Assembly: GCF_900156025.1 (NCBI RefSeq)
Contig: NZ_FTMO01000001.1
Coordinates: forward strand, 868,001-932,000
Length of the DNA stretch: 64,000 bases
Origin: Allobosea sp. TND4EK4
GTDB lineage: Bacteria; Pseudomonadota; Alphaproteobacteria; Rhizobiales; Beijerinckiaceae
Direction of reading: 5' to 3'
In this document: piece by piece, positions 1-64,000 of the stretch
Position numbering within the stretch: position 1 is the stretch's first letter
How the letters are laid out: every line of letters starts with the position of its first letter
The notes under the pieces: generated by a model
The model's input: only the letters and a program-made list of their open reading frames with translations
The model's database searches: none
What the model was told of the DNA's origin: nothing
Program-made: the position numbers and the translations under genes

Positions 1-2
1 AA

Positions 3-38
3 CCCTTCTCGGTGGTGGTGCCGGAGAGCGCGCGATGA
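3..38 (+). CDS. C-terminal end of an upstream gene (partial)
   Basis: Reading frame 3 runs from the left edge to a TGA at 36-38 and encodes the last eleven residues (PFSVVVPESAR). Its stop overlaps the ATG of the next gene as ATGA, the usual arrangement of translationally coupled genes. TIGR02186 genes often follow a TauE/SafE (TSUP) sulfite exporter gene, so this could be the tail of such a permease. The tail is too short to identify, so that is inference from family context only. Confidence 0.35.
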   Translation, partial: PFSVVVPESAR

Positions 39-796
39 GGCGGCTCTTCGGGCTCATCATCGCGCTCTGCCTGACCCCGGCCGCCGCCCGATCCGAGACG
101 CTCGTCGCGGCGATGTCGAGCCACCAGATCCAGATCACCTCGAACTATACCGGCAGCCAGCTGACGGTCTTCGGCCTCGTCGAGCGCGACGGGCGCAGCG
201 TCTCGCGCGGAGATCCGCTCGATATCGCCATCACCGTGCGCGGCCCGCGCCGCATGCTACTGGTACGCGAGAAGGAGAGTCTCGGCCCGGTCTGGATCAA
301 CCGCACGCAGCGGCGCTTCCCCGACAGCCCGGTCTTCCTGTTCGTCGCCACAAACCGCCCGATCGCCGAGATGATGAGCCCGGTCATGGCCGAGCGCGGC
401 CGGGTCGGCCTCGCCAATGCCGAGCGCTCGCCGCAGGCCTGGTTCGACGACGCGACCACGGCGCGCTTCCGCGACAGCCTGGTGCGGATCATGGAGAGCA
501 AGGGCCTCTATGACTACCGCGAGCGCGGCGTGACCTTTCTGTCGAACGCGCTGTTCAGCGCGCCGGTCGACGTGCCAGCGACGGCGCCTACCGGCACCTA
601 TACGGTCGATGTGGTGCTCTATGCCGGCGGCGTGGCGCTGGCCCGGCAGCAGACCCATTTCGAAGTGATCAAGACGGGGGCGGAACAGCGGCTGGCCTCG
701 GCCGCCTATGACTGGCCGGTCTTCTACGGCCTGGTCACGGTGCTGCTGGCCCTCTTCCTCGGCTGGGGATCGAGCGTGATCTTCCGCCGCGACTGA
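35..796 (+). CDS. TIGR02186 family membrane-anchored protein
   Basis: The 253-residue protein begins with a signal peptide (hydrophobic residues 4-18, cleavage near AAARS). A large extracytoplasmic domain follows, and a single C-terminal membrane helix lies at about residues 228-247 (WPVFYGLVTVLLALFLGW) before a short basic tail. This is the layout of the alphaproteobacterial TIGR02186 family, which has no established biochemical role and often sits beside TSUP sulfur-anion exporters. The ATG overlaps the stop of the preceding frame (ATGA). The family call rests on overall layout and length; the function is unknown. Confidence 0.7.
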   Translation: MRRLFGLIIALCLTPAAARSETLVAAMSSHQIQITSNYTGSQLTVFGLVERDGRSVSRGDPLDIAITVRGPRRMLLVREKESLGPVWINRTQRRFPDSPVFLFVATNRPIAEMMSPVMAERGRVGLANAERSPQAWFDDATTARFRDSLVRIMESKGLYDYRERGVTFLSNALFSAPVDVPATAPTGTYTVDVVLYAGGVALARQQTHFEVIKTGAEQRLASAAYDWPVFYGLVTVLLALFLGWGSSVIFRRD

Positions 797-800
797 CGGG

Positions 801-2048
801 TCAGCCGAGCAGCCCCGCATAGGGCAGGAAGGGTTGAAGGCTGCCCTCGCCTGCCTCCCCGGACTCTTCCGCCAGTTCGACAAGCCCATCCGATTGCGAG
901 AGCGAGACCAGCGAGCCGGCCCCGATGCCGGGATGGCGGTGCGCGATCCAGCCGCCATTCGCGCCCGGCTGGAGCGAAGCACGCAGGAACTCCCGGCGGC
1001 CGGGCTGCTTGCGATGGGCAAAGCCGAGCGTCACCGTCAGGCGCTGCAGCGGCAGGCAGGCCGTGCCGGCGAGCCGGGCGATCACCGGGCGAGCCAGCAG
1101 CGCAAACGTCACGAAGACCGCGACGGGATTGCCAGGGAGCCCGATGAAGGGCGTCGTCCCGATACGCCCGAACGCCACCGGCTTGCCCGGCTTGATCGCG
1201 ATGCGCCACAGATCGAGCGCGCCCTGCGCCGCCACCGCCGCCTTGACGTGATCCTCCTCGCCGACGGAGACCCCGCCCGAGGTCATCACCAGATCGCACC
1301 CTTGCGCGGCCTCGCCAAGCCGCTGCGCCAGCCTGTCCCTGTCATCGCGCAGGATGCCGAGATCGACAGGATCCGCACCCGCTCTCACGAGCAGCGCCCG
1401 CAGCATCGCGCGGTTGGCATCGTAGATCGCAGCCCCGGCGAGAGGCTGCCCGGGTTCGGTGAGCTCGTCGCCGGTCGAGAACAGCGCGACGCGCGGGCGG
1501 CGCAGCACGGCGACGCGCTCCAGCCCGAGTGCCGCGAGCAGGCCGACATCCTGTGGGCGCAAACGGTGACCGGCCGCGAAAACCGCCGCCCCCTGCGCCA
1601 CATCCTCTCCCGCCGGCCTGATATGCGCGCCGGGACGCAGGCCGGGCGACAGGGTGATCCCGTCGCCCTCGCGCCGGACATGCTCCTGCATCGCGATGCT
1701 GTCAGCGCCTTCGGGGACCGGCGCGCCGGTGAAAATCCTGACGGCGCCGACGCCGGACAACAATGGCGCGGTCGCCCCGGCCGCCACGCGGCCCAGAACA
1801 GGCAGCCGGGTCTCCGCTGCCCGCGCGAGATCGGCATGGCGCAGCGCATAGCCGTCGACGGCGGCGTTCGCGAAAGGCGGCAACGGCAGCGGCGCCACGA
1901 CGTCCCCGGCGAGGACGCGTCCATCGGCCTCGGCCAGCGGCAGCGCCGCTGGCTCGCCCACCGGCGTCACGGCGGCGAGTGCCAGTGCCGCGGCCTGCTC
2001 GATCGTCAGCAGCGTTTCGCCGGCCTCCTCGGCGCTCAGCCGCGCCAT
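801..2048 (-). CDS. moeA: Molybdopterin molybdenumtransferase MoeA
   Basis: This 415-residue protein, near the usual MoeA length of about 400, inserts molybdate into adenylylated molybdopterin to form the molybdenum cofactor in the cytoplasm. Visible family motifs are AAVDGYA near residue 60, the MPT-binding region SGGVSVGEEDHVK, and GLPGNPVAVFVTF near the C-terminus. The frame stays open for another 207 codons upstream, but MARLSAEEAG at 2048 has a GGAGG six bases upstream and family-like N-terminal sequence. Its stop lies four bases from the end of the convergent upstream gene. mobA and a DUF2478 gene lie 1.5 kb away on the same strand. Confidence 0.92.
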   Translation of the reverse strand: MARLSAEEAGETLLTIEQAAALALAAVTPVGEPAALPLAEADGRVLAGDVVAPLPLPPFANAAVDGYALRHADLARAAETRLPVLGRVAAGATAPLLSGVGAVRIFTGAPVPEGADSIAMQEHVRREGDGITLSPGLRPGAHIRPAGEDVAQGAAVFAAGHRLRPQDVGLLAALGLERVAVLRRPRVALFSTGDELTEPGQPLAGAAIYDANRAMLRALLVRAGADPVDLGILRDDRDRLAQRLGEAAQGCDLVMTSGGVSVGEEDHVKAAVAAQGALDLWRIAIKPGKPVAFGRIGTTPFIGLPGNPVAVFVTFALLARPVIARLAGTACLPLQRLTVTLGFAHRKQPGRREFLRASLQPGANGGWIAHRHPGIGAGSLVSLSQSDGLVELAEESGEAGEGSLQPFLPYAGLLG

Positions 2049-2201
2049 CGCGGCCTCCGCCAGATCTGGGCTGCGGCCCGCATCGGCACCCGCCTTTCCA
2101 TTCCCTGCACCGCTCTTCTCTTCGGCGCGGGGGCCATGGCGGTCAAGCGCCGCATGGCCGCGCTGTTGCCGGTTGCGGGACAGGGAGCCTATGACACAGG
2201 G

Positions 2202-2456
2202 ATGAAGACGATTCCGCTCGATCTGCGCGGCCTGAAATGCCCCCTGCCCGTGCTGCGGGTGCGCAAGGCGCTGGGCGAGGCCGCCGCCGGCAGCCTGCTG
2301 GTGGTGGAATGCACCGACCCGCTGACGTCGATAGACCTGCCGAACCTGATCCGCGAGACCGGGGACGCCATCGAGAGTCGGCCCGGCGAAGGGCCCGTCC
2401 TCGTCTTCCACATCCGCAAGACGGCCAGCGCCGACCCGAGGGAGCCGACCCCGTGA
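2202..2456 (+). CDS. tusA: TusA family sulfurtransferase
   Basis: This 84-residue protein has the TusA/SirA fold signature LRGLKCPLPVLRVRKAL at residues 8-24, with the persulfide-carrying Cys13 in the CPxP motif. TusA proteins pass sulfane sulfur in cytoplasmic relays to tRNA thiolation, molybdenum cofactor or Fe-S pathways. The stop overlaps the GTG start of mrp (GTGA), so the two are very probably co-translated. MoeA on the opposite strand and mobA nearby make a role in sulfur supply to molybdoenzyme maturation plausible, but that is inference. In-frame ATGs at 2136 and 2154 are alternative starts; MKTIPLDLRG matches the normal family N-terminus. Confidence 0.88.
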   Translation: MKTIPLDLRGLKCPLPVLRVRKALGEAAAGSLLVVECTDPLTSIDLPNLIRETGDAIESRPGEGPVLVFHIRKTASADPREPTP

Positions 2457-3562
2457 GCCTTTCCCAAGCCGACATCCTGCGGGCGCTCGAACTCGTGAAG
2501 CTGCCGGCAAGCGGGCAGTCGATCGCCGCCTCCGGCCGGGTGACCGACGTGCTGATCGACAACGGCAAGGTGATCTTCGCCATCGCCATCGACGCGACCG
2601 AGGCCTCGGCGATGGAGCCCGTGCGCAAGGCGGCGGAAAGTGCCGTCGGCGGCCTGCCGGGCGTGACACAGGTGCTGGTCGGGCTCACGGCCGACAAGGC
2701 GCCCTCCTCCGCCGCGGCGCAGGCGCGCCAGCAGGCGCAGCGTCCCGGGGGCCCGCCCAAGCCCGCCGGCGTACCGGGCGTCAAGCAGATCATCGCGGTG
2801 GCGAGCGGCAAGGGCGGCGTCGGCAAGTCGACCACCGCCGCCAATCTCGCGGTCGGCCTTTCGACGCTCGGCCTCAAGGTCGGCGTGCTCGATTCCGACA
2901 TCTACGGCCCGTCCATGCCGAAGATCTTCGGCATCTCCGGCAAGCCGCAGGTCGTCTCCGGCCGCACGCTGGCGCCGATGGAGGCTTATGGGCTCAAGAT
3001 CATGTCGATCGGCTTCCTCGTCGAGGAGGAGACGCCGATGATCTGGCGCGGGCCGATGGTGATCTCCGCCATCACCCAGATGCTGCGCGAAGTGGCCTGG
3101 GGCGATCTGGACGTGCTGGTCGTCGACATGCCGCCCGGCACCGGCGACGCGCAGCTCACCATGGCGCAGCAGGTCCCGCTGGCGGGCGCCGTCATCGTCT
3201 CGACGCCGCAGGACCTCGCGCTGCTCGATGCGCGCCGGGGCGTCGCGATGTTCCGCAAGGTCGCCGTGCCGATCCTCGGCCTGGTCGAGAACATGAGCTA
3301 CTTCCTCTGCCCGGAATGCGGCCACCGCTCCGACATCTTCTCGCATGGCGGGGCGCGGCACGAGGCGGAGCGGCTCGGCATCCCGTTCCTCGGCGAGATC
3401 CCGCTGGCCATGCCGATCCGGGAAACCTCGGATGGCGGACGCCCGATCGTCGCCAGCGACCCCTCGAGCCCCCACGCCAAGGCCTATGTCGCGCTGGCGC
3501 GGCAGGTACAGGCGGCGCTGGGCGGCGCGGTCCGGGCTGCCCCTCGCATCGTCATCGAGTAG
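2453..3562 (+). CDS. mrp: Mrp/NBP35 (ApbC) P-loop Fe-S carrier protein
   Basis: This 369-residue cytoplasmic ATPase assembles and transfers Fe-S clusters to apoproteins. The N-terminal 85 residues form an MIP18/DUF59-like domain. A Pro/Ala/Gln linker follows, then the deviant Walker A GKGGVGKST at residues 119-127. The cluster-binding CPEC motif is Cys286/Cys289. The GTG start at 2453 overlaps the tusA stop and has GGGAG eight bases upstream. This is the classic full-length form with both domains. Confidence 0.93.
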   Translation: MSLSQADILRALELVKLPASGQSIAASGRVTDVLIDNGKVIFAIAIDATEASAMEPVRKAAESAVGGLPGVTQVLVGLTADKAPSSAAAQARQQAQRPGGPPKPAGVPGVKQIIAVASGKGGVGKSTTAANLAVGLSTLGLKVGVLDSDIYGPSMPKIFGISGKPQVVSGRTLAPMEAYGLKIMSIGFLVEEETPMIWRGPMVISAITQMLREVAWGDLDVLVVDMPPGTGDAQLTMAQQVPLAGAVIVSTPQDLALLDARRGVAMFRKVAVPILGLVENMSYFLCPECGHRSDIFSHGGARHEAERLGIPFLGEIPLAMPIRETSDGGRPIVASDPSSPHAKAYVALARQVQAALGGAVRAAPRIVIE

Positions 3563-3588
3563 AACGCCGGCCGGCCAAAAGCCTCCGC

Positions 3589-4209
3589 TCAGGACTGCCT
3601 TGCGATATGCTCGGCCGTGGACAGGTCCTCGGGCGTGTTGATGTTGAAGAAGGGGTCGAACGGCTCCGCGGGCCATTCCGCCACCGCAACTCCCAAACGA
3701 GCCGTGACGGCGCCGAGACGCCGCTCGCCCGTCAGCAGCGCAGCGCGCAGATCGTCCCGCAGCGACACCGGCCACAGGCCGATCGCGTGATGCTGCCGGC
3801 CGGCCGAGCCGGCCGAGGCCAGCGGGGTCCCCGCCGCGGCGCGGGCCCGGTGCAGCCGCAGAACCAGATCAGCGGGAATGAAGGGCGTATCGGCTGCGAC
3901 CGTGACGAGCCATTCGGTGCCGGAAGTGCTTCCCGCGAGCCAGTCCAGACCGGCCAGTATCCCAGCGAGGGGACCGGCAAAATCCGGGATCGTATCGGCC
4001 ACGACCGGCAGGCCGTGAGCGGCGAACCGGGACTGGTCGCCATTGGCGTTGAGCAGAAGCCTGTCGCACTGCGGCTGGAGGCGTTCGACGACGTGAGACA
4101 GGAGCGGCCGGCCGCCGAGGCGCAGCAGCGGCTTGTCGCCGCCGCCCATGCGGCGGGAGAGCCCGCCAGCGAGGATCAGGCCAGGGGTCGGCGGTGCGGT
4201 CACGGGCAT
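3589..4209 (-). CDS. mobA: Molybdenum cofactor guanylyltransferase MobA
   Basis: This 206-residue enzyme adds GMP to molybdopterin to make the guanine dinucleotide form of the cofactor. The nucleotide-binding signature LILAGGLSRRMGGGDKPLL spans residues 11-29. Other family features are PDFAGPLAGILAGL, AADTPFIP with the metal-binding Asp, and the C-terminal FFNINTPEDL. It lies nine bases downstream of the DUF2478 gene on the same strand, so the two probably share a transcript. Length and motif order are typical. Confidence 0.92.
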   Translation of the reverse strand: MPVTAPPTPGLILAGGLSRRMGGGDKPLLRLGGRPLLSHVVERLQPQCDRLLLNANGDQSRFAAHGLPVVADTIPDFAGPLAGILAGLDWLAGSTSGTEWLVTVAADTPFIPADLVLRLHRARAAAGTPLASAGSAGRQHHAIGLWPVSLRDDLRAALLTGERRLGAVTARLGVAVAEWPAEPFDPFFNINTPEDLSTAEHIARQS

Positions 4210-4218
4210 TGAAGGCGC

Positions 4219-4734
4219 TCAGGCCACGATCCGCAGCGCATCCAGCACCCAGCGCTCCACGGCGGCTTCATCGACCGGCAGCTCGCACCAGTCGTCTCCG
4301 GCGAAGTCGCGCCAGGCCGGGAGGAAGTCCCGCCGGACGGCGATCAACACCGGCAGGCCGGCGAGCAGGGTCTTCGCCACCTCGCCACGCAGCCCCTCGC
4401 CCAGCGCCTCCTGCTTGCCGAAGCGATTGACGAGGACGAGATCGGCGCGCGTGGCGAGCGCGCCTTCGAAAGCCGCCGAGGCAGCCGCCAGCCCGGCGGC
4501 ATCCAGCCGGCACCCTTGCGCCGCCGCGCCGAGATCCTGGCTGATCGGAAAGCGCGTGCCGCTGCCCAGATCCTCGAGCGACATCGCCATGCAGCGGTCG
4601 GCGCAGAGCGGATCATTGTGCTGGACGACGCCGCCGAGGCGCAGCCCGCGCCGGCGCAGGCGGATCACGAGTCCCTGCATGAACCCATCGATGCCGAAGC
4701 CACCCGGATAGGGAATGGCCGCCAGGAAACTCAT
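4219..4734 (-). CDS. DUF2478 domain protein of the molybdenum cluster
   Basis: The 171-residue protein matches the alphaproteobacterial DUF2478 layout: an N-terminal strand (MSFLAAIPYPGGFGIDGFMQ) followed by GLVIRLRRRGLRLGGVVQ, a segment naming a Cys/Asp-rich site (DPLCADRCMAMSLEDLG), and ATRADLVLVNRFGKQEA. The family resembles P-loop NTPases but lacks a clear Walker A, and often neighbours molybdenum transport or cofactor genes. I chose the ATG at 4734 because GAGGG lies seven bases upstream; an ATG at 4758 in the same frame adds eight residues. Co-transcription with mobA suggests a role in molybdate or cofactor handling, unproven. Confidence 0.72.
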   Translation of the reverse strand: MSFLAAIPYPGGFGIDGFMQGLVIRLRRRGLRLGGVVQHNDPLCADRCMAMSLEDLGSGTRFPISQDLGAAAQGCRLDAAGLAAASAAFEGALATRADLVLVNRFGKQEALGEGLRGEVAKTLLAGLPVLIAVRRDFLPAWRDFAGDDWCELPVDEAAVERWVLDALRIVA

Positions 4735-4929
4735 GTCGAGACCCTCATGGCCTGTCATCTCACGCGACAGCGATCCGCGCCAGCGCGCGCCACGCCGCAG
4801 CGGGGTGGCGAAATGCGCACAGTGTTGCCCGGCACCTACAGCAGCGGGCGGGCAGCCCCGCTAGGGTGCAGGCGGCTCGCACCGGAGGCCGGGCGGGCCC
4901 TCGGGCCTCTTGACAGCCAGCCGGAACGC

Positions 4930-6189
4930 ATGAACCGCCAGCACTCGCCCGCCCCGCTCGATCCCGCGCTCGACGCCGCGATGCTGCTGCGGCGCATCGG
5001 CTTCGGCCTGCTGGCACTCGCCTTGCCGCTGCTGGCGCTGGTTTCCCGCCGGGCCGCCGTGCTTCTGGTGCCGATCGGCGTCGTCCTGCTCGTTATTGCC
5101 GCGATGATCGAAGAGCCCGGCCGCTTCCTGCGGACCCTGAAGGGCATCGTCCTCAGCCGCCCCGGCCTGATCCTGCTGGGCCTCGTCGGCTGGGCTCTGC
5201 TCTCGCTCGTCTGGAGCCCCTATCCTGCCCCTGCACTGGAAAAGGCCTTGAACCTCGCCACGGCCGTCGTGCTCGGACTGCTAGGCCTGTCGGCGCTGCC
5301 GGAGCGCATGCGCTCGTCCAACGTCAATCTCGTCGCGCTCGGCAACGGCGTGGCCGCGATCTTCGCCTTCGGGCTGATCATGGTGGCGCTGCTGCGCCAG
5401 ACCGATGCACCGCCCGCCGCCGTGGAGCGCGGCGTCTCGATCGTCCTGATCATGGCCTGGCCGGCGCTGGCCTGGCTACTGTCGCGCGAGCGCGGCATGA
5501 GCGCCCTTGGCCTTGCTTTCGTGATCGGGCTGCTCGCGCTGACCCGTTTCGACGACGGCGAGACCATCCCGATGCTGTTCGGCGCCGTCGCCTTCGGGGC
5601 GGTGACCGCCAGCCGCGCCGCCGCGACGCGCACGATCGCGGCGATCGCCGCCGGGCTGATGCTGCTGGCGCCGCTCATTCCCTTCCTGCTCGCCCCGCTC
5701 GTGGTCGCGCTGCCGGACAGCGCCTCGGACCTCGCGCAGGCGATGTGGATCTGGGCCGACGTCATCCGGCAATCGCCCGTCGAGCTGATCACCGGCCATG
5801 GGCTCGATACGGTCCTGCGCGGGCAGATGATCGGCGTGCTGCCGCCGGCCGCGCCGGCCTCGCTGCTGTTCGAGACCTGGTACGAGCTCGGCCTCGTCGG
5901 CGCGGCCGCCGCGGCCGCCGGACTCTATTTCGCGATCCGTGCTGCCGGCCACATGCCCGGCGCACTCGCCGCCGGCGGCGTCGCGGCCTTCACCACGGCT
6001 TTCGCGCTGGGCGCGCTCGGTTTCGGCCCGCTGCTGCCATGGTGGCTGATGACGCTGACCGCCGTCATCCTGATGTTCAAGGCGGTGTCGAGCGGGCAGT
6101 ACCGCACCGACCGCCCCGCCGTGCCGCTGCCGATGCGCGCGGCGAACCACGCCCGCCCCAAGGCCGGGCCGCCGCCGACCACGGCCTGA
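4930..6189 (+). CDS. O-antigen-ligase-like multipass membrane protein
   Basis: The 419-residue protein has about ten hydrophobic helices, the first pair at residues 18-62, and a larger periplasmic loop near residues 255-305. That loop contains WADVIRQSPVELITGHGLDT, whose GxGLxT-like phrase resembles the region before the catalytic loop of Wzy/WaaL-type ligases. A TrbL- or generic membrane protein reading cannot be excluded. The frame is open 138 codons further upstream, but the ATG at 4930 (MNRQHSPAPLDPA) opens directly into the first helices. It has no functional partner genes nearby. Confidence 0.6.
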   Translation: MNRQHSPAPLDPALDAAMLLRRIGFGLLALALPLLALVSRRAAVLLVPIGVVLLVIAAMIEEPGRFLRTLKGIVLSRPGLILLGLVGWALLSLVWSPYPAPALEKALNLATAVVLGLLGLSALPERMRSSNVNLVALGNGVAAIFAFGLIMVALLRQTDAPPAAVERGVSIVLIMAWPALAWLLSRERGMSALGLAFVIGLLALTRFDDGETIPMLFGAVAFGAVTASRAAATRTIAAIAAGLMLLAPLIPFLLAPLVVALPDSASDLAQAMWIWADVIRQSPVELITGHGLDTVLRGQMIGVLPPAAPASLLFETWYELGLVGAAAAAAGLYFAIRAAGHMPGALAAGGVAAFTTAFALGALGFGPLLPWWLMTLTAVILMFKAVSSGQYRTDRPAVPLPMRAANHARPKAGPPPTTA

Positions 6190-6204
6190 GCGGGACCGCT
6201 TCCC

Positions 6205-7356
6205 TCAGCGCGACAGATCGGCGATCAGGCTGCGGATGAAGGCCGTGCCGGCCTCGAGCTGCGCGACGGACAGGAACTCGTCCGGCTGATGCGCCTGGGC
6301 GATGTCGCCGGGGCCGCAGACCACCGTGGACCAGCCTGCGCGCTGGAACAGGCCACCCTCCGTGCCATAGGCGACGACATGGCGACCGTTGTCGCCGGTG
6401 AGGCGGCGGCAGAGTGCCTCGGCCGCGCCGTCCGTTTCCGGGCCCATGGCGGGGGTGTCGGAGGTCACCTCGAAATCGATGCCGGCTTCCGGCGCAATCG
6501 CCTTCATCGCAGGCTCGATCTCGGCGAGCTTGGCCTTGTAGAGCGCGACATAGTCCTCCTGCCGCTCGCCGGGGATGCAGCGCACCTCATGGGTGAAGCT
6601 GCAATGCTCGGCGGCGATGTTGACCGCCGTGCCACCCTCGACCACGCCGACATGCAGCGTCGAATAGGGCGGCTCGAAGCCATTGGTCGCCGGCGTCTGC
6701 GCCTTGTTGCGGGCCATCGTCTCGTTGTGCCAGTGGATCAGCTCGCCGGCGACCATCACGGCGGAAACGCCGACATCGATGCGGCTCGAATGCACGGCAT
6801 GACCGCGCACCGTCGTGCGCATCCGCAGCCCGCCCTTATGCCCGGTGACCACCTTCATCATCGAGGGCTCGCCGACGATGACGGCGGAGGGGGAATACCC
6901 GTCCTTCGCCATCGCCTCGATCAGCACGCGCGCACCGCGGCAACCGACCTCCTCGTCATAGGACAGGGCGATGTGGATCGGCCGCTTCAACGGCGCCGCC
7001 AGCATCTCCGGCGCCAGGGCGAGGGCGATGGCGTCGAAGCCCTTCATGTCGCAGGTGCCGCGGCCGTAGAGCTTGCCGTCGCGCTCCGTCAGCGTCCAGG
7101 GATCCGAGGTCCAGGCCTGGCCGGCGACCGGCACGACGTCGGTATGGCCGGAGAGGACGACGCCGCCGGCCGCCTGCGCGCCGATCGTCGCATAGAGATT
7201 GGCTTTCTGCCCATCCGGGCTCGGCGCCAGCCGGCTCTCGACACCAAGACTTGCGAGATAGTCGCGGCAGAAATGGATGAGGTCGAGATTGCTGCGCTGC
7301 GACTCGGTGTTGAACGAGACCAGCTTTGCCAGCATCTCTTTAGGCGTCATCGTCAC
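6205..7356 (-). CDS. argE: Acetylornithine deacetylase ArgE (M20 family)
   Basis: This cytoplasmic zinc amidohydrolase of about 383 residues releases ornithine from N-acetylornithine in arginine synthesis. Metal-site motifs are GHTDVVPV near residue 72, GRGTCDMKGF near 105 and YDEEVGCRGA near 138, with a dimerisation domain between about residues 180 and 290. The start is uncertain by two codons. GTG at 7356 has GGGAG eight bases upstream, whereas ATG at 7350 (MTPKEMLAKLV) would put it 14 bases away. An isolated argE, as here, can also act on other N-acyl amino acids. Confidence 0.85.
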   Translation of the reverse strand: MTMTPKEMLAKLVSFNTESQRSNLDLIHFCRDYLASLGVESRLAPSPDGQKANLYATIGAQAAGGVVLSGHTDVVPVAGQAWTSDPWTLTERDGKLYGRGTCDMKGFDAIALALAPEMLAAPLKRPIHIALSYDEEVGCRGARVLIEAMAKDGYSPSAVIVGEPSMMKVVTGHKGGLRMRTTVRGHAVHSSRIDVGVSAVMVAGELIHWHNETMARNKAQTPATNGFEPPYSTLHVGVVEGGTAVNIAAEHCSFTHEVRCIPGERQEDYVALYKAKLAEIEPAMKAIAPEAGIDFEVTSDTPAMGPETDGAAEALCRRLTGDNGRHVVAYGTEGGLFQRAGWSTVVCGPGDIAQAHQPDEFLSVAQLEAGTAFIRSLIADLSR

Positions 7357-7517
7357 GAGGTGTTCTCCCAAAAGCCGGCCACAGGCAGGTTCCGTGCCGC
7401 AGGCTAGGCCCGCACGGCCCGCGGCGACAACCCGCACCGGCACATATGCTTGACGCGCGGGCCGCAGCCGCGCTCTCGTGCGGCGCCAAGCAAGAACTCT
7501 CCAGGAAACAGCAGCCC

Positions 7518-8486
7518 ATGTCTTTCGACGTCACGCTTGCCGATGTTCAGGCGGCCGCCACACGCATCGCCGGCAAGATCAGGCGCACGCCAACCTTCCA
7601 CAGCGCCGGCCTTTCGGCCAGGCTCGGCGTCGAGACCTGGGTGAAGGTCGAGGCGCTGCAACTGGGCGGCTCGTTCAAGGTGCGCGGCTGCTTCAACCGG
7701 TTGATGGGGCTGAGCGAGGCCGAACTGAAGCGCGGCGTCGTCACCGTCTCGGGCGGCAACCATGCCATCGCGCTGTCGCTGGTGGCCCGCAGCCTCGAGG
7801 CCCGGGCGCTGGTGCTGATGCCAAGGGCGACGCCGCCTCTCAACATCGAGCTGACCCGGCAGATGGGCGGCGAGGTCGAGCTTTGCGAGGATTCGGTCGA
7901 GGCTTTCGCCAAGGCGGAAGACTATGCCCGGCAGGGCATGATCCATGTCCATTCCTATGACGACCCTGCGATCATCGCCGGCCACGGCACGCTCGGGCTC
8001 GAACTGGCGACAGATGCCGGCGGGCGGCTCGACCATGTCTTCATCTCGATCGGCGGCGGCGGCTTTGCGGCCGGTGTCGGCGCGGCGCTGAAGGGGCTCG
8101 ATCCAGCCATCCGCATCCACGGCGTCGAGACCGAGGGCGCGACGACGATGACGCAGGCGCTCGAAGCCGGAAAGCCGGTCGCGATCCGCCCGAGCTCGAT
8201 CGCCCGCACGCTGGGCGCCCCCTTCGCGACGGAGCGGACGATGGCCGCGGCCCGCCAGTTCCTGGAGGAGATCGTCGTGGTGCCGGACGCCGAAGCGGTG
8301 CGCGAGATCGTCTGGGTCCTGCAGAACGGGCGCGTGCTGCTCGAACCCGCCGCGTCCTGCGTGGTCGCAGCAGCGCTCCGGCGCAAGGACAGCTTCAAGC
8401 CGGGCGAGCGCATCTGCCTCGTGCTCTGCGGCTCGAACGTCGCGCTCGACGACATTGCCCGCTGGCGGGCCGAATACGGGGTATGA
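7518..8486 (+). CDS. Threonine/serine dehydratase-like PLP enzyme
   Basis: This 322-residue fold-type II PLP enzyme resembles IlvA/TdcB-type dehydratases. The cofactor lysine lies in GSFKVRG near residue 52, VSGGNHAIAL binds substrate, and the phosphate loop is GGGGFAAG near 180. There is no C-terminal ACT-like regulatory domain, so it resembles catabolic or broad-specificity threonine/serine dehydratases rather than biosynthetic IlvA. The ATG at 7518 (MSFDVTLADVQ) has AGGAAA upstream and is preferred over an in-frame start at 7446. A hairpin-forming repeat follows the stop. Confidence 0.8.
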   Translation: MSFDVTLADVQAAATRIAGKIRRTPTFHSAGLSARLGVETWVKVEALQLGGSFKVRGCFNRLMGLSEAELKRGVVTVSGGNHAIALSLVARSLEARALVLMPRATPPLNIELTRQMGGEVELCEDSVEAFAKAEDYARQGMIHVHSYDDPAIIAGHGTLGLELATDAGGRLDHVFISIGGGGFAAGVGAALKGLDPAIRIHGVETEGATTMTQALEAGKPVAIRPSSIARTLGAPFATERTMAAARQFLEEIVVVPDAEAVREIVWVLQNGRVLLEPAASCVVAAALRRKDSFKPGERICLVLCGSNVALDDIARWRAEYGV

Positions 8487-8531
8487 ACTGGCGCCGGTGC
8501 CGTGCTGGCGACAGGCGGCACGGCCCTCTTC

Positions 8532-8617
8532 CGTCGTTGCGAGCGGTAGCGAAGCAATCCAGGAGCGGCCGAACTCTACGCCTTCCTGGATTGCTTCGCT
8601 GACGCCTGCAATGACGA
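8532..8617. repeat. Interrupted palindrome between convergent genes
   Basis: Two perfect 17-base arms, 8548-8564 (AGCGAAGCAATCCAGGA) and 8584-8600, are separated by 19 bases. The flanks (CGTCGTTGC and GCAATGACG) extend the pairing with one mismatch. The element fills the space between the ends of two convergent genes. The GAAGCAATCC core is a common intergenic repeat in Rhizobiales, and it could act as a bidirectional terminator or mRNA-end structure. Confidence 0.75.
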
Positions 8618-8642
8618 TCGGCGATGTGTCGCGGGAGCGCGA

Positions 8643-9098
8643 TCAGCGGTTGTTGCGGGCGAGGCGCGTGTAGTGCCTGCGCTGATAGGCCTTGGCGTAA
8701 CGGGTGCCGCGCTTGTGGCCGTGCCAGGAGGCTTCGCGGGCACCGACATCGGCATGGACGAGGCCGTTGGAATAGGTCCCGACGCCTCCGACGGCCTCCA
8801 GCGAACGTGCGGCGGCGGCCGCCTTGCGCGGCGTGGTCTCCAGCGGGCGGAAGTCGATGGCGCGGCCGCTATAGTGCTGCGAGTGACGGGCATGGCGACC
8901 GCCGCAGGTCGAGGTGACCTCGATCGGGCCGATCTTGGCGACGAGATCGGTGATCATCGTCAGCGTCTCGGGTTTGAGGCAGTTCAGGTTTTTCACCTGG
9001 GGTTGAAAGGAAATCTTGTCGATGGGAGCGTCGGCCGAAGCGGCTCGAGGCAATAACGACAACGCAAACGCAAGCAACATCAATCGACGCATCATCAT
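8643..9098 (-). CDS. Secreted M15-type (DUF882/YcbK-like) peptidase
   Basis: The 151-residue precursor has a signal peptide ending near PRAASA (residue 21). It carries the zinc-site signature of D-Ala-D-Ala carboxypeptidase-like proteins: SQHYSGRAID gives His75 and Asp82, and GLVHADVG gives His115. The likely role is hydrolysis of a peptidoglycan cross-link or peptide stem in the periplasm. It is small for the family and has no separate binding domain. Its neighbours are unrelated, and the substrate is not determinable from sequence alone. Confidence 0.78.
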   Translation of the reverse strand: MMMRRLMLLAFALSLLPRAASADAPIDKISFQPQVKNLNCLKPETLTMITDLVAKIGPIEVTSTCGGRHARHSQHYSGRAIDFRPLETTPRKAAAAARSLEAVGGVGTYSNGLVHADVGAREASWHGHKRGTRYAKAYQRRHYTRLARNNR

Positions 9099-9413
9099 CC
9101 AGACATGTAGGGGAGATGTGAATGGCTACAGGCGGCATCGACGAGCCAGCCTGAACGGAGCGGCGGCTTCGCTATTGGCCCGACGTGACCAAATCAAGGC
9201 TGGCCCATTATTCTATTTCTGACCGCCGCTCCGCCTGATCGATCGAGACTCGACCAAACCCTTGGAAAGGAAGCGCTATCGAGCCGGCCATGCCATCTGA
9301 GCCCACCGCCCCAGCGTTGCCGGCTTGGACAGCCGCCCTTCGGCTGCGCTAGCTTCCAGCCACGGCACCCGTTTCTAGAACAGGCGGTGCCGACATCATC
9401 TCAGAGGACAAAA
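9099..9413. other. Intergenic region, no gene seen
   Basis: These 315 bases separate the divergent peptidase and amidohydrolase genes and hold no convincing reading frame. An 11-base inverted repeat (CGGAGCGGCGG at 9156-9166 with its complement at 9223-9233) brackets a 56-base loop. A possible promoter for the rightward gene is TTGGAC at 9325-9330 and GCTAGC at 9348-9353 with 17-base spacing, both weak matches. Confidence 0.4.
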
Positions 9414-10589
9414 ATGCCCAAGACCGAGATCATCGCGGCGCTGACCCCCGAAATCACCGCCATCCGCCGCGACATCCACCGCCATCCCGAGCTCATGTAC
9501 GAGGTGCATCGCACCGCCGGGCTCGTCGCAGACAAGCTGAGGGAATGGGGAGTCGACGAAGTCGTCACCGGCATCGGCCAAACCGGCGTGGTCGGCGTGA
9601 TCAAGGGCAAGGGTGCCGGCTCGGGCAAGGTGATCGGCCTGCGAGCCGACATGGACGCGTTGCCGATCCACGAACAGACCAATCTCGAGCATCGCTCGAC
9701 CATCCCCGGCAAGATGCATGCATGCGGCCATGACGGGCACACCGCGATGCTGCTCGGCGCCGCCAAGTACCTGGCCGAGACCCGCGATTTCGACGGAACC
9801 GCCGTGCTGATCTTCCAGCCGGCCGAGGAAGGCGGCGCCGGCGCCAAGGCGATGATCGATGATGGGCTGATCACCCGCTTCGGCATCCAGGAGGTCTACG
9901 GCATGCACAACAAGCCGGGCGTGCCGATCGGCCGCTTCGAGATCGCCAAGGGGCCGGCCATGGCCGCGGCCGACCGCATCCACATCAAGATCGAGGGCCT
10001 GGGCGGGCATGCCGCCGCGCCGCATCGCGTCAACGACCCGATCGTTGCCTCCTGCGCGCTGGTCAGCGCGCTGCAGACCGTCGCCTCGCGCAACGTCAAC
10101 CCGCTGGACTCGATCGTCGTCTCGGTCACGGCTCTGAATGCCGGCGAGGCCTTCAACGTCATTCCGCAGACGGCGGAGATCAAGGGCTCGGTGCGGACGC
10201 TGACTCCCGAAGCCCGCGAGATCGCGCAGAAGCGCATCACGGAAATCGTCGAGGGCGTGATGAAGGCCTTCGGCATGAAGTACGAGCTGGAATACCATCT
10301 CGGCTATCCGGTGACCTTCAACCATCACGGCCAGACCGACTTCGTCGCCGGCCTCGCGAAACAGGTTTTCGGCTCGGATTCGATCACCACCGACGTGCCG
10401 CCGACGATGGGATCGGAGGATTTCTCCTACATGCTGGAGGAACGCCCAGGCGCCTTCATCAATATCGGCAACGGCGAATCCGCAGGGCTGCACCACCCGG
10501 CCTACGAGTTCAACGACGCGGCGATTCCCGTGGGCGTGAGCTATTGGGCCAGCCTGATCGAGACCGCCATGCCGCAGCGCGCGGCCTGA
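9414..10589 (+). CDS. M20 aminoacylase / amidohydrolase
   Basis: The 391-residue zinc amidohydrolase belongs to the hippurate hydrolase/aminoacylase branch of peptidase family M20D. Signature segments are RRDIHRHPEL near residue 21, the metal site KMHACGHDGHTAM near 102, and FQPAEEGGAGAKAM near 137. The dimerisation domain starts near residue 180, and GSEDFSYMLEERPG lies near 340. It hydrolyses N-acyl amino acids or related amides in the cytoplasm; the natural substrate is unknown. ATG 9414 has AGAGGA five bases upstream. It is followed after ten bases by an FAD oxidoreductase and the pair probably form an operon. Confidence 0.85.
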   Translation: MPKTEIIAALTPEITAIRRDIHRHPELMYEVHRTAGLVADKLREWGVDEVVTGIGQTGVVGVIKGKGAGSGKVIGLRADMDALPIHEQTNLEHRSTIPGKMHACGHDGHTAMLLGAAKYLAETRDFDGTAVLIFQPAEEGGAGAKAMIDDGLITRFGIQEVYGMHNKPGVPIGRFEIAKGPAMAAADRIHIKIEGLGGHAAAPHRVNDPIVASCALVSALQTVASRNVNPLDSIVVSVTALNAGEAFNVIPQTAEIKGSVRTLTPEAREIAQKRITEIVEGVMKAFGMKYELEYHLGYPVTFNHHGQTDFVAGLAKQVFGSDSITTDVPPTMGSEDFSYMLEERPGAFINIGNGESAGLHHPAYEFNDAAIPVGVSYWASLIETAMPQRAA

Positions 10590-10599
10590 CGCGCTCGCG

Positions 10600-11703
10600 A
10601 TGAGCGATATCGATTGCCTGGTGATCGGGGCCGGCGTCGTCGGCCTCGCGGTGGCCCGCGAACTCGCGCTCGCGGGGCGGGAGGTCGTCATCGCCGAGGC
10701 GGCGGACCGCATCGGCACGCAGACCTCGGCGCGTAATTCCGAGGTCATCCATGCCGGGATCTATTATCCGCCCGGCTCGCTCAAAGCGCGCGTCTGCGTG
10801 GAGGGGCGCAAGCGCCTCTACGCCTATCTCCAGGAACGCGGCCTGCCTCACAAGACCTGCGGCAAGCTGATCGTCGCCACGTCGGAAAGCCAGAAGCCGG
10901 CACTGGAGACGATCATGGCCCGCGCCCGGGCCTCGGGCGTCGATACGTTGCGCTGGCTCTCGGGCGCCGAGGCGAAGGCGATGGAACCGGAGGTGCGCTG
11001 CGAGATCGCCCTGCTCTCGCCCAAGACCGGGGTGGTCGACAGCCATGCGCTGATGCTCTCGCTGCTGGGCGAGTGCGAGGCGGCAGGCGGCTCGCTGGCG
11101 CTGAACACGCCGATCACCGGCTGGCGGCGCGACGGCGACGGCTTCCTCGTCGATTTCGGCGGGGACGACCCCGCGAGCTATACGGTGCGCATGGCCGTGA
11201 ATGCGGCCGGGCATGGCGCGCCGAGGCTGCTGGGCCTGCTCGAGGGCTTCCCCGCCGCGCATGTGCCGGCCCAGCACTATGCCAAGGGCAATTACTTCGC
11301 GCTGACCGGGCGGCAGCCCTTCTCGCATCTGGTCTATCCGGTGCCGGAGGCGGCGGGGCTCGGCATCCATGCCACGATCGACATGGGCGGGCGGGTGAAG
11401 TTCGGGCCCGATGTCGAATGGGTGCAGAGTGATCAGGATCTGATCGTCGATCCCGCGCGCGCCGAGCGCTTCTATGCCGCGATCCGGACCTATTGGCCGG
11501 CGCTGCCGGACGGGGCGCTCGTCGCGGATTATGCCGGCATTCGCCCGAAGCTGCACGGACCGACCGAGCCGATGCCGGATTTCCGCATCGACGGTCCGGT
11601 GGTGCATGGCGTGCCGGGCCTCGTCAACCTGCTCGGCATCGAAAGCCCCGGCCTGACGAGTTCGCTGGCAATCGCGGCGCTGGTGGCCGAGGCCCTGCGC
11701 TAG
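10600..11703 (+). CDS. FAD-dependent oxidoreductase, L-2-hydroxyglutarate oxidase-like
   Basis: The 367-residue DAO-superfamily flavoprotein starts with a Rossmann FAD motif (VIGAGVVGLAVAREL, residues 7-21). It continues with QTSARNSEVIHAGIYYPPGS, the segment typical of LhgO/L2HGDH enzymes that oxidise L-2-hydroxyglutarate to 2-oxoglutarate. C-terminal YAGIRPKL and GIESPGLTSSLAIA complete the substrate and FAD pocket. It follows the M20 gene by ten bases. Electrons probably go to the quinone pool, but a related hydroxy- or amino-acid substrate is possible. Confidence 0.8.
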   Translation: MSDIDCLVIGAGVVGLAVARELALAGREVVIAEAADRIGTQTSARNSEVIHAGIYYPPGSLKARVCVEGRKRLYAYLQERGLPHKTCGKLIVATSESQKPALETIMARARASGVDTLRWLSGAEAKAMEPEVRCEIALLSPKTGVVDSHALMLSLLGECEAAGGSLALNTPITGWRRDGDGFLVDFGGDDPASYTVRMAVNAAGHGAPRLLGLLEGFPAAHVPAQHYAKGNYFALTGRQPFSHLVYPVPEAAGLGIHATIDMGGRVKFGPDVEWVQSDQDLIVDPARAERFYAAIRTYWPALPDGALVADYAGIRPKLHGPTEPMPDFRIDGPVVHGVPGLVNLLGIESPGLTSSLAIAALVAEALR

Positions 11704-11716
11704 CCGTCGGAAGCCA

Positions 11717-12052
11717 TCAGAGCGGTTGCGCGCCCGAGCGCGCGCACCATTCCTCCAGCCGCGCCTTCATCACGCGATCATAGCCCGGCGCGAGATCGTC
11801 CTCGCTGAGCCGTTCGACTTCCTCGAAGCCGAACTGCGCTTCGCCATGCGCCCCCCACGCCGCCTGCAACGAGGCATGGCGATGCGTGCCGTTGCGGAGC
11901 GTGAACCAGATGCGGTTGCGGATCGTGGCGAGGTCGGGGGCGTGTCCGAGCCAGCGTTCCTGCGTCGGCGAGCAGGTGATCAGAAACAGGCCGGGGGCGT
12001 TCTTGCGTTCCTTATAGGCCGTGATCGCGGCCTTTCGGGCATCGTTCTGCAT
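11717..12052 (-). CDS. GIY-YIG nuclease-like small protein
   Basis: The 111-residue protein resembles short alphaproteobacterial proteins annotated as GIY-YIG nuclease family: KERKNAPGLFLITCSPTQERWLG is followed by NRIWFTLRNGTHRHASLQAAW. The literal GIY and YIG tripeptides are replaced (GLF at residues 28-30; no YIG). The catalytic Arg/Glu can only be guessed, so nuclease activity is doubtful. ATG 12052 has AAAGGA nine bases upstream and is preferred to the ATG at 12085. It is divergent from the DUF2239 gene, with a shared promoter region containing repeated boxes. Confidence 0.6.
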   Translation of the reverse strand: MQNDARKAAITAYKERKNAPGLFLITCSPTQERWLGHAPDLATIRNRIWFTLRNGTHRHASLQAAWGAHGEAQFGFEEVERLSEDDLAPGYDRVMKARLEEWCARSGAQPL

Positions 12053-12075
12053 GTCATGAGGTCCTTTCACTCCCC

Positions 12076-12124
12076 CAAATATCACCCGGGCAATATTGAC
12101 TCAAGTATTTTATCCGGGCAATAA
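12076..12124. promoter_or_regulatory. Divergent promoter with two CCGGGCAATA boxes
   Basis: This AT-rich island between the GIY-YIG-like and DUF2239 genes holds the ten-base word CCGGGCAATA twice, at 12086-12095 and 12114-12123. The first copy lies in an imperfect palindrome centred on CCCGGG (12078-12097). Leftward promoter elements fit as TTGAGT (12099-12104) and TATTTG (12076-12081) with 17-base spacing, the first box filling the spacer. Rightward elements fit as TTGACT (12096-12101) and CAATAA (12119-12124), with the second box over the -10. This looks like a shared operator for an unidentified regulator. Confidence 0.55.
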
Positions 12125-12144
12125 ATGCGGATCCAGGAGGCCCC

Positions 12145-12714
12145 GTGACGATCCCGACCACCCCATCCTTCGCCGTGTTCGACGGCACGACCCTGCTGGC
12201 GCGCGGCGCCAAAGAGGCTGTCGTCTCTGCGGTACGCAAACGCCTGTCCGAGCAGCCGGAGGCGCAAATCCTGGCCTTCGACGACCGGACGGGTCAGGTG
12301 CTGGACCTCGATCTGCGCGAGACGCTTGCAACTCCGGCCGGCGCTGCGCCGGAAACCGGGGCGCGCGGACGCGGGCGGCCGAAGCTCGGCGTCATCGCGC
12401 GCGAGGTCACCTTGCTGCCGCGGCATTGGGAGTGGCTGGCGGCGCAGCCGGGCGGCGCCTCCCCCGCCTTGCGCCGGCTGATCGACGAAGCGCGGCGCGG
12501 CGAGCGCGGCCAGACCCAGGCCCGGCTCGCCCAGGAGGCCGCCTATCGCTTCATGACCGCACTCGCCGGAGATCTGCCCGGTTACGAAGAGGCGCTACGG
12601 GCCCTGTTCGCCGGCGACGAAACGCATTTTGCGACGTTGATCGCGGGCTGGCCCGTCGATGTGCGGACCTATGCCCATGAACTGGCCTGGGGCTCGCTGC
12701 GGGAGGAGCGCTAG
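12145..12714 (+). CDS. DUF2239 family protein
   Basis: The 189-residue protein matches DUF2239. It has an N-terminal domain (FAVFDGTTLLARG, VLDLDLRET), a basic GARGRGRPKLG segment at about residues 73-83, the characteristic VTLLPRHWEWLAAQPGG, and a helical C-terminal half ending in AHELAWGSLREER. The RGRPKLG stretch resembles an AT-hook or PadR-like basic tail, so nucleic acid binding is conceivable, but no function is established. The start is GTG with AGGAGG only four bases upstream. Its stop overlaps the stop of convergent eda (CTAG). Confidence 0.75.
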   Translation: MTIPTTPSFAVFDGTTLLARGAKEAVVSAVRKRLSEQPEAQILAFDDRTGQVLDLDLRETLATPAGAAPETGARGRGRPKLGVIAREVTLLPRHWEWLAAQPGGASPALRRLIDEARRGERGQTQARLAQEAAYRFMTALAGDLPGYEEALRALFAGDETHFATLIAGWPVDVRTYAHELAWGSLREER

Positions 12715-13355
12715 GCGCGCACCTTGGCGAAGGCCTCTTTCGCCTCGCGGGCCAGCGTCGTGATGCGGTTCCAGTCGCCGGCAGCGATGGCATCGGCGGG
12801 GACGAACCATGAGCCGCCGACGCAGATCACCTGCGGCAGAGCGAGATAGTCGCCGATGTTCTTCAGGCCGACGCCGCCAGTCGGGCAGAAGCTCATCTGC
12901 GGGAAGGGGCCGGAAAGGGCCTTCAGCGCCGGCGGGCCACCGGCCTGCTCGGCCGGGAAGAACTTCGCGGTGGTGCGCCCCGCTGCGACTGCGCGCATGC
13001 AATCGGACGCGGTGGCGACGCCCGGCAGCCAGGGCAGGTTCGCCTTGCGCAACGCTTCATCGACCGCCTCGGAGAAGCCGGGGCTGACCACGGCCTGCGC
13101 TCCGGCATCCTTGACCTGCTGAACCTGAGCGGGCGTCACCACCGTGCCGGCGACAGCCAGCGCCTGTGGCACCGACCTCGCGATGGCGGTGAGCGCATCC
13201 ATCGCGGCCGGGCGGCGCAGCGTGACCTCGACGACGTCGATGCCGCCGGCGACGAGGGCGTGCGCCAGGTCGATCGCGCGCGAGGCGTCCTCGATCACCA
13301 CGACGGGAATCACGCCACAGGCTTCGAGGCGGGCAATCGCAGCGGTCTCGTCCAT
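12711..13355 (-). CDS. eda: KDPG aldolase (Eda)
   Basis: This 214-residue class I aldolase cleaves 2-keto-3-deoxy-6-phosphogluconate to pyruvate and glyceraldehyde-3-phosphate, the last Entner-Doudoroff step. The general-base Glu is in DVVEVTLR and the Schiff-base lysine in TAKFFPAE; PTGGV binds phosphate. The gene follows pgl by 39 bases on the same strand, giving the order zwf-pgl-eda. The dehydratase gene edd, commonly part of such clusters, is absent here. The stop codon overlaps that of the convergent DUF2239 gene. Confidence 0.93.
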   Translation of the reverse strand: MDETAAIARLEACGVIPVVVIEDASRAIDLAHALVAGGIDVVEVTLRRPAAMDALTAIARSVPQALAVAGTVVTPAQVQQVKDAGAQAVVSPGFSEAVDEALRKANLPWLPGVATASDCMRAVAAGRTTAKFFPAEQAGGPPALKALSGPFPQMSFCPTGGVGLKNIGDYLALPQVICVGGSWFVPADAIAAGDWNRITTLAREAKEAFAKVRA

Positions 13356-13394
13356 CGTCGGCGTCTTTCAATCGTTTGAACGGCTGCGCGCGGT

Positions 13395-14084
13395 CTACTC
13401 TTTCGCCCAGTAGACGTCGAGGCCCTGCGGGCGGTCGAGGAGGATGTCGACGGGCAGCGGCTCGGGGCGGTCCGGGGCTGCCTTCAGCACGGCCTCCTTC
13501 TCGCGGCCCGAGACCAGCAGGCTCGCCCAGCCCGCGCCAGCGAGACGCGCCGGAGACAGGGAGAGACGCGGCGGCAGGCCGGGCGGCGTGGCAATGCAGA
13601 TGCCACTGTCGGGTCGCGCTCCAAAGCGCGCCTCCTCGCCGGGGAACAGCGAGGCGATGTGGCCGTCAGTACCCATGCCGCTGACGACGAGATCCAGCGG
13701 CGGCTGGCTCGCGAGTTCGGAGGCTAGCGCGGCGGCGGCCGCCTCGATGTCTTGGCCACGGCCATGGAAGGACAGGAAGCGGACCCGCCCGTCGCGCAGC
13801 GGCGCGAATTGCGCACGGATCATGCGTTCGTTTGAGGCCGGATCGTCGGCCGCAACGAAGCGCTCGTCGGTCGGCAGCAGCGTGACACTCTCCCAGGCGA
13901 GATCGCGGGTGCCGAGCGCTGCGAGGAAGCGCGCCGGCGTCGTGCCGCCGGGCACGACCAGCGAAGCCCTGCCCTGGCCCGCCAGCAGCGCGCGCAGGCG
14001 GATGGCGACGGCCTCGGCGAGCGCCTCCGAGGCATCGGCCAGGGTCGCGAAGCGGTGCCAGGCGACGGGACCTTGCGGCTGCAT
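13395..14084 (-). CDS. pgl: 6-phosphogluconolactonase
   Basis: This 229-residue enzyme hydrolyses 6-phosphogluconolactone to 6-phosphogluconate. Diagnostic segments are VVPGGTTPARFL near residue 44, LLPTDERFV near 69, and SGMGTDGHIASLFPG, which carries the catalytic His. The zwf stop and this start overlap as TGATG. A GTG one codon upstream (14087) is an equally possible start. Tight coupling to zwf is the normal arrangement. Confidence 0.92.
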   Translation of the reverse strand: MQPQGPVAWHRFATLADASEALAEAVAIRLRALLAGQGRASLVVPGGTTPARFLAALGTRDLAWESVTLLPTDERFVAADDPASNERMIRAQFAPLRDGRVRFLSFHGRGQDIEAAAAALASELASQPPLDLVVSGMGTDGHIASLFPGEEARFGARPDSGICIATPPGLPPRLSLSPARLAGAGWASLLVSGREKEAVLKAAPDRPEPLPVDILLDRPQGLDVYWAKE

Positions 14085-15586
14085 CACTCGAAGTCCGGAT
14101 CGGCCCAGGAGCGGCCCTCGCGCTCGATCAGCCCGATCGCCTGCGAAGGCCCCCAGGAGCCGGCGGCGTAGCGATGGGGATGGGGGGCGTATTCCTGCCA
14201 GCCGGCGATGATCGGATCGACCCAGCGCCAGGCCTGCTCGACCTCGTCGCGATGCATGAACAGCGTCTGGTCGCCGCGGATGACGTCCGTCAGCAGGCGC
14301 TCATAGGCGTCGGGCGTGCGCTCGTCGAAGGCGGTGGAATAGCGCAGGTCGAGCTGGCGCGGCACGATCTTGAGCCGGCCCGAGCCCGGCACCTTCATCA
14401 TCAGCTGGAGCTGGACGCCGTCATTGGGCTGCAGGCGGATCAGCAGGCGGTTGGCATAGAGCTTGTCGCAGGAACCGCCGCCGAAGATCGAATGCGGCAC
14501 CGGCTTGAAGGTGACGACGATCTCCGAATAGCGCTGTGCCATGCGCTTGCCGGTGCGCAGATAGATCGGCACGCCGGCCCAGCGCCAGTTGTCGAGCTCG
14601 CAGCGGATCGAGACGAAGGTCTCGGTGTTGCTGAGATGGCCGAGTTCGTCGGCATAGCCGCGCACGCGCTGGCCGTCGATCTGGCCGGAGCCATACTGGC
14701 CGCGCACCGTATAGCGCTCGACATCGGGCCCGACGATCGGGCGCAGTGCCTTCAGAACCTTGATCTTCTCGTCGCGGACCGCGCCGGCCTCGAGCAGGTT
14801 GGGCGGTTCGATGGCGAAGAGGGTGAGCAACTGCATGAGATGGTTCTGCACCATGTCGCGCATCTGCCCGGCCTTGTCGTAATAGCCGGCACGGCTTTCG
14901 AGCCCCACCGTCTCGGCGACGGTGATCTGGACATGGTCGATGTCGCGGCCGGTCCAGGAGCGTTCGAACAGCGTGTTGGCGAAGCGCAGCACAAGCAGGT
15001 TCTGCACCGTCTCCTTCCCGAGATAGTGATCGATGCGATAGGTGCTGCTTTCCGGGAATATCCGCGCCACCGCGTCATTGATCTCGCGAGCCGAGGCCAG
15101 GTCGTGCCCGAGCGGCTTTTCGAGAATCACACGCGAGGTCGGCGTGCGGATGTCGGCCTTGGCGAGGTTCTCGCAGATCGGAATGAAGAGGTCCGGCGGC
15201 GTCGAGAGATAGAAGGAGCGCACCCGCTCGGAATCGCCGAGTGCGGTCTTCAAGGCGACATAGGTCTCCGGCTTCAGCGCATCGAGCAGCACCATCGTCA
15301 GGCGCTTGAGGAAGGACCCCACGTCCCCCTTCGGAATGCCCTCCTCCTGCAGCCGCTTGGCGATCTGCTCGGGCAACCCCTCGACATCCTCCTGCTTGCG
15401 AACGACGGCGAGGATGCGGCTTTCCTCGGGCAGAACGCCCTCGCGGTTGCGCTGCCCCAATGCCGGGAAAAGCTTGCGCATGGCAAGATCGCCCCCGGCG
15501 CCGAAGATCACGAGGTCGAAGGGCGGGACGGGCGTCCGCTCCGGAATGGTCTCCGGGCGAAGCTCACGATCAGCAGCGACATCCAT
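14084..15586 (-). CDS. zwf: Glucose-6-phosphate 1-dehydrogenase
   Basis: This 500-residue NADP-linked dehydrogenase makes 6-phosphogluconolactone, feeding the Entner-Doudoroff and pentose phosphate routes. The coenzyme fingerprint is GAGGDLAMRKLFPAL near residue 31 (the common form has Ser in place of the second Gly). The active-site signature RIDHYLGKE lies near residue 193. The ATG at 15586 is preferred over an in-frame TTG at 15607. First gene of the zwf-pgl-eda series. Confidence 0.95.
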   Translation of the reverse strand: MDVAADRELRPETIPERTPVPPFDLVIFGAGGDLAMRKLFPALGQRNREGVLPEESRILAVVRKQEDVEGLPEQIAKRLQEEGIPKGDVGSFLKRLTMVLLDALKPETYVALKTALGDSERVRSFYLSTPPDLFIPICENLAKADIRTPTSRVILEKPLGHDLASAREINDAVARIFPESSTYRIDHYLGKETVQNLLVLRFANTLFERSWTGRDIDHVQITVAETVGLESRAGYYDKAGQMRDMVQNHLMQLLTLFAIEPPNLLEAGAVRDEKIKVLKALRPIVGPDVERYTVRGQYGSGQIDGQRVRGYADELGHLSNTETFVSIRCELDNWRWAGVPIYLRTGKRMAQRYSEIVVTFKPVPHSIFGGGSCDKLYANRLLIRLQPNDGVQLQLMMKVPGSGRLKIVPRQLDLRYSTAFDERTPDAYERLLTDVIRGDQTLFMHRDEVEQAWRWVDPIIAGWQEYAPHPHRYAAGSWGPSQAIGLIEREGRSWADPDFE

Positions 15587-15701
15587 GGGTGGTCGAACTC
15601 CCGGCAACGAAGCTTGTTCGCATCAGCGAAGGCTGCGGCGACATTGGGGCGGTTCGCACCGAATGGCAAAGGCCGAAAGCCGCAGGGTCCCTGCCGGCGC
15701 C

Positions 15702-16454
15702 TCAACCGGCGCGGCGGAAACCCTCGCTCGCCGTCAGGAGCTGCTGCGCATAGGCGGTCTGCGGCTTGCGGGCAGCCAGAGCCTCGACATCCATCTCCTC
15801 GACGCAGCGGCCGAACTGCATCACCATCAGCCGCTCGCACATATGCCCGACGACGGCCAGGTCGTGGCTGACGAGGATATAGGTCAGGTTGCGCTCCTTG
15901 CGGATCGCAGAGAGCAGGTTCAGCACCTCGGCCTGGATCGAGACGTCGAGCGCGGAGGTCGGCTCGTCGAGCAGCAGGATCGGTGGCTCGAGCACGAGCG
16001 CCCGCGCGATGGCGACGCGCTGGCGCTGCCCGCCGGACAACTGGTGCGGAAAGCGGAAGCGGAAGGAGGCCGGCAGGCCGACATCCGACAGCGCCCGGCC
16101 GATGCGGGCCTGCGCATCGCCGATACCATGGATGGCGAGCGGCTCGGCCAGCGCGTCGTCCACCGTCTTCTTGGGGTGCAGCGAACCGTACGGATCCTGG
16201 AAGACCATCTGCACCGCACGGTGGAAGGCCTTGCCGCGATGTTTCGGCTGGCTCTTGCCCTCGATCGCGACCTGCCCGCTCCACTCGTGATTGAGGCCCG
16301 AAAGCACGCGCAGCACGGTAGATTTCCCGGAACCCGATTCGCCGACGAGGCCGTAGCTCTCGCCGGGGCGGACCTCGAAGGACAGGTCCTTCACGACATG
16401 GGAGTCGCCGAAGGAGACGTTCAGCTTGTCGACGGAGATCGCGGCAGTCGTCAT
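15702..16454 (-). CDS. Dipeptide/oligopeptide ABC transporter ATPase (DppF-like)
   Basis: The 250-residue nucleotide-binding subunit has Walker A GESGSGKST, Q-loop QMVFQDPYGSLHP, ABC signature LSGGQRQR, Walker B ILLLDEPTSALD and the switch His in LVSHDL. It is the last gene of a five-gene operon and its ATG overlaps the preceding stop (ATGA). The C-terminal zinc-site extension usual in Dpp/Opp ATPases is short here. The transported peptide or nickel-like substrate cannot be told from the ATPase. Confidence 0.9.
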   Translation of the reverse strand: MTTAAISVDKLNVSFGDSHVVKDLSFEVRPGESYGLVGESGSGKSTVLRVLSGLNHEWSGQVAIEGKSQPKHRGKAFHRAVQMVFQDPYGSLHPKKTVDDALAEPLAIHGIGDAQARIGRALSDVGLPASFRFRFPHQLSGGQRQRVAIARALVLEPPILLLDEPTSALDVSIQAEVLNLLSAIRKERNLTYILVSHDLAVVGHMCERLMVMQFGRCVEEMDVEALAARKPQTAYAQQLLTASEGFRRAG

Positions 16455-17329
16455 GCCAGCCAGGCCGGGTCGCGAGTGAGGGTGGCGAGCTTGGCCTGCG
16501 GATGGTCGAGATCCGGCAGGCAGCCGAGCAGGCCGCGTGTGTAGGGGTGGCGGCGATCCCGAGCGGAGAGATCGGCCAGTTCGGCGGCCGGCAGCGTCTC
16601 CATGACCTTGCCGCCATACATCACGATGACCCGGTCGCAGAAGGACTGCACGAGATGCAGATCGTGGCTGATGAAGATCAGCCCCATGCCGCGCTCGCTG
16701 ACCAGTTCGTCGAGGATTTTGAGGATCTGGAGCTGCACGGTGACGTCGAGCGCCGAGGTCGGCTCGTCCGCGATCAGGATCTCCGGCTCGGCGATGAGCA
16801 TCATCGCGATCATGACGCGCTGGCCCATGCCGCCGGAAACCTCGTGCGGATAGAGGTCGTAGACGCGGGCCGGCTCACGGATCTGCACCGCTTCGAGCAT
16901 GGCGAGGCTGCGCTCGCGCGCCTCGCGACCGCCGGCCTTGCGGTGGATGCGATAGGCCTCGGCGATCTGGTTACCGACGGTCTCGACCGGGTTCAGCGAG
17001 AACTTCGGGTCCTGCATCACCATGGAGATGTGGCGGCCGCGCAGCTTCCGGCGCTCCTTGCGCTCCATCTGCACGAGGTCGCGGCCGCGGAACGCCATGC
17101 GGTCCGCCGTCACCACTCCAGGATGGGGGATCAGGTCGAGGATGGCGCGGCCGGTCATCGACTTGCCGGAACCGGACTCGCCAACGATGCCGAGTCGCTC
17201 TCGGCCGAGCGAGAAGGAGAGCCCGCGCACGGCGTGGACGATGCCCGTGGCGGTGTGGAAATCGACCTTGAGGTTGTCGACCTCGAGCAGCGGCGGCTCG
17301 CCGGCCATGGGCGCGCGAATCTCCGTCAT
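16451..17329 (-). CDS. Dipeptide/oligopeptide ABC transporter ATPase (DppD-like)
   Basis: The 292-residue nucleotide-binding subunit has Walker A GESGSGKSM near residue 47, with Met where Thr or Ser is usual after GKS. Q-loop VMQDPKFSLNP, signature VSGGMGQR, Walker B EILIADEPTSALD and FISHDL follow. The C-terminal HPYTRGLLGCLPD is the oligopeptide-family extension. The frame is open far upstream, but MTEIRAP at 17329 overlaps the permease stop as ATGA. It should pair with the DppF-like ATPase as a heterodimer. Confidence 0.9.
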   Translation of the reverse strand: MTEIRAPMAGEPPLLEVDNLKVDFHTATGIVHAVRGLSFSLGRERLGIVGESGSGKSMTGRAILDLIPHPGVVTADRMAFRGRDLVQMERKERRKLRGRHISMVMQDPKFSLNPVETVGNQIAEAYRIHRKAGGREARERSLAMLEAVQIREPARVYDLYPHEVSGGMGQRVMIAMMLIAEPEILIADEPTSALDVTVQLQILKILDELVSERGMGLIFISHDLHLVQSFCDRVIVMYGGKVMETLPAAELADLSARDRRHPYTRGLLGCLPDLDHPQAKLATLTRDPAWLA

Positions 17330-18237
17330 CGGGCGTCCATCACGTCGCGCAGGCCGTCGCCCAGCAGGTTGAAGCCGAGCGCGACCACGCAGATCGCCAG
17401 GCCGGGGAAGGTCGCGACCCACCATTGGTCGAAGATCTGCTCGCGCCCGGCCGAGATCATCGCGCCCCATTCGGGAATCGGCGGCTGCGCGCCCAAGCCC
17501 AGGAAGCCCAGACCGGCCGCGGTGAGGATGATGCCGGCCATGTCGAAGGTGGTCCGCACGATCAGGGAGGGCATGCACATCGGCACGACATGACGCCAGA
17601 CGATGCGCCATTGCGAGGCGCCCTGGAGCCGCACCGCGGAGATATAATCGGCCTTGCGGATGACCAGCGTCTCGGCCCGCGCCACCCGCGCATAGGGCGG
17701 CCAGGCCGTGAAGGCGATGGCGATGACGGCGTTCTCCAGCCCCGGCCCGAGCGCGGCAACGAAGGCGAGCGCCAGAACCAGGCGCGGAAAGGCGAGGAAC
17801 ACGTCGGTGATGCGCATCAGCACCGTGTCCACCCAGCCGCCGAGATAACCCGCAGCACAGCCGATCAGCAGGCCGATGGGGCCGACCGTGATGACGACCA
17901 GCAGCACGATGACGAGCGTCACGCGCGTCCCGTAGACGACGCGACTGAAGATATCGCGGCCAAGGGCGTCGGTGCCGAACCAGTTGGCCGATGAAGGTGG
18001 CCTCAGGCGCTCGCCCAGCGACTGGACCAGAGGATCGTAAGGTGCGACCAGCGGGGCAAAGGCCGCGACCAGCAGCAGGCCCAGCACGATGAAAAGCCCG
18101 GCCATCGCCGCGGGATTGCGCCGCAGGGCGAGCCATTGCCGGTAGAGCTGGCCCAGACGGGCCTGTCGTCGCGAGCCCGGTTCGTTGGTGATCAGCCAGT
18201 CGTGCCAGCCGCCGGACTTCAGGGAGGTGTCGCTCAT
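17326..18237 (-). CDS. Dipeptide-type ABC transporter permease (DppC-like)
   Basis: The 303-residue inner-membrane permease has an N-terminal cytoplasmic tail, a first helix at about residues 45-65, the family phrase FGTDALGRDIFSRVVYGTR near 90, and five further helices. The EAA-type coupling loop is near AVRLQGASQWRIVWRHVVP (about 205-223). It sits eleven bases downstream of the DppB-like gene and overlaps the DppD-like ATPase start, so all five genes are probably one operon. Confidence 0.9.
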   Translation of the reverse strand: MSDTSLKSGGWHDWLITNEPGSRRQARLGQLYRQWLALRRNPAAMAGLFIVLGLLLVAAFAPLVAPYDPLVQSLGERLRPPSSANWFGTDALGRDIFSRVVYGTRVTLVIVLLVVITVGPIGLLIGCAAGYLGGWVDTVLMRITDVFLAFPRLVLALAFVAALGPGLENAVIAIAFTAWPPYARVARAETLVIRKADYISAVRLQGASQWRIVWRHVVPMCMPSLIVRTTFDMAGIILTAAGLGFLGLGAQPPIPEWGAMISAGREQIFDQWWVATFPGLAICVVALGFNLLGDGLRDVMDAR

Positions 18238-18248
18238 TCTCGCCTCCC

Positions 18249-19295
18249 TCAGCGCGCGCGCGGATCGGCCAGGCGGCCGACGATGTCGGAGAGCAGATTG
18301 ATGCCGATGAACACCGCGCCGACCAGCAGCGTGCCGCCCAGAACGGCGTTCATATCCGCGTTGAGCAGCGAGTTCGTCAGATAGCGGCCGAGCCCCGGCC
18401 AGGCGAAGATCGTCTCGGTCAGTACCGAGCCTTCGAGCAGGTGCATGTAGGAGAGCGCGATCACCGTCACCAGCGGAACCACGGCGTTGCGCAGCGCATG
18501 ACCCCAGACCACGCGAAATTCGGAGACACCCTTGACGCGTGCAGCAACGACATATTGCTGCTGCAGCTCGTTGATCATGAAGCTGCGCGTCATGCGGCTG
18601 ATATAAGCCACCGACAGGATGCCGAGCACGGAGGCCGGCAGGATCAGATGCGAAAACGCGTCGCGGAAGGCATCCCACTCCCCCTGCAGCGCCGCATCCA
18701 GCACGACGATGCCGGTGATCGGGTCGAACAGGTCCTGGTAGGCGACACCGACGCGGCCCGGCCCGGCGACCCAGCCGAGCTTGGCATAGAACAGCAACAG
18801 CCCCATCAGGCCGAGCCAGAAGACGGGGATCGAATAACCGAACAGACCGACGATGCGGGCGATCTGGTCGGGCCAGCGGCCCTGATGGGTCGCTGCGACA
18901 ACCCCGAAAGGCACGCCGATGACGACGCCGATCAGCGTGCCGAGCGTGGCGAGTTCCAGCGTCGCCGGGAAGACCGTTCTCAGATCCTCGGTGACGAGGT
19001 TCGAGGTCAGAACGGAGCGGCCGAGGTCGCCGCTGAAGACCTTGCCGATATAGATCGCAAATTGCTGCCAGAGCGGCTTGTCGAGGCCGAGATCGAGCCG
19101 GGCCTTCTCGTAGACGTCGGCGGGAGCCCGGTCGCCGACCACCGCCAGGACCGGGTCGATCGGCATGACCCGCGCGATCAGGAAGGTGACGAGCAGCAGC
19201 CCGAAGATCGTGATGGCGACCGTGGTCAGCTCGCGCCCCGCGATGCGCCCCCACCGGCTGCCCTGCCCCACCCAACTCGTCGACGCTGCTGACAT
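18249..19295 (-). CDS. Dipeptide-type ABC transporter permease (DppB-like)
   Basis: The 348-residue permease has the first helix at residues 24-45 (LTTVAITIFGLLLVTFLIAR). An N-terminal periplasmic domain contains LDLGLDKPLWQQF, a phrase typical of DppB proteins. Multiple helices follow, with the coupling loop AARVKGVSEFRVVWGHALR near 250. It forms the transmembrane pair with the DppC-like subunit. It lies 133 bases downstream of the substrate-binding protein gene on the same strand. Confidence 0.9.
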   Translation of the reverse strand: MSAASTSWVGQGSRWGRIAGRELTTVAITIFGLLLVTFLIARVMPIDPVLAVVGDRAPADVYEKARLDLGLDKPLWQQFAIYIGKVFSGDLGRSVLTSNLVTEDLRTVFPATLELATLGTLIGVVIGVPFGVVAATHQGRWPDQIARIVGLFGYSIPVFWLGLMGLLLFYAKLGWVAGPGRVGVAYQDLFDPITGIVVLDAALQGEWDAFRDAFSHLILPASVLGILSVAYISRMTRSFMINELQQQYVVAARVKGVSEFRVVWGHALRNAVVPLVTVIALSYMHLLEGSVLTETIFAWPGLGRYLTNSLLNADMNAVLGGTLLVGAVFIGINLLSDIVGRLADPRAR

Positions 19296-19428
19296 TCCAC
19301 TCTTTCACGATGCACCGGCGCTCACGACGGCGCCGGCAGGGCGTTAGCGGTGGCCGGGCGGCACCGCAAGCGCGAAGCAGGCGCCCGCCTTTCGCCCCGA
19401 GGCGAAAAGCGGGCGCAGCGGGCCGTCC

Positions 19429-21027
19429 TCAGCCCTTGGTGATCGGCGCGTAGAAGTTGGTGTCGGAGCTGGGCCCGATCACCCAGCCCTTCACGTTCTT
19501 GCGCTCGGCCGTGACCTCGACCTGCTGGAACATGATCACGAAGGGGGAGACCTTCTGATGCTCGCGCTGGAGGTCGCCATAAACGGCGGCGCGCTTGGTG
19601 GCGTCGGATTCGAGCACATTGGCCTGGGTCTTCTTGGTCATCTCCGGGATGTCCCAGGCGTTGCGCCAGGCCAGGGTCTTCGACTTCGCGTCCTCGCCGT
19701 TGTTCTCGTTGATGGCGAAGGTCTCGGCATTGGTGTGCGGATCGAGATAATCGGGCCCCCACTGGCCGATATAGATGTCGTGGGTGCGGGCGCGGTACTT
19801 GGTCAGGGTCTGCTTGCCGTCGCCGGGGATGATCTCGAGCTTGACGCCGGCCTGGGCCCAGCTCGCCTGGATCGCCTGGGCGATGTCGGTGATCGGGCTG
19901 ACGGAACGGGTATCCATGGTCACGGTGAAGCCGTCCTTCAGCCCGGCCTTGGCCAGCAGTTCCTTGGCCTTGGCGAGGTCGAACTTGTAGGGCTTGTCGT
20001 CGATCGCGCCGAGGAAGCCCTTCGGCAGGAAGGATTCGTGGCCCTTATAGGTGCCCTCGACGATGTTCTTCTCGATCGCGGTGTAGTCGACCAGGTATTT
20101 CAGCGCCTCACGCACCTCCGGCTTGGCGAGGTTCGGGTTCTTCTGGTTCAGGCCGAGATAGAGGATGTAGCCCTTGTCGCCCTGGACGATGTCGATGTCC
20201 TTGCTGGCCTTGACGCCGTCGAGCTGGTCTTTCGAGAGGTTGCGGGCCATGTCGATGTCCCCCTTCTCAAGCAGCAGGCGCTGCGAGGCGGGCTCGGCCA
20301 CATGGCGGACGACGACGCGCTTGTTCTTCGGCGCACCCTTGTACCAGCTCTCGTTGGCGTCGAGCGCATATTGCTCGTTGGGGCGGTAGGCGCGCACCTT
20401 GTAGGCGCCCGAGCCGGCCGAGTTCAGCTTCAGCCATTCGTTGCCCCAGTCGCCGTTCTTCTCATTGGCCTTGACCAGCTTGGCATCGACCACCGCGGCC
20501 ACGCCGGAAGTGAGGCAGTTCAGGAAGAAGGTCGGCGCGAAGGGCTTGGAGACGGTGATCACGACCGTCGAGGCGTCAGGCGCCTTCACCTTGTCGAGCA
20601 CGGTATCCTTGTTGAGGCCGAACTGGGTGAGGATGAAGCCGGGCGATTTGTTCAGGGTGACGGCGCGCTGGATCGAATAGATCACGTCGGCCGAAGTCAG
20701 CGGATTGCCCGAATGGAACTTCACATTGGGGCGCAGCTTGAAGGTGTAGGTCAGCTGGTCAGGGCTGACCGTCCAGCTCTCGGCCAGCTCGCCGACGAGC
20801 TTGTTGCCGTTGGCGAGATCGACGCCGACGAGCTTGTCGTAGACGTTCGCGCCGACCTCGACGCCCGAGAACTCGAAGGCCTCGGCGGGATCGAGCGAGA
20901 TGATGTCGTCGATCTGCTTGGCCATGACCACCGTGTCCTTCGGCGTCTGGGCCAGGGCGGAGGTGGCGGTCGTGGCCATCAGGGCGGTAAAGGCCGAAAC
21001 GGCCATGAGCTTGGCGAAGTGACGCAT
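19429..21027 (-). CDS. Family 5 extracellular solute-binding protein of the ABC operon
   Basis: The 532-residue periplasmic protein has a signal peptide cleaved near SALAQ (residue 26). It has the SBP_bac_5 fold: LAESWTVSPDQLTYTFKLRPNVKFHSGNPLT is the conserved N-terminal lobe, split here at positions 85-115. It delivers a peptide or peptide-like ligand to the DppBC-type permeases downstream. The ATG 21027 follows GGGGAA by seven bases. Its ligand is unknown, and no peptidase is adjacent apart from the transglutaminase cluster on the other strand. Confidence 0.88.
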   Translation of the reverse strand: MRHFAKLMAVSAFTALMATTATSALAQTPKDTVVMAKQIDDIISLDPAEAFEFSGVEVGANVYDKLVGVDLANGNKLVGELAESWTVSPDQLTYTFKLRPNVKFHSGNPLTSADVIYSIQRAVTLNKSPGFILTQFGLNKDTVLDKVKAPDASTVVITVSKPFAPTFFLNCLTSGVAAVVDAKLVKANEKNGDWGNEWLKLNSAGSGAYKVRAYRPNEQYALDANESWYKGAPKNKRVVVRHVAEPASQRLLLEKGDIDMARNLSKDQLDGVKASKDIDIVQGDKGYILYLGLNQKNPNLAKPEVREALKYLVDYTAIEKNIVEGTYKGHESFLPKGFLGAIDDKPYKFDLAKAKELLAKAGLKDGFTVTMDTRSVSPITDIAQAIQASWAQAGVKLEIIPGDGKQTLTKYRARTHDIYIGQWGPDYLDPHTNAETFAINENNGEDAKSKTLAWRNAWDIPEMTKKTQANVLESDATKRAAVYGDLQREHQKVSPFVIMFQQVEVTAERKNVKGWVIGPSSDTNFYAPITKG

Positions 21028-21282
21028 CGATTTCCCCGTTCTGACGTTATGACCGTTCCTCAGGGAACGGATTTGCCCGAAATCTGCAACCAGTTGCCCG
21101 CCTCTGTCCAGCCAGGAACAGCTTAGGGAAGCGGCAGAGCGAATGATTGTGCACATGTGTTGGGCAAGAGCTCAACAGGGTGATGCTCCAGCGGTCAGCT
21201 CTTCTCTTGCGCTGGGTCAGCCCGCCGTTCACCTTCACCAGGCGGGGCACTCAGGCCCTGCCCGAAAGACGGGTGCCGGGAC

Positions 21283-24200
21283 TTGGCCATCATCGCAGCG
21301 CTGAACCATGTCACGCATTACCGCTACGACAGGCCGGTGACGCTCGGGCCCCAGATCATCCGCCTGCGCCCCGCTCCCCACTGCCGGGCGGCGATCAACA
21401 GCTATTCGCTGAAGGTCACCCCGGCGCAGCATTTCGTGAACTGGCAGCAGGACCCGGCCGGCAACTGGCTGGCCCGCTTCGTCTTCCCGGAGCCGGTGAG
21501 GGAATTCCGCATCGAGGTCGACGTCGTCACCGAGCTGTCGATCATCAACCCGTTCGACTTCTTCGTGGAGACGGAGGCCGAGACCTTCCCGTTCGCCTAT
21601 GAGCCGGAGTTGAAGACGGAGCTGGCGCCCTATCTCGTGACCGAGCCTTCGGGCCCGCTGATCGAGGCCTTTCTTGCCGCCTTGCCGAAGGAGCCCGTCA
21701 ACACGGTCAACTTCATCGTCGATCTCAATGCCCGGCTGCAGGGGATGATCGCCTACGGCATCCGCATGGAGCCCGGCGTGCAGGAGCCCGAGCACACGCT
21801 CGCCATCGGCTCCGGCTCCTGCCGCGACACGAGCTGGCTGCTCGTCCAGATCCTGCGCCGGCTCGGCCTCGCGGCGCGCTTCGTCTCCGGCTACCTCGTC
21901 CAGATGAAGGCCGATATCGACCCGATCGAGGGGCCGCGCGGCACCGACAAGGACTTCACCGACCTCCACGCCTGGGCCGAGGTCTATATTCCCGGTGCCG
22001 GCTGGGTCGGACTCGACCCGACCTCCGGCCTTCTCACCGGCGAGGGGCATCTGCCGCTGGCGGCGACGGCGCATTACCGCTCGGCCGCGCCCGTTTCCGG
22101 CGTGGCGAGCTATGCCGAGACGACCTTCGACTTCCATATGAGCGTGGCGCGGGTGCACGAGGTGCCGCGCATCACCCTGCCCTTCTCCGACGAATCCTGG
22201 CAGGCGCTCGACGCGCTGGGCGAGCGGGTCGAGGCCGATCTGAAAGCGCAGGACGTCAGGCTCACCATGGGCGGCGAGCCGACCTTCGTTTCGATCGACG
22301 ACCAGACCGGCGAGGAGTGGAACACCGCCGCCGTCGGGCCGACCAAGCGCCAGCGCGCCGACATGCTGATCCGGCGGCTGCGCGAGCGCTTCGCGCCGGG
22401 TGGCATGCTGCATTACGGCCAGGGCAAGTGGTATCCGGGCGAGAGCCTGCCGCGCTGGGCCTTCGCGCTGTACTGGCGCCGAGACGGGCAGCCGATCTGG
22501 CGCAACCCCGACCTCATCGCCCGCGAACCCGGCGCGCAGACCGGCGGCGACCGCGAGCTGGAGGCGCGCGCGGCGATGGAGGACGCGCAGGCGCTGGCGG
22601 CGACATTGTCGCGCCGCCTCGGCCTCGGCGAGGAGTATGTGCTGCCGGCCTATGAGGACACAGGCCACTGGCTGCTGAAGGAAGCGCAGCTACCGGAGAA
22701 CGTCGATCCGCTCGATCCGCGCCTCGCCGATCCGGAAGAGCGGGCGCGGATGGCGCAGGTCTTCCAACTGGGTCTCGGCCAGCCGCGCGGCTACGTCATT
22801 CCGGTGCAGCGCTGGCAGGCGGCGGCGGAGGACCGGCGCTGGCGCTCCGAGAAATGGCGGCTCAGGCGCGGCCGGCTGTTCCTGGTGCCGGGCGATTCCG
22901 CGCTCGGCTACAGGCTGCCGCTGGGCTCCCTGCCCGTCGTTCCCAAGGCCGAATACCCGCATATCCATCCGCAGGATCCGCTGGAGCCGCGCCCGCCGCT
23001 GAAGCCGGCAGGGCCGGCGGCTGCGAGCTGGGGCGAGCATCCCGAAGCACTGCACGAGGCTCCCGCGCACGCCGCAGCAGCAGCGACGTCGGAGGCACGT
23101 CCGGCCGCGGCACAGCCCTCGATCGAGTCCGACCCTGGAACGGCTTCCGCCAGGCAGGAGCGCGTCGAGCAGGAGATCGGCGGCGAGCATGTGCGCACGG
23201 CGTTGAGCCTCGAAATCCGCGACAACGTGCTTTGCGTTTTCCTGCCGCCGGTCGAACGGCTGGAGGATTATCTCGACCTCGTGGCCTCGGTGGAGGCGGC
23301 GGCCGAGGAAACCGGGCTGGCCGTCCATATCGAGGGCTATGCACCGCCCTTCGACCCACGGATCGACGTGATCAAGGTCACGCCGGACCCCGGCGTCATC
23401 GAGGTCAATATCCACCCGGCGACGGATTGGCGCGAGGCGGTGGCGATCACCCGGGGCGTCTACGAGGAGGCACGGCTGGCGCGGCTCTGCGCCGAGAAGT
23501 TCATGGTGGACGGGCGCCATACCGGCACGGGCGGCGGCAACCATGTCGTGCTCGGCGGCGTGACGCCGGCGGATTCGCCCCTCCTGCGCCGGCCGGACCT
23601 GCTGAAGAGCGTCGTGCTCTACTGGAACCGGCACCCTTCGCTCTCCTATCTGTTCTCGGGGCTGTTCATCGGCCCGACCAGCCAGGCGCCGCGCATCGAC
23701 GAGGCGCGGCAGGATGCGCTCTACGAGCTGGAGATCGCTCTGGCGCAGGTGCCGGGGCCGGGCGAGGCGCCGATCCCGCTCTGGCTGGTCGACCGCCTCT
23801 TCCGCAACCTGCTGGTGGACGTGTCCGGCAATACCCACCGCACCGAGATCTGCATCGACAAGCTCTATTCGCCGGACGGTCCGACCGGGCGGCTCGGCCT
23901 GCTCGAGTTCCGCGGCTTCGAGATGCCGCCGGATTCGCGGATGTCGCTGGCGCAGCAGCTTCTGCTCAGGGCGCTGATCGCCTGGTTCTGGCGGCAGCCG
24001 CAGGAGGGCAAGCTGGTACGGTGGGGAACCGTCCTGCACGACCGCTTCATGCTGCCCGAGATGGTCTGGCAGGATTTCCGCGAGGTGCTCGCGGATCTGC
24101 AGAGCGCCGGCTATGCGTTCGACCCGGTCTGGTTCGAGGCGCAGGCGGAGTTCCGCTTCCCCTTCTTCGGGAAGGTCACCCATGGCGGCGTCGAGATCGA

Positions 24201-24699
24201 GATCCGGCAGGCGCTGGAGCCCTGGCATGTCCTGGGCGAGACCGGGGCGATCGGCGGCACCGTGCGCTACGTGGATTCCTCGATCGAGCGGCTGCAGGTC
24301 AAGGCGACCGGCTTCGTGCCAGGCCGCCATGTGATCACCTGCAACGGCAGGCGCCTGCCGATGACCGCGAACGGCGTCACGGGAGAGGCGGTCGCCGCCG
24401 TGCGCTTCAAGGCATGGCAGCCGGCTGAGGGGCTGCACCCAACCATTCCGGTGCATGCGCCGCTGACCTTCGACATCGTCGACAGCTGGGTCGGGCGCTC
24501 GCTGGGCGGCTGCGTCTACCATGTCGCCCACCCTGGCGGGCGGAATTACGAAACACCGCCTGTGAATTCCTACGAGGCGGAGGCAAGACGGCTCGCACGT
24601 TTCGAGTCGATCGGTCATAGTCCCGGCGCTCTGGCGATTCCGCCGGAGGAACGCAGCGCCGAGTTCCCGTTCACGCTGGACCTCAGGCGAAGCGGATGA
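21283..24699 (+). CDS. Large transglutaminase-like protein with DUF2126
   Basis: This 1138-residue cytoplasmic protein has two parts. Residues 1-300 are a bacterial transglutaminase-like domain with an intact triad: Cys180 ([10 protein letters not shown]), His229 (DLHAWAEVY) and Asp245 (GLDPTSG). From about residue 325 a DUF2126 region begins with [13 protein letters not shown] Pro/Ala-rich linker lies near 570-625, and [13 protein letters not shown] near 750 is a DUF2126 hallmark. The start is TTG at 21283 ([16 protein letters not shown]), chosen because it matches the family N-terminus. It is the first of three co-oriented genes whose set suggests peptide or amide-bond chemistry; no substrate is established. 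Confidence 0.88.
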
Positions 24700-24775
24700 A
24701 ACGAGGCGCGGCTTCTGGTCGTCCGTCCGATTCCGGCCGGAAGGAAGACGCGCAGGCAGAGGTTGAACCAAAGAC

Positions 24776-27295
24776 ATGGGGGCGCAGGGCCGCATCCGCT
24801 CTGGACGCACGAGAGCGGAGCGCCGCGCCGCGCTTCTCGCCGGCTATCGCCCGCTGCCCGGCACCTATGACGAGTTCATCGATGCCGCCGGCTCTGTCCG
24901 CCCGCATTGGGAGCCCTTCCTCGCGGAATGGTGCGCGCTGTCGCAGGCCGAGCTGACGCAGCGTTTCGGCCTGGCCGACCGGCATGTCCACGACACCGGC
25001 GTGTCCTACCGCGTCCACGGCGACATCGACGAGCGCGACCCCAGCGCCGGCGAGCGCTCCTGGCCTCTGTCCCATGTCCCGCTGGTCATCTCGGGGGCGG
25101 AATGGCAGGCAATCGCGGCGGGCGTCGCCCAACGCGCCGGCCTGCTCTCGATGCTGCTCGACGACATCTACGGGCCCGGCGAGATCGTGGCCAAGGGGTT
25201 GCTGCCGGCCGCCGCGATCACCGGCAGCCCAGATTATCTGCGCCCGCTGCACGGGACACCGGGGGGCGGTGCGCTGCAGCTCTATGCGGCCGATCTCGGC
25301 CGGGGGCCGGACGGGCGCTGGTGGGTGCTGCAGGACCGGACGCAGGCTCCGTCCGGCACCGGCTATGCGTTGGAGAACCGCCTCGCGCTGACCCGCGCCT
25401 TCCCGGACATGTACCGGTCGATGAACATCGAGCGGCTGGCGGCCTTCTTCCAGGGCTTCCGCGCCGGGCTCGTCGCACGCTCGAGGCGGGTCGATCCACG
25501 CATCTGCCTGCTGACGCCGGGTCCGCTGAACGAGAGCTATTTCGAGCAGGCCTATCTCGCCCGCTATCTCGGCTTCCTGCTGGTGGAGGGCGGCGACCTG
25601 GCGATGCGGGAAGGCCGGGTGCATGTGCGCACGATTGCCGGACTGAAGCGCGCCGATGTGATCTGGCGCCGCATCGACGGGGATTTCGCCGACCCGCTGG
25701 AGCTCAACGCCCGCTCGCAGCTCGGCGTCGCCGGGCTCGTCGAGGCGGTTCGCGAAGGCCATGTCCATATCGCCAACGGGCTCGGCAGCGGGGTTGTCGA
25801 GGCGCGTGCGCTGATGAGCTTCCTGCCCGCCATTGCCGAGAGGCTGCTCGGCGAGGCGCTGATCCTGCCCAATGTCGCGACCTGGTGGTGCGGGCAGCCG
25901 CAGGAGCGCGAGACGGTTCTCGCCCGCTTCGAGGAGATGAGCGTTGCGCCCGCCTTCCGTGATGCGGGCGGGCTCGACCGGGCGCCGGTCGTGGTCGGCG
26001 AGATGCCGGCGGCGGCCCGCGCCGCCTTGCGCGAGCAGATCGCGACGCAGGGCATGAACTATGTCGGGCAGGAGGTGGTCCGGCTTTCGACCATGCCAGT
26101 CTACGAGCAAGGCCGGCTCGCGCCGCATCCGATGACACTGCGCGTCTTCGCCGCCGCTACCCCGGATGGCTGGAAGGTGATGCCCGGCGGCTTCTGCCGC
26201 ATCTCGGACGAGCCGGACGCGCGCGCCGTCAGCATGCGCAACGGGGTGCGCTCCAGCGATGTCTGGGTGACGTCGGAAACGCCGGTCGAGCAAGTGACGC
26301 TGCTGCCCACCGCCGACCGGATCACGATCCGCCGCGTGACCGGCACGCTGCCAAGCCGGGCAGCGGACAACCTGTTCTGGCTCGGCCGCTATCTCGAGCG
26401 CAGCGAGGCGACCCTGAGATCGGTCCGGGCCCTGCTCGGGCGGCTGATCGATGCCGACGCCCCTGCCCCCGGCCGGATACGCGCGCTGCGACAGCTCGCG
26501 GAGTTGCTCGTCGCCTGGGGCGCCGCGCCCGGCGGCCGCGGCCAGACGCCCGCCTCCCAAGCCTATCACGCGCTGCACAGCCTCGACGATTACGGCTCGG
26601 CCGCCGCCTCGCTGCGGGAGGCACGGCGGACAGCCTCGGTCATCCGCGAGCGGCTTTCGGTCGATGCCTGGCGGCTGTTCGGCGACCTGCAAAGGCAACT
26701 TGCCTCCGCGGAGGACCGCCGCAGGCCGGAAGGCGAGACCTATGAACTGGCCGACCGCGCCCTCAAGACGCTCGCGGCCTTTTCCGGCCTCAGCCAGGAG
26801 AACATGGTGCGCGGCCCGGGCTGGCGCTTCCTCGACATCGGGCGGCGGATCGAGCGCGGCATCGCGACGTGCCGCTTCGCCCGGCAGTTCGCCGACCCGG
26901 ACGCATCGAGCGAGTCGCTGGATGCGCTGCTCGACCTGACGGATTCGCAGATCACCTATCGGTCGCGCTACCTGCTTGGGGCCAGCCTCCAGCCCGTGCT
27001 CGATCTGGTCGTGCTCGATCCCTTCAATCCGCGCTCCGTCGCCTTCCAGATCGAGCGGCTCGATGCCGAGATTCGCGACCTGCCCTCGCTGACCGAGGAC
27101 GGCATGCTGGAGACGCCGCGCCGGCTTGTCCTGCGGCTCGCTGCCGATTGCCGGACGGCGGAGGCAAGCCGCCTCGACCGCGCCAGCATCCTGCTGTTCG
27201 AGCAGTTGCTGATGGGGCTTTCGGCGGCGATCGCCGACCGCTACTTCCTCCAGAACGGGGGGCCGGAAGGCTCCAGGCTGACGGGCATCGCGTGA
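24776..27295 (+). CDS. Circularly permuted ATP-grasp / alpha-E fusion protein
   Basis: The 839-residue protein fuses two partners. Residues about 1-500 are a circularly permuted type 2 ATP-grasp domain (DUF404/DUF407), with QDRTQAPSGTGYALENR near 195 and LVEGGDLAMREGRVHVR near 265. Residues about 520-830 are an alpha-E (DUF403) helical domain beginning LPSRAADNLFWLGRYLERSE. ATP-grasp enzymes form amide or peptide bonds, so together with flanking transglutaminases it may build or trim an unknown peptide. The stop overlaps the next GTG start (GTGA). The ribosome site before 24776 is weak. Confidence 0.88.
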   Translation: MGAQGRIRSGRTRAERRAALLAGYRPLPGTYDEFIDAAGSVRPHWEPFLAEWCALSQAELTQRFGLADRHVHDTGVSYRVHGDIDERDPSAGERSWPLSHVPLVISGAEWQAIAAGVAQRAGLLSMLLDDIYGPGEIVAKGLLPAAAITGSPDYLRPLHGTPGGGALQLYAADLGRGPDGRWWVLQDRTQAPSGTGYALENRLALTRAFPDMYRSMNIERLAAFFQGFRAGLVARSRRVDPRICLLTPGPLNESYFEQAYLARYLGFLLVEGGDLAMREGRVHVRTIAGLKRADVIWRRIDGDFADPLELNARSQLGVAGLVEAVREGHVHIANGLGSGVVEARALMSFLPAIAERLLGEALILPNVATWWCGQPQERETVLARFEEMSVAPAFRDAGGLDRAPVVVGEMPAAARAALREQIATQGMNYVGQEVVRLSTMPVYEQGRLAPHPMTLRVFAAATPDGWKVMPGGFCRISDEPDARAVSMRNGVRSSDVWVTSETPVEQVTLLPTADRITIRRVTGTLPSRAADNLFWLGRYLERSEATLRSVRALLGRLIDADAPAPGRIRALRQLAELLVAWGAAPGGRGQTPASQAYHALHSLDDYGSAAASLREARRTASVIRERLSVDAWRLFGDLQRQLASAEDRRRPEGETYELADRALKTLAAFSGLSQENMVRGPGWRFLDIGRRIERGIATCRFARQFADPDASSESLDALLDLTDSQITYRSRYLLGASLQPVLDLVVLDPFNPRSVAFQIERLDAEIRDLPSLTEDGMLETPRRLVLRLAADCRTAEASRLDRASILLFEQLLMGLSAAIADRYFLQNGGPEGSRLTGIA

Positions 27296-28170
27296 TCTAC
27301 GAAGTTCGCCACGTCACGACCTACGGCTATAGCCGCATGGTGCCGTTCGCCCGCTGCATCCTGCGGTTGCTTCCGCGCGACGAGCCCGGCCAGAGCGTCC
27401 AGGCGAGCGAGCTCGCGATCACGCCGCGCCCGGCCGAGCGCAGCGACGGGCTCTGCTTCTTCGGCAACCACATGACGACCGTGTCGATCACCAGGCCGCA
27501 TCGCGAGTTGCGGGTGGAGATGCGCGCACGGATCACGGTCGAAAGGCCGGCGCCGCCGCATCCGGGATTGACGCGCAGCTGGGAGGAGGTCGCGGCGCTG
27601 GCGCTGGCCTCCGCGAGCCTTGCCCCCGACTCGCCGGCCCACCAGTTCTATCCGAGCCGGCTCGTGCCACCGGTGCCGGCCGTCGTCGCCTATGCGCGGG
27701 AGAGCTTCGGCGCCGGCCGGCCGGTGCTGGAGGCCGCCTGCGAGCTGATGGCCCGGATCCGGCGAGACTTCACCTATGATCCGGACGCGACGGAGGTCTC
27801 GACGCCGCTCGCCGAGGCCTTCGCGGCGCGCCACGGCGTCTGCCAGGATTTCGCGCATATCATGATCGCGGGGCTGCGCGGCCTCGGCCTGCCGGCCGCC
27901 TATGTCAGCGGCTATATCCGCACCATCCCGCCGCCCGGCCAGAAGCGCCTGGAGGGCGCCGATGCCAGCCATGCCTGGGCGACGATCTGGTGCGGGCCGG
28001 AGACCGGCTGGATCGGCCTCGACCCCACCAACGACCTGATCGTCGCCGACGACCACATCGTCACCGCCATCGGCCGCGACTATGCCGACGTCTCCCCGCT
28101 CGATGGCGTGCTGGTCGGCCCCGGCTCGCAGAAGATCGGGATCGCGGTGGACGTGATTCCGGTCGGCTGA
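27292..28170 (+). CDS. Transglutaminase-like cysteine peptidase family protein
   Basis: The 292-residue protein has an N-terminal beta-rich Bact_transglu_N region (VIYEVRHVTTYGYS) and a core with an intact triad: Cys184 (GVCQDFAH), His227 (ASHAWATIW) and Asp244 (GLDPTNDL). The start is GTG overlapping the stop of the ATP-grasp gene, so it is translationally coupled. Members of this family probably act as cytoplasmic proteases or amidases rather than cross-linkers. It is the last gene of the three-gene cluster. Confidence 0.88.
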   Translation: MIYEVRHVTTYGYSRMVPFARCILRLLPRDEPGQSVQASELAITPRPAERSDGLCFFGNHMTTVSITRPHRELRVEMRARITVERPAPPHPGLTRSWEEVAALALASASLAPDSPAHQFYPSRLVPPVPAVVAYARESFGAGRPVLEAACELMARIRRDFTYDPDATEVSTPLAEAFAARHGVCQDFAHIMIAGLRGLGLPAAYVSGYIRTIPPPGQKRLEGADASHAWATIWCGPETGWIGLDPTNDLIVADDHIVTAIGRDYADVSPLDGVLVGPGSQKIGIAVDVIPVG

Positions 28171-28188
28171 GACAGCGGACAGCCGGCC

Positions 28189-29412
28189 ATGTTCATCCTG
28201 AAGCCGCTCGCCGACCGGCGCATCGCCCTGCTCTGGGGGGCGCAGGTGCTCTCCGCGACGGGCACCGAGTTCTACATGGTGGCGGTGATCTGGATCGCCG
28301 CGGCGCTGATCGGCCGCGACGCCGGTTATGTGTCGGCGCTGCAATCGGGCGCCCTGCTCTTCGGCAGCCTGTTCGCCGGCGTGCTGACCGACCGCTGGCG
28401 GCACGGGACGACGATGGTCGGCGTCAGCCTGTTCCGGGCGGCTTTGCTCCTGCTGCTGGCGGCGGCCGGCGCCTTGGGTTTCATGAGCCTGCCGCTGCTG
28501 GCGGTGACGGCCGGGCTCGTCGCGCTCGCCACCTCCGTCAACGATCCCGCCTTGCAGGCGACGCTGCCCATGCTCACGCCGGGGGTTGCCACCCGCCACG
28601 CCGTCAACGGCCTGTTCGACGCGACGCGGCGGATGGCGCGCATCCTGGGCCCGAGCCTGATCGCGCTCGTGAACGGGATCGTCCCGATCGGCCAGTTTTT
28701 CATCATCACCGCCAGCGCCCTGCTGCTCTCGGCGCTGGGCGTGAAAGCCGCGCTTCGGGACACGCCGCTGCCGATGCCGGAGAGGAGCCGTGGCTGGCCG
28801 GCGGCGATCGACGCGGTGATCGGCGGCGCGCGCGCCGTGCGGCACCACCGGCTGATGCATTTCGGCCTCGTCGCCGTCCTGATCGGGAACCTGACCTGGG
28901 GGATGGGCCTGCTGCTCGGCATGGCCCTTCACCTGCGCGCGACGAGCGCGGAGCCTCTCACCGCCTACGGCCTGATGATGAGCGCCTATGGCGTCGGCAA
29001 TCTCGGCTGCAGCATCGTGCTGGCCGGCATCACGCCGAAGCGGCCGCTGCTCTGGATCGTGACGTCCAAGCTGACCTTCGGCCTCGGCATCCTGCTGATG
29101 CCGTTCGCGCCCAACGCGACGCTGCTGATGGCCTACGCGGCCTTCGCCGCCATCAACGGGCCGTTCGAGAACCTCGCGATGCTGCACATCATGCAGCACG
29201 ATTTTCCGCCGCAACGCATCGCGCAGGTCTACCGCCTGCAGATGTGCGCGACCTTCGGCGGCTCGCTGATCGGCTATCTCGTCGCCCCCACGCTCTTCGC
29301 CGCCTTCGGCCTCGCGCCCATGATCGCGACCCTCGGTGCCCTGACCTTTTCAACCGGGCTGATCGGTCTTGCGCTGCGACGCCGGCTGCAGACCGGGCCC
29401 GCGCCGAAATGA
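28189..29412 (+). CDS. MFS transporter
   Basis: The 407-residue inner-membrane protein has about twelve helices in two halves. The A-like loop GVLTDRWRHGTTM at about residues 63-75 separates helices 2 and 3, as in major facilitator exporters. The layout resembles MFS_3/enterobactin-exporter-like proteins. It begins 18 bases after the transglutaminase gene on the same strand and may export a product of that cluster, which is inference. A weak GGCCC/GGGCC hairpin follows but lacks a T-run. Confidence 0.82.
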   Translation: MFILKPLADRRIALLWGAQVLSATGTEFYMVAVIWIAAALIGRDAGYVSALQSGALLFGSLFAGVLTDRWRHGTTMVGVSLFRAALLLLLAAAGALGFMSLPLLAVTAGLVALATSVNDPALQATLPMLTPGVATRHAVNGLFDATRRMARILGPSLIALVNGIVPIGQFFIITASALLLSALGVKAALRDTPLPMPERSRGWPAAIDAVIGGARAVRHHRLMHFGLVAVLIGNLTWGMGLLLGMALHLRATSAEPLTAYGLMMSAYGVGNLGCSIVLAGITPKRPLLWIVTSKLTFGLGILLMPFAPNATLLMAYAAFAAINGPFENLAMLHIMQHDFPPQRIAQVYRLQMCATFGGSLIGYLVAPTLFAAFGLAPMIATLGALTFSTGLIGLALRRRLQTGPAPK

Positions 29413-29469
29413 CAACGGCCCCGGTCTGCACCAGGGCCGCGGGGAGAGGCTGAAAAGCCGCTGCCTGGT

Positions 29470-30915
29470 TCAGGCCAGCGTGTAGGCCGTCTTCACCGTG
29501 GTGTAGAACTCCTTGGCATAGGCGCCCTGCTCGCGCGGGCCGTAGCTCGACCCCTTCCGGCCACCGAAGGGCACATGATAGTCGACGCCCGCCGTCGGCA
29601 GGTTGACCATCACCATGCCGGCTTCGCTGTTGCGCTTGAAGTGCGTGGCGTATTTCAGCGAGGTCGTGCAGATGCCGGAGGAGAGGCCGAACTCGGTGTC
29701 GTTGGCGACAGCGAGCGCCTCGTCGTAATCCTTGACGCGGACGATGTTGGCGACCGGGCCGAAGACCTCCTCGCGCGAGATGCGCATGGCGTTGGTGGTC
29801 TCGGTGAAGAGCGCCGGCTGGAGGTAGAAGCCGGGGGTGTCGCGCTTCAGGAGCTCGCCGCCGAAGGCCAGCTTTCCGCCCTCGTCCTTGGCGATCTGGA
29901 TGTATTTCAGATCCTGGTCGAGCTGGTTCTGGTCGACGACCGGGCCGATATGGGTGCCGGCCTTGAGCGCGTCATCGACGACGACGCCCTTCAGGCGCTC
30001 GATGCAGGCCTCGACGAATTTGTCATGGATGCCAGCCTGGACGATCAGGCGCGAGGACGCCGTGCAGCGCTGCCCGGTGGAGAAGAAGGCGCCGTTCACG
30101 GCAACCTCGACGGCGGTCTTCAGATCGGCGTCGTCGAGCACGACGAGCGGGTTCTTGCCGCCCATCTCGAGCTGCACCTTCTTCATCGGGTTCGAGGCGA
30201 TGCAGGCGGCGGCGACCTTCCGGCCGGTCGCGACAGAGCCGGTGAAGGAGATCGCAGTGACGTCCTTGTGCTCCAGCAGCGCCTGGCCGACGACCGAGCC
30301 ACGGCCCATGACGAGGTTCAGCACGCCCTTGGGCAGGCCGGCGCGCTGGATGATGTCGACCAGCGCCCAGGCCGAGCCGGGCACGAGATCGGCCGGCTTG
30401 ATCACGACGCAGTTGCCCCAGGCAAGCGCCGGGGCGATCTTCCAGGCCGGGATCGCGATCGGGAAGTTCCACGGGGTGATCATGCCGACGATGCCGATCG
30501 GCTCGCGGGTGATCTCGACGCCGACGCCGGGGCGTACCGAGGGGACCATCTCGCCGCCGAGACGCAGGCATTCGCCGGCGAAGAAGGCGAAGACCTGGCC
30601 GGCGCGCCCCGCCTCGCCGATACCCTCGGCCAGCGTCTTGCCCTCCTCACGGGAGAGCAGCTTGCCGAGTTCTTCCTTGCGGGCCAGGATCTCGTCGGAG
30701 GCCTTCTTCAGGATATCGTAGCGCTCCTGCGGCGTGGACCGGCTCCAGCCGGGAAAGGCGGCCTTGGCAGCGGCCACCGCGGCATTCAGATCCTCGACCG
30801 TGCCCTGCGCATACTCGCCGACGACGTCATTGGTGTCGGACGGGTTGATGTTGCGGGACGCATTTGCGCCGCCTGCCCATTCGCCGGCGATGAGGTTCTT
30901 GAAGGGCGCGTTCAT
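29470..30915 (-). CDS. Aldehyde dehydrogenase, probable 2-oxoglutarate semialdehyde type
   Basis: The 481-residue NAD(P)-dependent dehydrogenase has the general-base Glu in LEMGGKNP near residue 254 and the nucleophile Cys in FSTGQRCTASSR near 288. FTGSVATGRK lies in the cofactor fold. The sequence looks closest to the alpha-ketoglutaric semialdehyde dehydrogenase/YcbD group of sugar-acid catabolism, though succinate-semialdehyde or other aldehydes are possible. No sugar-acid dehydratase lies next to it. ATG 30915 has GGGAGAGA five bases upstream. Confidence 0.85.
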   Translation of the reverse strand: MNAPFKNLIAGEWAGGANASRNINPSDTNDVVGEYAQGTVEDLNAAVAAAKAAFPGWSRSTPQERYDILKKASDEILARKEELGKLLSREEGKTLAEGIGEAGRAGQVFAFFAGECLRLGGEMVPSVRPGVGVEITREPIGIVGMITPWNFPIAIPAWKIAPALAWGNCVVIKPADLVPGSAWALVDIIQRAGLPKGVLNLVMGRGSVVGQALLEHKDVTAISFTGSVATGRKVAAACIASNPMKKVQLEMGGKNPLVVLDDADLKTAVEVAVNGAFFSTGQRCTASSRLIVQAGIHDKFVEACIERLKGVVVDDALKAGTHIGPVVDQNQLDQDLKYIQIAKDEGGKLAFGGELLKRDTPGFYLQPALFTETTNAMRISREEVFGPVANIVRVKDYDEALAVANDTEFGLSSGICTTSLKYATHFKRNSEAGMVMVNLPTAGVDYHVPFGGRKGSSYGPREQGAYAKEFYTTVKTAYTLA

Positions 30916-31044
30916 CGGTTTCTCTCCCAGGCAACTGATGGCGCCGTTGTTAGCGGTTTTACGCCGCCCTGGCCATTGTCGGGAAGGGACGCGGCGTCCC
31001 GCTCGTCGCAGGACGCCGGCTTCTCATCGCGGCTTGTCCCGCCG

Positions 31045-31197
31045 TCACTTCTTCTCGATCGAAAGGCCCTTGTTGCCCACGGAGATTTCGACACCTTCGG
31101 GCTTCTTGCGCTCCTGATAGAGCGAGTACCCGGTGACCGCGAGGGCCGCGACGAGAACCACGACGAGAAGAACGAGCAGATTGCGGGATGCGGGCAT
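31045..31197 (-). CDS. Small single-span membrane protein (50 residues)
   Basis: A short frame encodes MPASRNLLVLLVVVLVAALA, then a polar tail ending GLSIEKK. Residues 7-22 form one membrane helix with a short basic N-terminus. The cytoplasmic or periplasmic tail contains YQERKKPEGVEISVGNKG. AAGGA lies six bases before the ATG, and codon choice is G/C-ending throughout. A stress-type promoter (GGAAC-N16-GGTT) sits about 45 bases upstream. I do not recognise the family; the strong ribosome site makes it a likely real gene. Confidence 0.65.
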   Translation of the reverse strand: MPASRNLLVLLVVVLVAALAVTGYSLYQERKKPEGVEISVGNKGLSIEKK

Positions 31198-31241
31198 GGG
31201 TGATCCTTGACCAGGGCGGCATGATGCCGGGGCGGGTCGCT

Positions 31242-31266
31242 AACCCCGATCGAACGGGAAAGTTCC
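31242..31266 (-). promoter_or_regulatory. Possible EcfG-type promoter of the small membrane protein
   Basis: On the minus strand GGAAC (31266-31262) is followed after 16 bases by GGTT (31245-31242). EcfG general-stress promoters have GGAAC, 16-17 bases, then CGTT; the first base of the -10 differs here. The predicted transcript would have a leader of about 37 bases. Confidence 0.35.
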
Positions 31267-31350
31267 GCGTGCGGAGCGCGTCCCCATGCCGCTGCCGACA
31301 TTTCGCCAGGGTCCGGGCTGTGCCATCATGCCATGAGCAGGAGCTCGCCC

Positions 31351-31839
31351 ATGCCGGACACCGAACTGCAGGAACGCATCTGGACGGCGCTCGCGGCGCA
31401 TCCGGTCTCGATGGTCTCGCTGGCGACTTCCGAGGGCGTGAGGACACGGCCGATGTCCGGCCAGATCGACCGCGACCGGCACCGCCTGCTGTTCATCTCC
31501 CACCGGCATACCGGCATCATCGGGGAGGCCTTGCGCTCGCCCTCGGTCTCGGTGGCCATCAGCCAGGAGGACCGCAACTTCTACGCGGCGGTCACCTGCG
31601 CGGCGTCGGAGGTCGTCGACCGGGACCTGCTGCGGGAGATCTGGACGCCGCTGGCCGATGCCTGGTTCCCGAACGGCGCCGACGATCCGGACGCCACGAT
31701 CCTGGCATTGACGCCGGTCACGGCCGAGATCTGGGACGGCCCGTCGAGCAGCGTCCTCGTTGCGTTCAAGCTGGCGACCGCCCGCATTCTCGGACGATCA
31801 CCGACGCTCGGCGTCAACGCCACCATCGATATGCGCTGA
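31351..31839 (+). CDS. Pyridoxamine 5'-phosphate oxidase-like (general stress protein 26-like) protein
   Basis: The 162-residue split-barrel flavin-binding protein has the core VSMVSLATSEGVRTRPMSGQ, LLFISHRHTGI and SVSVAISQED. It ends in the ITLSP-like TPVTAEIWDGPSS region found in general stress protein 26-type proteins. These bind FMN or a related flavin and have no firm reaction assigned. The start at 31351 is preferred over 31333 because AGGAG lies seven bases upstream of it. It stands alone, divergent from the small membrane protein. Confidence 0.78.
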   Translation: MPDTELQERIWTALAAHPVSMVSLATSEGVRTRPMSGQIDRDRHRLLFISHRHTGIIGEALRSPSVSVAISQEDRNFYAAVTCAASEVVDRDLLREIWTPLADAWFPNGADDPDATILALTPVTAEIWDGPSSSVLVAFKLATARILGRSPTLGVNATIDMR

Positions 31840-31849
31840 GGCGCCGGCT

Positions 31850-32569
31850 TCAGGCCGGCTCCGAGGAGGCCGCCCAGCGCCCGATCCAGGCGGTCACCAG
31901 GCTCGCCCAGGCGACGCCGAGCAGCCAGCCGCCGAGAACGTCGGTCGGCCAGTGCACGCCGAGATAGAGCCGGCTCAGCCCGATCAGCACGATCATCACC
32001 CAGGCCAGGACCAGGCAGAGCCGGGCGATGTCGGCGCGCTTCGAGGACAGGCCGATGAAGCCGGCGATGCTGAGCATCGTCACGGTCGAAAGAAAGGCAT
32101 GGCCGCTCGGGAAGCTCGCCGTGAAGGTCAGGGCCTCGTGGGTGACGATGTCGGGCCGGTCGCGGCCGATCGCGATTTTGAGACCGTTGCTGACGACGAG
32201 CGCGGACAGCACACTGATGACGAGGCCGATCGCGAGCGGCCGGTGCCCGCACAGCCACAGGGCCAGCGCGGCGGCCGTGGTCATGAAGAACAAGCCGACG
32301 AAGCTGCCGAGCGCAGTCATGTCCCGCACGGCCTCCTGCAGCCACGCAGGTCCCAACGGCGTCGTCGGATCGCCCGGCTCGCGCAACAGCAGGATCAGCG
32401 TGCGATCGAAGCCGAAATGGTGCCCAGTCGAGATCACCGCCGCCAGAGCGAGAAAGGCGAGCGCAGCCAGGATCGGCAAAGCCAGATGGGGCTGCAGCAG
32501 CGACGGCGCGCGGCTCGCCAGCGACGGCCTCGGGCCGGGCATGTCATGGGAGGTGGAGGCAGGTTTCAT
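31850..32569 (-). CDS. PAP2 superfamily phosphatase
   Basis: The 239-residue multipass membrane phosphatase keeps all three catalytic motifs. Motif 1 is KIAIGRDRP (Lys131, Arg138), motif 2 PSGH (Ser155-His157), and motif 3 SRLYLGVHWPTD (Arg200, His206, Asp210). It should dephosphorylate lipid phosphates such as phosphatidate or undecaprenyl diphosphate at the membrane. It lies 29 bases after the diacylglycerol kinase-like gene, and the pair could cycle a lipid phosphate. The frame is open upstream, but ATG 32569 gives the family N-terminus. Confidence 0.88.
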   Translation of the reverse strand: MKPASTSHDMPGPRPSLASRAPSLLQPHLALPILAALAFLALAAVISTGHHFGFDRTLILLLREPGDPTTPLGPAWLQEAVRDMTALGSFVGLFFMTTAAALALWLCGHRPLAIGLVISVLSALVVSNGLKIAIGRDRPDIVTHEALTFTASFPSGHAFLSTVTMLSIAGFIGLSSKRADIARLCLVLAWVMIVLIGLSRLYLGVHWPTDVLGGWLLGVAWASLVTAWIGRWAASSEPA

Positions 32570-32598
32570 CGGCAGCTCTTGGCGCTCTCGACTGACGC

Positions 32599-33498
32599 TC
32601 AAGGTTTCTTGGCGCGGGCGGCGATCACATGGAGCGCGCGCGGCAGCAGGCTGTAGCTCTGCAAGCCGCCGCGACGCTCGACTTCGCCGTCGAATGTAAC
32701 ATGCCCGCGCCGCTTGTCGCGCCGCCTCAATGTCACGGCGTCGCCGGTGAAGGAGACGAGATGCTCCGAATTGCGCCAACTGCCGGAAACGATCGACAGC
32801 GCCGCCTTGCTGCGCGAATAGAGCCCGCCGGCATTGAGGACATGGACCTCGAAGATGCCGCCATCGAGCGCCTCGCGCCGCCATTCGGCACCGTCGAAGC
32901 GGTTGACGGTGACCAGCACGGCATCGGCCTCGACGCTGACATTCTCGCCGCCGATCGCGATGTCGACGGAAACGGGCCGGGTGAACAGCACGGAGCGCGT
33001 CGCGGCGAAAGCGAAGGCCGCCGCGCGGCTGAAGGGGAAGCGGCGCCGCGCCTGCTCGCGCTCCCGCGCCATCAGACTGAAGAAGCCCATGCCCGAGAGG
33101 GAATGGAACAGCCGGTCATTGGCGCGCCCGACATCCATCCGGATGGGCTCGCCGGAGCAGAGCGCGGCGACCTGCTCCTCGAGCGTGCCGTAGAGGCCGA
33201 GGTCGCGGCCAAGCACGTTCACCGTTCCCATCGGCAGGATGCCGACCGGCCCCGGCGCCTGGATCAGGACGGGAAGAACCCGGTTGATGCTGCCGTCGCC
33301 GCCGGCGATCACGGGGATGGCTCCCTCGGCTTCGATGGCGAGCGAGAGCGCGTCGTCGATATCGCGGGGCGGGACGAGCCTGATCTCCGCATCGGAGCCG
33401 CAGGCGGCAAAGGCAGCCCGCAGCCTCTCGCGAAAAGCGACCGGGCCGGCCTCCAGGACCGTGCCGGCACGGGCATTCGCAACGATGGTGTGACGCAT
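32599..33498 (-). CDS. Diacylglycerol kinase family lipid kinase
   Basis: The 299-residue soluble kinase has the DAGK catalytic motif AGGDGSINRVL near residue 66 and ILPMGTVNVLGRDLG near 87, with a C-terminal beta domain (HVTFDGEVERRGG). It would phosphorylate diacylglycerol or a related lipid using ATP. The middle gene of a three-gene minus-strand operon: a transglutaminase-like gene ends 34 bases before it and PAP2 begins 29 bases after. Standard DagK folds use GTxND; here it is GTVNV, a small departure. Confidence 0.85.
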   Translation of the reverse strand: MRHTIVANARAGTVLEAGPVAFRERLRAAFAACGSDAEIRLVPPRDIDDALSLAIEAEGAIPVIAGGDGSINRVLPVLIQAPGPVGILPMGTVNVLGRDLGLYGTLEEQVAALCSGEPIRMDVGRANDRLFHSLSGMGFFSLMAREREQARRRFPFSRAAAFAFAATRSVLFTRPVSVDIAIGGENVSVEADAVLVTVNRFDGAEWRREALDGGIFEVHVLNAGGLYSRSKAALSIVSGSWRNSEHLVSFTGDAVTLRRRDKRRGHVTFDGEVERRGGLQSYSLLPRALHVIAARAKKP

Positions 33499-33532
33499 GA
33501 AGGGCCTGGATCCGGACCGGAGCGTCCTGATG

Positions 33533-34417
33533 TCACATCGCCGGGCGGGCGTCGAGCTGCCTGAAATGCCGCGGCATGAGGCGCATCGGCTCTTCCTCCA
33601 GCTCCTCGGTGATCACTTCGAAATGCTGCAGCGTATGCGGCCCGAAGGAGCTGATCATCGCCGTGTCGGCGGCATCGCGCCCGCGGCAGATGACGATGCG
33701 GCCGATCCGGGGCTCGTTGTGGCGGGCGTCGAAGGTGTGCCAGCGGCCGCCGAGATAAACCTCGAACCAGGCGTTGAAATCCATCGGAGCGGGATTGGGA
33801 GCCACGCCGATGTCGCCGAGATAGCCGTTGCAGTAGCGCGCCGGGATATTCATCGCCCGGCACAGCGCAACGGCCAGATGAGCGAAGTCGCGGCAGACAC
33901 CGACGCGCTCCTCGAACGCCTCCGCCGCGGTGCGGGTCGAGCGGGCGAAGTGGTAGCCGAAGGTGAGGTGGTTGTGGACGAAGTCGACGATCGCCTGCAC
34001 GCGCGCCCAGCCGGGCACGGTGTTGCCGAACAGGCTCCAGGCCTGGGCGCCGAGCTTGTCGGTCTCGCAATAGCGGCTGCCGAGCAGGAAGGGCAGCACG
34101 TCGTCCGGCAAGCGCGAGGGCGGGACCTCGCGCGCATCGGGGCTGATCCGGTCCGGCTCGCCGGAATCGAAGATGACCCCTTCGGATTCGAGACGCATGC
34201 CGCCGGCCGGAGCCACGATGCGGCGACAGATATTGCCGTAGGCATCGAGATGCTGGCTCATCGGAAGCTCGTTGAGCGGGTCGGTCAAGGACGTCGCCCG
34301 CATCTCGTCCGGCGTCGTCAGATCATGGCGCCGGGAAGGATGAACGTCGAGCAGGGTCACCAGGGGAAGATCCTGTGCGCACACCAGTTCAATCCGATAC
34401 CCGTAGCGGATCCGCAT
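33533..34417 (-). CDS. Transglutaminase-like protein with altered triad
   Basis: The 294-residue protein has the transglutaminase core: Cys175 in RVGVCRDFAH and Asp230 in HTFDARHN. The position of the catalytic His is Asn215 (MDFNAWFEVYLGGRW). The other two transglutaminases in this window keep the His, so this is a real difference. It may be inactive, use another residue, or have changed chemistry; related proteins may also lack the His. It opens an operon with DagK and PAP2. Unlike the 21283-28170 genes it has no ATP-grasp partner. Confidence 0.8.
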   Translation of the reverse strand: MRIRYGYRIELVCAQDLPLVTLLDVHPSRRHDLTTPDEMRATSLTDPLNELPMSQHLDAYGNICRRIVAPAGGMRLESEGVIFDSGEPDRISPDAREVPPSRLPDDVLPFLLGSRYCETDKLGAQAWSLFGNTVPGWARVQAIVDFVHNHLTFGYHFARSTRTAAEAFEERVGVCRDFAHLAVALCRAMNIPARYCNGYLGDIGVAPNPAPMDFNAWFEVYLGGRWHTFDARHNEPRIGRIVICRGRDAADTAMISSFGPHTLQHFEVITEELEEEPMRLMPRHFRQLDARPAM

Positions 34418-34530
34418 GTTTGACTCCTGCGAGGTGGAAAAGGCGCCGCCAAGGCCTGCAACATGCGGCCCGGCTCCGTTTTCTTTGTCCTCAGACGCGG
34501 CAGGCCCGCTTCGGGTTCCCTTCGGTCAAC

Positions 34531-34588
34531 AAAAAAGACCGCCTGAGCGGCCTCTGAAACGGAAGATGCGGGCCTTTCGGCCCGCATC
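34531..34588 (-). terminator. Tandem hairpins ending the PRC-barrel gene
   Basis: A perfect ten-base stem with a four-base loop (34565-34588) comes first on the minus strand. A six-base GC-rich stem (34537-34552, one G-T pair) follows, leading into six T residues (34536-34531). The second is a canonical intrinsic terminator for the minus-strand PRC-barrel gene, insulating the transglutaminase operon. Confidence 0.8.
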
Positions 34589-34649
34589 CCGCCGCCACGA
34601 CGGTTCGGCTGGGGGGATAGCAACCGCCGCGACCTGCCACTGGCAGCCG

Positions 34650-35027
34650 CTACATCATCCAGTAGGGCATCGTGCCGTAGTAGTCGTGGACACGCTTCCC
34701 GTAAGCCTTGTCCTCCCAATCGGGCTCACCCTCGCTGTCATACATCGGAGCGGCCTCGAGCTTTTCCTTGGTCAGCGGCACCACGTAACCGCCGCGCTGG
34801 GGGTCGTAGTCGAGCACGCTCCACGGGATGGGGTGGTATTTCTCGCCGAGCCCGAGGAAACCGCCGAAGGACATGATGGCGTAGGCCACCTTGCCGGTCT
34901 GCTTGTCGAGCATCACGTCGTAAATCTCGCCCAGGTGATCCCCGGCGCTGTTGTAGACGTCGGTCCCGGCAACGCGGGCTCCCGCGATAAGCGGATTGCC
35001 GCTGGTCGTCACATTGGCCATCGTCAT
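34650..35027 (-). CDS. PRC-barrel domain protein
   Basis: The 125-residue protein has one PRC-barrel (residues about 12-85: GARVAGTDVYNSAGDHLGEIYDV, split by GKVAYAIMSFGGFLGLGEK) and a short acidic/aromatic tail (WEDKAYGKRVHDYYG). Such small PRC-barrel proteins are common in the general stress regulon of Rhizobiales. An EcfG-type promoter lies about 80 bases upstream, fitting that. Its molecular role is not known. Confidence 0.85.
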   Translation of the reverse strand: MTMANVTTSGNPLIAGARVAGTDVYNSAGDHLGEIYDVMLDKQTGKVAYAIMSFGGFLGLGEKYHPIPWSVLDYDPQRGGYVVPLTKEKLEAAPMYDSEGEPDWEDKAYGKRVHDYYGTMPYWMM

Positions 35028-35105
35028 GTCGCTATGTCTCCGCTTGGAGCGAGGTGCCGGCGACCGAGGGTCGAAGCGGCACTCGCCGTGGAAATCTCCC
35101 TACCC

Positions 35106-35130
35106 AACGTGCTCTTCCAGCGAAGGTTCC
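35106..35130 (-). promoter_or_regulatory. EcfG-type promoter of the PRC-barrel gene
   Basis: On the minus strand GGAAC (35130-35126) is followed after exactly 16 bases by CGTT (35109-35106), the consensus of the alphaproteobacterial general stress sigma factor EcfG. The predicted leader to the ATG at 35027 is about 70 bases. Confidence 0.62.
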
Positions 35131-35283
35131 CGGCTTCACAGCGTTTCTGGCGCCGAACCGGATGGCTCCTGAACGCCGCGAGCGGAGCCCGCGCGCCTCC
35201 GCCCACGGCCGCCCTCGATGTCCTTGTTGACCCTGGCGTGAACGACAGCCTCAGCAGAGGTTCACCCAAGGTGAGTCAGACAG

Positions 35284-35308
35284 GGAACCTTGGGCGCCGC
35301 GGATCGTT
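35284..35308 (+). promoter_or_regulatory. EcfG-type promoter of the glycine-zipper lipoprotein
   Basis: GGAAC at 35284-35288 and CGTT at 35305-35308 are spaced by 16 bases, an exact EcfG match. The transcript would start near 35315, about 43 bases before the ATG at 35358. Confidence 0.65.
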
Positions 35309-35357
35309 GTGGCGTCGAGCGATACACGTCCCAACGATCCGAGGAGGAACCTCACCC

Positions 35358-35618
35358 ATGAAGAAGCTCATGCTCATCGTCGCCTGTGGCGCGGCCATCG
35401 GTGCCTGCACCCCGCGCGAACAGAATGCCGGCACGGGCGCTCTGGTCGGAGCAGGTGCGGGCGCGATCATCGGTGGCGCGGCGACGGGTCGTGCGGGCGG
35501 GGCGTTGGCCGGCGCGGCGATCGGCGGCGCCAGCGGCGCGCTCATCGGCGGCGCGGCGACGCCGCAGTACTGCTATGGCCGCGACGAATACGGCCGCCGG
35601 ATCACCTATTCCTGCTGA
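35358..35618 (+). CDS. Glycine-zipper lipoprotein
   Basis: The 86-residue protein has a lipoprotein signal (hydrophobic residues 4-16, lipobox IGAC with Cys17). A glycine-zipper segment (GALVGAGAGAIIGGAATG and GALAGAAIGGASGALIGGA) spans residues about 27-68 and could form two membrane-spanning or packing helices. It ends in YCYGRDEYGRRITYSC with two Cys. It resembles OsmB/YMGG-type envelope stress proteins. GAGGAGG lies about ten bases before the ATG. A stress promoter and an intrinsic terminator bracket it as a single transcription unit. Confidence 0.82.
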   Translation: MKKLMLIVACGAAIGACTPREQNAGTGALVGAGAGAIIGGAATGRAGGALAGAAIGGASGALIGGAATPQYCYGRDEYGRRITYSC

Positions 35619-35640
35619 CCGAATCCGGTTCGAAGCCATC

Positions 35641-35669
35641 GGCCCGCCAGCGATGGCGGGCCTTTTTTT
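35641..35669 (+). terminator. Intrinsic terminator after the lipoprotein gene
   Basis: A perfect nine-base stem (GGCCCGCCA at 35641-35649 with its complement at 35654-35662) with a GCGA loop is followed by seven T residues. It ends the glycine-zipper gene just before the convergent hutC stop. Confidence 0.9.
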
Positions 35670-35673
35670 GCGC

Positions 35674-36423
35674 TCAGGCCGGGCCATACGGGCCGAAGCG
35701 GCCGACGAAACGGTGACGCGGCCCGGGATACAGCAATCGCACCGCCGTGACGGGCCGGTCCTGGTTCCAGGTGCGGCGCTCGACGAGAAGGCAGGGCTCG
35801 GTCTCGGCGATCTCCAGCAGCCCGGCCTCCTGGACCGAGGCGCCAACCGCGCTGATCGCATGCTCCGCCTGCGACCACAGGCTGTTTTGCAGCAGCCAAT
35901 CGCCCGGCGGCACCTCGGCGAAAAACTCGCCGGCAGCCGCGGCAACAGCTGCGAGGTGGATGATGCGCTCCTCCAGCACATGCGGGCGCCCGTCCCCGCG
36001 ATGCAGCACCAGGAGGTGGACGATCCTGTCGGACCGCTTCAGGCCGAAGCGCTCGGCCACCTCCGGCGAGACCTTCCCCACCTCGCGCGCCAGGATCTCA
36101 TAGGCGTAGTCCTGGCCGAGCCGCTCGATCTCCTCCGGGATCGAGAGGATGTCGAACATCGCGTGGCTGGCCGGCGGGCTGGCCACCACCGTCCCGGAGC
36201 GGCGACGGCGGGTGATCAGCCCCTCGCGCGCGAGCTGGACCAGCGCCCGGTGCACCGTCATCCGCGAGGTGCCAAGCTGCTCCATCAGCGCATGTTCGGG
36301 CGGCACCGGCGTCCCCGGCGGCCAGGCCCCACCGACGACGAGATCGCGGATCGCCCGCCGGATCTGGTCGTAGACCGGCCCGGCCCCGTCGAGTTTCAGC
36401 GTATCGGACTGCGTCTCTGCCAT
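35674..36423 (-). CDS. hutC: HutC-type GntR repressor of histidine utilisation
   Basis: The 249-residue regulator has an N-terminal GntR winged helix (PVYDQIRRAIRDLVVGG, then LGTSRMTVHRALVQLAREG) and a UTRA ligand domain of the HutC group, which typically senses urocanate. It follows hutF: the hutF stop TAG lies inside the ribosome site region (TAGGA) of hutC, so they are coupled. The hutF-hutC transcript starts at a promoter with two operators, so HutC is likely autoregulated. Confidence 0.88.
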   Translation of the reverse strand: MAETQSDTLKLDGAGPVYDQIRRAIRDLVVGGAWPPGTPVPPEHALMEQLGTSRMTVHRALVQLAREGLITRRRRSGTVVASPPASHAMFDILSIPEEIERLGQDYAYEILAREVGKVSPEVAERFGLKRSDRIVHLLVLHRGDGRPHVLEERIIHLAAVAAAAGEFFAEVPPGDWLLQNSLWSQAEHAISAVGASVQEAGLLEIAETEPCLLVERRTWNQDRPVTAVRLLYPGPRHRFVGRFGPYGPA

Positions 36424-36431
36424 GGCTTGTC

Positions 36432-37793
36432 CTAAGCCAGGAGCCGGCGCATCACGTCGGCGAAGCGCCGCCGCACCGGCTCGCGGGCGTGATGGCGCCC
36501 TTCGGAAACCACGGTCCTGCCGCCGACGACGACCTCGCGCAACGGCAGGGCGTTGGCCGCGAAGATCGCGCTGTCCAGCGCATCGGCGCCGTCCTTGCCG
36601 ACCAGCGCCGGGTGGTCGAGATCGAGCGTGACGAAATCGGCGCGGCAGCCCGGCGCGATCCGGCCGATCGCGCGCCCGCAGGCCTGCGCGCCGCCAGCAC
36701 AAGCCGCCTGCCAGAGCGCATGGCCGGTCGAAGCCTCCTCCTGCGCGAAAAGCGCACGACGCCGGTCGCGCAGGCGCTGCGAATATTCGAGCTGGCGCAG
36801 TTCGGAGCCGGCATCGATCTGGATGTTGGAATCGCTGCCGATACCCAGCGCACCCCCGGCATCGCGATAGCGCACGCCGTCGAAGATGCCGTCGCCAAGG
36901 CTCGATTCGGTGATCGGGCACAGGCCCGCCACCGCGCCGGAGCGGGCGATCCCGTCGCGTTCTTCCCCGGTGAGGTGAGTGGCGTGGATCAGGCACCAGC
37001 GCCGGTCGAGCGGGATCGCGTCCATCAGCAGCTCGACCGGGCGGCGGCCGGTGATCTTCAGGGCGGCCTCGACCTCCGGCACCTGCTCGGCGACATGGAT
37101 ATGGATCGGATCGTCGGGCCGCAAAGAGGCGAGCCAGCCGAGATCGTCCAGCGCGACGGCGCGCAGCGAATGCGGCGCGACGCCGAGGCGGGAATCCGGC
37201 AGGTCGCGAATCGCCGCGGCGCTTCCTTCGAGAAGGTGCAGATAGGCGTCGCGCTCGTTGACGAAGCGGCGCTGGCCATGGACCGAGGGCGCCTGGCCGA
37301 AATTGCCGAAACGATAGAGCACCGGCAGCAGCGTCAGGCCGAGCCCGGTCTCGGCGGCGGCGGCGGCGATCGCCTGCCCCATGGCGGCGATGTTCGCATA
37401 GGCGCGCCCGTCCTTGTCATGATGCAGGTAGTGGAATTCGGCGAGCGCTGTGAAGCCGCCCTCCAGCATCTCCACGAAGGCCTGGGAGGCGATGGCCCGG
37501 ACATCGTCGGGGTCGAGCCGGTCGAGGAAGCGGTACATCACCTCGCGCCAGGTCCAGAAGGAATCCTCGGGTGCGCCGCGCCGTTCCGACAGCCCGGCCA
37601 TGCCGCGCTGGAAGGCGTGGCTGTGCAGGTTCGGCATGCCCGGCAGGGCAAGGCCGGCGAAGCGGCGCCCCTCGCCTGCCGTGGAGGCTCCCGGCTCGAC
37701 GGTCGTGATCGTGCCATTCTCGACCGTCAGCTTGACGTCGCGGGCGAAGCCTTGCGGCAGCAGTGCCTCGGCCAGATGCAGGGTTTCGATCAC
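36432..37793 (-). CDS. hutF: Formimidoylglutamate deiminase HutF
   Basis: The 453-residue amidohydrolase converts N-formimino-L-glutamate to N-formylglutamate and ammonia. The metal-site phrase PGMPNLHSHAFQRG near residue 53 and HIHVAEQ near 236 are visible, with IGSDSNIQID near 323 carrying the catalytic Asp. The start is GTG at 37793 with GGAG seven bases upstream; the frame is open 29 codons further but this matches the family length. Presence of HutF with HutG defines the five-step histidine route here. Confidence 0.93.
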   Translation of the reverse strand: MIETLHLAEALLPQGFARDVKLTVENGTITTVEPGASTAGEGRRFAGLALPGMPNLHSHAFQRGMAGLSERRGAPEDSFWTWREVMYRFLDRLDPDDVRAIASQAFVEMLEGGFTALAEFHYLHHDKDGRAYANIAAMGQAIAAAAAETGLGLTLLPVLYRFGNFGQAPSVHGQRRFVNERDAYLHLLEGSAAAIRDLPDSRLGVAPHSLRAVALDDLGWLASLRPDDPIHIHVAEQVPEVEAALKITGRRPVELLMDAIPLDRRWCLIHATHLTGEERDGIARSGAVAGLCPITESSLGDGIFDGVRYRDAGGALGIGSDSNIQIDAGSELRQLEYSQRLRDRRRALFAQEEASTGHALWQAACAGGAQACGRAIGRIAPGCRADFVTLDLDHPALVGKDGADALDSAIFAANALPLREVVVGGRTVVSEGRHHAREPVRRRFADVMRRLLA

Positions 37794-37811
37794 CGCGGGA
37801 CTCCGTCGATC

Positions 37812-37827
37812 AATTGCATAGGCAAAT
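37812..37827. promoter_or_regulatory. hut operator 1
   Basis: AATTGCATAGGCAAAT. Its reverse complement differs from operator 2 by one base in sixteen. It overlaps the leftward -10 (CTATTT, minus strand at 37829-37824), whose -35 TTGCAT is 17 bases upstream. It fits a HutC binding site repressing hutF-hutC. Confidence 0.65.
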
Positions 37828-37838
37828 AGCCTCTTGTC

Positions 37839-37854
37839 ATTTGCATATGCAATT
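37839..37854. promoter_or_regulatory. hut operator 2
   Basis: ATTTGCATATGCAATT, containing the perfect palindrome TTGCATATGCAA. It fills the spacer between a rightward -35 TTGTCA (37834-37839) and -10 TAGCAT (37858-37863) for hutI, and overlaps the leftward -35. The two sites are 27 bases apart in inverted orientation. Confidence 0.7.
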
Positions 37855-37897
37855 AGATAGCATATCCGAAACGCCAGCATAGCGGGGAGAATGCGAC

Positions 37898-39124
37898 GTG
37901 GCGAAAGCGCCGATGGGGACGACGCACTGCGACAGGCTGTGGACCCATGCCCGGCTGGCGACGATGGCGGGACCGGAGCCCTATGGCGCCATCGAGGACG
38001 GTGTGATCGCGGCCAGCGGCGGGCGGATCGTCTATGCCGGCCCGCGCAGCGAGGCCCCGGCCTTCGCGGCTGACGACACCGTCGATTGCGGCGGCCGCTG
38101 GATCACCCCCGGCCTGATCGATTGCCACACCCATCTCGTCTATGGCGGCGACCGGGCGCATGAGTTCGAAATGCGGCTTCAGGGCGCGAGCTACGAGGAC
38201 ATCGCGCGCGCGGGCGGCGGCATCCTCTCTTCGGTCAAGGCGACGCGGGCCGCAAGCGAGGACGAGCTGTTCGCGACCGCCGACCGGCGCCTTTCCGAGC
38301 TGATGCGCGAGGGCGTCACCACCGTCGAGATCAAGTCGGGCTACGGGCTCGACATCGAGAGCGAGGCGAAGGTGCTGCGGGTCGCGCGCCGGATCGGCCG
38401 CGAGCGGCCGGTCACGGTTCGGACCACCCTGCTGGGTGCCCATGCCGTCCCCCCCGAATACAAGGGCCGCTCCGGCGATTACGCCGCGCTGGTCGCCGGG
38501 CCGATGCTGGACGCGGTCGTTGCGGAAGGGCTCGCCGACGCGGTCGACGTGTTCTGCGAGGGCATCGCCTTCTCGCCGGAGGAGACAAGGCTCGTCTTCG
38601 CCGCGGCGAAGGCGAAAGGGCTCGCCATCAAGATCCACGCCGAGCAGCTCTCCAATCTTGGTGGTGCGAAGCTCGCGGCGCAGATGGGGGCGCTCTCGGC
38701 CGACCATCTCGAGCATCTCGACGAGGACGGCGTGATCGCGATGGCGCAGGCCGGCACCGTGGCGGTCGTGCTGCCCGGCGCCTTCTACTTCCTGCGGGAA
38801 ACGGTGAAGCCGCCGATCGAGCTGCTGCGCAAGCACGGCGTGCCGATCGCGCTCGCGACCGACGCCAATCCCGGCACCTCGCCTCTCACGTCGCCGCTGC
38901 TGACGATGAACATGGGCTGCACCTTGTTCCGGCTGACGCCGGAGGAGGCGCTGGCCGGCATGACCCGCCATGCCGCCCGTGCCCTCGGTCTTCAGGACGA
39001 GATCGGCACGCTCGAGACCGGCAAGGCCTGCGACCTCGCCATCTGGGAGATCGAGCGTCCGGCCGAACTTGCCTATCGCATCGGCTTCAACCCGCTTCAC
39101 GCCCGCATCCGGAACGGCCAATGA
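37898..39124 (+). CDS. hutI: Imidazolonepropionase HutI
   Basis: The 408-residue metal-dependent hydrolase opens imidazolone-5-propionate to formiminoglutamate. Metal and substrate motifs are [15 protein letters not shown] near residue 75, [11 protein letters not shown] near 147, KIHAEQLSN near 247 and [10 protein letters not shown] near 326. GTG 37898 has GGGGAGA seven bases upstream. The stop overlaps the hutH ATG (ATGA). First gene of the rightward hut transcript, under operator 2. Confidence 0.95.
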
Positions 39125-40653
39125 CCGCGATCTCGCTCAAGCCCGGCGCCACCGCCCTCACCGACTGGCGCGCCATCCTGGACGGCGCCTCAGCGACGCT
39201 CGGCGGCGATAGCGGCCATTCGATCGCCGCCGGCCAGTCAATCGTCGCCGAGATCGTCGCCGCCGGCACGGTGACCTATGGCGTCAACACCGGCTTCGGC
39301 AAGCTCGCCAGCGTGCGCATCGCCGATGCCGATCTGGCGCTGCTCCAGCGCAACCTCATCCTCTCCCACGCCGTCGGCACGGGCCCTGCCCTGCCGGACG
39401 GGATCGTGCGGCTCCTGCTGGCGATGAAGGCGGCGAGCCTGGCCCGCGGCGCCTCCGGCGTGCGGCCGGACGTGGTCGCGGCGCTGACCGCGGCGCTCGC
39501 AGCCGATGCGCTGCCGCTGATCCCCGCCAAGGGCTCGGTCGGCGCTTCCGGAGACCTCGCGCCTTTGGCCCATCTGACGGCTTCGCTGATGGGCTTCGGC
39601 GAGATCCGGATGAAGGGCGAGACGCTTCCGGCCGTCGAAGGGCTGAAGCGCGCGGGGCTCGCCCCGCTTGCGCTCGGCGCCAAGGAGGGGCTTGCGCTCA
39701 TCAACGGCACTCAGGTTTCGACGACGCTGGCACTGGCGGGGCTGATCGCGATCACGCGCGTCTTCGATGCAGCCCTGGTGGCGGGTGCGCTCTCGGTCGA
39801 TGCGCTGAAAGGCTCGGACACGCCGTTCGATCCACGCATCCAGGCGCTGCGCGGCCAGCCCGGCCAGATCAGGGTGGCGCGCACCCTGCTGGAGCTGATC
39901 GCCGGCAGCGCCATCCGCGAAAGCCACCGCCATGGCGACACCAAGGTTCAGGACCCCTATTCGCTGCGCTGCCAGCCGCAGGTGATGGGCGCGGTGCTGG
40001 ATCTCCTCGCCAATGTCGCCGCAACGCTGTCGATCGAGGCCAACGCGGTCACCGACAATCCGCTGGTGCTGGGGCCGGGCGAGATCGTCTCGGGCGGGAA
40101 CTTCCACGCCGAGCCGGTCGCCTTCGCCGCCGACATGCTGGCGATGGGCGTCTGCGAGATCGGCAACCTCTCGGAACGGCGCATGGCACTGCTGGTCGAC
40201 CCCGTGATGAGCGGCCTGCCGCCCTTCCTCGCCCGCGATGCCGGGCTGAACTCCGGCTTCATGATCGCGCAGGTGACGGCCGCCGCGCTCGCCTCCGAGA
40301 ACAAGCAGAAGGCCTATCCGGCCAGCGTCGACACCATCCCGACCTCAGCCAACCAGGAGGACCATGTCTCGATGGCGACGCATGGCGCCTTCCGCCTGCT
40401 CGACATGGCGCGCAACGCCGCCAGCATCATCGGCGTCGAGTTGATGGCGGCGGCGGAAGCGATCGAGCACCACCGCCCGCTGAAGACGAGCGCCCGGCTG
40501 GAGCCGGTGCTGGCGCTGCTGCGCCAGACGATCGCACCGCTGACCGAGGACCGGTATCTGGCGCCCGACCTCGCGGCGGCGACGGAGTTCGTGCTGTCGG
40601 GCGCGGTCGGCGAGGCGGCGGGGCTGGATTCGTTCGCGGAGTTCGGGGCGTGA
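39121..40653 (+). CDS. hutH: Histidine ammonia-lyase HutH
   Basis: The 510-residue lyase releases ammonia from histidine to give urocanate. The self-forming MIO cofactor comes from Ala142-Ser143-Gly144 in [20 protein letters not shown] near residue 57 and QEDHVSM near 415 are further family segments. It is coupled to hutI by an ATGA overlap. A palindromic repeat separates it from hutG. Confidence 0.96.
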
Positions 40654-40661
40654 GGCTCGCG

Positions 40662-40738
40662 CGTCATTCTCGGGCGGAGCGCAGCGCAGACCCGAGACTC
40701 TCGGGCAGGAGATGCTCGGGGCAAGCCCGAGCATGACG
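40662..40738. repeat. Intergenic palindromic repeat, hutH-hutG
   Basis: Ends CGTCAT (40662-40667) and ATGACG (40733-40738) are inverted copies. Internally CTCGGGC near the left end and GCCCGAG near the right end extend the stem. The element shares its ends with those at 43965-44059 and, more loosely, 43228-43368 and 55317-55432. Confidence 0.7.
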
Positions 40739-40750
40739 GAGCATGAACGC

Positions 40751-41557
40751 ATGACCTCGATCGTCACGGTCACCCGGGGCCCCTCCCCGCTGATCCTCTC
40801 CATGCCCCATCCCGGCACCGGCCTGCCGGCCGAGGTCGCCGCCCAACTCAACGAGCGTGGGCGTCTCGTCGAGGACACCGACTGGCATATACGCGAGGTT
40901 TACGCCTTCGCGGAGCGCTTCCAGCCGACGATCGTCGAGGCGAAGCTGTCGCGCTATGTCATCGACCTGAACCGCGATCCGTCCGGCGTCTCGCTCTATC
41001 CCGGACAGGCGACGACCGAGCTGGTGCCGACGACGACCTTCGACGGCGCGCCGATCTGGGATGTCCCGCCCGACGCGGCCGAGATCGAGCGGCGCCGCAT
41101 CGCCTATTTCCAACCCTATCACGACGCGCTCGCGGCCGAGATCGAGCGGGTCAAGGCCGCCCATGGCTATGCTGTGCTGTGGGACTGCCACTCGATCAAG
41201 TCGGTCATCCCCCGGCTCTTTCCCGGCACGCTGCCGACGCTCAATCTCGGCACCAATTCGAGCGCGAGCTGCGCGCCAGCCGTCGAGGCCGCTGCCGTGG
41301 CGGCGATGGGCGGGCAGCCGCTCAGCCATGTCGCGAACGGGCGGTTCAAGGGTGGCTGGATCACCCGCCATTACGGCCGCCCGGCCGAGCATGTGCATGC
41401 GATCCAGATGGAGAAGGCGCTCAGCGCCTATCTTTCCGCCGAGACCGCACCCTGGACCTTCGATGCGTCCCGGGCCGCCAGCCTGCAATCCGCCCTCTCA
41501 GCCATCATCGAAGCCGCTCTGAATGCGGCCGCCACGCTCGAACGGAGCCGTTCATGA
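40751..41557 (+). CDS. hutG: N-formylglutamate deformylase HutG
   Basis: The 268-residue hydrolase converts N-formylglutamate to glutamate and formate, the last step of the five-step route. Family phrases are [13 protein letters not shown] near residue 17, [10 protein letters not shown] near 42, LWDCHSIKS near 142 and GGWITRHYG near 200. ATG 40751 has GGAG nine bases upstream. An in-frame ATG at 40712 lies inside the palindromic repeat and is unlikely. Coupled to hutU by ATGA. Confidence 0.93.
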
Positions 41558-43221
41558 CCCGCATCGACAACAGCCGCGTCATCCGCTCACCGCGTGGCAC
41601 GGAGCTCTCCGCCAAGAGCTGGCTCACCGAAGCGCCGCTGCGCATGCTGATGAACAATCTCGACCCCGACGTCGCCGAAAAGCCCGGCGAGCTCGTCGTC
41701 TATGGCGGCATCGGCCGGGCCGCCCGCAGCTGGGAGGATTTCGACCGGATCTGCGCGTCGCTGCGTTCGCTGGAGGCCGACGAGACGCTGCTGGTCCAGT
41801 CCGGCAAGCCGGTCGGCATCTTCCGGACGCACCCGGATGCGCCGCGGGTGCTGATCGCGAACTCCAACCTCGTCCCGGCCTATGCGAACTGGGAGCATTT
41901 CCACCATCTCGATAAGCTCGGGCTGATGATGTACGGCCAGATGACGGCCGGTTCCTGGATCTATATCGGCACGCAGGGCATCGTTCAGGGCACCTACGAG
42001 ACCTTCGTCGAGGTCGGCCGGCAGCATTATGGCGGCTCGCTCAAGGGCAAGTGGATCCTGACCGGGGGGCTCGGCGGCATGGGCGGGGCCCAGCCGCTGG
42101 CCGCGACCATGGCCGGCGCCTCGATGATCGCCGTCGAGTGCAAGCCCTCCTCGATCGAGTTCCGCCTGCGCACGCGCTATCTCGACGAGAAGGCCGACAG
42201 CATCGACGAGGCCCTGAAGATCGTCGAGGCGGCGCATGCGAAGGGCAAGGCGGTCTCGGTCGGCGTGCTCGGCAATGCCGCCGAGATCTTCCCCGACATG
42301 GTCCGCCGCGGCATCCGCCCCGATGTCGTCACCGACCAGACCTCGGCGCATGATCCGCTCAACGGCTATCTGCCGGCCGGCTGGACGCTGGAGGAGTGGG
42401 AGGAGCGCAAGGAGCGCGATCCCGCCGGGACGATCGAAGCCGCCAAGCGCTCCATGGCCGAGCATGTCAAGGCGATGCTCGACTTCCAGCGCATGGGCGT
42501 GCCGACGCTCGACTACGGCAACAACATCCGCCAGATGGCCAAGGACATGGGCGTCGCGAACGCCTTCGACTTCCCCGGCTTCGTGCCCGCCTATATCCGC
42601 CCGCTGTTCTGCCGCGGCATCGGCCCCTTCCGCTGGGCGGCCCTCTCGGGCGATCCGGAGGACATCTACCGGACCGACGCCAAGGTGAAGGAGCTGATGC
42701 CGAACGACGCGCATCTGCACAACTGGCTCGACATGGCGCGCGAGCGCATCCAGTTCCAGGGCCTCCCCGCCCGCATCTGCTGGGTGGGGCTGGGCGACCG
42801 GCACCGCCTGGGCCTCGCCTTCAACGAGATGGTGGCCAAGGGCGAGCTGAAGGCGCCGGTCGTGATCGGCCGCGACCATCTCGATTCCGGCTCCGTCGCC
42901 TCGCCCAACCGCGAGACGGAAGCGATGAAGGACGGCTCGGACGCGGTCTCCGACTGGCCGCTGCTGAACGCGCTGCTCAACACCGCGGGCGGCGCGACCT
43001 GGGTCTCGCTGCATCATGGCGGCGGCGTCGGCATGGGCTATTCGCAGCATTCGGGCGTGGTCATCGTCGCCGACGGCACGCCGGCAGCGGCCAAACGGCT
43101 GGAGCGCGTGCTCTGGAACGACCCGGCCACCGGCGTGATGCGCCATGCCGACGCCGGCTACGAGATCGCGCAGGACTGCGCGCGCGAGAAGGGGCTGAAG
43201 CTGCCGGGGATTTTGGGGTAA
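41554..43221 (+). CDS. hutU: Urocanate hydratase HutU
   Basis: The 555-residue NAD-containing hydratase converts urocanate to imidazolone propionate. Conserved segments include [11 protein letters not shown] near residue 50, [14 protein letters not shown] near 170, the catalytic-region GYLPAGW, and [10 protein letters not shown] containing the NAD-site Cys near 349. Length is typical. Its gene follows hutG with a four-base overlap, and another palindromic repeat follows it before hutD. Confidence 0.96.
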
Positions 43222-43227
43222 GCCCGC

Positions 43228-43368
43228 TGTCATTCCGGGGCGGCCGAAGGGCGAACCCGGAACCCACGACCGGGAGAGCCCGGCTCGGTTCATCAGGCCT
43301 CCAGTCTTGATGCCCCGGCCCAGCCGTGGGTTCCGGGTTCTCCGCTGGCGCGGAGCCCCGGAATGACA
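43228..43368. repeat. Long nested palindrome, hutU-hutD
   Basis: A perfect 14-base inverted pair (TGTCATTCCGGGGC at 43228-43241, complement at 43355-43368) encloses a second perfect 16-base pair (starting GAACCCGGAACCCACG near 43252, complement near 43326-43341). The 141-base unit can fold into a long hairpin and nearly fills the hutU-hutD gap. Confidence 0.75.
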
Positions 43369-43393
43369 ATTGGTCTCGATGCGAAGGAAGCCC

Positions 43394-43957
43394 ATGCACA
43401 TCATCCGCGCCGCCGATTGCAAAACCATGCCGTGGAAGAACGGCGGGGGGACCACGACCGAGATCGTTGTTTCTCCAAAGGGAGCTTCCCTGAACGCTTT
43501 CGACTGGCGCATCTCGATGGCGCATGTCGGGGCTGACGGACCGTTCTCCTCTTTTCCCGGAATCGACCGAACGCTGTCCGTGCTGAGCGGCAACGGCATC
43601 CGGCTCGCCTTCGGCGACGGCGAGACGGTGAAGCTCGATCGAGCCTCCCGCCCCTTCTTCTTCGCGGCCGACCGCGCCGTCGACGGGGTTCTGGTCGACG
43701 GGCCGATCGACGACCTCAATGTGATGAGCCGTCGCGGCGCATGGACGCACCGCATCGAGCGGCTGAGGGGCGGCGGCTCGTTCAGCGCGGAGGAGGGCGT
43801 GCTGGTGCTGGTCGCCCGCGAGGGCGATTGGCAGGTCGACGGGGCAGCGCTTCCCGCTGGTGACAGCGCGGTGCTCGATGCGCCGGGGCGCGTCGAGCTG
43901 AGCGTCAGCGGCAGCGCAGCAGAGCTCTATGCGGTGTGGCTGACGAGCGAGCCCTGA
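43394..43957 (+). CDS. hutD: HutD family protein
   Basis: The 187-residue cupin-like protein starts with the HutD hallmark MPWKNGGGTTTEI (residues 12-24), followed by FDWRISMAHVGADGPFSSFPGIDRTL, split here by position (35-60). HutD proteins accompany hut genes and are thought to modulate the pathway or bind an intermediate; the reaction is not settled. ATG 43394 has AAGGAAG four to five bases upstream. Last gene of the rightward hut set. Confidence 0.88.
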   Translation: MHIIRAADCKTMPWKNGGGTTTEIVVSPKGASLNAFDWRISMAHVGADGPFSSFPGIDRTLSVLSGNGIRLAFGDGETVKLDRASRPFFFAADRAVDGVLVDGPIDDLNVMSRRGAWTHRIERLRGGGSFSAEEGVLVLVAREGDWQVDGAALPAGDSAVLDAPGRVELSVSGSAAELYAVWLTSEP

Positions 43958-43964
43958 CTGAGGA

Positions 43965-44059
43965 CGTCATTCTCGGGCGGAGCGAAACTCCGACCCGGGA
44001 ATCGCACCGCCGGAAGCCGCTGGTTTGCAGGATGCGCGGGGTCAAGCCCGAGCATGACG
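43965..44059. repeat. Intergenic palindromic repeat after hutD
   Basis: Left end CGTCATTCTCGGGC (43965-43978) pairs with GCCCGAGCATGACG (44046-44059) with one mismatch. It lies between the convergent ends of hutD and the citrate synthase gene and is the closest relative of the 40662-40738 element. Confidence 0.7.
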
Positions 44060-44072
44060 AGGCGGGCGGGCT

Positions 44073-45152
44073 TCAAGCTGCCTGTTGCGGCCTCGGGCCC
44101 ACATAGACCGATTGCGGGCGGATCAGCTTGCCGCCGGCGATCTGCTCATGGGCATGGGCGAGCCACCCCGTGGTGCGGCCGAGCGCGAAGACGCAGGTGA
44201 AGGCTTCGGGCGGGAAACCCAACGCTTCGAGCAGAAGCGCCGTGTAGAACTCGACATTGGTTTCGAGCGTGCGGCCCGGCTTGCGCTCGCGCAGGATGGC
44301 GAGCGCCGCCTGCTCGACCGCCTCGGCGAGGGCGAGGCGGCCCGTATCGGCGCCGAGCTTGCGGATCGCTGCTTTCAGCGCGTCGGCTCGCGGATCGCGC
44401 ACGCGATAGATGCGGTGGCCGAAGCCCATCAGCCGGTCGCCCCGGTCGAGCGCCTCTTCGAGCCAGGGCCGCGCATTCTCCGGTGCCCCGATCGCGTCGA
44501 GCATCTCGATGACCGGACCCGGCGCGCCGCCATGCAGCGGCCCCTTCAGCGCGCTGATCCCGGCCAGTACCGCCGAGGCGAGGCCGGCGCGGGTCGAGGC
44601 GACGACGCGGGCGGCGAAGGTCGAGGCGTTGAGGCCGTGATCGGCCACCGTGACGAGATAGGTATCGAGCGCCCTGGCCTGCTCCTGCGTCGGCGCGTTC
44701 CCGCCCAGCATGCGCAGCGTATCCGCCGCCTGCGTCAGGGACGGATCGGGAGCTATCGGGGACAGCCCCTTCGCGACGCGCAGCACGGCCGGCGTGAAGA
44801 CGGCCGGAGCCGCCAGCAGCTTCAGCAGAGTGCCCGCATCCTCGCCGTCCGGGATCAGCGCGGTCAGCGCGCGCACCGCCTCGACTGGCCCGAGTTCGGC
44901 AGGCAGCCGGGCGCCCGACACCACCGCCTCGTACAGCGAGACACGCGCGGCGCCCAGCGCGGTCGGCAGCTCCTTCGGGCCCGGCAGCTCCGGCACGAAA
45001 CCGGCCAGCATCAACGCGGCCATCTCCTCGAAACCGGTGTGGCCGGCCAACTCGTCCAGACTGCGGCCGCAGACGATCAGGCGCCCGGCTTGGCCGTCGA
45101 CCTCGGACAGGACGGTGTGGGCTGCGACGACGTTTTCGAGGCCATCGGACAT
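44073..45152 (-). CDS. Citrate synthase family protein with Asp-to-Glu active site
   Basis: The 359-residue protein has the citrate synthase fold. Catalytic His207 (KGPLHGGA) and His246 (GFGHRIYRVRDPRA) are present, but the catalytic Asp is Glu301 (TNVEFYTALLLEAL). This fits the Rhizobiales citrate/methylcitrate synthase-like group rather than the housekeeping enzyme. The acceptor could be oxaloacetate with acetyl- or propionyl-CoA, or another pair. AGGAGA precedes ATG 45152. It diverges from the HTH-citrate synthase gene across a short AT-rich gap. Confidence 0.8.
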   Translation of the reverse strand: MSDGLENVVAAHTVLSEVDGQAGRLIVCGRSLDELAGHTGFEEMAALMLAGFVPELPGPKELPTALGAARVSLYEAVVSGARLPAELGPVEAVRALTALIPDGEDAGTLLKLLAAPAVFTPAVLRVAKGLSPIAPDPSLTQAADTLRMLGGNAPTQEQARALDTYLVTVADHGLNASTFAARVVASTRAGLASAVLAGISALKGPLHGGAPGPVIEMLDAIGAPENARPWLEEALDRGDRLMGFGHRIYRVRDPRADALKAAIRKLGADTGRLALAEAVEQAALAILRERKPGRTLETNVEFYTALLLEALGFPPEAFTCVFALGRTTGWLAHAHEQIAGGKLIRPQSVYVGPRPQQAA

Positions 45153-45205
45153 GGCTTGGTCTCCTCAACTGAACCGGCTTGAGGATCGTCATCGCATCCG
45201 CTAAA

Positions 45206-45231
45206 ATCAATCTTGAACAATATAATCAATA
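45206..45231. promoter_or_regulatory. AT-rich divergent control region of the citrate synthase pair
   Basis: An AT-rich patch in otherwise GC-rich DNA carries AATCAAT twice (45206-45212, 45224-45230) and TATAAT at 45221-45226, eighteen bases before the rightward ATG. That start would give a very short leader. A leftward promoter may use TTGATT in the complement. The repeats are candidate sites for the HTH-containing product. Confidence 0.35.
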
Positions 45232-45238
45232 TATTCCG

Positions 45239-46378
45239 ATGAGCGACTGGCTGACGGCATCGCAGGTGATGGAGCGGCTCGGATTGAAGCCGCAGACGCT
45301 CTACGCCTATGTCAGCCGCGGGCTGATCGAGGCGCGGGCGGATGGCGCAGACTCGCGGCGCCGGCTCTACCGCGCGGCCGATGTCGAGCGGCTGTTGCAT
45401 CGCAAGGCGCGCGGCAGAAGGCCCGCGGCGATCGCCGAGGATGCGATCTCCTGGGGCGAGCCGGTCCTGGCCTCGGCCATCACCACGATCGCGCGCGGGC
45501 GGCTCTGGTATCGCGGAGAGGATGCCTCGCGGCTCGCGCAGACATCCAAGCTGGAGGACGTCGCCCGCCTGCTCTGGGATTGCGGAACGCAGCGCTTCCC
45601 ACCACTGTTCACGCTGGTGCCGGACGGGCCGCCGCTCAGGCGCATCTTCGCGGTTCTGGGGGAGCGGGCTGCGAGCGACCCGGCCATGGCGGGGCGGACG
45701 AAGAAGGCGCTCTATCTCGAAGCGGCCTCCGTGCTGGATTGCCTGGTCGATGCCATTGCCGGGCGGCCCGGCCAAGGGCCCATCCACACCCGTCTGGCGG
45801 CCGCCTGGGGCTGCGACGATGCAGGAAGCGCGCTGGTCCGCCGGGCGCTGGTCCTGCTCGCGGATCACGAGCTCAACGCCTCCACCTTCGCGGTGCGGGT
45901 CACGGCCTCGACGCGTGCCTCGCTCGCAGCCTGCGTCACGGCCGGACTGGCCGCGCTGTCGGGTCCGCTCCATGGCGGCATGGCGCGGCGCGTGCTGGCC
46001 CTGATGCGGGAAGCCGAGCGCGAGGGGCTGGAGGCCGCGCTGGCCGAGCGCCTCGCGGCCGGCACACCCCTGCCTGGCTTTGGCCATCCGCTCTATCCGG
46101 ATGGCGACCCGCGCGCGGCCGCCCTGCTCTCGGCCTTCGTGCCGCCGGCCGCCTATGCAGGCATGCGCGACACGGTGGCCGCACTCACGGGGGAGGAACC
46201 CAATATCGACTTCGCGCTGACGGCGATGGCCAGGCATCTCGCGCTTCCCGACGACGTCCCCTACCTGCTCTTCGCCGCGGCGCGCTGCACAGGCTGGATC
46301 GCCCATGCGCTGGAGCAGAACGAGACAGGGCGGCTGATCCGCCCTCGGGCGCGCTATACGGGACCGGAGCCCGGCTGA
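45239..46378 (+). CDS. Citrate synthase-like enzyme fused to a MerR-type DNA-binding domain
   Basis: The 379-residue protein starts with a MerR/excisionase-like winged helix (residues 4-55: LTASQVMERLGLKPQTLYAY, then RRRLYRAADVERLL). A basic linker (HRKARGRRP) leads to a citrate synthase domain with the full triad: His245 (SGPLHGGM), His283 (GFGHPLYP) and Asp324 (PNIDF). The combination suggests a metabolite-sensing regulator, or an enzyme tethered to DNA. It is divergent from its paralogue at 44073-45152. Its 3' end overlaps the convergent cfa gene by 25 bases. Confidence 0.82.
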   Translation: MSDWLTASQVMERLGLKPQTLYAYVSRGLIEARADGADSRRRLYRAADVERLLHRKARGRRPAAIAEDAISWGEPVLASAITTIARGRLWYRGEDASRLAQTSKLEDVARLLWDCGTQRFPPLFTLVPDGPPLRRIFAVLGERAASDPAMAGRTKKALYLEAASVLDCLVDAIAGRPGQGPIHTRLAAAWGCDDAGSALVRRALVLLADHELNASTFAVRVTASTRASLAACVTAGLAALSGPLHGGMARRVLALMREAEREGLEAALAERLAAGTPLPGFGHPLYPDGDPRAAALLSAFVPPAAYAGMRDTVAALTGEEPNIDFALTAMARHLALPDDVPYLLFAAARCTGWIAHALEQNETGRLIRPRARYTGPEPG

Positions 46379-47595
46379 GACGCGCTCTCCCGCCCGAAAG
46401 CCGTCTCGCGCTGCTCGATATAGCCGCGCGTGATCGGCAGTCCGTCGAGTTTCCTGGCGAGCTGGAACTGGAAGACGACCAGATCGTCATGGCGGAAGCT
46501 CGCCTCACAGGCAGCAAGGTAGAATTCCCACATCCGGGCGAAGCGCTCGTCATACATCGCCACCGCATCGTCGCGGCGGTCGAGGAAGTTCTCGCGCCAG
46601 ATTTTCAGCGTTTCGGCATAATGCAGGCGCAGCACCTCGACATCGGTGACGATCAGGCCCTCCTTCTCGATCGCCGCCGCCATCTCGGACATGGCCGGGA
46701 TGTAGCCGCCCGGGAAGATGTACTTCGCGATGAAGGGGTTGGTGGCGCCAGGCGGGGTCGCGCGGCCGATCGTGTGGACCAGTGCCACGCCGTCCTCCGT
46801 CAGCAGCTCGCGGATCTTGCGGAAATACTCGCGATAGTAGCCGACGCCGACATGCTCGAACATGCCGACCGAGACGATGCGGTCGAAGCGCTCCGTCAGG
46901 TGCCGGTAGTCCTGCAGGCGAAACTCCACCGGCAGGCCGGACTCCCGGCCGCGCTGCTGCGCGATGGCAAGCTGCTCCTGCGAGAGCGTGATGCCCGTGA
47001 CGGAGGCGCCCGCCTCGCCGGCGATGGAGAGCGCCATGCCGCCCCAGCCGCAGCCTATATCGAGCACGCGCTGGCCGGGTTGAAGATCGAGCTTGCCCAT
47101 GATGTGGCGCTTCTTGGCGGCCTGCGCCTGCGCCAGCGTCATCTCCGGGCTGGCGAAATAGGCGCAGGAATACTGCATGTCGGGATCGAGAAAGAGCCGG
47201 AAGAAGTCGCTCTTCAGGTCGTAGTGATGCGCGACGTTGCGCCTCGCCAATGCAGGCGTGTTGTGCTGATGAAAGCGCCGGATCGCGGTGCGCAGGCCTT
47301 CGAGCGCCTTGCCCCAGCCTTGCGGCCGGGCCTTGTGGACGGCCGTCACCAGCGCATCGAGCAGGTCGTAGAGCGAGCCCTGCTCGACCACGACGCGCCC
47401 GTCCATCACCGCCTCGCCGAGCGCCAGTTCCGGATTGAGAGCGAGCTTGAGCTCGGTCGGCGTGTCGACGATGCGCATCCGCAGGCGCGGCACACTTCCC
47501 TGCCCGATCGACTGCGACGTGCCGTCCGGAAACACCACGTCGATGCGCGGCTCGATCGCGAGCCGCGACAGCATTCTTGCAACCAGTGAACGCAT
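46354..47595 (-). CDS. cfa: Cyclopropane-fatty-acyl-phospholipid synthase
   Basis: The 413-residue SAM-dependent enzyme adds a methylene bridge to unsaturated phospholipid acyl chains at the inner membrane. The SAM site is VLDIGCGWGGMALSIA near residue 183, and HHYDLKSDFFRLFLD near 124 and FIFPGGYIP-like KYIFPGGYIPAM near 292 are typical. The N-terminal 100 residues form the lipid-binding domain. ATG 47595 follows GGGTGGGG; the open frame extends further upstream without support. Its 3' end overlaps the convergent gene by 25 bases. Confidence 0.92.
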   Translation of the reverse strand: MRSLVARMLSRLAIEPRIDVVFPDGTSQSIGQGSVPRLRMRIVDTPTELKLALNPELALGEAVMDGRVVVEQGSLYDLLDALVTAVHKARPQGWGKALEGLRTAIRRFHQHNTPALARRNVAHHYDLKSDFFRLFLDPDMQYSCAYFASPEMTLAQAQAAKKRHIMGKLDLQPGQRVLDIGCGWGGMALSIAGEAGASVTGITLSQEQLAIAQQRGRESGLPVEFRLQDYRHLTERFDRIVSVGMFEHVGVGYYREYFRKIRELLTEDGVALVHTIGRATPPGATNPFIAKYIFPGGYIPAMSEMAAAIEKEGLIVTDVEVLRLHYAETLKIWRENFLDRRDDAVAMYDERFARMWEFYLAACEASFRHDDLVVFQFQLARKLDGLPITRGYIEQRETAFGRESASQPGSGPV

Positions 47596-47768
47596 TGGCC
47601 CCACCCTTCGGCAGTGCCCCCTTGGCCTGCCAAAGATGGCGAGCAAAAGCCCGGCCGTAACGGCGGTTTCGCGCAATCCCGCCCTTCGCCTGCGGCATGA
47701 CGGCGCAGACCACGTGGGCAATGCCGACCAATTCCGCATGACCCGCTCAACCTGCGGTCGATACGACC

Positions 47769-48548
<780 letters not shown>

Positions 48549-48579
48549 AGGCGCGCCCCGTTCATAGCCCTTGACCCGT

Positions 48580-49353
48580 TCATAGCCTTGCCCACGGGAA
48601 CAGGCGCTGGTTGACCGCCTTGAAGAGGAAGTCGGAGATCAGGCCGATCAGCCCGATGACGATGATGCCGAAGATGATCTGGCCGGTGTTCAGCAGCGCC
48701 TGGCTGTCGGTGATCATGTGGCCGATGCCGGAGGAGGAGCCGATCAGCTCCGCGACGATGACATAGGTCCAGGCCCAGCCGAGCACGAGGCGGAAGATCT
48801 CGGCGATCTGCGGGGCGGCGTTCGGCAGCAGCACGCGGCGCACCACCGCTCGGTCGCTGGCGCCGAGCGTGTAGGCTGCGTCGACGAGGTCGCGCCGGAC
48901 TCCGCCGACCGCCACCGCGATCATCAGGATGAGCTGGAAGACCGAACCGATGAAGATGACGAGCAGCTTCTGCGTCTCGCCGATGCCGGCCCAGAGGATC
49001 AGCAGCGGAATGAAGGCCGAGGCGGGCAGATAGCGCGCGAAGGAGACGAAGGGCTCAAGAAACGCCTCGACCGGCTTGTAGGCGCCCATCGCTATGCCGA
49101 GCGGCAGCGCCACCAGCGCCGCGAGGACGAAGCCGCCGAACACGCGCCAGATCGTCATCAGGATATCGAAGCCGAAGCCGTATTGCGTCATCAGCTTCCA
49201 GCCTTCGCCGACCATGGTCAGCGGGTCGGCCAGGAAGAGGCGCTGGACATAGCCGCCGAAGGTCGCGACGGCCCAGAGCGCGACGAACAATGCGAAGAAG
49301 GCGAGGCCGTAGCCGATGCGGGCCGGGGCAGAGACGGGTTGCAGAGGTCTCAT
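48580..49353 (-). CDS. NitT/TauT-type ABC transporter permease
   Basis: The 257-residue permease has about six helices and the coupling loop DAAYTLGASDRAVVRRVLLP near residues 160-179 that contacts the ATPase. The start at 49353 overlaps the stop of the glycosylase gene (TGATG), so it is translated from the same message. In-frame starts further upstream would run into that gene. It belongs with the ATPase and the solute-binding protein of the operon. Confidence 0.9.
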   Translation of the reverse strand: MRPLQPVSAPARIGYGLAFFALFVALWAVATFGGYVQRLFLADPLTMVGEGWKLMTQYGFGFDILMTIWRVFGGFVLAALVALPLGIAMGAYKPVEAFLEPFVSFARYLPASAFIPLLILWAGIGETQKLLVIFIGSVFQLILMIAVAVGGVRRDLVDAAYTLGASDRAVVRRVLLPNAAPQIAEIFRLVLGWAWTYVIVAELIGSSSGIGHMITDSQALLNTGQIIFGIIVIGLIGLISDFLFKAVNQRLFPWARL

Positions 49354-49874
49354 CAAGGGCATCCACCGACGGCCGCAGCCATCTCTTTCCATGGTTCGGG
49401 CGACCAGAAGCCGGCGGCAGCGCCCGAGGTCGAGGGCAGGACGAAGACCGCGGCCTCGGCCACCGGACGGGATTGCGGGCCATAGTCAAGCGGCCCGAAG
49501 CCCAGGATCGCCTGCGCCGCACGCTTGCCGTTGAAGGCGAGGACACGGGGCCGGTGCGCGGCGATGCGCGCGTGCAGCCCGGCCGCATCGACATTTGCGA
49601 GGCGGAGCGCCGAGTCGGGGCCGGAGCTGTGCTTGGCGACATCGGTGAGGCCGATGCCGTAGCGCAGCACCTCGCGAAACTCCGCCGGCGCGAGCCGCCT
49701 CGGAGTCAGCCCGATCGCGTGCAGCACGGACCAGAACTTGTTGCCCGGCCCGGCATAGTACGCGCTGCGACGGGCGGAGGCGGCCCCGGCCTGCGTGCCG
49801 CAGAAGACGACCGACAGGCCGGGCGCGAGCACGTCGGGAAGGACGGCTGCGTCCGGCAGCGGCGCCGGCCTCAC
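49353..49874 (-). CDS. Mug/TDG-type mismatch DNA glycosylase with altered motif
   Basis: The 173-residue protein matches the uracil/thymine DNA glycosylase fold: VVFCGTQAGAASARRSAYYA at residues 22-41, then GPGNKFW, GLTDVAKHSSG and VLAFNGKRAAQ. The canonical GINPG catalytic motif is GTQAG here (residues 26-30), so the Asn is a Gln; the relatives GTAAG are known in alphaproteobacteria by memory. LPSTSGAAA replaces the usual NPSGLS. Its GTG start overlaps the SBP stop (GTGA) and its stop overlaps the permease start. It is lodged inside an ABC transporter operon. Confidence 0.78.
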   Translation of the reverse strand: MRPAPLPDAAVLPDVLAPGLSVVFCGTQAGAASARRSAYYAGPGNKFWSVLHAIGLTPRRLAPAEFREVLRYGIGLTDVAKHSSGPDSALRLANVDAAGLHARIAAHRPRVLAFNGKRAAQAILGFGPLDYGPQSRPVAEAAVFVLPSTSGAAAGFWSPEPWKEMAAAVGGCP

Positions 49875-50830
49875 TTGCCCGCGACGAACTTCGTGTCGAC
49901 CAGCGTCGCGAAATCGGGCTTCGCCTTGATCAGCCCCATCTCCAGAAGGAGATCCGCGGCCTTGGCGTTGAAGGCCTGCCAGTCGCCGGCGAAGAAGGCC
50001 TTGTTCCCCTCCGCATCCGACCAGCGCAGGAAGGCGGCCGACTTGCCGAACTCCTCGCCGCTCTGCTTCACATCGGCGCCCATGATGCCATAGGCCTTGG
50101 CCTGGTCGGCCTTGATCATGGCGATCGCCTCGAAATAGCTCTTGGTCAGGGCTGCGGCCGCCTTGTCGTCGGCGAGGAAGGCCGGGGTGCAGCCGAAGGT
50201 GTCCATGACCATCGGATAGTCGAGCGTGGTGGCAATGATCTTGCCGGCGTCCGGCTTGTCGCGCACCGCGGAAAGATAGGGCTCATAGGTCATGGCCGCG
50301 TCGTTCTGGCCGGCGATGAAGGCCTGCGCCGCGGGGCCGGGCTCCATGTTGACGACCTTGACGTCCTTCACGGACAGGCCGTTCTCCTTGAGGAACCAGG
50401 CCAGCGCGAAATAGGGCGAGGTGCCCGGCGCGGAGGCCGCGACCGTCTTGCCCTTCAGGTCCTTGATCGAGGCGATGTCCTTGCGCACGGCCATGCCGTC
50501 GGCGCCGTAGCTCTTGTCGAGCTGGAAGATCTGCCTGGTCTTGATCCCTGCCGCGTCCCAGACCAGCCAGGTCTCGACGGTGGTGGCCGCGCACTGGATG
50601 TCGCCCGAGGCGATGGCGAGGTGCCGGTCCTTCTGCGGGATCTTCTTGATCGTCACGTCGAGGCCGTTCTTGGCGAAGATGCCCGCTTCCTTGGCGAGCG
50701 TCAGCGGCGCGAAGCCGGTCCAGCCCGAAATGCCGATCGCGACCTTCGTCTGCGCCTGTGCAGCGCCCGCGGCGAAGAGCGCCGCCAGACCGAAAGCCGC
50801 CGCCGCGCCGGCGCGCTTGAACTCCATCAT
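49871..50830 (-). CDS. NitT/TauT-type ABC transporter substrate-binding protein
   Basis: The 319-residue periplasmic protein has a signal peptide cleaved after AAQAQ (residue 26). It follows the SsuA/NMT1-like fold: GISGWTGFAPLTLAKEAGIF near residue 34, KGKTVAASAPGTSPYFALAW near 128, and AFIAGQNDAAMTYEPYL near 171. Start MMEFKRAG at 50830 has AAAGG seven bases upstream. It heads an operon with a glycosylase, a permease and an ATPase. The promoter has a hut-type operator, so the ligand may be histidine-related. Confidence 0.88.
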   Translation of the reverse strand: MMEFKRAGAAAAFGLAALFAAGAAQAQTKVAIGISGWTGFAPLTLAKEAGIFAKNGLDVTIKKIPQKDRHLAIASGDIQCAATTVETWLVWDAAGIKTRQIFQLDKSYGADGMAVRKDIASIKDLKGKTVAASAPGTSPYFALAWFLKENGLSVKDVKVVNMEPGPAAQAFIAGQNDAAMTYEPYLSAVRDKPDAGKIIATTLDYPMVMDTFGCTPAFLADDKAAAALTKSYFEAIAMIKADQAKAYGIMGADVKQSGEEFGKSAAFLRWSDAEGNKAFFAGDWQAFNAKAADLLLEMGLIKAKPDFATLVDTKFVAGK

Positions 50831-50920
50831 GGTCGAACCTTTCCCCTGCTTGGCGTCATCCGCCTGACCGAGAGGCACTTCAGCCTCGTTGCCCGGACGA
50901 TGCAACCTTCGTTCCAAGGC

Positions 50921-50948
50921 AGGTTAAATGCATATGCAAAACGGTCAA
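50921..50948 (-). promoter_or_regulatory. Promoter with a hut-type operator for the ABC operon
   Basis: On the minus strand TTGACC (50948-50943) and TAACCT (50926-50921) are 16 bases apart. The spacer contains TTGCATATGCA (50939-50929), the same 11-base core found in hut operator 2. This is the same layout as the hutI promoter: operator between -35 and -10. It lies about 95 bases before the SBP start. Confidence 0.55.
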
Positions 50949-51075
50949 GCGGGCCGATCACGGGAACGAGGGGCAGCCATGACATTCTCTCGTTTGACAG
51001 ATTGCCCGCAATTTCCTCCCTTCAGGAACCCGAGGCGCAGCGCGTCTCTTCTCCAGCGTCATCGAGGTTCCCGGA

Positions 51076-52632
51076 ATGAACGGCGCCGACCGCCTTTGCG
51101 ACACCCTGCTGATCAACGGTGTCGATGTCTGCTTCGCCAATCCCGGCACGTCCGAGATGCACTTCGTCGCCGCGCTCGACCGCAAGCCACAGATGCGCTG
51201 CGTGCTCGGCCTGTTCGAGGGCGTGGTGACCGGCGCGGCCGACGGTTATGCCCGCATGGCCGACAAGCCGGCTGCGACGCTGCTGCATTGCGGGCCGGGC
51301 ATGGCGAACGCGCTGGCCAACATGCACAACGCCCGCCGTGCCTGGACGCCGATGATCAACGTCGTCGGCGACCATGCGACCTATCACCTGCAGCACGACG
51401 CGCCGCTGACCAGCGACATCGAAAGCCTGGCACGGCCGATGTCGCATTTCGTGCGCCGGATCGATTCGGCGGAGGATGTCGGCCCGGCGATCGAGGAGGC
51501 CTATGTCGCCTCGCTGACCTTGCCCGGCGTCACCACCGTGATCCTGCCGGCCGACTGCGCCTGGAACAGCATCGAGCCGGCCACGCTCAAGCCCGCGACG
51601 CTGCCGGCGCTGAAGAGCGTCGATGGAGCGACGCTGCGCGAGGTCGCGGCCGGCCTGCGCAAGCATGGCAAGCGCGCGGCGATCATGCTGACCGGGTTGG
51701 CGCTGCGCGAGAAGCCGATGGAGATGGCGGCGCGTGTCTGCGCTGCGACCGGGGCGCAGATCTTCGCCCAGATGTCGAACGGGCGCATCCAGCGCGGCGT
51801 CGGGCGCGTCGCGATCCCGAAGGTGTATTATCCGATCGACAAGGCGCTCGAGCAGCTCAAGGACGTCGATTATCTCGTGCTCGTCGGGGCGCAGGTTCCG
51901 GTCGGGTTCTTTGCCTATCCCGGCAAGCCGGGGCGGCTCGTGCATGAGGGCTGCGAGGTCACGGCGCTGGCCAGGCCCGGCGACGACCTGCCGGCCGCGA
52001 TCGACGCGCTGGCCGACGAGATCGGCGCAAAGAAGACGGCGCCGGTTTATATCGCTCCGCCCCGCGGCGAGATGCCCGGGCTCCCCACCGGTCCGCTCGA
52101 CGCCGACAAGGCCTGCGCCATCGTCTCGACCCTGCTGCCCGAGAATTGCATCGTCGCCGACGAGTCCGTGTCGTCGGGGCGCATGTTCTATTTCGACTGC
52201 CACAGCGCGCCGCAGCACGACTATATCCAGCTCACCGGCGGGGCGATCGGCGAGGGCATTCCGCTCGCCATCGGCGCGGCGGTCGCCTGCCCCGACCGCA
52301 AGGTCGTCGCAATGCAGGCCGACGGCTCCGGCATGTACACGGTGCAGGGGCTCTGGACGCAGGCGCGCGAGAAGCTCGACATCGTCACCGTCATCTTCGC
52401 CAACCGGACCTACCAGATCCTGCATGGCGAGATGCGCGCGGTCGGCGTCAACGATTTCGGCCGCAACGCCACACTGATGCTCAACCTCGACGAGCCGGCG
52501 CTGGACTGGGTGCAGATGGCGCGCGGCATGGGCGTCGAGGCAGCGCGGGCCACGACGGCGGAGGAGTTCGCCGACCTGTTCAGGGCGGCCCTCGCCCGGA
52601 AGGGGCCGTTCCTGATCGAGGCGGTGATCTGA
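51076..52632 (+). CDS. Acetolactate synthase large subunit-like ThDP enzyme
   Basis: The 518-residue thiamin diphosphate enzyme has the activating Glu in LGLFEGVVTGAADGYARM near residue 48, and the ThDP/metal motif ADGSGMYTVQGLWTQAREK near 415 followed by VIFANR. It belongs to the IlvX/IlvG-like group that lacks a regulatory subunit partner, and is more like a decarboxylase or carboligase than a biosynthetic acetolactate synthase. No ilvH gene is nearby. It is followed by acetoacetate decarboxylase on the same strand after 163 bases. Confidence 0.78.
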   Translation: MNGADRLCDTLLINGVDVCFANPGTSEMHFVAALDRKPQMRCVLGLFEGVVTGAADGYARMADKPAATLLHCGPGMANALANMHNARRAWTPMINVVGDHATYHLQHDAPLTSDIESLARPMSHFVRRIDSAEDVGPAIEEAYVASLTLPGVTTVILPADCAWNSIEPATLKPATLPALKSVDGATLREVAAGLRKHGKRAAIMLTGLALREKPMEMAARVCAATGAQIFAQMSNGRIQRGVGRVAIPKVYYPIDKALEQLKDVDYLVLVGAQVPVGFFAYPGKPGRLVHEGCEVTALARPGDDLPAAIDALADEIGAKKTAPVYIAPPRGEMPGLPTGPLDADKACAIVSTLLPENCIVADESVSSGRMFYFDCHSAPQHDYIQLTGGAIGEGIPLAIGAAVACPDRKVVAMQADGSGMYTVQGLWTQAREKLDIVTVIFANRTYQILHGEMRAVGVNDFGRNATLMLNLDEPALDWVQMARGMGVEAARATTAEEFADLFRAALARKGPFLIEAVI

Positions 52633-52795
52633 AAGCCCGTTCGACAAAAGGCCCTTCACCCGGGGACCCGGCCTCAGGTGGAGGGCGACATCGGCGCGAA
52701 CGTCGAGGAAACTCTTCCCGTTGCACCTCGTCACCATCAATCTGTCGCAAGGACCCTGCCAGAGTCGCGGCTGATTTCGAGAAGGAGCGGAAAGC

Positions 52796-53542
52796 ATGAA
52801 CCGGGACGAGATCCTGAAGGCGCCGTCCATGCCCGTCTTCAGCCCGAGCTATCCGCATCCGCCGAACCGCTTCATCAAGCGGGAATATCTGATCATCACC
52901 TATGAGACCGACCCCGAGGTGATCCGGGCGGCCCTGCCCGAGCCGCTGGAACCGGCGCCCGGCAACCTCGTCTTCTACGAGTGGATGAAAATGCCGGATT
53001 CCTCCGGTTTCGGCGATTACGAGGAAAGCGGCACCGGCATCCGCGCAACCTACCAGGGCGAGCCCTGCAACTTCTCCGTCCAGATGTATCTCGACGACGA
53101 GCCGCCCATCACCGGCGGGCGCGAGATCTGGGGCTTCCCGAAAAAATACGGCGTGCCACGGCTCAAGGTCATGAAGGACACGCTGACCGGAACGCTGCAC
53201 TATGACGGCGAGCGCGTGGCGATGGGCACGATGACATACAAGCACCGCAGCCTGGAGGACCAGCTCGACAAGGTGCGTGATGGAATCGGCGGGCTGAACG
53301 TCAATCTCAAGCTTCTGCCGGATGTCGACGGCTCGCCAAAGGTGGCGGAGCTGGTCGGCTATAACCTGACCGACATTACCGTTCATGGCGCATGGGAAGG
53401 CGAGGCCAGGCTGCACCTGATCCCGCACGTCAACTGCCGCGTCGCCGATTTCCCGGTGCGCCGGATCGTGAGCGCCCGCCACCAGGTCGTCGACTTCACC
53501 CTGCCCTTCGGCCGGGTGCTGCACGACTACCTGGCGGAGTGA
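52796..53542 (+). CDS. adc: Acetoacetate decarboxylase
   Basis: The 248-residue enzyme decarboxylates acetoacetate to acetone and CO2 through a Schiff base. The reactive Lys116 and its neighbour Lys117 lie in EIWGFPKKYGVP, matching the Clostridium active site one residue earlier. GEPCNFSVQMYLDD near residue 88 is also typical. AAGGAG lies about nine bases before the ATG. It may act on another beta-keto acid, but the active site is complete. Confidence 0.9.
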   Translation: MNRDEILKAPSMPVFSPSYPHPPNRFIKREYLIITYETDPEVIRAALPEPLEPAPGNLVFYEWMKMPDSSGFGDYEESGTGIRATYQGEPCNFSVQMYLDDEPPITGGREIWGFPKKYGVPRLKVMKDTLTGTLHYDGERVAMGTMTYKHRSLEDQLDKVRDGIGGLNVNLKLLPDVDGSPKVAELVGYNLTDITVHGAWEGEARLHLIPHVNCRVADFPVRRIVSARHQVVDFTLPFGRVLHDYLAE

Positions 53543-53551
53543 CGCCGCCCC

Positions 53552-54598
53552 CTACTCCGCGAACCCACCGAGGAACGCATCCAGGCAGTCGCCGATCGCC
53601 TCGATGGCGTAGCCGCCTTCCTGTACCACCAGCGTCGGCAGGCCGAGACCCTTCACCTGCCGCCCTATCGCGCCGAAATCGGCCGCATCGAGCTTGAGCA
53701 CACCGATCGGGTCGTCCTTGTGGGCGTCATAGCCGAGCGCGACGACCAGGACCTCCGCTCCGAAATCGCGGATCGCCTTGCCGGCGCGGTCGATCGCGGC
53801 CTGCATCTCGGCGCCGCCGGCTCCGTGGGCGAGCGGCAGGTTGAGGTTGAAGCCCTCGCCCGGGCCGTTGCCGCGCTCGTCCTCATAGCCGGTATAGAAG
53901 GGATAGTAGTTCGTCGGGTCGGCGTGGACCGAGACCGTCAGCACGTCGTCGCGGCGGTAGAAGATCTGCTGCGTGCCGTCGCCGTGATGGGCGTCCACAT
54001 CAAGGATCGCGACCTTGTTGAACGTAGAGCGCAGGCGCTGGGCCGCGATGGCGGTGTTATTCAGATAACAGAAGCCGCTGGCGCGGTCGGCGCGGGCGTG
54101 ATGGCCGGAGGGCCGGCACAGCGAATAGACGGCGCGCTCGCCAGCCAGGATCGCATCCGCCGCCGTCACCGCCGTCTCGGCCGAGAGCAGCGTCGAATGC
54201 CAGCAATGCTCGCCGATCGGCACCGACATGTCGCCAAGATGCCAGCCGAGCTGGCCGATGAAGCCCGTCGGGCGGCAAGGCGGGCGCACATCCTCGTCCG
54301 GACGGCCGCTCCAATAGGGAAAGGTGCTGGGCCAGACCTCAGGGCCGCGCTCTGCAGGAAGCTCCTGCCATTTCGCCCAGGCCGTCTCGAGGAAGCGCAC
54401 GAAGCCGGCATCGTGGATCGCGAGCACGGGGCCGGTGCCGTGTGCGGCCGGGCGCTCGGGGGTCACGCCGTGCTTTGCGAGAGCCGAGAGCAGGCGCGCG
54501 GTCCGTTCCGGCAGGTCCTTCGGCGCAACCACGGCGCCGAAGCGCAGATATTGCTTGGGATCGTGGAGGGCCTGGTCGGGGTGGTAGAAGGCGCGCAT
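53552..54598 (-). CDS. Histone deacetylase family amidohydrolase
   Basis: The 348-residue zinc amidohydrolase has RPSGHHA near residue 153, the metal site ILDVDAHHGDGTQ near 183, DPIGVLKL and VVQEGGYAIEAIG with the catalytic Tyr near 323. Bacterial members usually deacetylate acetylpolyamines or other amides rather than histones. The ATG 54598 has AAAGGA about ten bases upstream. It lies opposite adc, ending ten bases from its stop. No polyamine genes are adjacent. Confidence 0.85.
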   Translation of the reverse strand: MRAFYHPDQALHDPKQYLRFGAVVAPKDLPERTARLLSALAKHGVTPERPAAHGTGPVLAIHDAGFVRFLETAWAKWQELPAERGPEVWPSTFPYWSGRPDEDVRPPCRPTGFIGQLGWHLGDMSVPIGEHCWHSTLLSAETAVTAADAILAGERAVYSLCRPSGHHARADRASGFCYLNNTAIAAQRLRSTFNKVAILDVDAHHGDGTQQIFYRRDDVLTVSVHADPTNYYPFYTGYEDERGNGPGEGFNLNLPLAHGAGGAEMQAAIDRAGKAIRDFGAEVLVVALGYDAHKDDPIGVLKLDAADFGAIGRQVKGLGLPTLVVQEGGYAIEAIGDCLDAFLGGFAE

Positions 54599-54709
54599 CG
54601 GCGGAACGTCCTTTCGGGCTGAGCCGCAGCGGCGGCATCGCGCCATCGTAGCGATACGTCCCATGATCGCCAGTAGCCGGACGCGGCCCGCCCTTGCGTT
54701 TGCCTTCGG

Positions 54710-55312
54710 TCAGCGAGGCGCGGGCGAGAGCAGAGCGACGAATTCCCTCGCCAGGGCATCGATGTCGTGGCGTTCCGGCCGATACCAGTCGACGGAGCCG
54801 TTCAGGGCGCCGAGCAGGAAATTCAGCAGCACGTCCGGCGCGCGCTGAGGGGGCAGGCCTCCCTGCTGCTGCAGTTCGGCCACCAGCCTGCGCCACACAT
54901 CCTCATAGGAGCGGCGCATGGCGCGCACGCTTTCCGGCGCGGGCGCAGCGCCGAAATCAAAGACCTTGATGCTCGCCGAAGTGTAGTCGCCATGGCCGTG
55001 GAGCGCGGAGAGATGCCCGCGGACCGCCGCCTCCAGCCGCGCAGGCGGGGAAGCGCCTGCCGTTTCGGCAAGCGCGGCGAGGACGCCTTCGTGCACGAAA
55101 CGCACGCCATCGTTGACCACCGCCTCGACGATCTCCTCCTTCGAGGCGAAGTGATAATAGAGGCTGGCCTTGCGGATTCCGACCGCCTCCGCGATCTCGC
55201 GCAAGGTCGTCCGGTGATAGCCGCCATTGCGGAGAAGGCGCGCGGCATGGTCGAGGATCAGCCGGCGGGAGCCGGTCTCGGTGTCACGCGATCCCCGTTC
55301 GGAAACATTCAT
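54710..55312 (-). CDS. TetR family transcriptional regulator
   Basis: The 200-residue repressor has a TetR helix-turn-helix at residues about 18-62 (TTLREIAEAVGIRKASLYYH) and a C-terminal ligand domain. It is encoded next to the acyl-CoA dehydrogenase gene on the same strand, separated by a palindromic repeat. A perfect 18-base palindrome upstream of that dehydrogenase gene is its most likely operator. Ligand probably an acyl-CoA, by context. Confidence 0.85.
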   Translation of the reverse strand: MNVSERGSRDTETGSRRLILDHAARLLRNGGYHRTTLREIAEAVGIRKASLYYHFASKEEIVEAVVNDGVRFVHEGVLAALAETAGASPPARLEAAVRGHLSALHGHGDYTSASIKVFDFGAAPAPESVRAMRRSYEDVWRRLVAELQQQGGLPPQRAPDVLLNFLLGALNGSVDWYRPERHDIDALAREFVALLSPAPR

Positions 55313-55316
55313 CGCG

Positions 55317-55432
55317 CGTCATCCCGGACAAGCGGCCAAGGGCCGCGCCGATCCGGGATCCGTGCCTGAACCCTTGTCGGAAACGCTCCGGCCTGGATTG
55401 CGTGTCTCCGCTTCGCTGCGGCCGGGATGACG
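55317..55432. repeat. Intergenic palindromic repeat, tetR-acyl-CoA dehydrogenase
   Basis: CGTCATCCCGG at 55317-55327 and its exact complement at 55422-55432 bound a 116-base element between the dehydrogenase stop and the tetR start. Its ends resemble those of the repeats at 40662, 43228 and 43965. Confidence 0.65.
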
Positions 55433-55463
55433 GCGCGTTTCTGGAGGAGGACGAGAGGGCCGG

Positions 55464-56642
55464 TCACAGCCGCTTCGCCACCTCTTCCAGCATGACCTCG
55501 GTGGCGCCGCCGCCGATGGACTGCACGCGGGCGTCGCGTGTCATGCGCTCGATTGCGCTCTCGCGCATGTAGCCCATGCCGCCATGGAACTGCAGGCAGT
55601 CATACATCACCTCGTTGACCAGCTCGCCGCAATAGGCCTTCACCATCGAGACCTCGCGGGTGGCATCGAAGCCCTGCGCGTCAAGCCAGGCGGCGTGATA
55701 AACGAGCTGGCGGCCGGCCTCGACCTTTCCGGCGAGCTCGGCGAGGCGCTGGCGGATGGCCTGTTTCTCCCAGAGCGGGGCGCCGAAGGCCTTCCGCGTC
55801 TTCACATAGTCCAGCGTCAGGTCGATCGCGGCCTGCGCCTCGCCCATGGCCATGGCGCCGATCACCGTGCGCTCGTTCTGGAAGTTGCTCATGATCGCGT
55901 AGAAGCCGCGCCCCTCCTGCCCGAGCAGGTTTTCGGCCGGCACGCGGCAATCGGCGAAGGAGAGTTCGGCGGTGTCCGACGAGCGCCAGCCATGCTTGTC
56001 GAGCGCGCGGGAGACGGTGAAGCCGGGCGTGCCTTTTTCCACCAGGAAGATCGAGACGGACTGCGAGGGCCTGGCTCCGGGATCGGTCTTCGCCGCGACG
56101 CAGTAGAGATCGGCATGGACGCCGTTGGTGATGAACATCTTGGCGCCGTTCAGCACATAGTGGTCGCCCTCGCGCCGCGCGGTGGTGCGGATGCCCTTCA
56201 CGTCCGAGCCGGCGTCGGGCTCGGTGACGGCAACCGCGACGATCTTCTCGCCGGCGATGATCGCCGGCATGTAGGCATCCTTCTGCGCCTTCGAGCCGGC
56301 ATGGGCGATATGGACCGAGGCCATGTCGGTGTGGACCAGCGCGGTGATCGCGACGCCGGAGAAGGTCGAGCGGCCGAGCTCCTCCGCCAGGATCACGGTC
56401 GCCAGCGTGTCCATCTCCGAGCCGCCATACTCCGCCGGGTAGCGGATGCCGAAGAAGCCGAGCTCGCCCATGCGGCGCAGCACGGCGCGGGGAACGAAGC
56501 CATCCTCCTCCCACTGCAGCGCATGCGGCTTGATCTCGGTCTCGACGAAGCGGCGGACCTGGTCGCGCAGCGCCTCGTGCTCCTCGGTGAAATAGGGCGA
56601 GCGCCGGGCGCCTTCGCCCGCAAGCTTTTCGACGGCCGACAT
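55464..56642 (-). CDS. Acyl-CoA dehydrogenase
   Basis: The 392-residue FAD enzyme has the N-terminal helical domain (YFTEEHEALRDQVRRF), the beta domain ITEPDAGSD-like phrase VTEPDAGSDVKGI near 148 and KMFITNG near 171, and the C-terminal helical domain CLQFHGGMGYM near 357. It introduces a 2,3-double bond into acyl-CoA, passing electrons to ETF. The usual C-terminal EGT is GGG here (IGGGATEVM), as in some branched or long-chain members. ATG 56642 has AGGAGG eight bases upstream. A TetR operator sits 42 bases upstream of the start. Confidence 0.88.
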   Translation of the reverse strand: MSAVEKLAGEGARRSPYFTEEHEALRDQVRRFVETEIKPHALQWEEDGFVPRAVLRRMGELGFFGIRYPAEYGGSEMDTLATVILAEELGRSTFSGVAITALVHTDMASVHIAHAGSKAQKDAYMPAIIAGEKIVAVAVTEPDAGSDVKGIRTTARREGDHYVLNGAKMFITNGVHADLYCVAAKTDPGARPSQSVSIFLVEKGTPGFTVSRALDKHGWRSSDTAELSFADCRVPAENLLGQEGRGFYAIMSNFQNERTVIGAMAMGEAQAAIDLTLDYVKTRKAFGAPLWEKQAIRQRLAELAGKVEAGRQLVYHAAWLDAQGFDATREVSMVKAYCGELVNEVMYDCLQFHGGMGYMRESAIERMTRDARVQSIGGGATEVMLEEVAKRL

Positions 56643-56683
56643 GATGGCTTCCTCCTGCGCGACCAAGGCCCGCATGGCGAGCC

Positions 56684-56701
56684 ACCTACCGGACGGTAGG
56701 T
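56684..56701. promoter_or_regulatory. Palindromic TetR operator before acyl-CoA dehydrogenase
   Basis: ACCTACCG at 56684-56691, a two-base centre GA, and CGGTAGGT at 56694-56701 form a perfect inverted repeat. The form is typical of TetR-family operators of fatty-acid genes. The adjacent TetR gene is the obvious candidate. Confidence 0.65.
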
Positions 56702-56875
56702 AAGTGGGTGGGCGAGATCAAGACCCGCATCGGGAAGCGGCACAGCGCGCGGGTCGCGCGCAAGGATCAGGGCTCCTTTTTGACCGGAGCGTTCCTCAGC
56801 TTTTGTTCACCATGGACCTGCCACCATGACGACGGGTTTGGCTCGGGCAGCCGGGCGGACGACAGGAAGGACATC

Positions 56876-57220
56876 ATGTCATTGAAGACGATCACCCTGG
56901 CGGTGCTGGCGGGAGCGACGCTCCTTTCGGCGATTCCGGCCGGCGCGCAGTATTACGATCCGTATCGGCCGCGCTACGAATACGACCGGCCGCCGCCGCC
57001 GCGCTATGATGACGGCTATCGCCGGCCGCCGCGTTACGACGACGGTTACCGGCGTCCGCCTCCGCCGGACGATTATCGCTATGGCCCGCCCCGTGGGCCC
57101 CGGGGCGGAGGGATGTGCGTCACCAGCCGCGGCTCCTGCCCGACTCCGCCGATCCCGCGCGGCGCCCCTTGCCGTTGCGACATCCCCGGCTTCGGCGAGA
57201 AGCGCGGCATCGTCCAGTAA
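56876..57220 (+). CDS. Secreted Pro/Tyr-rich protein with Cys-rich tail
   Basis: The 114-residue precursor has a signal peptide ending near AGAQ (residue 25). A low-complexity middle with RYDDGYRRPP twice (residues about 43-61), rich in Pro, Tyr, Arg and Asp, follows. The C-terminal 35 residues carry four Cys (GGMCVTSRGSC and PCRCDIPGFG). AAGGA precedes the ATG by five bases. I do not recognise a family; an envelope or secreted role is likely from the signal peptide. Confidence 0.6.
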   Translation: MSLKTITLAVLAGATLLSAIPAGAQYYDPYRPRYEYDRPPPPRYDDGYRRPPRYDDGYRRPPPPDDYRYGPPRGPRGGGMCVTSRGSCPTPPIPRGAPCRCDIPGFGEKRGIVQ

Positions 57221-57241
57221 TGCGACAGGGCGCCTGCCGCC

Positions 57242-58201
57242 TCAAAGGCGGCGGGCGCTTTCGCTCCCGAGGTAGCAGATGCCCTCGCCGGGCTTTGCCT
57301 TCGGATTCGGGAAGATGATGAAGCCGTCACGCGGCATCGCCACCATCGAGCCATCGGCACGGCGCGCAACCGGCGTGCCCTTGGCAACTCGGTCGCCGGT
57401 CCGCCAGGTGGTGCCTTCCAGACGATCGCCCTCCGCCTCGCAGATCACCAGATCGTCCATATGCACGACCGTTCGAGGCGCGGGCGCAGGCGCCGGCTCG
57501 TCGGTCAGGCCGAGATGGGCCAGCACATTGCGGATCGCGGCATAGCCGATATCGACCGAGGCCGGATCGTCGTGCCGCCCGCATTCCAGCGTCACGCCAT
57601 AGCCACCGGCGAAGCGCATGAACTCCGTCGTGCCGAAGCCCTCGGTCACGGCAAGCCGCGGCAGGTTCAGCCGCTCGCGCGCCGCGATCAGCCGGACATA
57701 GATGTCGAGCCAGCCATGGATCATCAGATCGACGCCGAGGCAGCCGGCGAAGGCCATCTCGGCCTGCGCGTGGCGGAAGGGCTCCAGCGTACCGCGGTTG
57801 TCCTCCGGGCCGAAGAAGACGAAGGGCACGCCCTCCCCGCTGAAGGAATGGACGTCGAGCAGCATGTCGTGCTCGCGCAGGATGGCGGAGAGCCGGTTGC
57901 CGATGCGGTCCTCATTGTCGGCCGGCTGCGGCCTTTCCCGCAGGTCGCGGTTGAGGTTGCGGTCGCCCTCGCGCGTATCCTGCCGATAGGCCTTCGGATT
58001 GGCGACGGGCAGGAAAGTGACCTCCCCGCGCTGGATCGAAACGCGCCCCGCGCGGCAATCCTCGATCACCCTGGCGATCGCGTTCGGCCCGCAGGTCTCG
58101 TTGCCGTGGACCGCGCCCAGCACGAGGAGCTTCGGCCCCGCCTTCAGGCCGTGGAAGCGGATGGTTTCGAGCGGGGGATCGATCGGGTCTGAAATCTGCA
58201 T
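57242..58201 (-). CDS. Succinylglutamate desuccinylase/aspartoacylase family protein
   Basis: The 319-residue zinc carboxypeptidase-like enzyme has the metal site HGNETCGP near residue 33 and the third ligand in LDVHSFSG near 115, with NPKAYRQDTREGDRNLNRDL typical of the group, split at residues 68-87. A C-terminal barrel-like domain follows from about residue 240 (HMDDLVICEAEGDR, then GFIIFPNPKAKPGEG). Substrate likely an N-acyl amino acid; no arginine-succinyltransferase genes are adjacent. The start at 58201 opens the family N-terminus. Confidence 0.82.
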   Translation of the reverse strand: MQISDPIDPPLETIRFHGLKAGPKLLVLGAVHGNETCGPNAIARVIEDCRAGRVSIQRGEVTFLPVANPKAYRQDTREGDRNLNRDLRERPQPADNEDRIGNRLSAILREHDMLLDVHSFSGEGVPFVFFGPEDNRGTLEPFRHAQAEMAFAGCLGVDLMIHGWLDIYVRLIAARERLNLPRLAVTEGFGTTEFMRFAGGYGVTLECGRHDDPASVDIGYAAIRNVLAHLGLTDEPAPAPAPRTVVHMDDLVICEAEGDRLEGTTWRTGDRVAKGTPVARRADGSMVAMPRDGFIIFPNPKAKPGEGICYLGSESARRL

Positions 58202-58366
58202 CGGTCTTCTTCGGTCAGTGCGAGTCGGCAATAAGGCGAGGATGTCCCGGCATCCCCGGTCCGGCAAGGCGGCCTGGCGCAGTGCGGCAATGACCAGACG
58301 GTTCTTGGTGGAACCAACGCCGTCGGCGGCGCATTGGTCCGCCAGCCAATCCTGCGAGCCGCCGCC

Positions 58367-59482
58367 ATGAGCGCTTCCCCTCCCAGCCCATCCCCGTCCA
58401 TCGACCGCGCCGCCGAAAAGCTGGTCCGCGCCCTCGGCCCCGGCACCACGCGGCGAAGGCGGGCGGCAGCACCGGCAACGGAAAAACGCACAGCCACCAA
58501 ACGACTGCGAAGGGCGCGCCCGGAGGACCTGACCATCACCCGCCTGCGCCATGGGCAGTCCTTCAGCTATCGCGACGCCGAAGGGGAAAAGGTGGCCGAC
58601 GAGGAGACCCTCGCGCGGATTCGCTCCCTCGCCATTCCGCCGGCCTATCGGGACGTGCGGATTTCCGCCGATCCCCTGTCGCATCTCCAGGCCATCGGCC
58701 GCGACGACGCCGGGCGCATCCAGCATCGCTACCACCCCGATTGGGAGAAGGTGCGCGAACGGCGCAAGCTCAAGCGACTGGCGCAGCTCATCGCCGCCCT
58801 GCCGAAGCTGAGGGCCCAGATCGCCATCGATCTGCGCAGCCGAACCTTGGACAAGAACAAGGCCCTCGCCTGCGCCGCCGCCATCATCGACCGCTGCCAT
58901 ATCCGCGTCGGCAACGAGACCTACGCCAAGGCAAATGGCAGCCACGGCGCCTCGACCCTGCTGAAGCGGCATGTCACCCTTTCGGGTGCGCAAGTGTCGC
59001 TCCACTTCCGCGGCAAGAGCAGCAAGGAGATCGCCTGCTCGCTCAGCGACGCCGCGCTGGCGCGCGCGGTCAAGCGTATCGCCACCCTGCCCGGCCGCCG
59101 GCTGCTGCAATATCGCCGCGAGGATGGCAGCATCGCGCCGATCCATGCCGGCGAGATCAACGACTATCTGAAGCGGGTCAGCGGGCTGCCGATCAGCAGC
59201 AAGGATCTGCGCATGCTCGCCGCCAACGCCGCCGCGGCCGAGCTGCTGCTCGCCGCCGAGGAGGCCGTCAGCGAGACGGGGCGCAAGCGCCAGCTCGCCG
59301 ACATCATGCGGCAGATTTCGGAGCGGCTGGCGAATACGCCGGCCGTGGTCCGCAAGAGCTATGTCCATGCAATCGTCGTCGACGCCTATGCCACCGGCCG
59401 GCTGCAGCGCAGCTATGCGCGGGTGCGGGCGAGCGGGCGCTGCTCCCGCATCGAGCGGGCGCTGGCGCTGCTCTCGGCATGA
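58367..59482 (+). CDS. DNA topoisomerase IB
   Basis: The 371-residue enzyme relaxes supercoils through a 3'-phosphotyrosine intermediate. ITRLRHGQSFSYRDAEG lies near the N-terminal domain, IRVGNETYAKANGSHGASTL near residue 185 contains catalytic Arg, and KSYVHAIVVDAY near 330 holds the nucleophile Tyr. Poxvirus/bacterial type IB enzymes are common in Rhizobiales. ATG 58367 starts the family N-terminus; the ATG of a possible longer downstream small gene overlaps its stop. Confidence 0.88.
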   Translation: MSASPPSPSPSIDRAAEKLVRALGPGTTRRRRAAAPATEKRTATKRLRRARPEDLTITRLRHGQSFSYRDAEGEKVADEETLARIRSLAIPPAYRDVRISADPLSHLQAIGRDDAGRIQHRYHPDWEKVRERRKLKRLAQLIAALPKLRAQIAIDLRSRTLDKNKALACAAAIIDRCHIRVGNETYAKANGSHGASTLLKRHVTLSGAQVSLHFRGKSSKEIACSLSDAALARAVKRIATLPGRRLLQYRREDGSIAPIHAGEINDYLKRVSGLPISSKDLRMLAANAAAAELLLAAEEAVSETGRKRQLADIMRQISERLANTPAVVRKSYVHAIVVDAYATGRLQRSYARVRASGRCSRIERALALLSA

Positions 59483-59547
59483 TCGCGGAACAATGGCCGT
59501 CGCGGGCACTTGGTCCTTCAGCAGATCCGACAGAGGAGACCAACCCC

Positions 59548-59841
59548 ATGGACCGCCCTGAGCAGAAGCGCGATGCCGCCCTCCCGCCGGCCGACGAAGC
59601 CGAGGCGCTGACTCCGTTTGAAGCCGGCATCGGGGCCGGCCCATCGGATGTCCAGCGCGTCAGCGACCGGACGAATGTCCACGACGCCGGCAGCGACGCC
59701 AACGACACCGAAGACGGGCTGACCGAAAGCGAGGAAGCCATCCGGCAGGCAGCCGAGGACGTTCCGACCGGCGCGGATCCTGCGGCTCCCCGCGACAGCA
59801 TTCCCGTCTTCGACCGGGCCTCGCTGCCACCGAGAGTCTGA
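59548..59841 (+). CDS. Small acidic hypothetical protein
   Basis: The 97-residue protein is soluble, acidic and low in complexity, with many Asp, Glu, Pro and Ala (ADEAEALTPFEAGIGAGPSD). It has no membrane helix or signal peptide. AGAGGAGA lies about ten bases before ATG 59548. A longer in-frame start at 59479 overlaps the topoisomerase stop (ATGA) and would give 120 residues. Unknown function; acidic disordered proteins of this kind are common near stress genes. Confidence 0.5.
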   Translation: MDRPEQKRDAALPPADEAEALTPFEAGIGAGPSDVQRVSDRTNVHDAGSDANDTEDGLTESEEAIRQAAEDVPTGADPAAPRDSIPVFDRASLPPRV

Positions 59842-60031
59842 CAGATTTGGTTGCGCGGTGGCCCTGAACCGGCATGCCGCGGCCGGCGCCCTGACGATGC
59901 GAATGCGGACCCGGCGGTCCGCATTCGCACATCCGGCCTCGATTCCACTTGACTTCCAAAAGAGCCGGCAAGATCGGCATCGATCTCCCAACATACTGAA
60001 ATCGTTTTGTAAATTATTTATCGAGTTGTCC

Positions 60032-60057
60032 GGAACCCGCTCCGCTGCTTCGGCGTT
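60032..60057 (+). promoter_or_regulatory. EcfG-type promoter of the 68-residue protein
   Basis: GGAAC at 60032-60036 and CGTT at 60054-60057 are separated by 17 bases, matching the EcfG consensus. The leader to ATG 60092 would be about 28 bases. The region between it and the previous gene is AT-rich (60001-60025). Confidence 0.6.
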
Positions 60058-60091
60058 CCCCCGGCGCCAAACCATCGTGATGGAGTGGGAT

Positions 60092-60298
60092 ATGGACGAA
60101 GACAGAATCAAGCGGATCGCCAGGGCGATGTGCCGGGCGGCCCGGCTCGATCCGGACAAGCCGGCCGAGAAGGTCGGCGCGTTCAGAATCTCGATGCAGG
60201 CCCCGGACTTCGAAGGCCCGCAGCCGGCCTGGATGCTGTTCCGGCAGGAGGCGGCGCGCTTCGCCGCGCTGAACCGCGAGGTCGTGCAGTCGCTGTGA
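60092..60298 (+). CDS. Small soluble hypothetical protein (68 residues)
   Basis: The protein starts MDEDRIKRIARAMCRAARLD, with an amphipathic basic helix, and continues to a tail ending LNREVVQSL. ATG 60092 has GGAG six bases upstream; an ATG at 60080 is alternative. It has no membrane segment. An EcfG-type promoter upstream and an intrinsic terminator downstream make it a stand-alone, probably stress-induced unit. I recall similar short proteins in Rhizobiales, without function. Confidence 0.65.
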   Translation: MDEDRIKRIARAMCRAARLDPDKPAEKVGAFRISMQAPDFEGPQPAWMLFRQEAARFAALNREVVQSL

Positions 60299-60344
60299 GC
60301 AGCAGCAGGAAGCGGTCACCCGCAGCATGCGGCGGTGGCCATGC

Positions 60345-60379
60345 AAAGGCCCGGCACTCCCCATGGAGGCCGGGCCTTT
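60345..60379. terminator. Bidirectional intrinsic terminator
   Basis: AAAGGCCCGGC (60345-60355) and its complement GCCGGGCCTTT (60369-60379) form an 11-base stem with a 13-base loop, and T- and A-rich ends on the two strands. It separates the small hypothetical gene from the convergent MocR gene. Confidence 0.75.
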
Positions 60380-60384
60380 CTTCA

Positions 60385-61788
60385 TCAGGCTGCCAGGGAC
60401 CGCCGCATCATGCGGTCCAGCACGTCGTCGATCCGGCGCTCCCGCATCTGCGCGACGTTGAAGCGCATGAAGCCCGCCGCATTCTGCGCCGCGCTGAAGA
60501 CGTTCCCCGGCGCGAGCACGACGCCCTCCGCCAAAGCGAGGCGCGACAATTCGGCCGAATCGACGCCGTCCGGGAGGCGGCACCACAGATAGAAGCCGCC
60601 CCGCGGCATCAGCCAGGGCCGGATGCCGAGCGCCTCGAGCCGGCCGGCGACGTCATGCCGGGCCTGGACCAGCCGCCTCCTCACCTCATGGAGATGCCTG
60701 CGGTAGCCGCCGCCCGCCAGCAGGTCCTCGACGAGACGGGCCGCGAGCGGACCGGGGCCGCCGAAGCTGGTCGCAATCTGGAGATCGACGAGTTGCTCGA
60801 CGAGGTCGGCTCGGGCCGCGACATAGCCGCAGCGCACCGAGGCGGAGAGCGTCTTGGAGAAACTGCCGATGCGGATGACGCGATCCAGACCGTCCAGTGT
60901 TGCCATCCGCGCGGAGGGCTCCGGCTCGAAATCGGCAAAGATCTCATCCTCGACGATCATCATCTCATGGGCCGCCGCGATGCCGAGCACGCGGTGTGCG
61001 GCCTGCGGCGACAGCGTCGCGCCGGTGGGGTTATGCAGCGCCGAATTGGTCAGATAGAGCCGCGGCCGCTCGGCCTCGACCACGGCCGCGAAGGCGGCAA
61101 GATCGGGACCTGTCGGCGTGTAGGGGGCGCTGACGACCCGCAGACGGTGCGCCCGCAACAGGGCCTGGAAATTGAAGTAGCAGGGATCGTCGATGAGGAC
61201 GGTCTCGCCTGGACGCAGCAGCAGCCGGCAGACTAGATCGACCGCCTGCGTTCCCGAGCCGGTGAGGGTCAACTGCTCCGGCGCGACCGCGAGCCCCTCC
61301 TCCGCGAAGCGGGCCAGGAGCAGCGCCCGCAGTGCAAGCGAGCCGCGCGTATTGCCGTAATCGACCAGCACCGCATCGTCGGCCTTGGCCAGCCTGCGCA
61401 GGCCGCGGCGCAGCTTTTCGCCCGGCATCCATTCCGCCGGCAGCCAGCCGCAGCCCGGCTTCAGCGTCTCTTCCGCCGCATCGAGGGACTGGCGCGACAC
61501 CCAGAACGGATCGACGGCCTGCTCGCGCGGGCTGCCCGCCTGAGCGAGAATCAGGGGTTGGGGACTGCGCGCGGCGAGATAGTAGCCGGCCCCGGGCCTC
61601 GCCCGCACGAACCCTTCCGCGACGAGCCGCTCATAGGCTTCGGCCACCGTCGAAGGCGAGAGCTCGAGCGTCGCGGCCAGGCGGCGGATCGAGGGCAGGC
61701 GCTCTCCACCCGGCAGCCCGCGCCCGGCGGCGCGAGCCCGTATCGCAGCCATCGCCGTCTCGGTCCGCCCACCCTGCGCCCTCGCCAT
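60385..61788 (-). CDS. MocR-type (GntR/aminotransferase) regulator
   Basis: The 467-residue protein has an N-terminal GntR winged helix (LPSIRRLAATLELSPSTVAEAYERL, split at residues 31-55) and a PLP aminotransferase-fold domain with the cofactor Lys in GSFSKTLSASVRCGY near 305. MocR proteins sense a PLP-linked metabolite. It is divergent from an EamA transporter gene, which is the typical target. Start ATG 61788 has GGAGA five bases upstream and is preferred to 61836. Confidence 0.88.
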   Translation of the reverse strand: MARAQGGRTETAMAAIRARAAGRGLPGGERLPSIRRLAATLELSPSTVAEAYERLVAEGFVRARPGAGYYLAARSPQPLILAQAGSPREQAVDPFWVSRQSLDAAEETLKPGCGWLPAEWMPGEKLRRGLRRLAKADDAVLVDYGNTRGSLALRALLLARFAEEGLAVAPEQLTLTGSGTQAVDLVCRLLLRPGETVLIDDPCYFNFQALLRAHRLRVVSAPYTPTGPDLAAFAAVVEAERPRLYLTNSALHNPTGATLSPQAAHRVLGIAAAHEMMIVEDEIFADFEPEPSARMATLDGLDRVIRIGSFSKTLSASVRCGYVAARADLVEQLVDLQIATSFGGPGPLAARLVEDLLAGGGYRRHLHEVRRRLVQARHDVAGRLEALGIRPWLMPRGGFYLWCRLPDGVDSAELSRLALAEGVVLAPGNVFSAAQNAAGFMRFNVAQMRERRIDDVLDRMMRRSLAA

Positions 61789-61801
61789 GCCACTCTCCAC
61801 C

Positions 61802-61823
61802 GTATGGCGCTGTGTTACCATAC
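61802..61823. promoter_or_regulatory. Inverted repeat in the MocR-EamA promoter region
   Basis: GTATGG (61802-61807) and CCATAC (61818-61823) are a perfect inverted pair with a ten-base gap. A leftward promoter fits as TTCAGT and TATGGT with 17-base spacing in the complement, so the repeat overlaps its -10 region. It suits a MocR site controlling itself and the transporter. Confidence 0.5.
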
Positions 61824-61901
61824 AGTTTGGCATCACCGTACTGAAGTGTACCTAGCGCATTCTCGCCGTCCAACGCAAAAAGGGGCAGGAAGCGAGGCAA
61901 A

Positions 61902-62762
61902 ATGGCTTGGTCGGGCAAGGGATGGGGCAGCGGGCTCCTCGGCGTCGTCATCTTCAGCGGGTCGCTGCCGGCCACGCGGCTGGCGGTCGCCGGATTCTCG
62001 CCCCTGTTCCTGACCTCGGCGCGGGCCGTGATCGCGGCGCTCCTGGGCGGCGCCTGCCTTCTTCTGCTGCGCCAGACGATGCCGAGGCGCACCGACCTGA
62101 TCCCGCTTGCGATCGTCTCGCTGGGTGTCGTGATCGGCTTCCCGCTGCTGACCGCGCTGGCGCTGCAGCACATCACGGCGGCGCGCTCGATCGTCTTCAT
62201 CGGCCTGCTGCCGCTCTCGACTGCCCTGTTCGGCGTGCTGCGCGGCGGCGAGCGGCCCAAGCCCGCCTTCTGGCTGTTCTCGGTCCTGGGCAGCGCCACG
62301 GTGGCCGGCTTCGCGCTCGCCCATAGCGAGGCGGGCTCGCTCGGCGGCGACCTGCTGATGATCGGCGCGGTCCTGCTCTGCGGGCTGGGCTATGCGGAGG
62401 GGGCGGCACTCTCCCGGCGGCTGGGCGGCTGGCAGGTGATCTCATGGGCCCTGCTGCTGTCGCTGCCGGCGATGGCGGCGCTGGCCCTGCTGCAATGGCC
62501 GAACTCGTGGAGCGGGGTCGGCACGCCGGCCTGGCTCGGGCTCGCCTATGTCTCGGTGTTCAGCATGCTGGTCGGCTTCGTGTTCTGGTATCGGGGCCTC
62601 GCGCTCGGCGGCATCGCCGGAGTCGGGCAGCTCCAGTTGCTGCAGCCCTTCCTCGGGCTGCTGCTTGCCGCGCTCATCCTGCACGAGCCGGTTGCCTGGA
62701 CGATGATCGCGGCGACCGGCGTCGTGGTGCTGAGCGTGGCCGGGGCGAAGCGCTTCGCCTGA
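61902..62762 (+). CDS. EamA/DMT family transporter
   Basis: The 286-residue inner-membrane protein has about ten helices arranged as two EamA repeats; the second starts near residue 145. It belongs to drug/metabolite transporters that export amino acids or related metabolites. It diverges from the MocR regulator gene across 113 bases and is probably regulated by it. Substrate unknown. Confidence 0.85.
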   Translation: MAWSGKGWGSGLLGVVIFSGSLPATRLAVAGFSPLFLTSARAVIAALLGGACLLLLRQTMPRRTDLIPLAIVSLGVVIGFPLLTALALQHITAARSIVFIGLLPLSTALFGVLRGGERPKPAFWLFSVLGSATVAGFALAHSEAGSLGGDLLMIGAVLLCGLGYAEGAALSRRLGGWQVISWALLLSLPAMAALALLQWPNSWSGVGTPAWLGLAYVSVFSMLVGFVFWYRGLALGGIAGVGQLQLLQPFLGLLLAALILHEPVAWTMIAATGVVVLSVAGAKRFA

Positions 62763-62774
62763 GCCTGCCCGTCC

Positions 62775-63302
62775 TCAGCCCGGATGCTTGTGGATCGGAT
62801 CGACCCAATAAACCGATTCCGGTTTCTCGACCGGATCGACATCGGTGATGTTGACCACCACCGCCTCGTTGTCCGAGCGCACGAGGACGCATTCCAGCAC
62901 CTCGTCGGGCTTGGCGTTGATCTCCTGATGCGGGACATAGGGCGGGACATAGATGAAGTCGCCCGGCCCGGCCTCGGCGACGAATTCGAGCCGCTCGCCC
63001 CAGCGCAGCCGCGCCCGGCCGCGCACGACATAGATCACGCTCTCCAGCGCGCCGTGATGGTGCACGCCGGTCTTGGCGTCCGGCTCGATCGAGACCGTGC
63101 CGGCCCAGATCTTCTGCGCGCCGACGCGGGCATGATTGATCGCCGCCTGCCGGAACATGCCCGGCGTCTGCGCCGTATTGGGGTCGAGCTGGTCGCCCTT
63201 GATGACGCGCACGCCGTCATGTTTCCAGCGCGGCTCGCCATCGTGATGGTGATGGAGATGGCCTTCGCCATCATGCGAGTGCCCGTCATTGCCGCCACAC
63301 AT
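62775..63302 (-). CDS. Cupin-domain protein with His-rich N-terminus
   Basis: The 175-residue protein has a metal-rich start (HSHDGEGHLHHHHDGEP at residues 8-24). A cupin barrel with ligands in TGVHHHGALESVIYVVRG near 88 and PGDFIYVPPYVPHQE near 123 follows. ATG 63302 has GGGAG eight bases upstream. It may bind or store metal ions; the reaction is unknown. It stands alone on the minus strand, opposite EamA. Confidence 0.8.
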   Translation of the reverse strand: MCGGNDGHSHDGEGHLHHHHDGEPRWKHDGVRVIKGDQLDPNTAQTPGMFRQAAINHARVGAQKIWAGTVSIEPDAKTGVHHHGALESVIYVVRGRARLRWGERLEFVAEAGPGDFIYVPPYVPHQEINAKPDEVLECVLVRSDNEAVVVNITDVDPVEKPESVYWVDPIHKHPG

Positions 63303-63823
63303 CGGTCGTCTCCCGGTTCGGCCGACATTCTCGTCCGATCGGCGCGGTTGGCAACCCTCGGCGAAGGCCGGCAGCCAAGCCTGTCGGCCCCGAAGACGTT
63401 CGCTCGCCGTGCAGCACCGCGGCAGGCGGGAGCAGCGGCGGGCCAACGAAAAAGCCGCCCCAATCGGAGCGGCGTTGAACCCTGGCGCAGAGAAAATGGT
63501 GCGCTTGAGGGAGCCCCGATTTCTTCATAACTGTATGCTTGTAAATGCTTTCATTGTTCATTCATCGGCCCGGCACCAACGATACTACCAACAAAACCGA
63601 TGACTGCTCCGGGTAATATGCGCATATCGGCGGTCGAAGCGGCCCTTCCCAGCGTTGGAGCAGTTGCTCTGCCGTGAACGAGCCGAATGACGATGCGCTC
63701 GGGCCTATGCCTTTCAACTCCGTCAGCTCTGCCGCTGGCTTGGAGCCGGTTCCCCGACCTTAAACGAGGCTTCACTAGTTGTCCGGTTTGATGCCTCGGC
63801 ACTAGTTCAAGGACCGCGACGCG
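63303..63823. other. Gene-poor region near the right edge
   Basis: This 521-base stretch has no convincing coding sequence. It becomes visibly less GC-rich from about 63520. It holds a minus-strand terminator (63449-63473), two tiny overlapping frames from ATG 63600 (25 residues) and a following GTG (about 30 residues) that look like remnants, and CACTAGTT repeated 27 bases apart at 63773-63780 and 63800-63807, just before the next gene. Confidence 0.4.
63449..63473 (-). terminator. Minus-strand intrinsic terminator
   Basis: In the complement an eight-base stem (GCCGCTCC with GGGGCGGC, one G-T pair) around a GATT loop is followed by five T residues. It would stop leftward transcripts arriving from the right edge before the cupin gene. 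Confidence 0.65.
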
Positions 63824-64000
63824 ATGGCCACCGAGCACCTGATCCCCGCCGACCTCTGGGACAAGTACGAAATCAAGGAATGGCGGAATGCGACCGGCGT
63901 CCTGACGACCGCTTGCCCCAGGGAATGGGAGGATGTTGTTGACGTGTTGCGAGGCTTCAAGCTCCTCGCGTCGGAGATCCGGGTCGGCGGTGGCAACCGC
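63824..64000 (+). CDS. N-terminal part of a probable BglII/BstYI-type restriction endonuclease (partial)
   Basis: The frame runs off the window after 59 codons. It begins MATEHLIPADLWDKYEIKEW and continues through ATGVLTTACPREWEDVVDVL to ASEIRVGGGNR. The phrase YEIKEWRNA, the REWEDVVDVLRGF segment and the GGGxR before the cut match by memory the start of type II endonucleases annotated BglII/BstYI family. No methyltransferase lies to the left within this window. Codons such as GTT, TTG and CGA are less biased than in the neighbouring genes, which suits acquired DNA. A database search of the full gene is needed to confirm. Confidence 0.5.
   Translation, partial: MATEHLIPADLWDKYEIKEWRNATGVLTTACPREWEDVVDVLRGFKLLASEIRVGGGNR

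What the first reader, a model, noticed from the sequence alone, without database searches (positions are those of the whole stretch)
37812..50948. HutC-type operators link the hut locus to a NitT/TauT-like ABC operon
The hutI/hutF divergent promoter has two 16-bp sites that differ by one base when compared in inverted orientation (37812-37827, 37839-37854). The core TTGCATATGCA recurs once more, at 50929-50939, again placed between -35 and -10, in front of the substrate-binding protein/glycosylase/permease/ATPase operon 10 kb away. The known step is that HutC represses hut genes; the inference is that this transporter is part of the regulon and imports histidine, urocanate or a derivative. 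The family is usually assigned to sulfonates, nitrate or pyrimidines, so the ligand would be new.
Basis: partly seen in the sequence, partly recalled or inferred. Interest (0 to 1): 0.72.

Follow-up and report, generated by a model that had tools for sequence, protein, structure and literature searches.

The report
Histidine-pathway repressor controls ABC importer
A soil bacterium's repressor of histidine breakdown very probably also controls a nearby nutrient importer of a family usually linked to sulfonates, so this importer most likely brings in histidine or its breakdown product urocanate.

Summary
In this Bosea-like genome the 11-mer TTGCATATGCA occurs only at the hutF/hutI promoter and before the ABC operon. 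The ABC site lies between a conserved -35 and -10 in 42 of 42 genus genomes that have HutC and the binding protein; it is absent in 5 of 5 with the binding protein but no HutC. Outside Bosea the SBP-permease-ATPase set lies near hut genes in 24 of 48 loci, and a HutC-type operator precedes the SBP in 24 of 53 (0.14 expected). Among 24 loci without hut genes nearby, HutC is present in 7 of 7 genomes with the operator and 3 of 17 without. Operator dialect follows the HutC recognition helix: Asn/Ser with TGT (62 of 62), His with TGC (7 of 7), with a pattern fixed after seeing hut sites. HutC control is very likely; histidine or urocanate import is the best inference, but binding, expression and transport are untested. 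It is probably the 'HisXYZ' histidine transporter already predicted in HutC regulons (PMC5343134), so the ligand is probably not a new idea. A sigma54-like element downstream remains unresolved.

The parts
35674..36423 (-). hutC, repressor (GntR + UTRA); recognition helix SRMTVHRAL
   Evidence: TIGR02018 267.6 bits, cut-off 220; PF00392 and PF07702; helix
36432..37793 (-). hutF, formimidoylglutamate deiminase, upstream of hutC on the same strand
   Evidence: TIGR02022 609.5 bits, cut-off 413
37812..37827 (.). HutC operator 1 (imperfect palindrome, core TGCATAGGCA), hutF side
37834..37863 (+). hutI promoter: TTGTCA (37834-37839) - 18 bp - TAGCAT (37858-37863), operator in the spacer
   Evidence: conserved columns in 42 loci
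37839..37854 (.). HutC operator 2 (core TGCATATGCA 37842-37851), hutI side
   Evidence: at least one exact copy in 42 of 42 HutC-positive genus genomes examined (the 43rd, G033, was not examined), none within 2 mismatches in 6 of 6 HutC-negative ones
37898..39124 (+). hutI, imidazolonepropionase
   Evidence: TIGR01224 487.6 bits
39121..40653 (+). hutH, histidine ammonia-lyase
   Evidence: TIGR01225 633.7 bits
40712..41557 (+). hutG, N-formylglutamate deformylase (start approximate)
   Evidence: TIGR02017 351.7 bits
41578..43221 (+). hutU, urocanate hydratase (start approximate)
   Evidence: TIGR01228 968 bits
43370..43957 (+). HutD/Ves-like gene
   Evidence: PRK11396 66 bits, below its cut-off
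47769..48548 (-). ABC ATPase
   Evidence: PF00005 108.9 bits; TauB/SaoA-like, below the equivalog cut-offs
48580..49392 (-). ABC permease
   Evidence: PF00528 98.8 bits
49353..49874 (-). uracil-DNA-glycosylase-superfamily (Mug-like) gene inside the operon; probably not needed for transport
   Evidence: PF03167 57.2 bits; matched in 23 of 32 Bosea-group loci and 1 of 53 others
49871..50830 (-). substrate-binding protein, NMT1/SsuA/TauA fold, apparent signal peptide
   Evidence: PF09084 66.7 bits; model pLDDT 90, best PDB match TauA 6ssy, TM 0.79/0.84
50901..50916 (-). conserved block TGGAACGAAGGTTGCA, sigma54 (-24/-12)-like; role unresolved
50921..50926 (-). -10 TAACCT of the ABC promoter
   Evidence: TAnnnT invariant in 42 genomes
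50929..50939 (-). HutC operator of the ABC operon (core TGCATATGCA 50929-50938)
   Evidence: 42 of 42 HutC-positive genus genomes with the SBP, 36 exact and 6 with one mismatch
50943..50948 (-). -35 TTGACC of the ABC promoter
   Evidence: TTGAC invariant in 42 genomes

Best explanation
The ABC operon is a detached part of the HutC regulon. HutC dimers sit on TGCATATGCA between the -35 and -10 of the SBP promoter, as at the hut promoter, and block RNA polymerase; urocanate made from histidine releases HutC and switches on uptake and breakdown together. The SBP-permease-ATPase imports a hut substrate, most likely L-histidine, less likely urocanate or a derivative. Shown here by sequence comparison: operator, promoter placement, conservation, co-occurrence with HutC, operator dialect matching HutC's recognition helix. 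Inferred: HutC binding, urocanate as inducer (reported for Pseudomonas), the ligand.
For: Operator in 42 of 42 HutC-positive genus genomes with the SBP, 0 of 5 HutC-negative ones and 0 of 1 in G067. 84 of 86 exact 14-mers in 30 genus genomes lie at hut or this SBP. In G081 (HutC 54% identical, about 27 kb from the SBP) two hut sites and the SBP site carry the same variant, TGCATAGGCA or its complement. Hut genes within the fetched flanks in 24 of 48 non-Bosea loci, e.g. Microvirga hutI-H-G-U-D then SBP, Bradyrhizobium hutF-hutC-SBP, and in 4 of 5 plasmid loci opened (not 40). HutC-type operator before the SBP in 24 of 53 non-Bosea loci, 0.14 expected. Of 24 loci with no hut gene nearby, HutC is over the family cut-off in 7 of 7 genomes with an operator and 3 of 17 without, Fisher p 0.0003; 0.0005 after dropping a truncated locus and three genomes already in the genus test. 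hutU over cut-off in 23 of those 24 genomes against 125 of 249 in the order. Helix residue vs operator: Asn-TGT 58, Ser-TGT 4, His-TGC 7, none discordant.
Against: No binding, expression or transport data. The genus split (42 against 5) and the His-TGC pairing may each be one evolutionary event. The operator pattern was set after seeing hut sites; the first, looser palindrome scan gave two off-rule letters (Asn with C in L221, which also has TGTATATACA; Asn with A in L293). A near-site TGTCTATACT goes with a His-type HutC in G175/L287, a possible exception. The SBP is also strongly conserved in genomes without HutC and away from hut (77-81% identity), so the transporter can work outside HutC control. 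Two genomes with HutC (L174, L182) have no operator before the SBP, and 11 of 28 hut-linked non-Bosea loci have none either. Tistrella (L200) has neither hut genes nor an operator nearby. Close solved members of the fold bind sulfonates, taurine, nitrate or pyrimidines.
Confidence: 0.86

Rival explanations
1. HutC controls the operon, but the imported ligand is not a hut intermediate; it is another nitrogen or sulfur compound whose uptake is useful when histidine is present.
For: Homologues of known function bind sulfonates, taurine, nitrate or thiamine precursors; the transporter is kept in genomes without HutC; best NCBIfam matches of the SBP are sulfonate, putative urea and taurine models, all below cut-off.
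Against: The set lies among hut genes in several genera and classes; hutU is over cut-off in 23 of 24 genomes where the set is not beside hut, against 125 of 249 in the order.
Confidence: 0.09
2. The 50929 palindrome is bound by a different regulator (another GntR paralogue) or by nothing, and its likeness to the hut operator is coincidence.
For: Single-genome statistics are modest: 0.46 matches expected in the genome, and 10 against 5.3 with 2 mismatches in the window. Other GntR-type matches exist (14 matches to HutC in G000).
Against: Conservation in 42 genomes, shared variant in G081, genus-matching dialects and co-occurrence with HutC elsewhere.
Confidence: 0.04
3. The operon is mainly nitrogen-controlled through a sigma54 promoter, with HutC as a second layer. 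This can hold together with the best explanation.
For: TGGAACGNNNNTTGCA fits the recalled sigma54 consensus at 11 of 12 defined bases and its columns are mostly over 90% conserved in 42 genomes; L145 keeps both boxes while the 4-bp spacer differs; G046, L152 and G043 keep similar boxes without the palindrome. Pseudomonas PhutU has a sigma54 site overlapped by the HutC footprint (PMC12977541, passages).
Against: Such matches are not rare: 33 in the genome (up to 1 mismatch) against 35 for the reversed control. The element is missing in G026 and G034 and mis-spaced in G041, while TTGACC-N16-TAAnCT is kept there. The 4-bp spacer is itself conserved in Bosea, which sigma54 does not require (recalled).
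Confidence: 0.2

Closest known systems
HutC regulon of Proteobacteria, 'HisXYZ' ABC transporter (Leyn et al. 2016, PMC5343134, passages)
   Same: An ABC system predicted to import histidine, in HutC regulons of Comamonadaceae, Ralstonia and Rhizobiales; the present family is next to hutC in a Comamonadaceae plasmid and in many Rhizobiales
   Different: The protein family of HisXYZ was not visible to me, so identity is likely but unproven. In Bosea the operon is 9-19 kb from hutI with its own operator
Pseudomonas HutC operator Phut, TGTA-N2-TACA (PMC12977541, passages)
   Same: 10-bp palindrome overlapping hut promoters, urocanate-responsive repressor
   Different: Bosea operator is TGCA-TA-TGCA, a symmetric change at positions 3 and 8, paired with His instead of Asn in the HutC helix
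TauA / SsuA substrate-binding proteins (NitT/TauT family)
   Same: Fold (TauA 6ssy TM 0.79/0.84) and Pfam NMT1
   Different: About 20% identity; below the TauA and SsuA model cut-offs; lies with hut genes
HutXYZ/HutXWV histidine ABC transporter of Pseudomonas and some Rhizobiales (named in PMC5343134; its family is recalled)
   Same: ABC histidine uptake in HutC regulons
   Different: Recalled as ProU/glycine-betaine type; the SBP here matches NMT1 models and no betaine-type SBP model was listed

Membership tests
HutC (TIGR02018) | score over the curated cut-off; GntR + UTRA domains | tested here: met
   267.6 bits against 220; PF00392, PF07702
HutC (TIGR02018) | binds the hut operator, released by urocanate | not testable with these tools
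   needs shift or footprint assay
HutC regulon member | HutC-type operator in the promoter, conserved in relatives | tested here: met
   42 of 42 HutC-positive genus genomes with the SBP; 24 of 53 non-Bosea loci
HutC regulon member | operator tracks the presence of HutC | tested here: met
   0 of 5 HutC-negative genus genomes and 0 of 1 in G067; elsewhere HutC in 7 of 7 with operator against 3 of 17 without
HutC regulon member | expression changes with hutC deletion or urocanate | not testable with these tools
   no expression data
NitT/TauT (SsuA/TauA/NMT1) ABC importers | NMT1-type SBP with matching permease and ATPase | tested here: met
   PF09084 66.7 bits, PF00528, PF00005 over cut-offs; fold
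Taurine/sulfonate/urea transporter SBP models of NCBIfam | score over the curated cut-off | tested here: not met
   SsuA_fam 102.6 of 163.5; taurine 42.3 of 304; ABC_peri_uca 77.9 of 334
HisXYZ of PMC5343134 | same protein family as the published HisXYZ | not tested
   figure and supplement not available; taxon list partly agrees, Ralstonia not examined
Sigma54-dependent promoter | GG-N10-GC boxes with conserved spacing and RpoN dependence | tested here: inconclusive
   boxes conserved in the genus but absent or mis-spaced in part of the sister group, and common by chance; RpoN dependence not testable

The most novel reading that the evidence does not exclude
A NitT/TauT-type importer is a dedicated histidine/urocanate transporter found in alpha-, beta- and gammaproteobacteria and on Rhodococcus plasmids, and HutC operators come in two dialects set by one recognition-helix residue: Asn/Ser reads TGT...ACA, His reads TGC...GCA, so operators at hut and at the detached transporter changed together.
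Probability: 0.6. Interest if true: 0.6.

Novelty: new member of a known kind. Interest (0 to 1): 0.48.

Why it matters
It gives a physiological role to a transporter family that annotation calls sulfonate- or nitrate-binding, with a ligand that is easy to test. It also offers a one-residue/one-base hypothesis for GntR/HutC operator specificity that can be tested in vitro.

Tried and rejected
Sigma54 as the main promoter: considered after the first conserved block was seen, then weakened by the reversed-pattern control and the sister group. The reading that the -35/-10 placement was wrong: held for a while (note), rejected after the invariant TTGAC and TAnnnT columns were found. Neighbours of hut-less loci as hints to another ligand: 10 proteins from 9 loci gave no common theme, 3 of them without any Pfam match. 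The TGTCAAAC block upstream of the SBP promoter: found in 33 of 42 within 230 bp, not pursued. A looser operator definition (any palindrome TGxy..CA) for the helix test: replaced by the narrower one because it missed imperfect sites; it gave Asn-T 24, His-C 6, Ser-T 2, Asn-C 1, Asn-A 1. Experimental histidine phenotypes for this family in Acidovorax (recalled from GapMind/RB-TnSeq): not found in the library, so not used as evidence. Paper searches listed no paper that, by title and abstract start, names this family in a hut system; the library holds open-licence papers only and I read passages of five, so this is no proof of absence from print. Shuffles behind the expected numbers keep base composition only. 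No experiment was possible.
Full report
WHAT IS THERE. The window lies in a 4.72 Mb genome of 60 contigs; the closest named loci are mostly Bosea (SBP about 81-94% identical). hutF and hutC are on the minus strand, in the order hutF then hutC, divergent from hutI-hutH-hutG-hutU and a hutD/Ves-like gene. About 13 kb from the hutI start, also on the minus strand, lies an operon of substrate-binding protein (SBP), Mug-like glycosylase, permease and ATPase. The stated sites are exact. TTGCATATGCA occurs nowhere else in the assembly; 0.46 matches are expected.

CONSERVATION IN THE GENUS. Of 49 genus genomes, 43 have a HutC orthologue (69-100% identity; in G042 the match holds one stop codon) and six have only remote matches: G026, G031, G034, G041, G043, G046. 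The SBP orthologue is present in 42 of the 43 (not G016; in two pieces in G047) and in 5 of the 6 (in G031 only a broken piece). The palindrome lies 93-117 bp before the SBP start in 42 of 42 (36 exact, 6 with one mismatch); it is absent (2-4 mismatches at best) in 5 of 5 HutC-negative genomes and in G067 of another family. At hutI at least one exact TGCATATGCA is present in 42 of 42 HutC-positive genomes examined (the 43rd, G033, with a split hutI, was not examined) and none within 2 mismatches in 6 of 6 HutC-negative ones. The 14-mer TTGCATATGCAWTT was searched in 30 of the 49 genus genomes: 60 of 86 matches are at hut, 24 at the SBP, 2 elsewhere. SBP and hutI are 9-19 kb apart in the 27 of these genomes where both lie on one contig.

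PROMOTER. Anchored on the palindrome, TTGAC (positions -10 to -6) and T12, A13 and T17 are invariant in 42 genomes, that is TTGAC(G)-N16-TAnnnT with the operator in the spacer. Four of five sister-group sequences without HutC (G026, G034, G041, G046) and G043 with a similar arrangement keep TTGACC about 16 bp before a TAA-type -10, with a G+C-rich spacer and no palindrome (read by eye). The hutI promoter has TTGccA-N18-TAGCAT with the palindrome in its spacer. A further conserved block, TGGAACGAAGGTTGCA, begins 22 bp after the first base of the palindrome core. It resembles a sigma54 promoter, but such matches are as common as in a reversed control and part of the sister group lacks it or has another spacing, so its role is open.

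BEYOND THE GENUS. A scan of named genomes with an SBP alignment confirmed 550 relatives and kept the 80 best loci. I classed 32 as the Bosea group by name and identity and 48 as others. All 32 of the Bosea group have the operator before the SBP; many are the same genomes as in the genus test, so they add little. Among the others, 24 of 48 have at least one of hutC/F/I/H/G/U in the fetched flanks of up to 10 kb, some cut short by contig ends. Typical orders are hutI-hutH-hutG-hutU-hutD-SBP-permease-ATPase in Microvirga and hutF-hutC-SBP-permease-ATPase in Bradyrhizobium. In plasmids, 64 records match at 60-80% identity; of five opened, four have hut genes beside the transporter (Comamonadaceae, Pseudorhizobium, Rhodococcus with hutH only, Klebsiella) and one, Tistrella, does not.

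OPERATORS BEYOND THE GENUS. Scanning up to 320 bp before the SBP and its first 60 bp for TGx[AC]TA[GT]x'CA found a site in 24 of 53 non-Bosea loci (48 plus 5 plasmid loci): 17 of 28 hut-linked and 7 of 25 not linked; base-composition shuffles expect 0.14 in all. The seven unlinked ones are L145, L169, L175, L186, L187, L192 and L193. I then searched the genomes of 24 hut-less loci (the plasmid locus L200 left out) for HutC: over the family cut-off in 7 of 7 with an operator and 3 of 17 without. One of the three (L181) has only 19 bp of upstream sequence, and three of the 17 (L147, L151, L163) are genomes already counted as HutC-negative in the genus test. Fisher p is 0.0003 for all, 0.00015 without L181, 0.0005 without all four. 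All 24 have a hutU match, 23 over the cut-off, against 125 of 249 in an even sample of the order; a few genomes are in both sets by their coordinates, and the 24 include some from outside the order. The six Bradyrhizobium and two Burkholderiales loci have no operator of their own; there the SBP lies closely downstream of hutC on the same strand.

OPERATOR DIALECT. In 126 loci with hutF (G061 is represented twice) I looked for the operator class TGx[AC]TA[GT]x'CA before hutF and read the residue of the HutC recognition helix SRMTVx. The pattern was set after seeing hut sites; a looser palindrome scan gave Asn-T 24, His-C 6, Ser-T 2 and two off-rule letters, Asn-C (L221, which also has TGTATATACA) and Asn-A (L293). 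With the pattern, where both could be read, Asn went with TGT 58 times, Ser with TGT 4 times and His with TGC 7 times, none discordant. In 26 loci HutC was readable but no operator was found (21 Asn, 5 His); in 31 loci no HutC was aligned in the fetched stretch (9 with an operator, 22 without); shuffles expect 0.24 sites in all. One His-type HutC (G175/L287) has a near-site of the TGT type with one mismatch, a possible exception. The His-TGC cases are six Bosea-clade loci and G081, perhaps a single origin. In G081 (HutC 54% identical, about 27 kb from the SBP) hut and SBP operators share the same variant. In the seven unlinked loci with an operator the residue again fits: Asn with TGT in 5 of 5 readable, His with TGC in G081; G298/L186 could not be read.

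LIGAND. The SBP model (mean pLDDT 90.0) is nearest to TauA (6ssy, TM 0.79/0.84, about 20% identity), SsuA and Thi5-type proteins. No NCBIfam cut-off is met by the SBP. Identity to the window's SBP is 72-90% over 37 aligned relatives from several genera, so the ligand is probably the same throughout. Linkage makes a hut substrate the best guess; histidine is favoured over urocanate because hutH is present in 25 of 28 hut-linked non-Bosea loci, but that is inference. [quoted passage not shown]

KNOWN OR NEW. PMC5343134 (passages) predicted HisXYZ, an ABC histidine transporter, in HutC regulons of Comamonadaceae, Ralstonia and Rhizobiales. The present system very probably is that transporter, but its family is not given in the passages I saw. 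A hisXYZ of Gram-positive bacteria also exists (PMC9413887, passages); its relation was not tested. PMC12977541 (passages) gives the Pseudomonas operator TGTA-N2-TACA and the urocanate response. New here, as far as the listings can tell, are the Bosea dialect TGCATATGCA, the detached operon with its own operator in the -35/-10 spacer, and the residue/operator pairing.

LIMITS. Everything rests on sequence comparison. The genus-level split and the His/TGC pairing are not many independent events; the multi-genus operator and co-occurrence tests are the stronger evidence.

Noticed in passing
49353-49874 (-): A uracil-DNA-glycosylase-superfamily (Mug-like) gene sits between SBP and permease; a match is present in 23 of 32 Bosea-group loci and in 1 of 53 others (L196, Beijerinckiaceae). 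Why it is in a transporter operon is unclear.
   Followed up: partly
50901-50916 (-): A conserved sigma54-like block lies just downstream of the -10 of the ABC promoter.
   Followed up: partly
about 50978-50999: A second conserved block (TGTCAAACGAGAGAATGTCAT on the minus strand) about 60 bp upstream of the operator, found in 33 of 42 genus genomes (84-97 bp in four of them), perhaps part of the divergent 51076 gene's promoter.
   Followed up: no
L110-L115 (G043, G041, G046, G031, G034, G026): A sister group keeps hut genes and, in 5 of 6, the ABC set, but has no HutC orthologue and neither operator; how hut is regulated there is unknown.
   Followed up: partly
L202 (Klebsiella IncR plasmid): A hut cluster (hutG, I, C, F, hutD-like, H, U) with this ABC set lies on an IncR plasmid; SBP matches were found on 31 Klebsiella, 14 Enterobacter and 11 Escherichia plasmid records, of which one was opened.
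   Followed up: no
L166/G312 and L176/G317: A second, divergent urocanate-hydratase-like gene (693 bits) in G312, and only such a lower-scoring one (695 bits) in G317; one search shows that thiourocanate hydratases are a related family.
   Followed up: no
51076-52632 (+): A thiamine-diphosphate enzyme (acetolactate-synthase-like, PRK07586) divergent from the ABC operon, matched beside the SBP in the Bosea-group loci.
   Followed up: no
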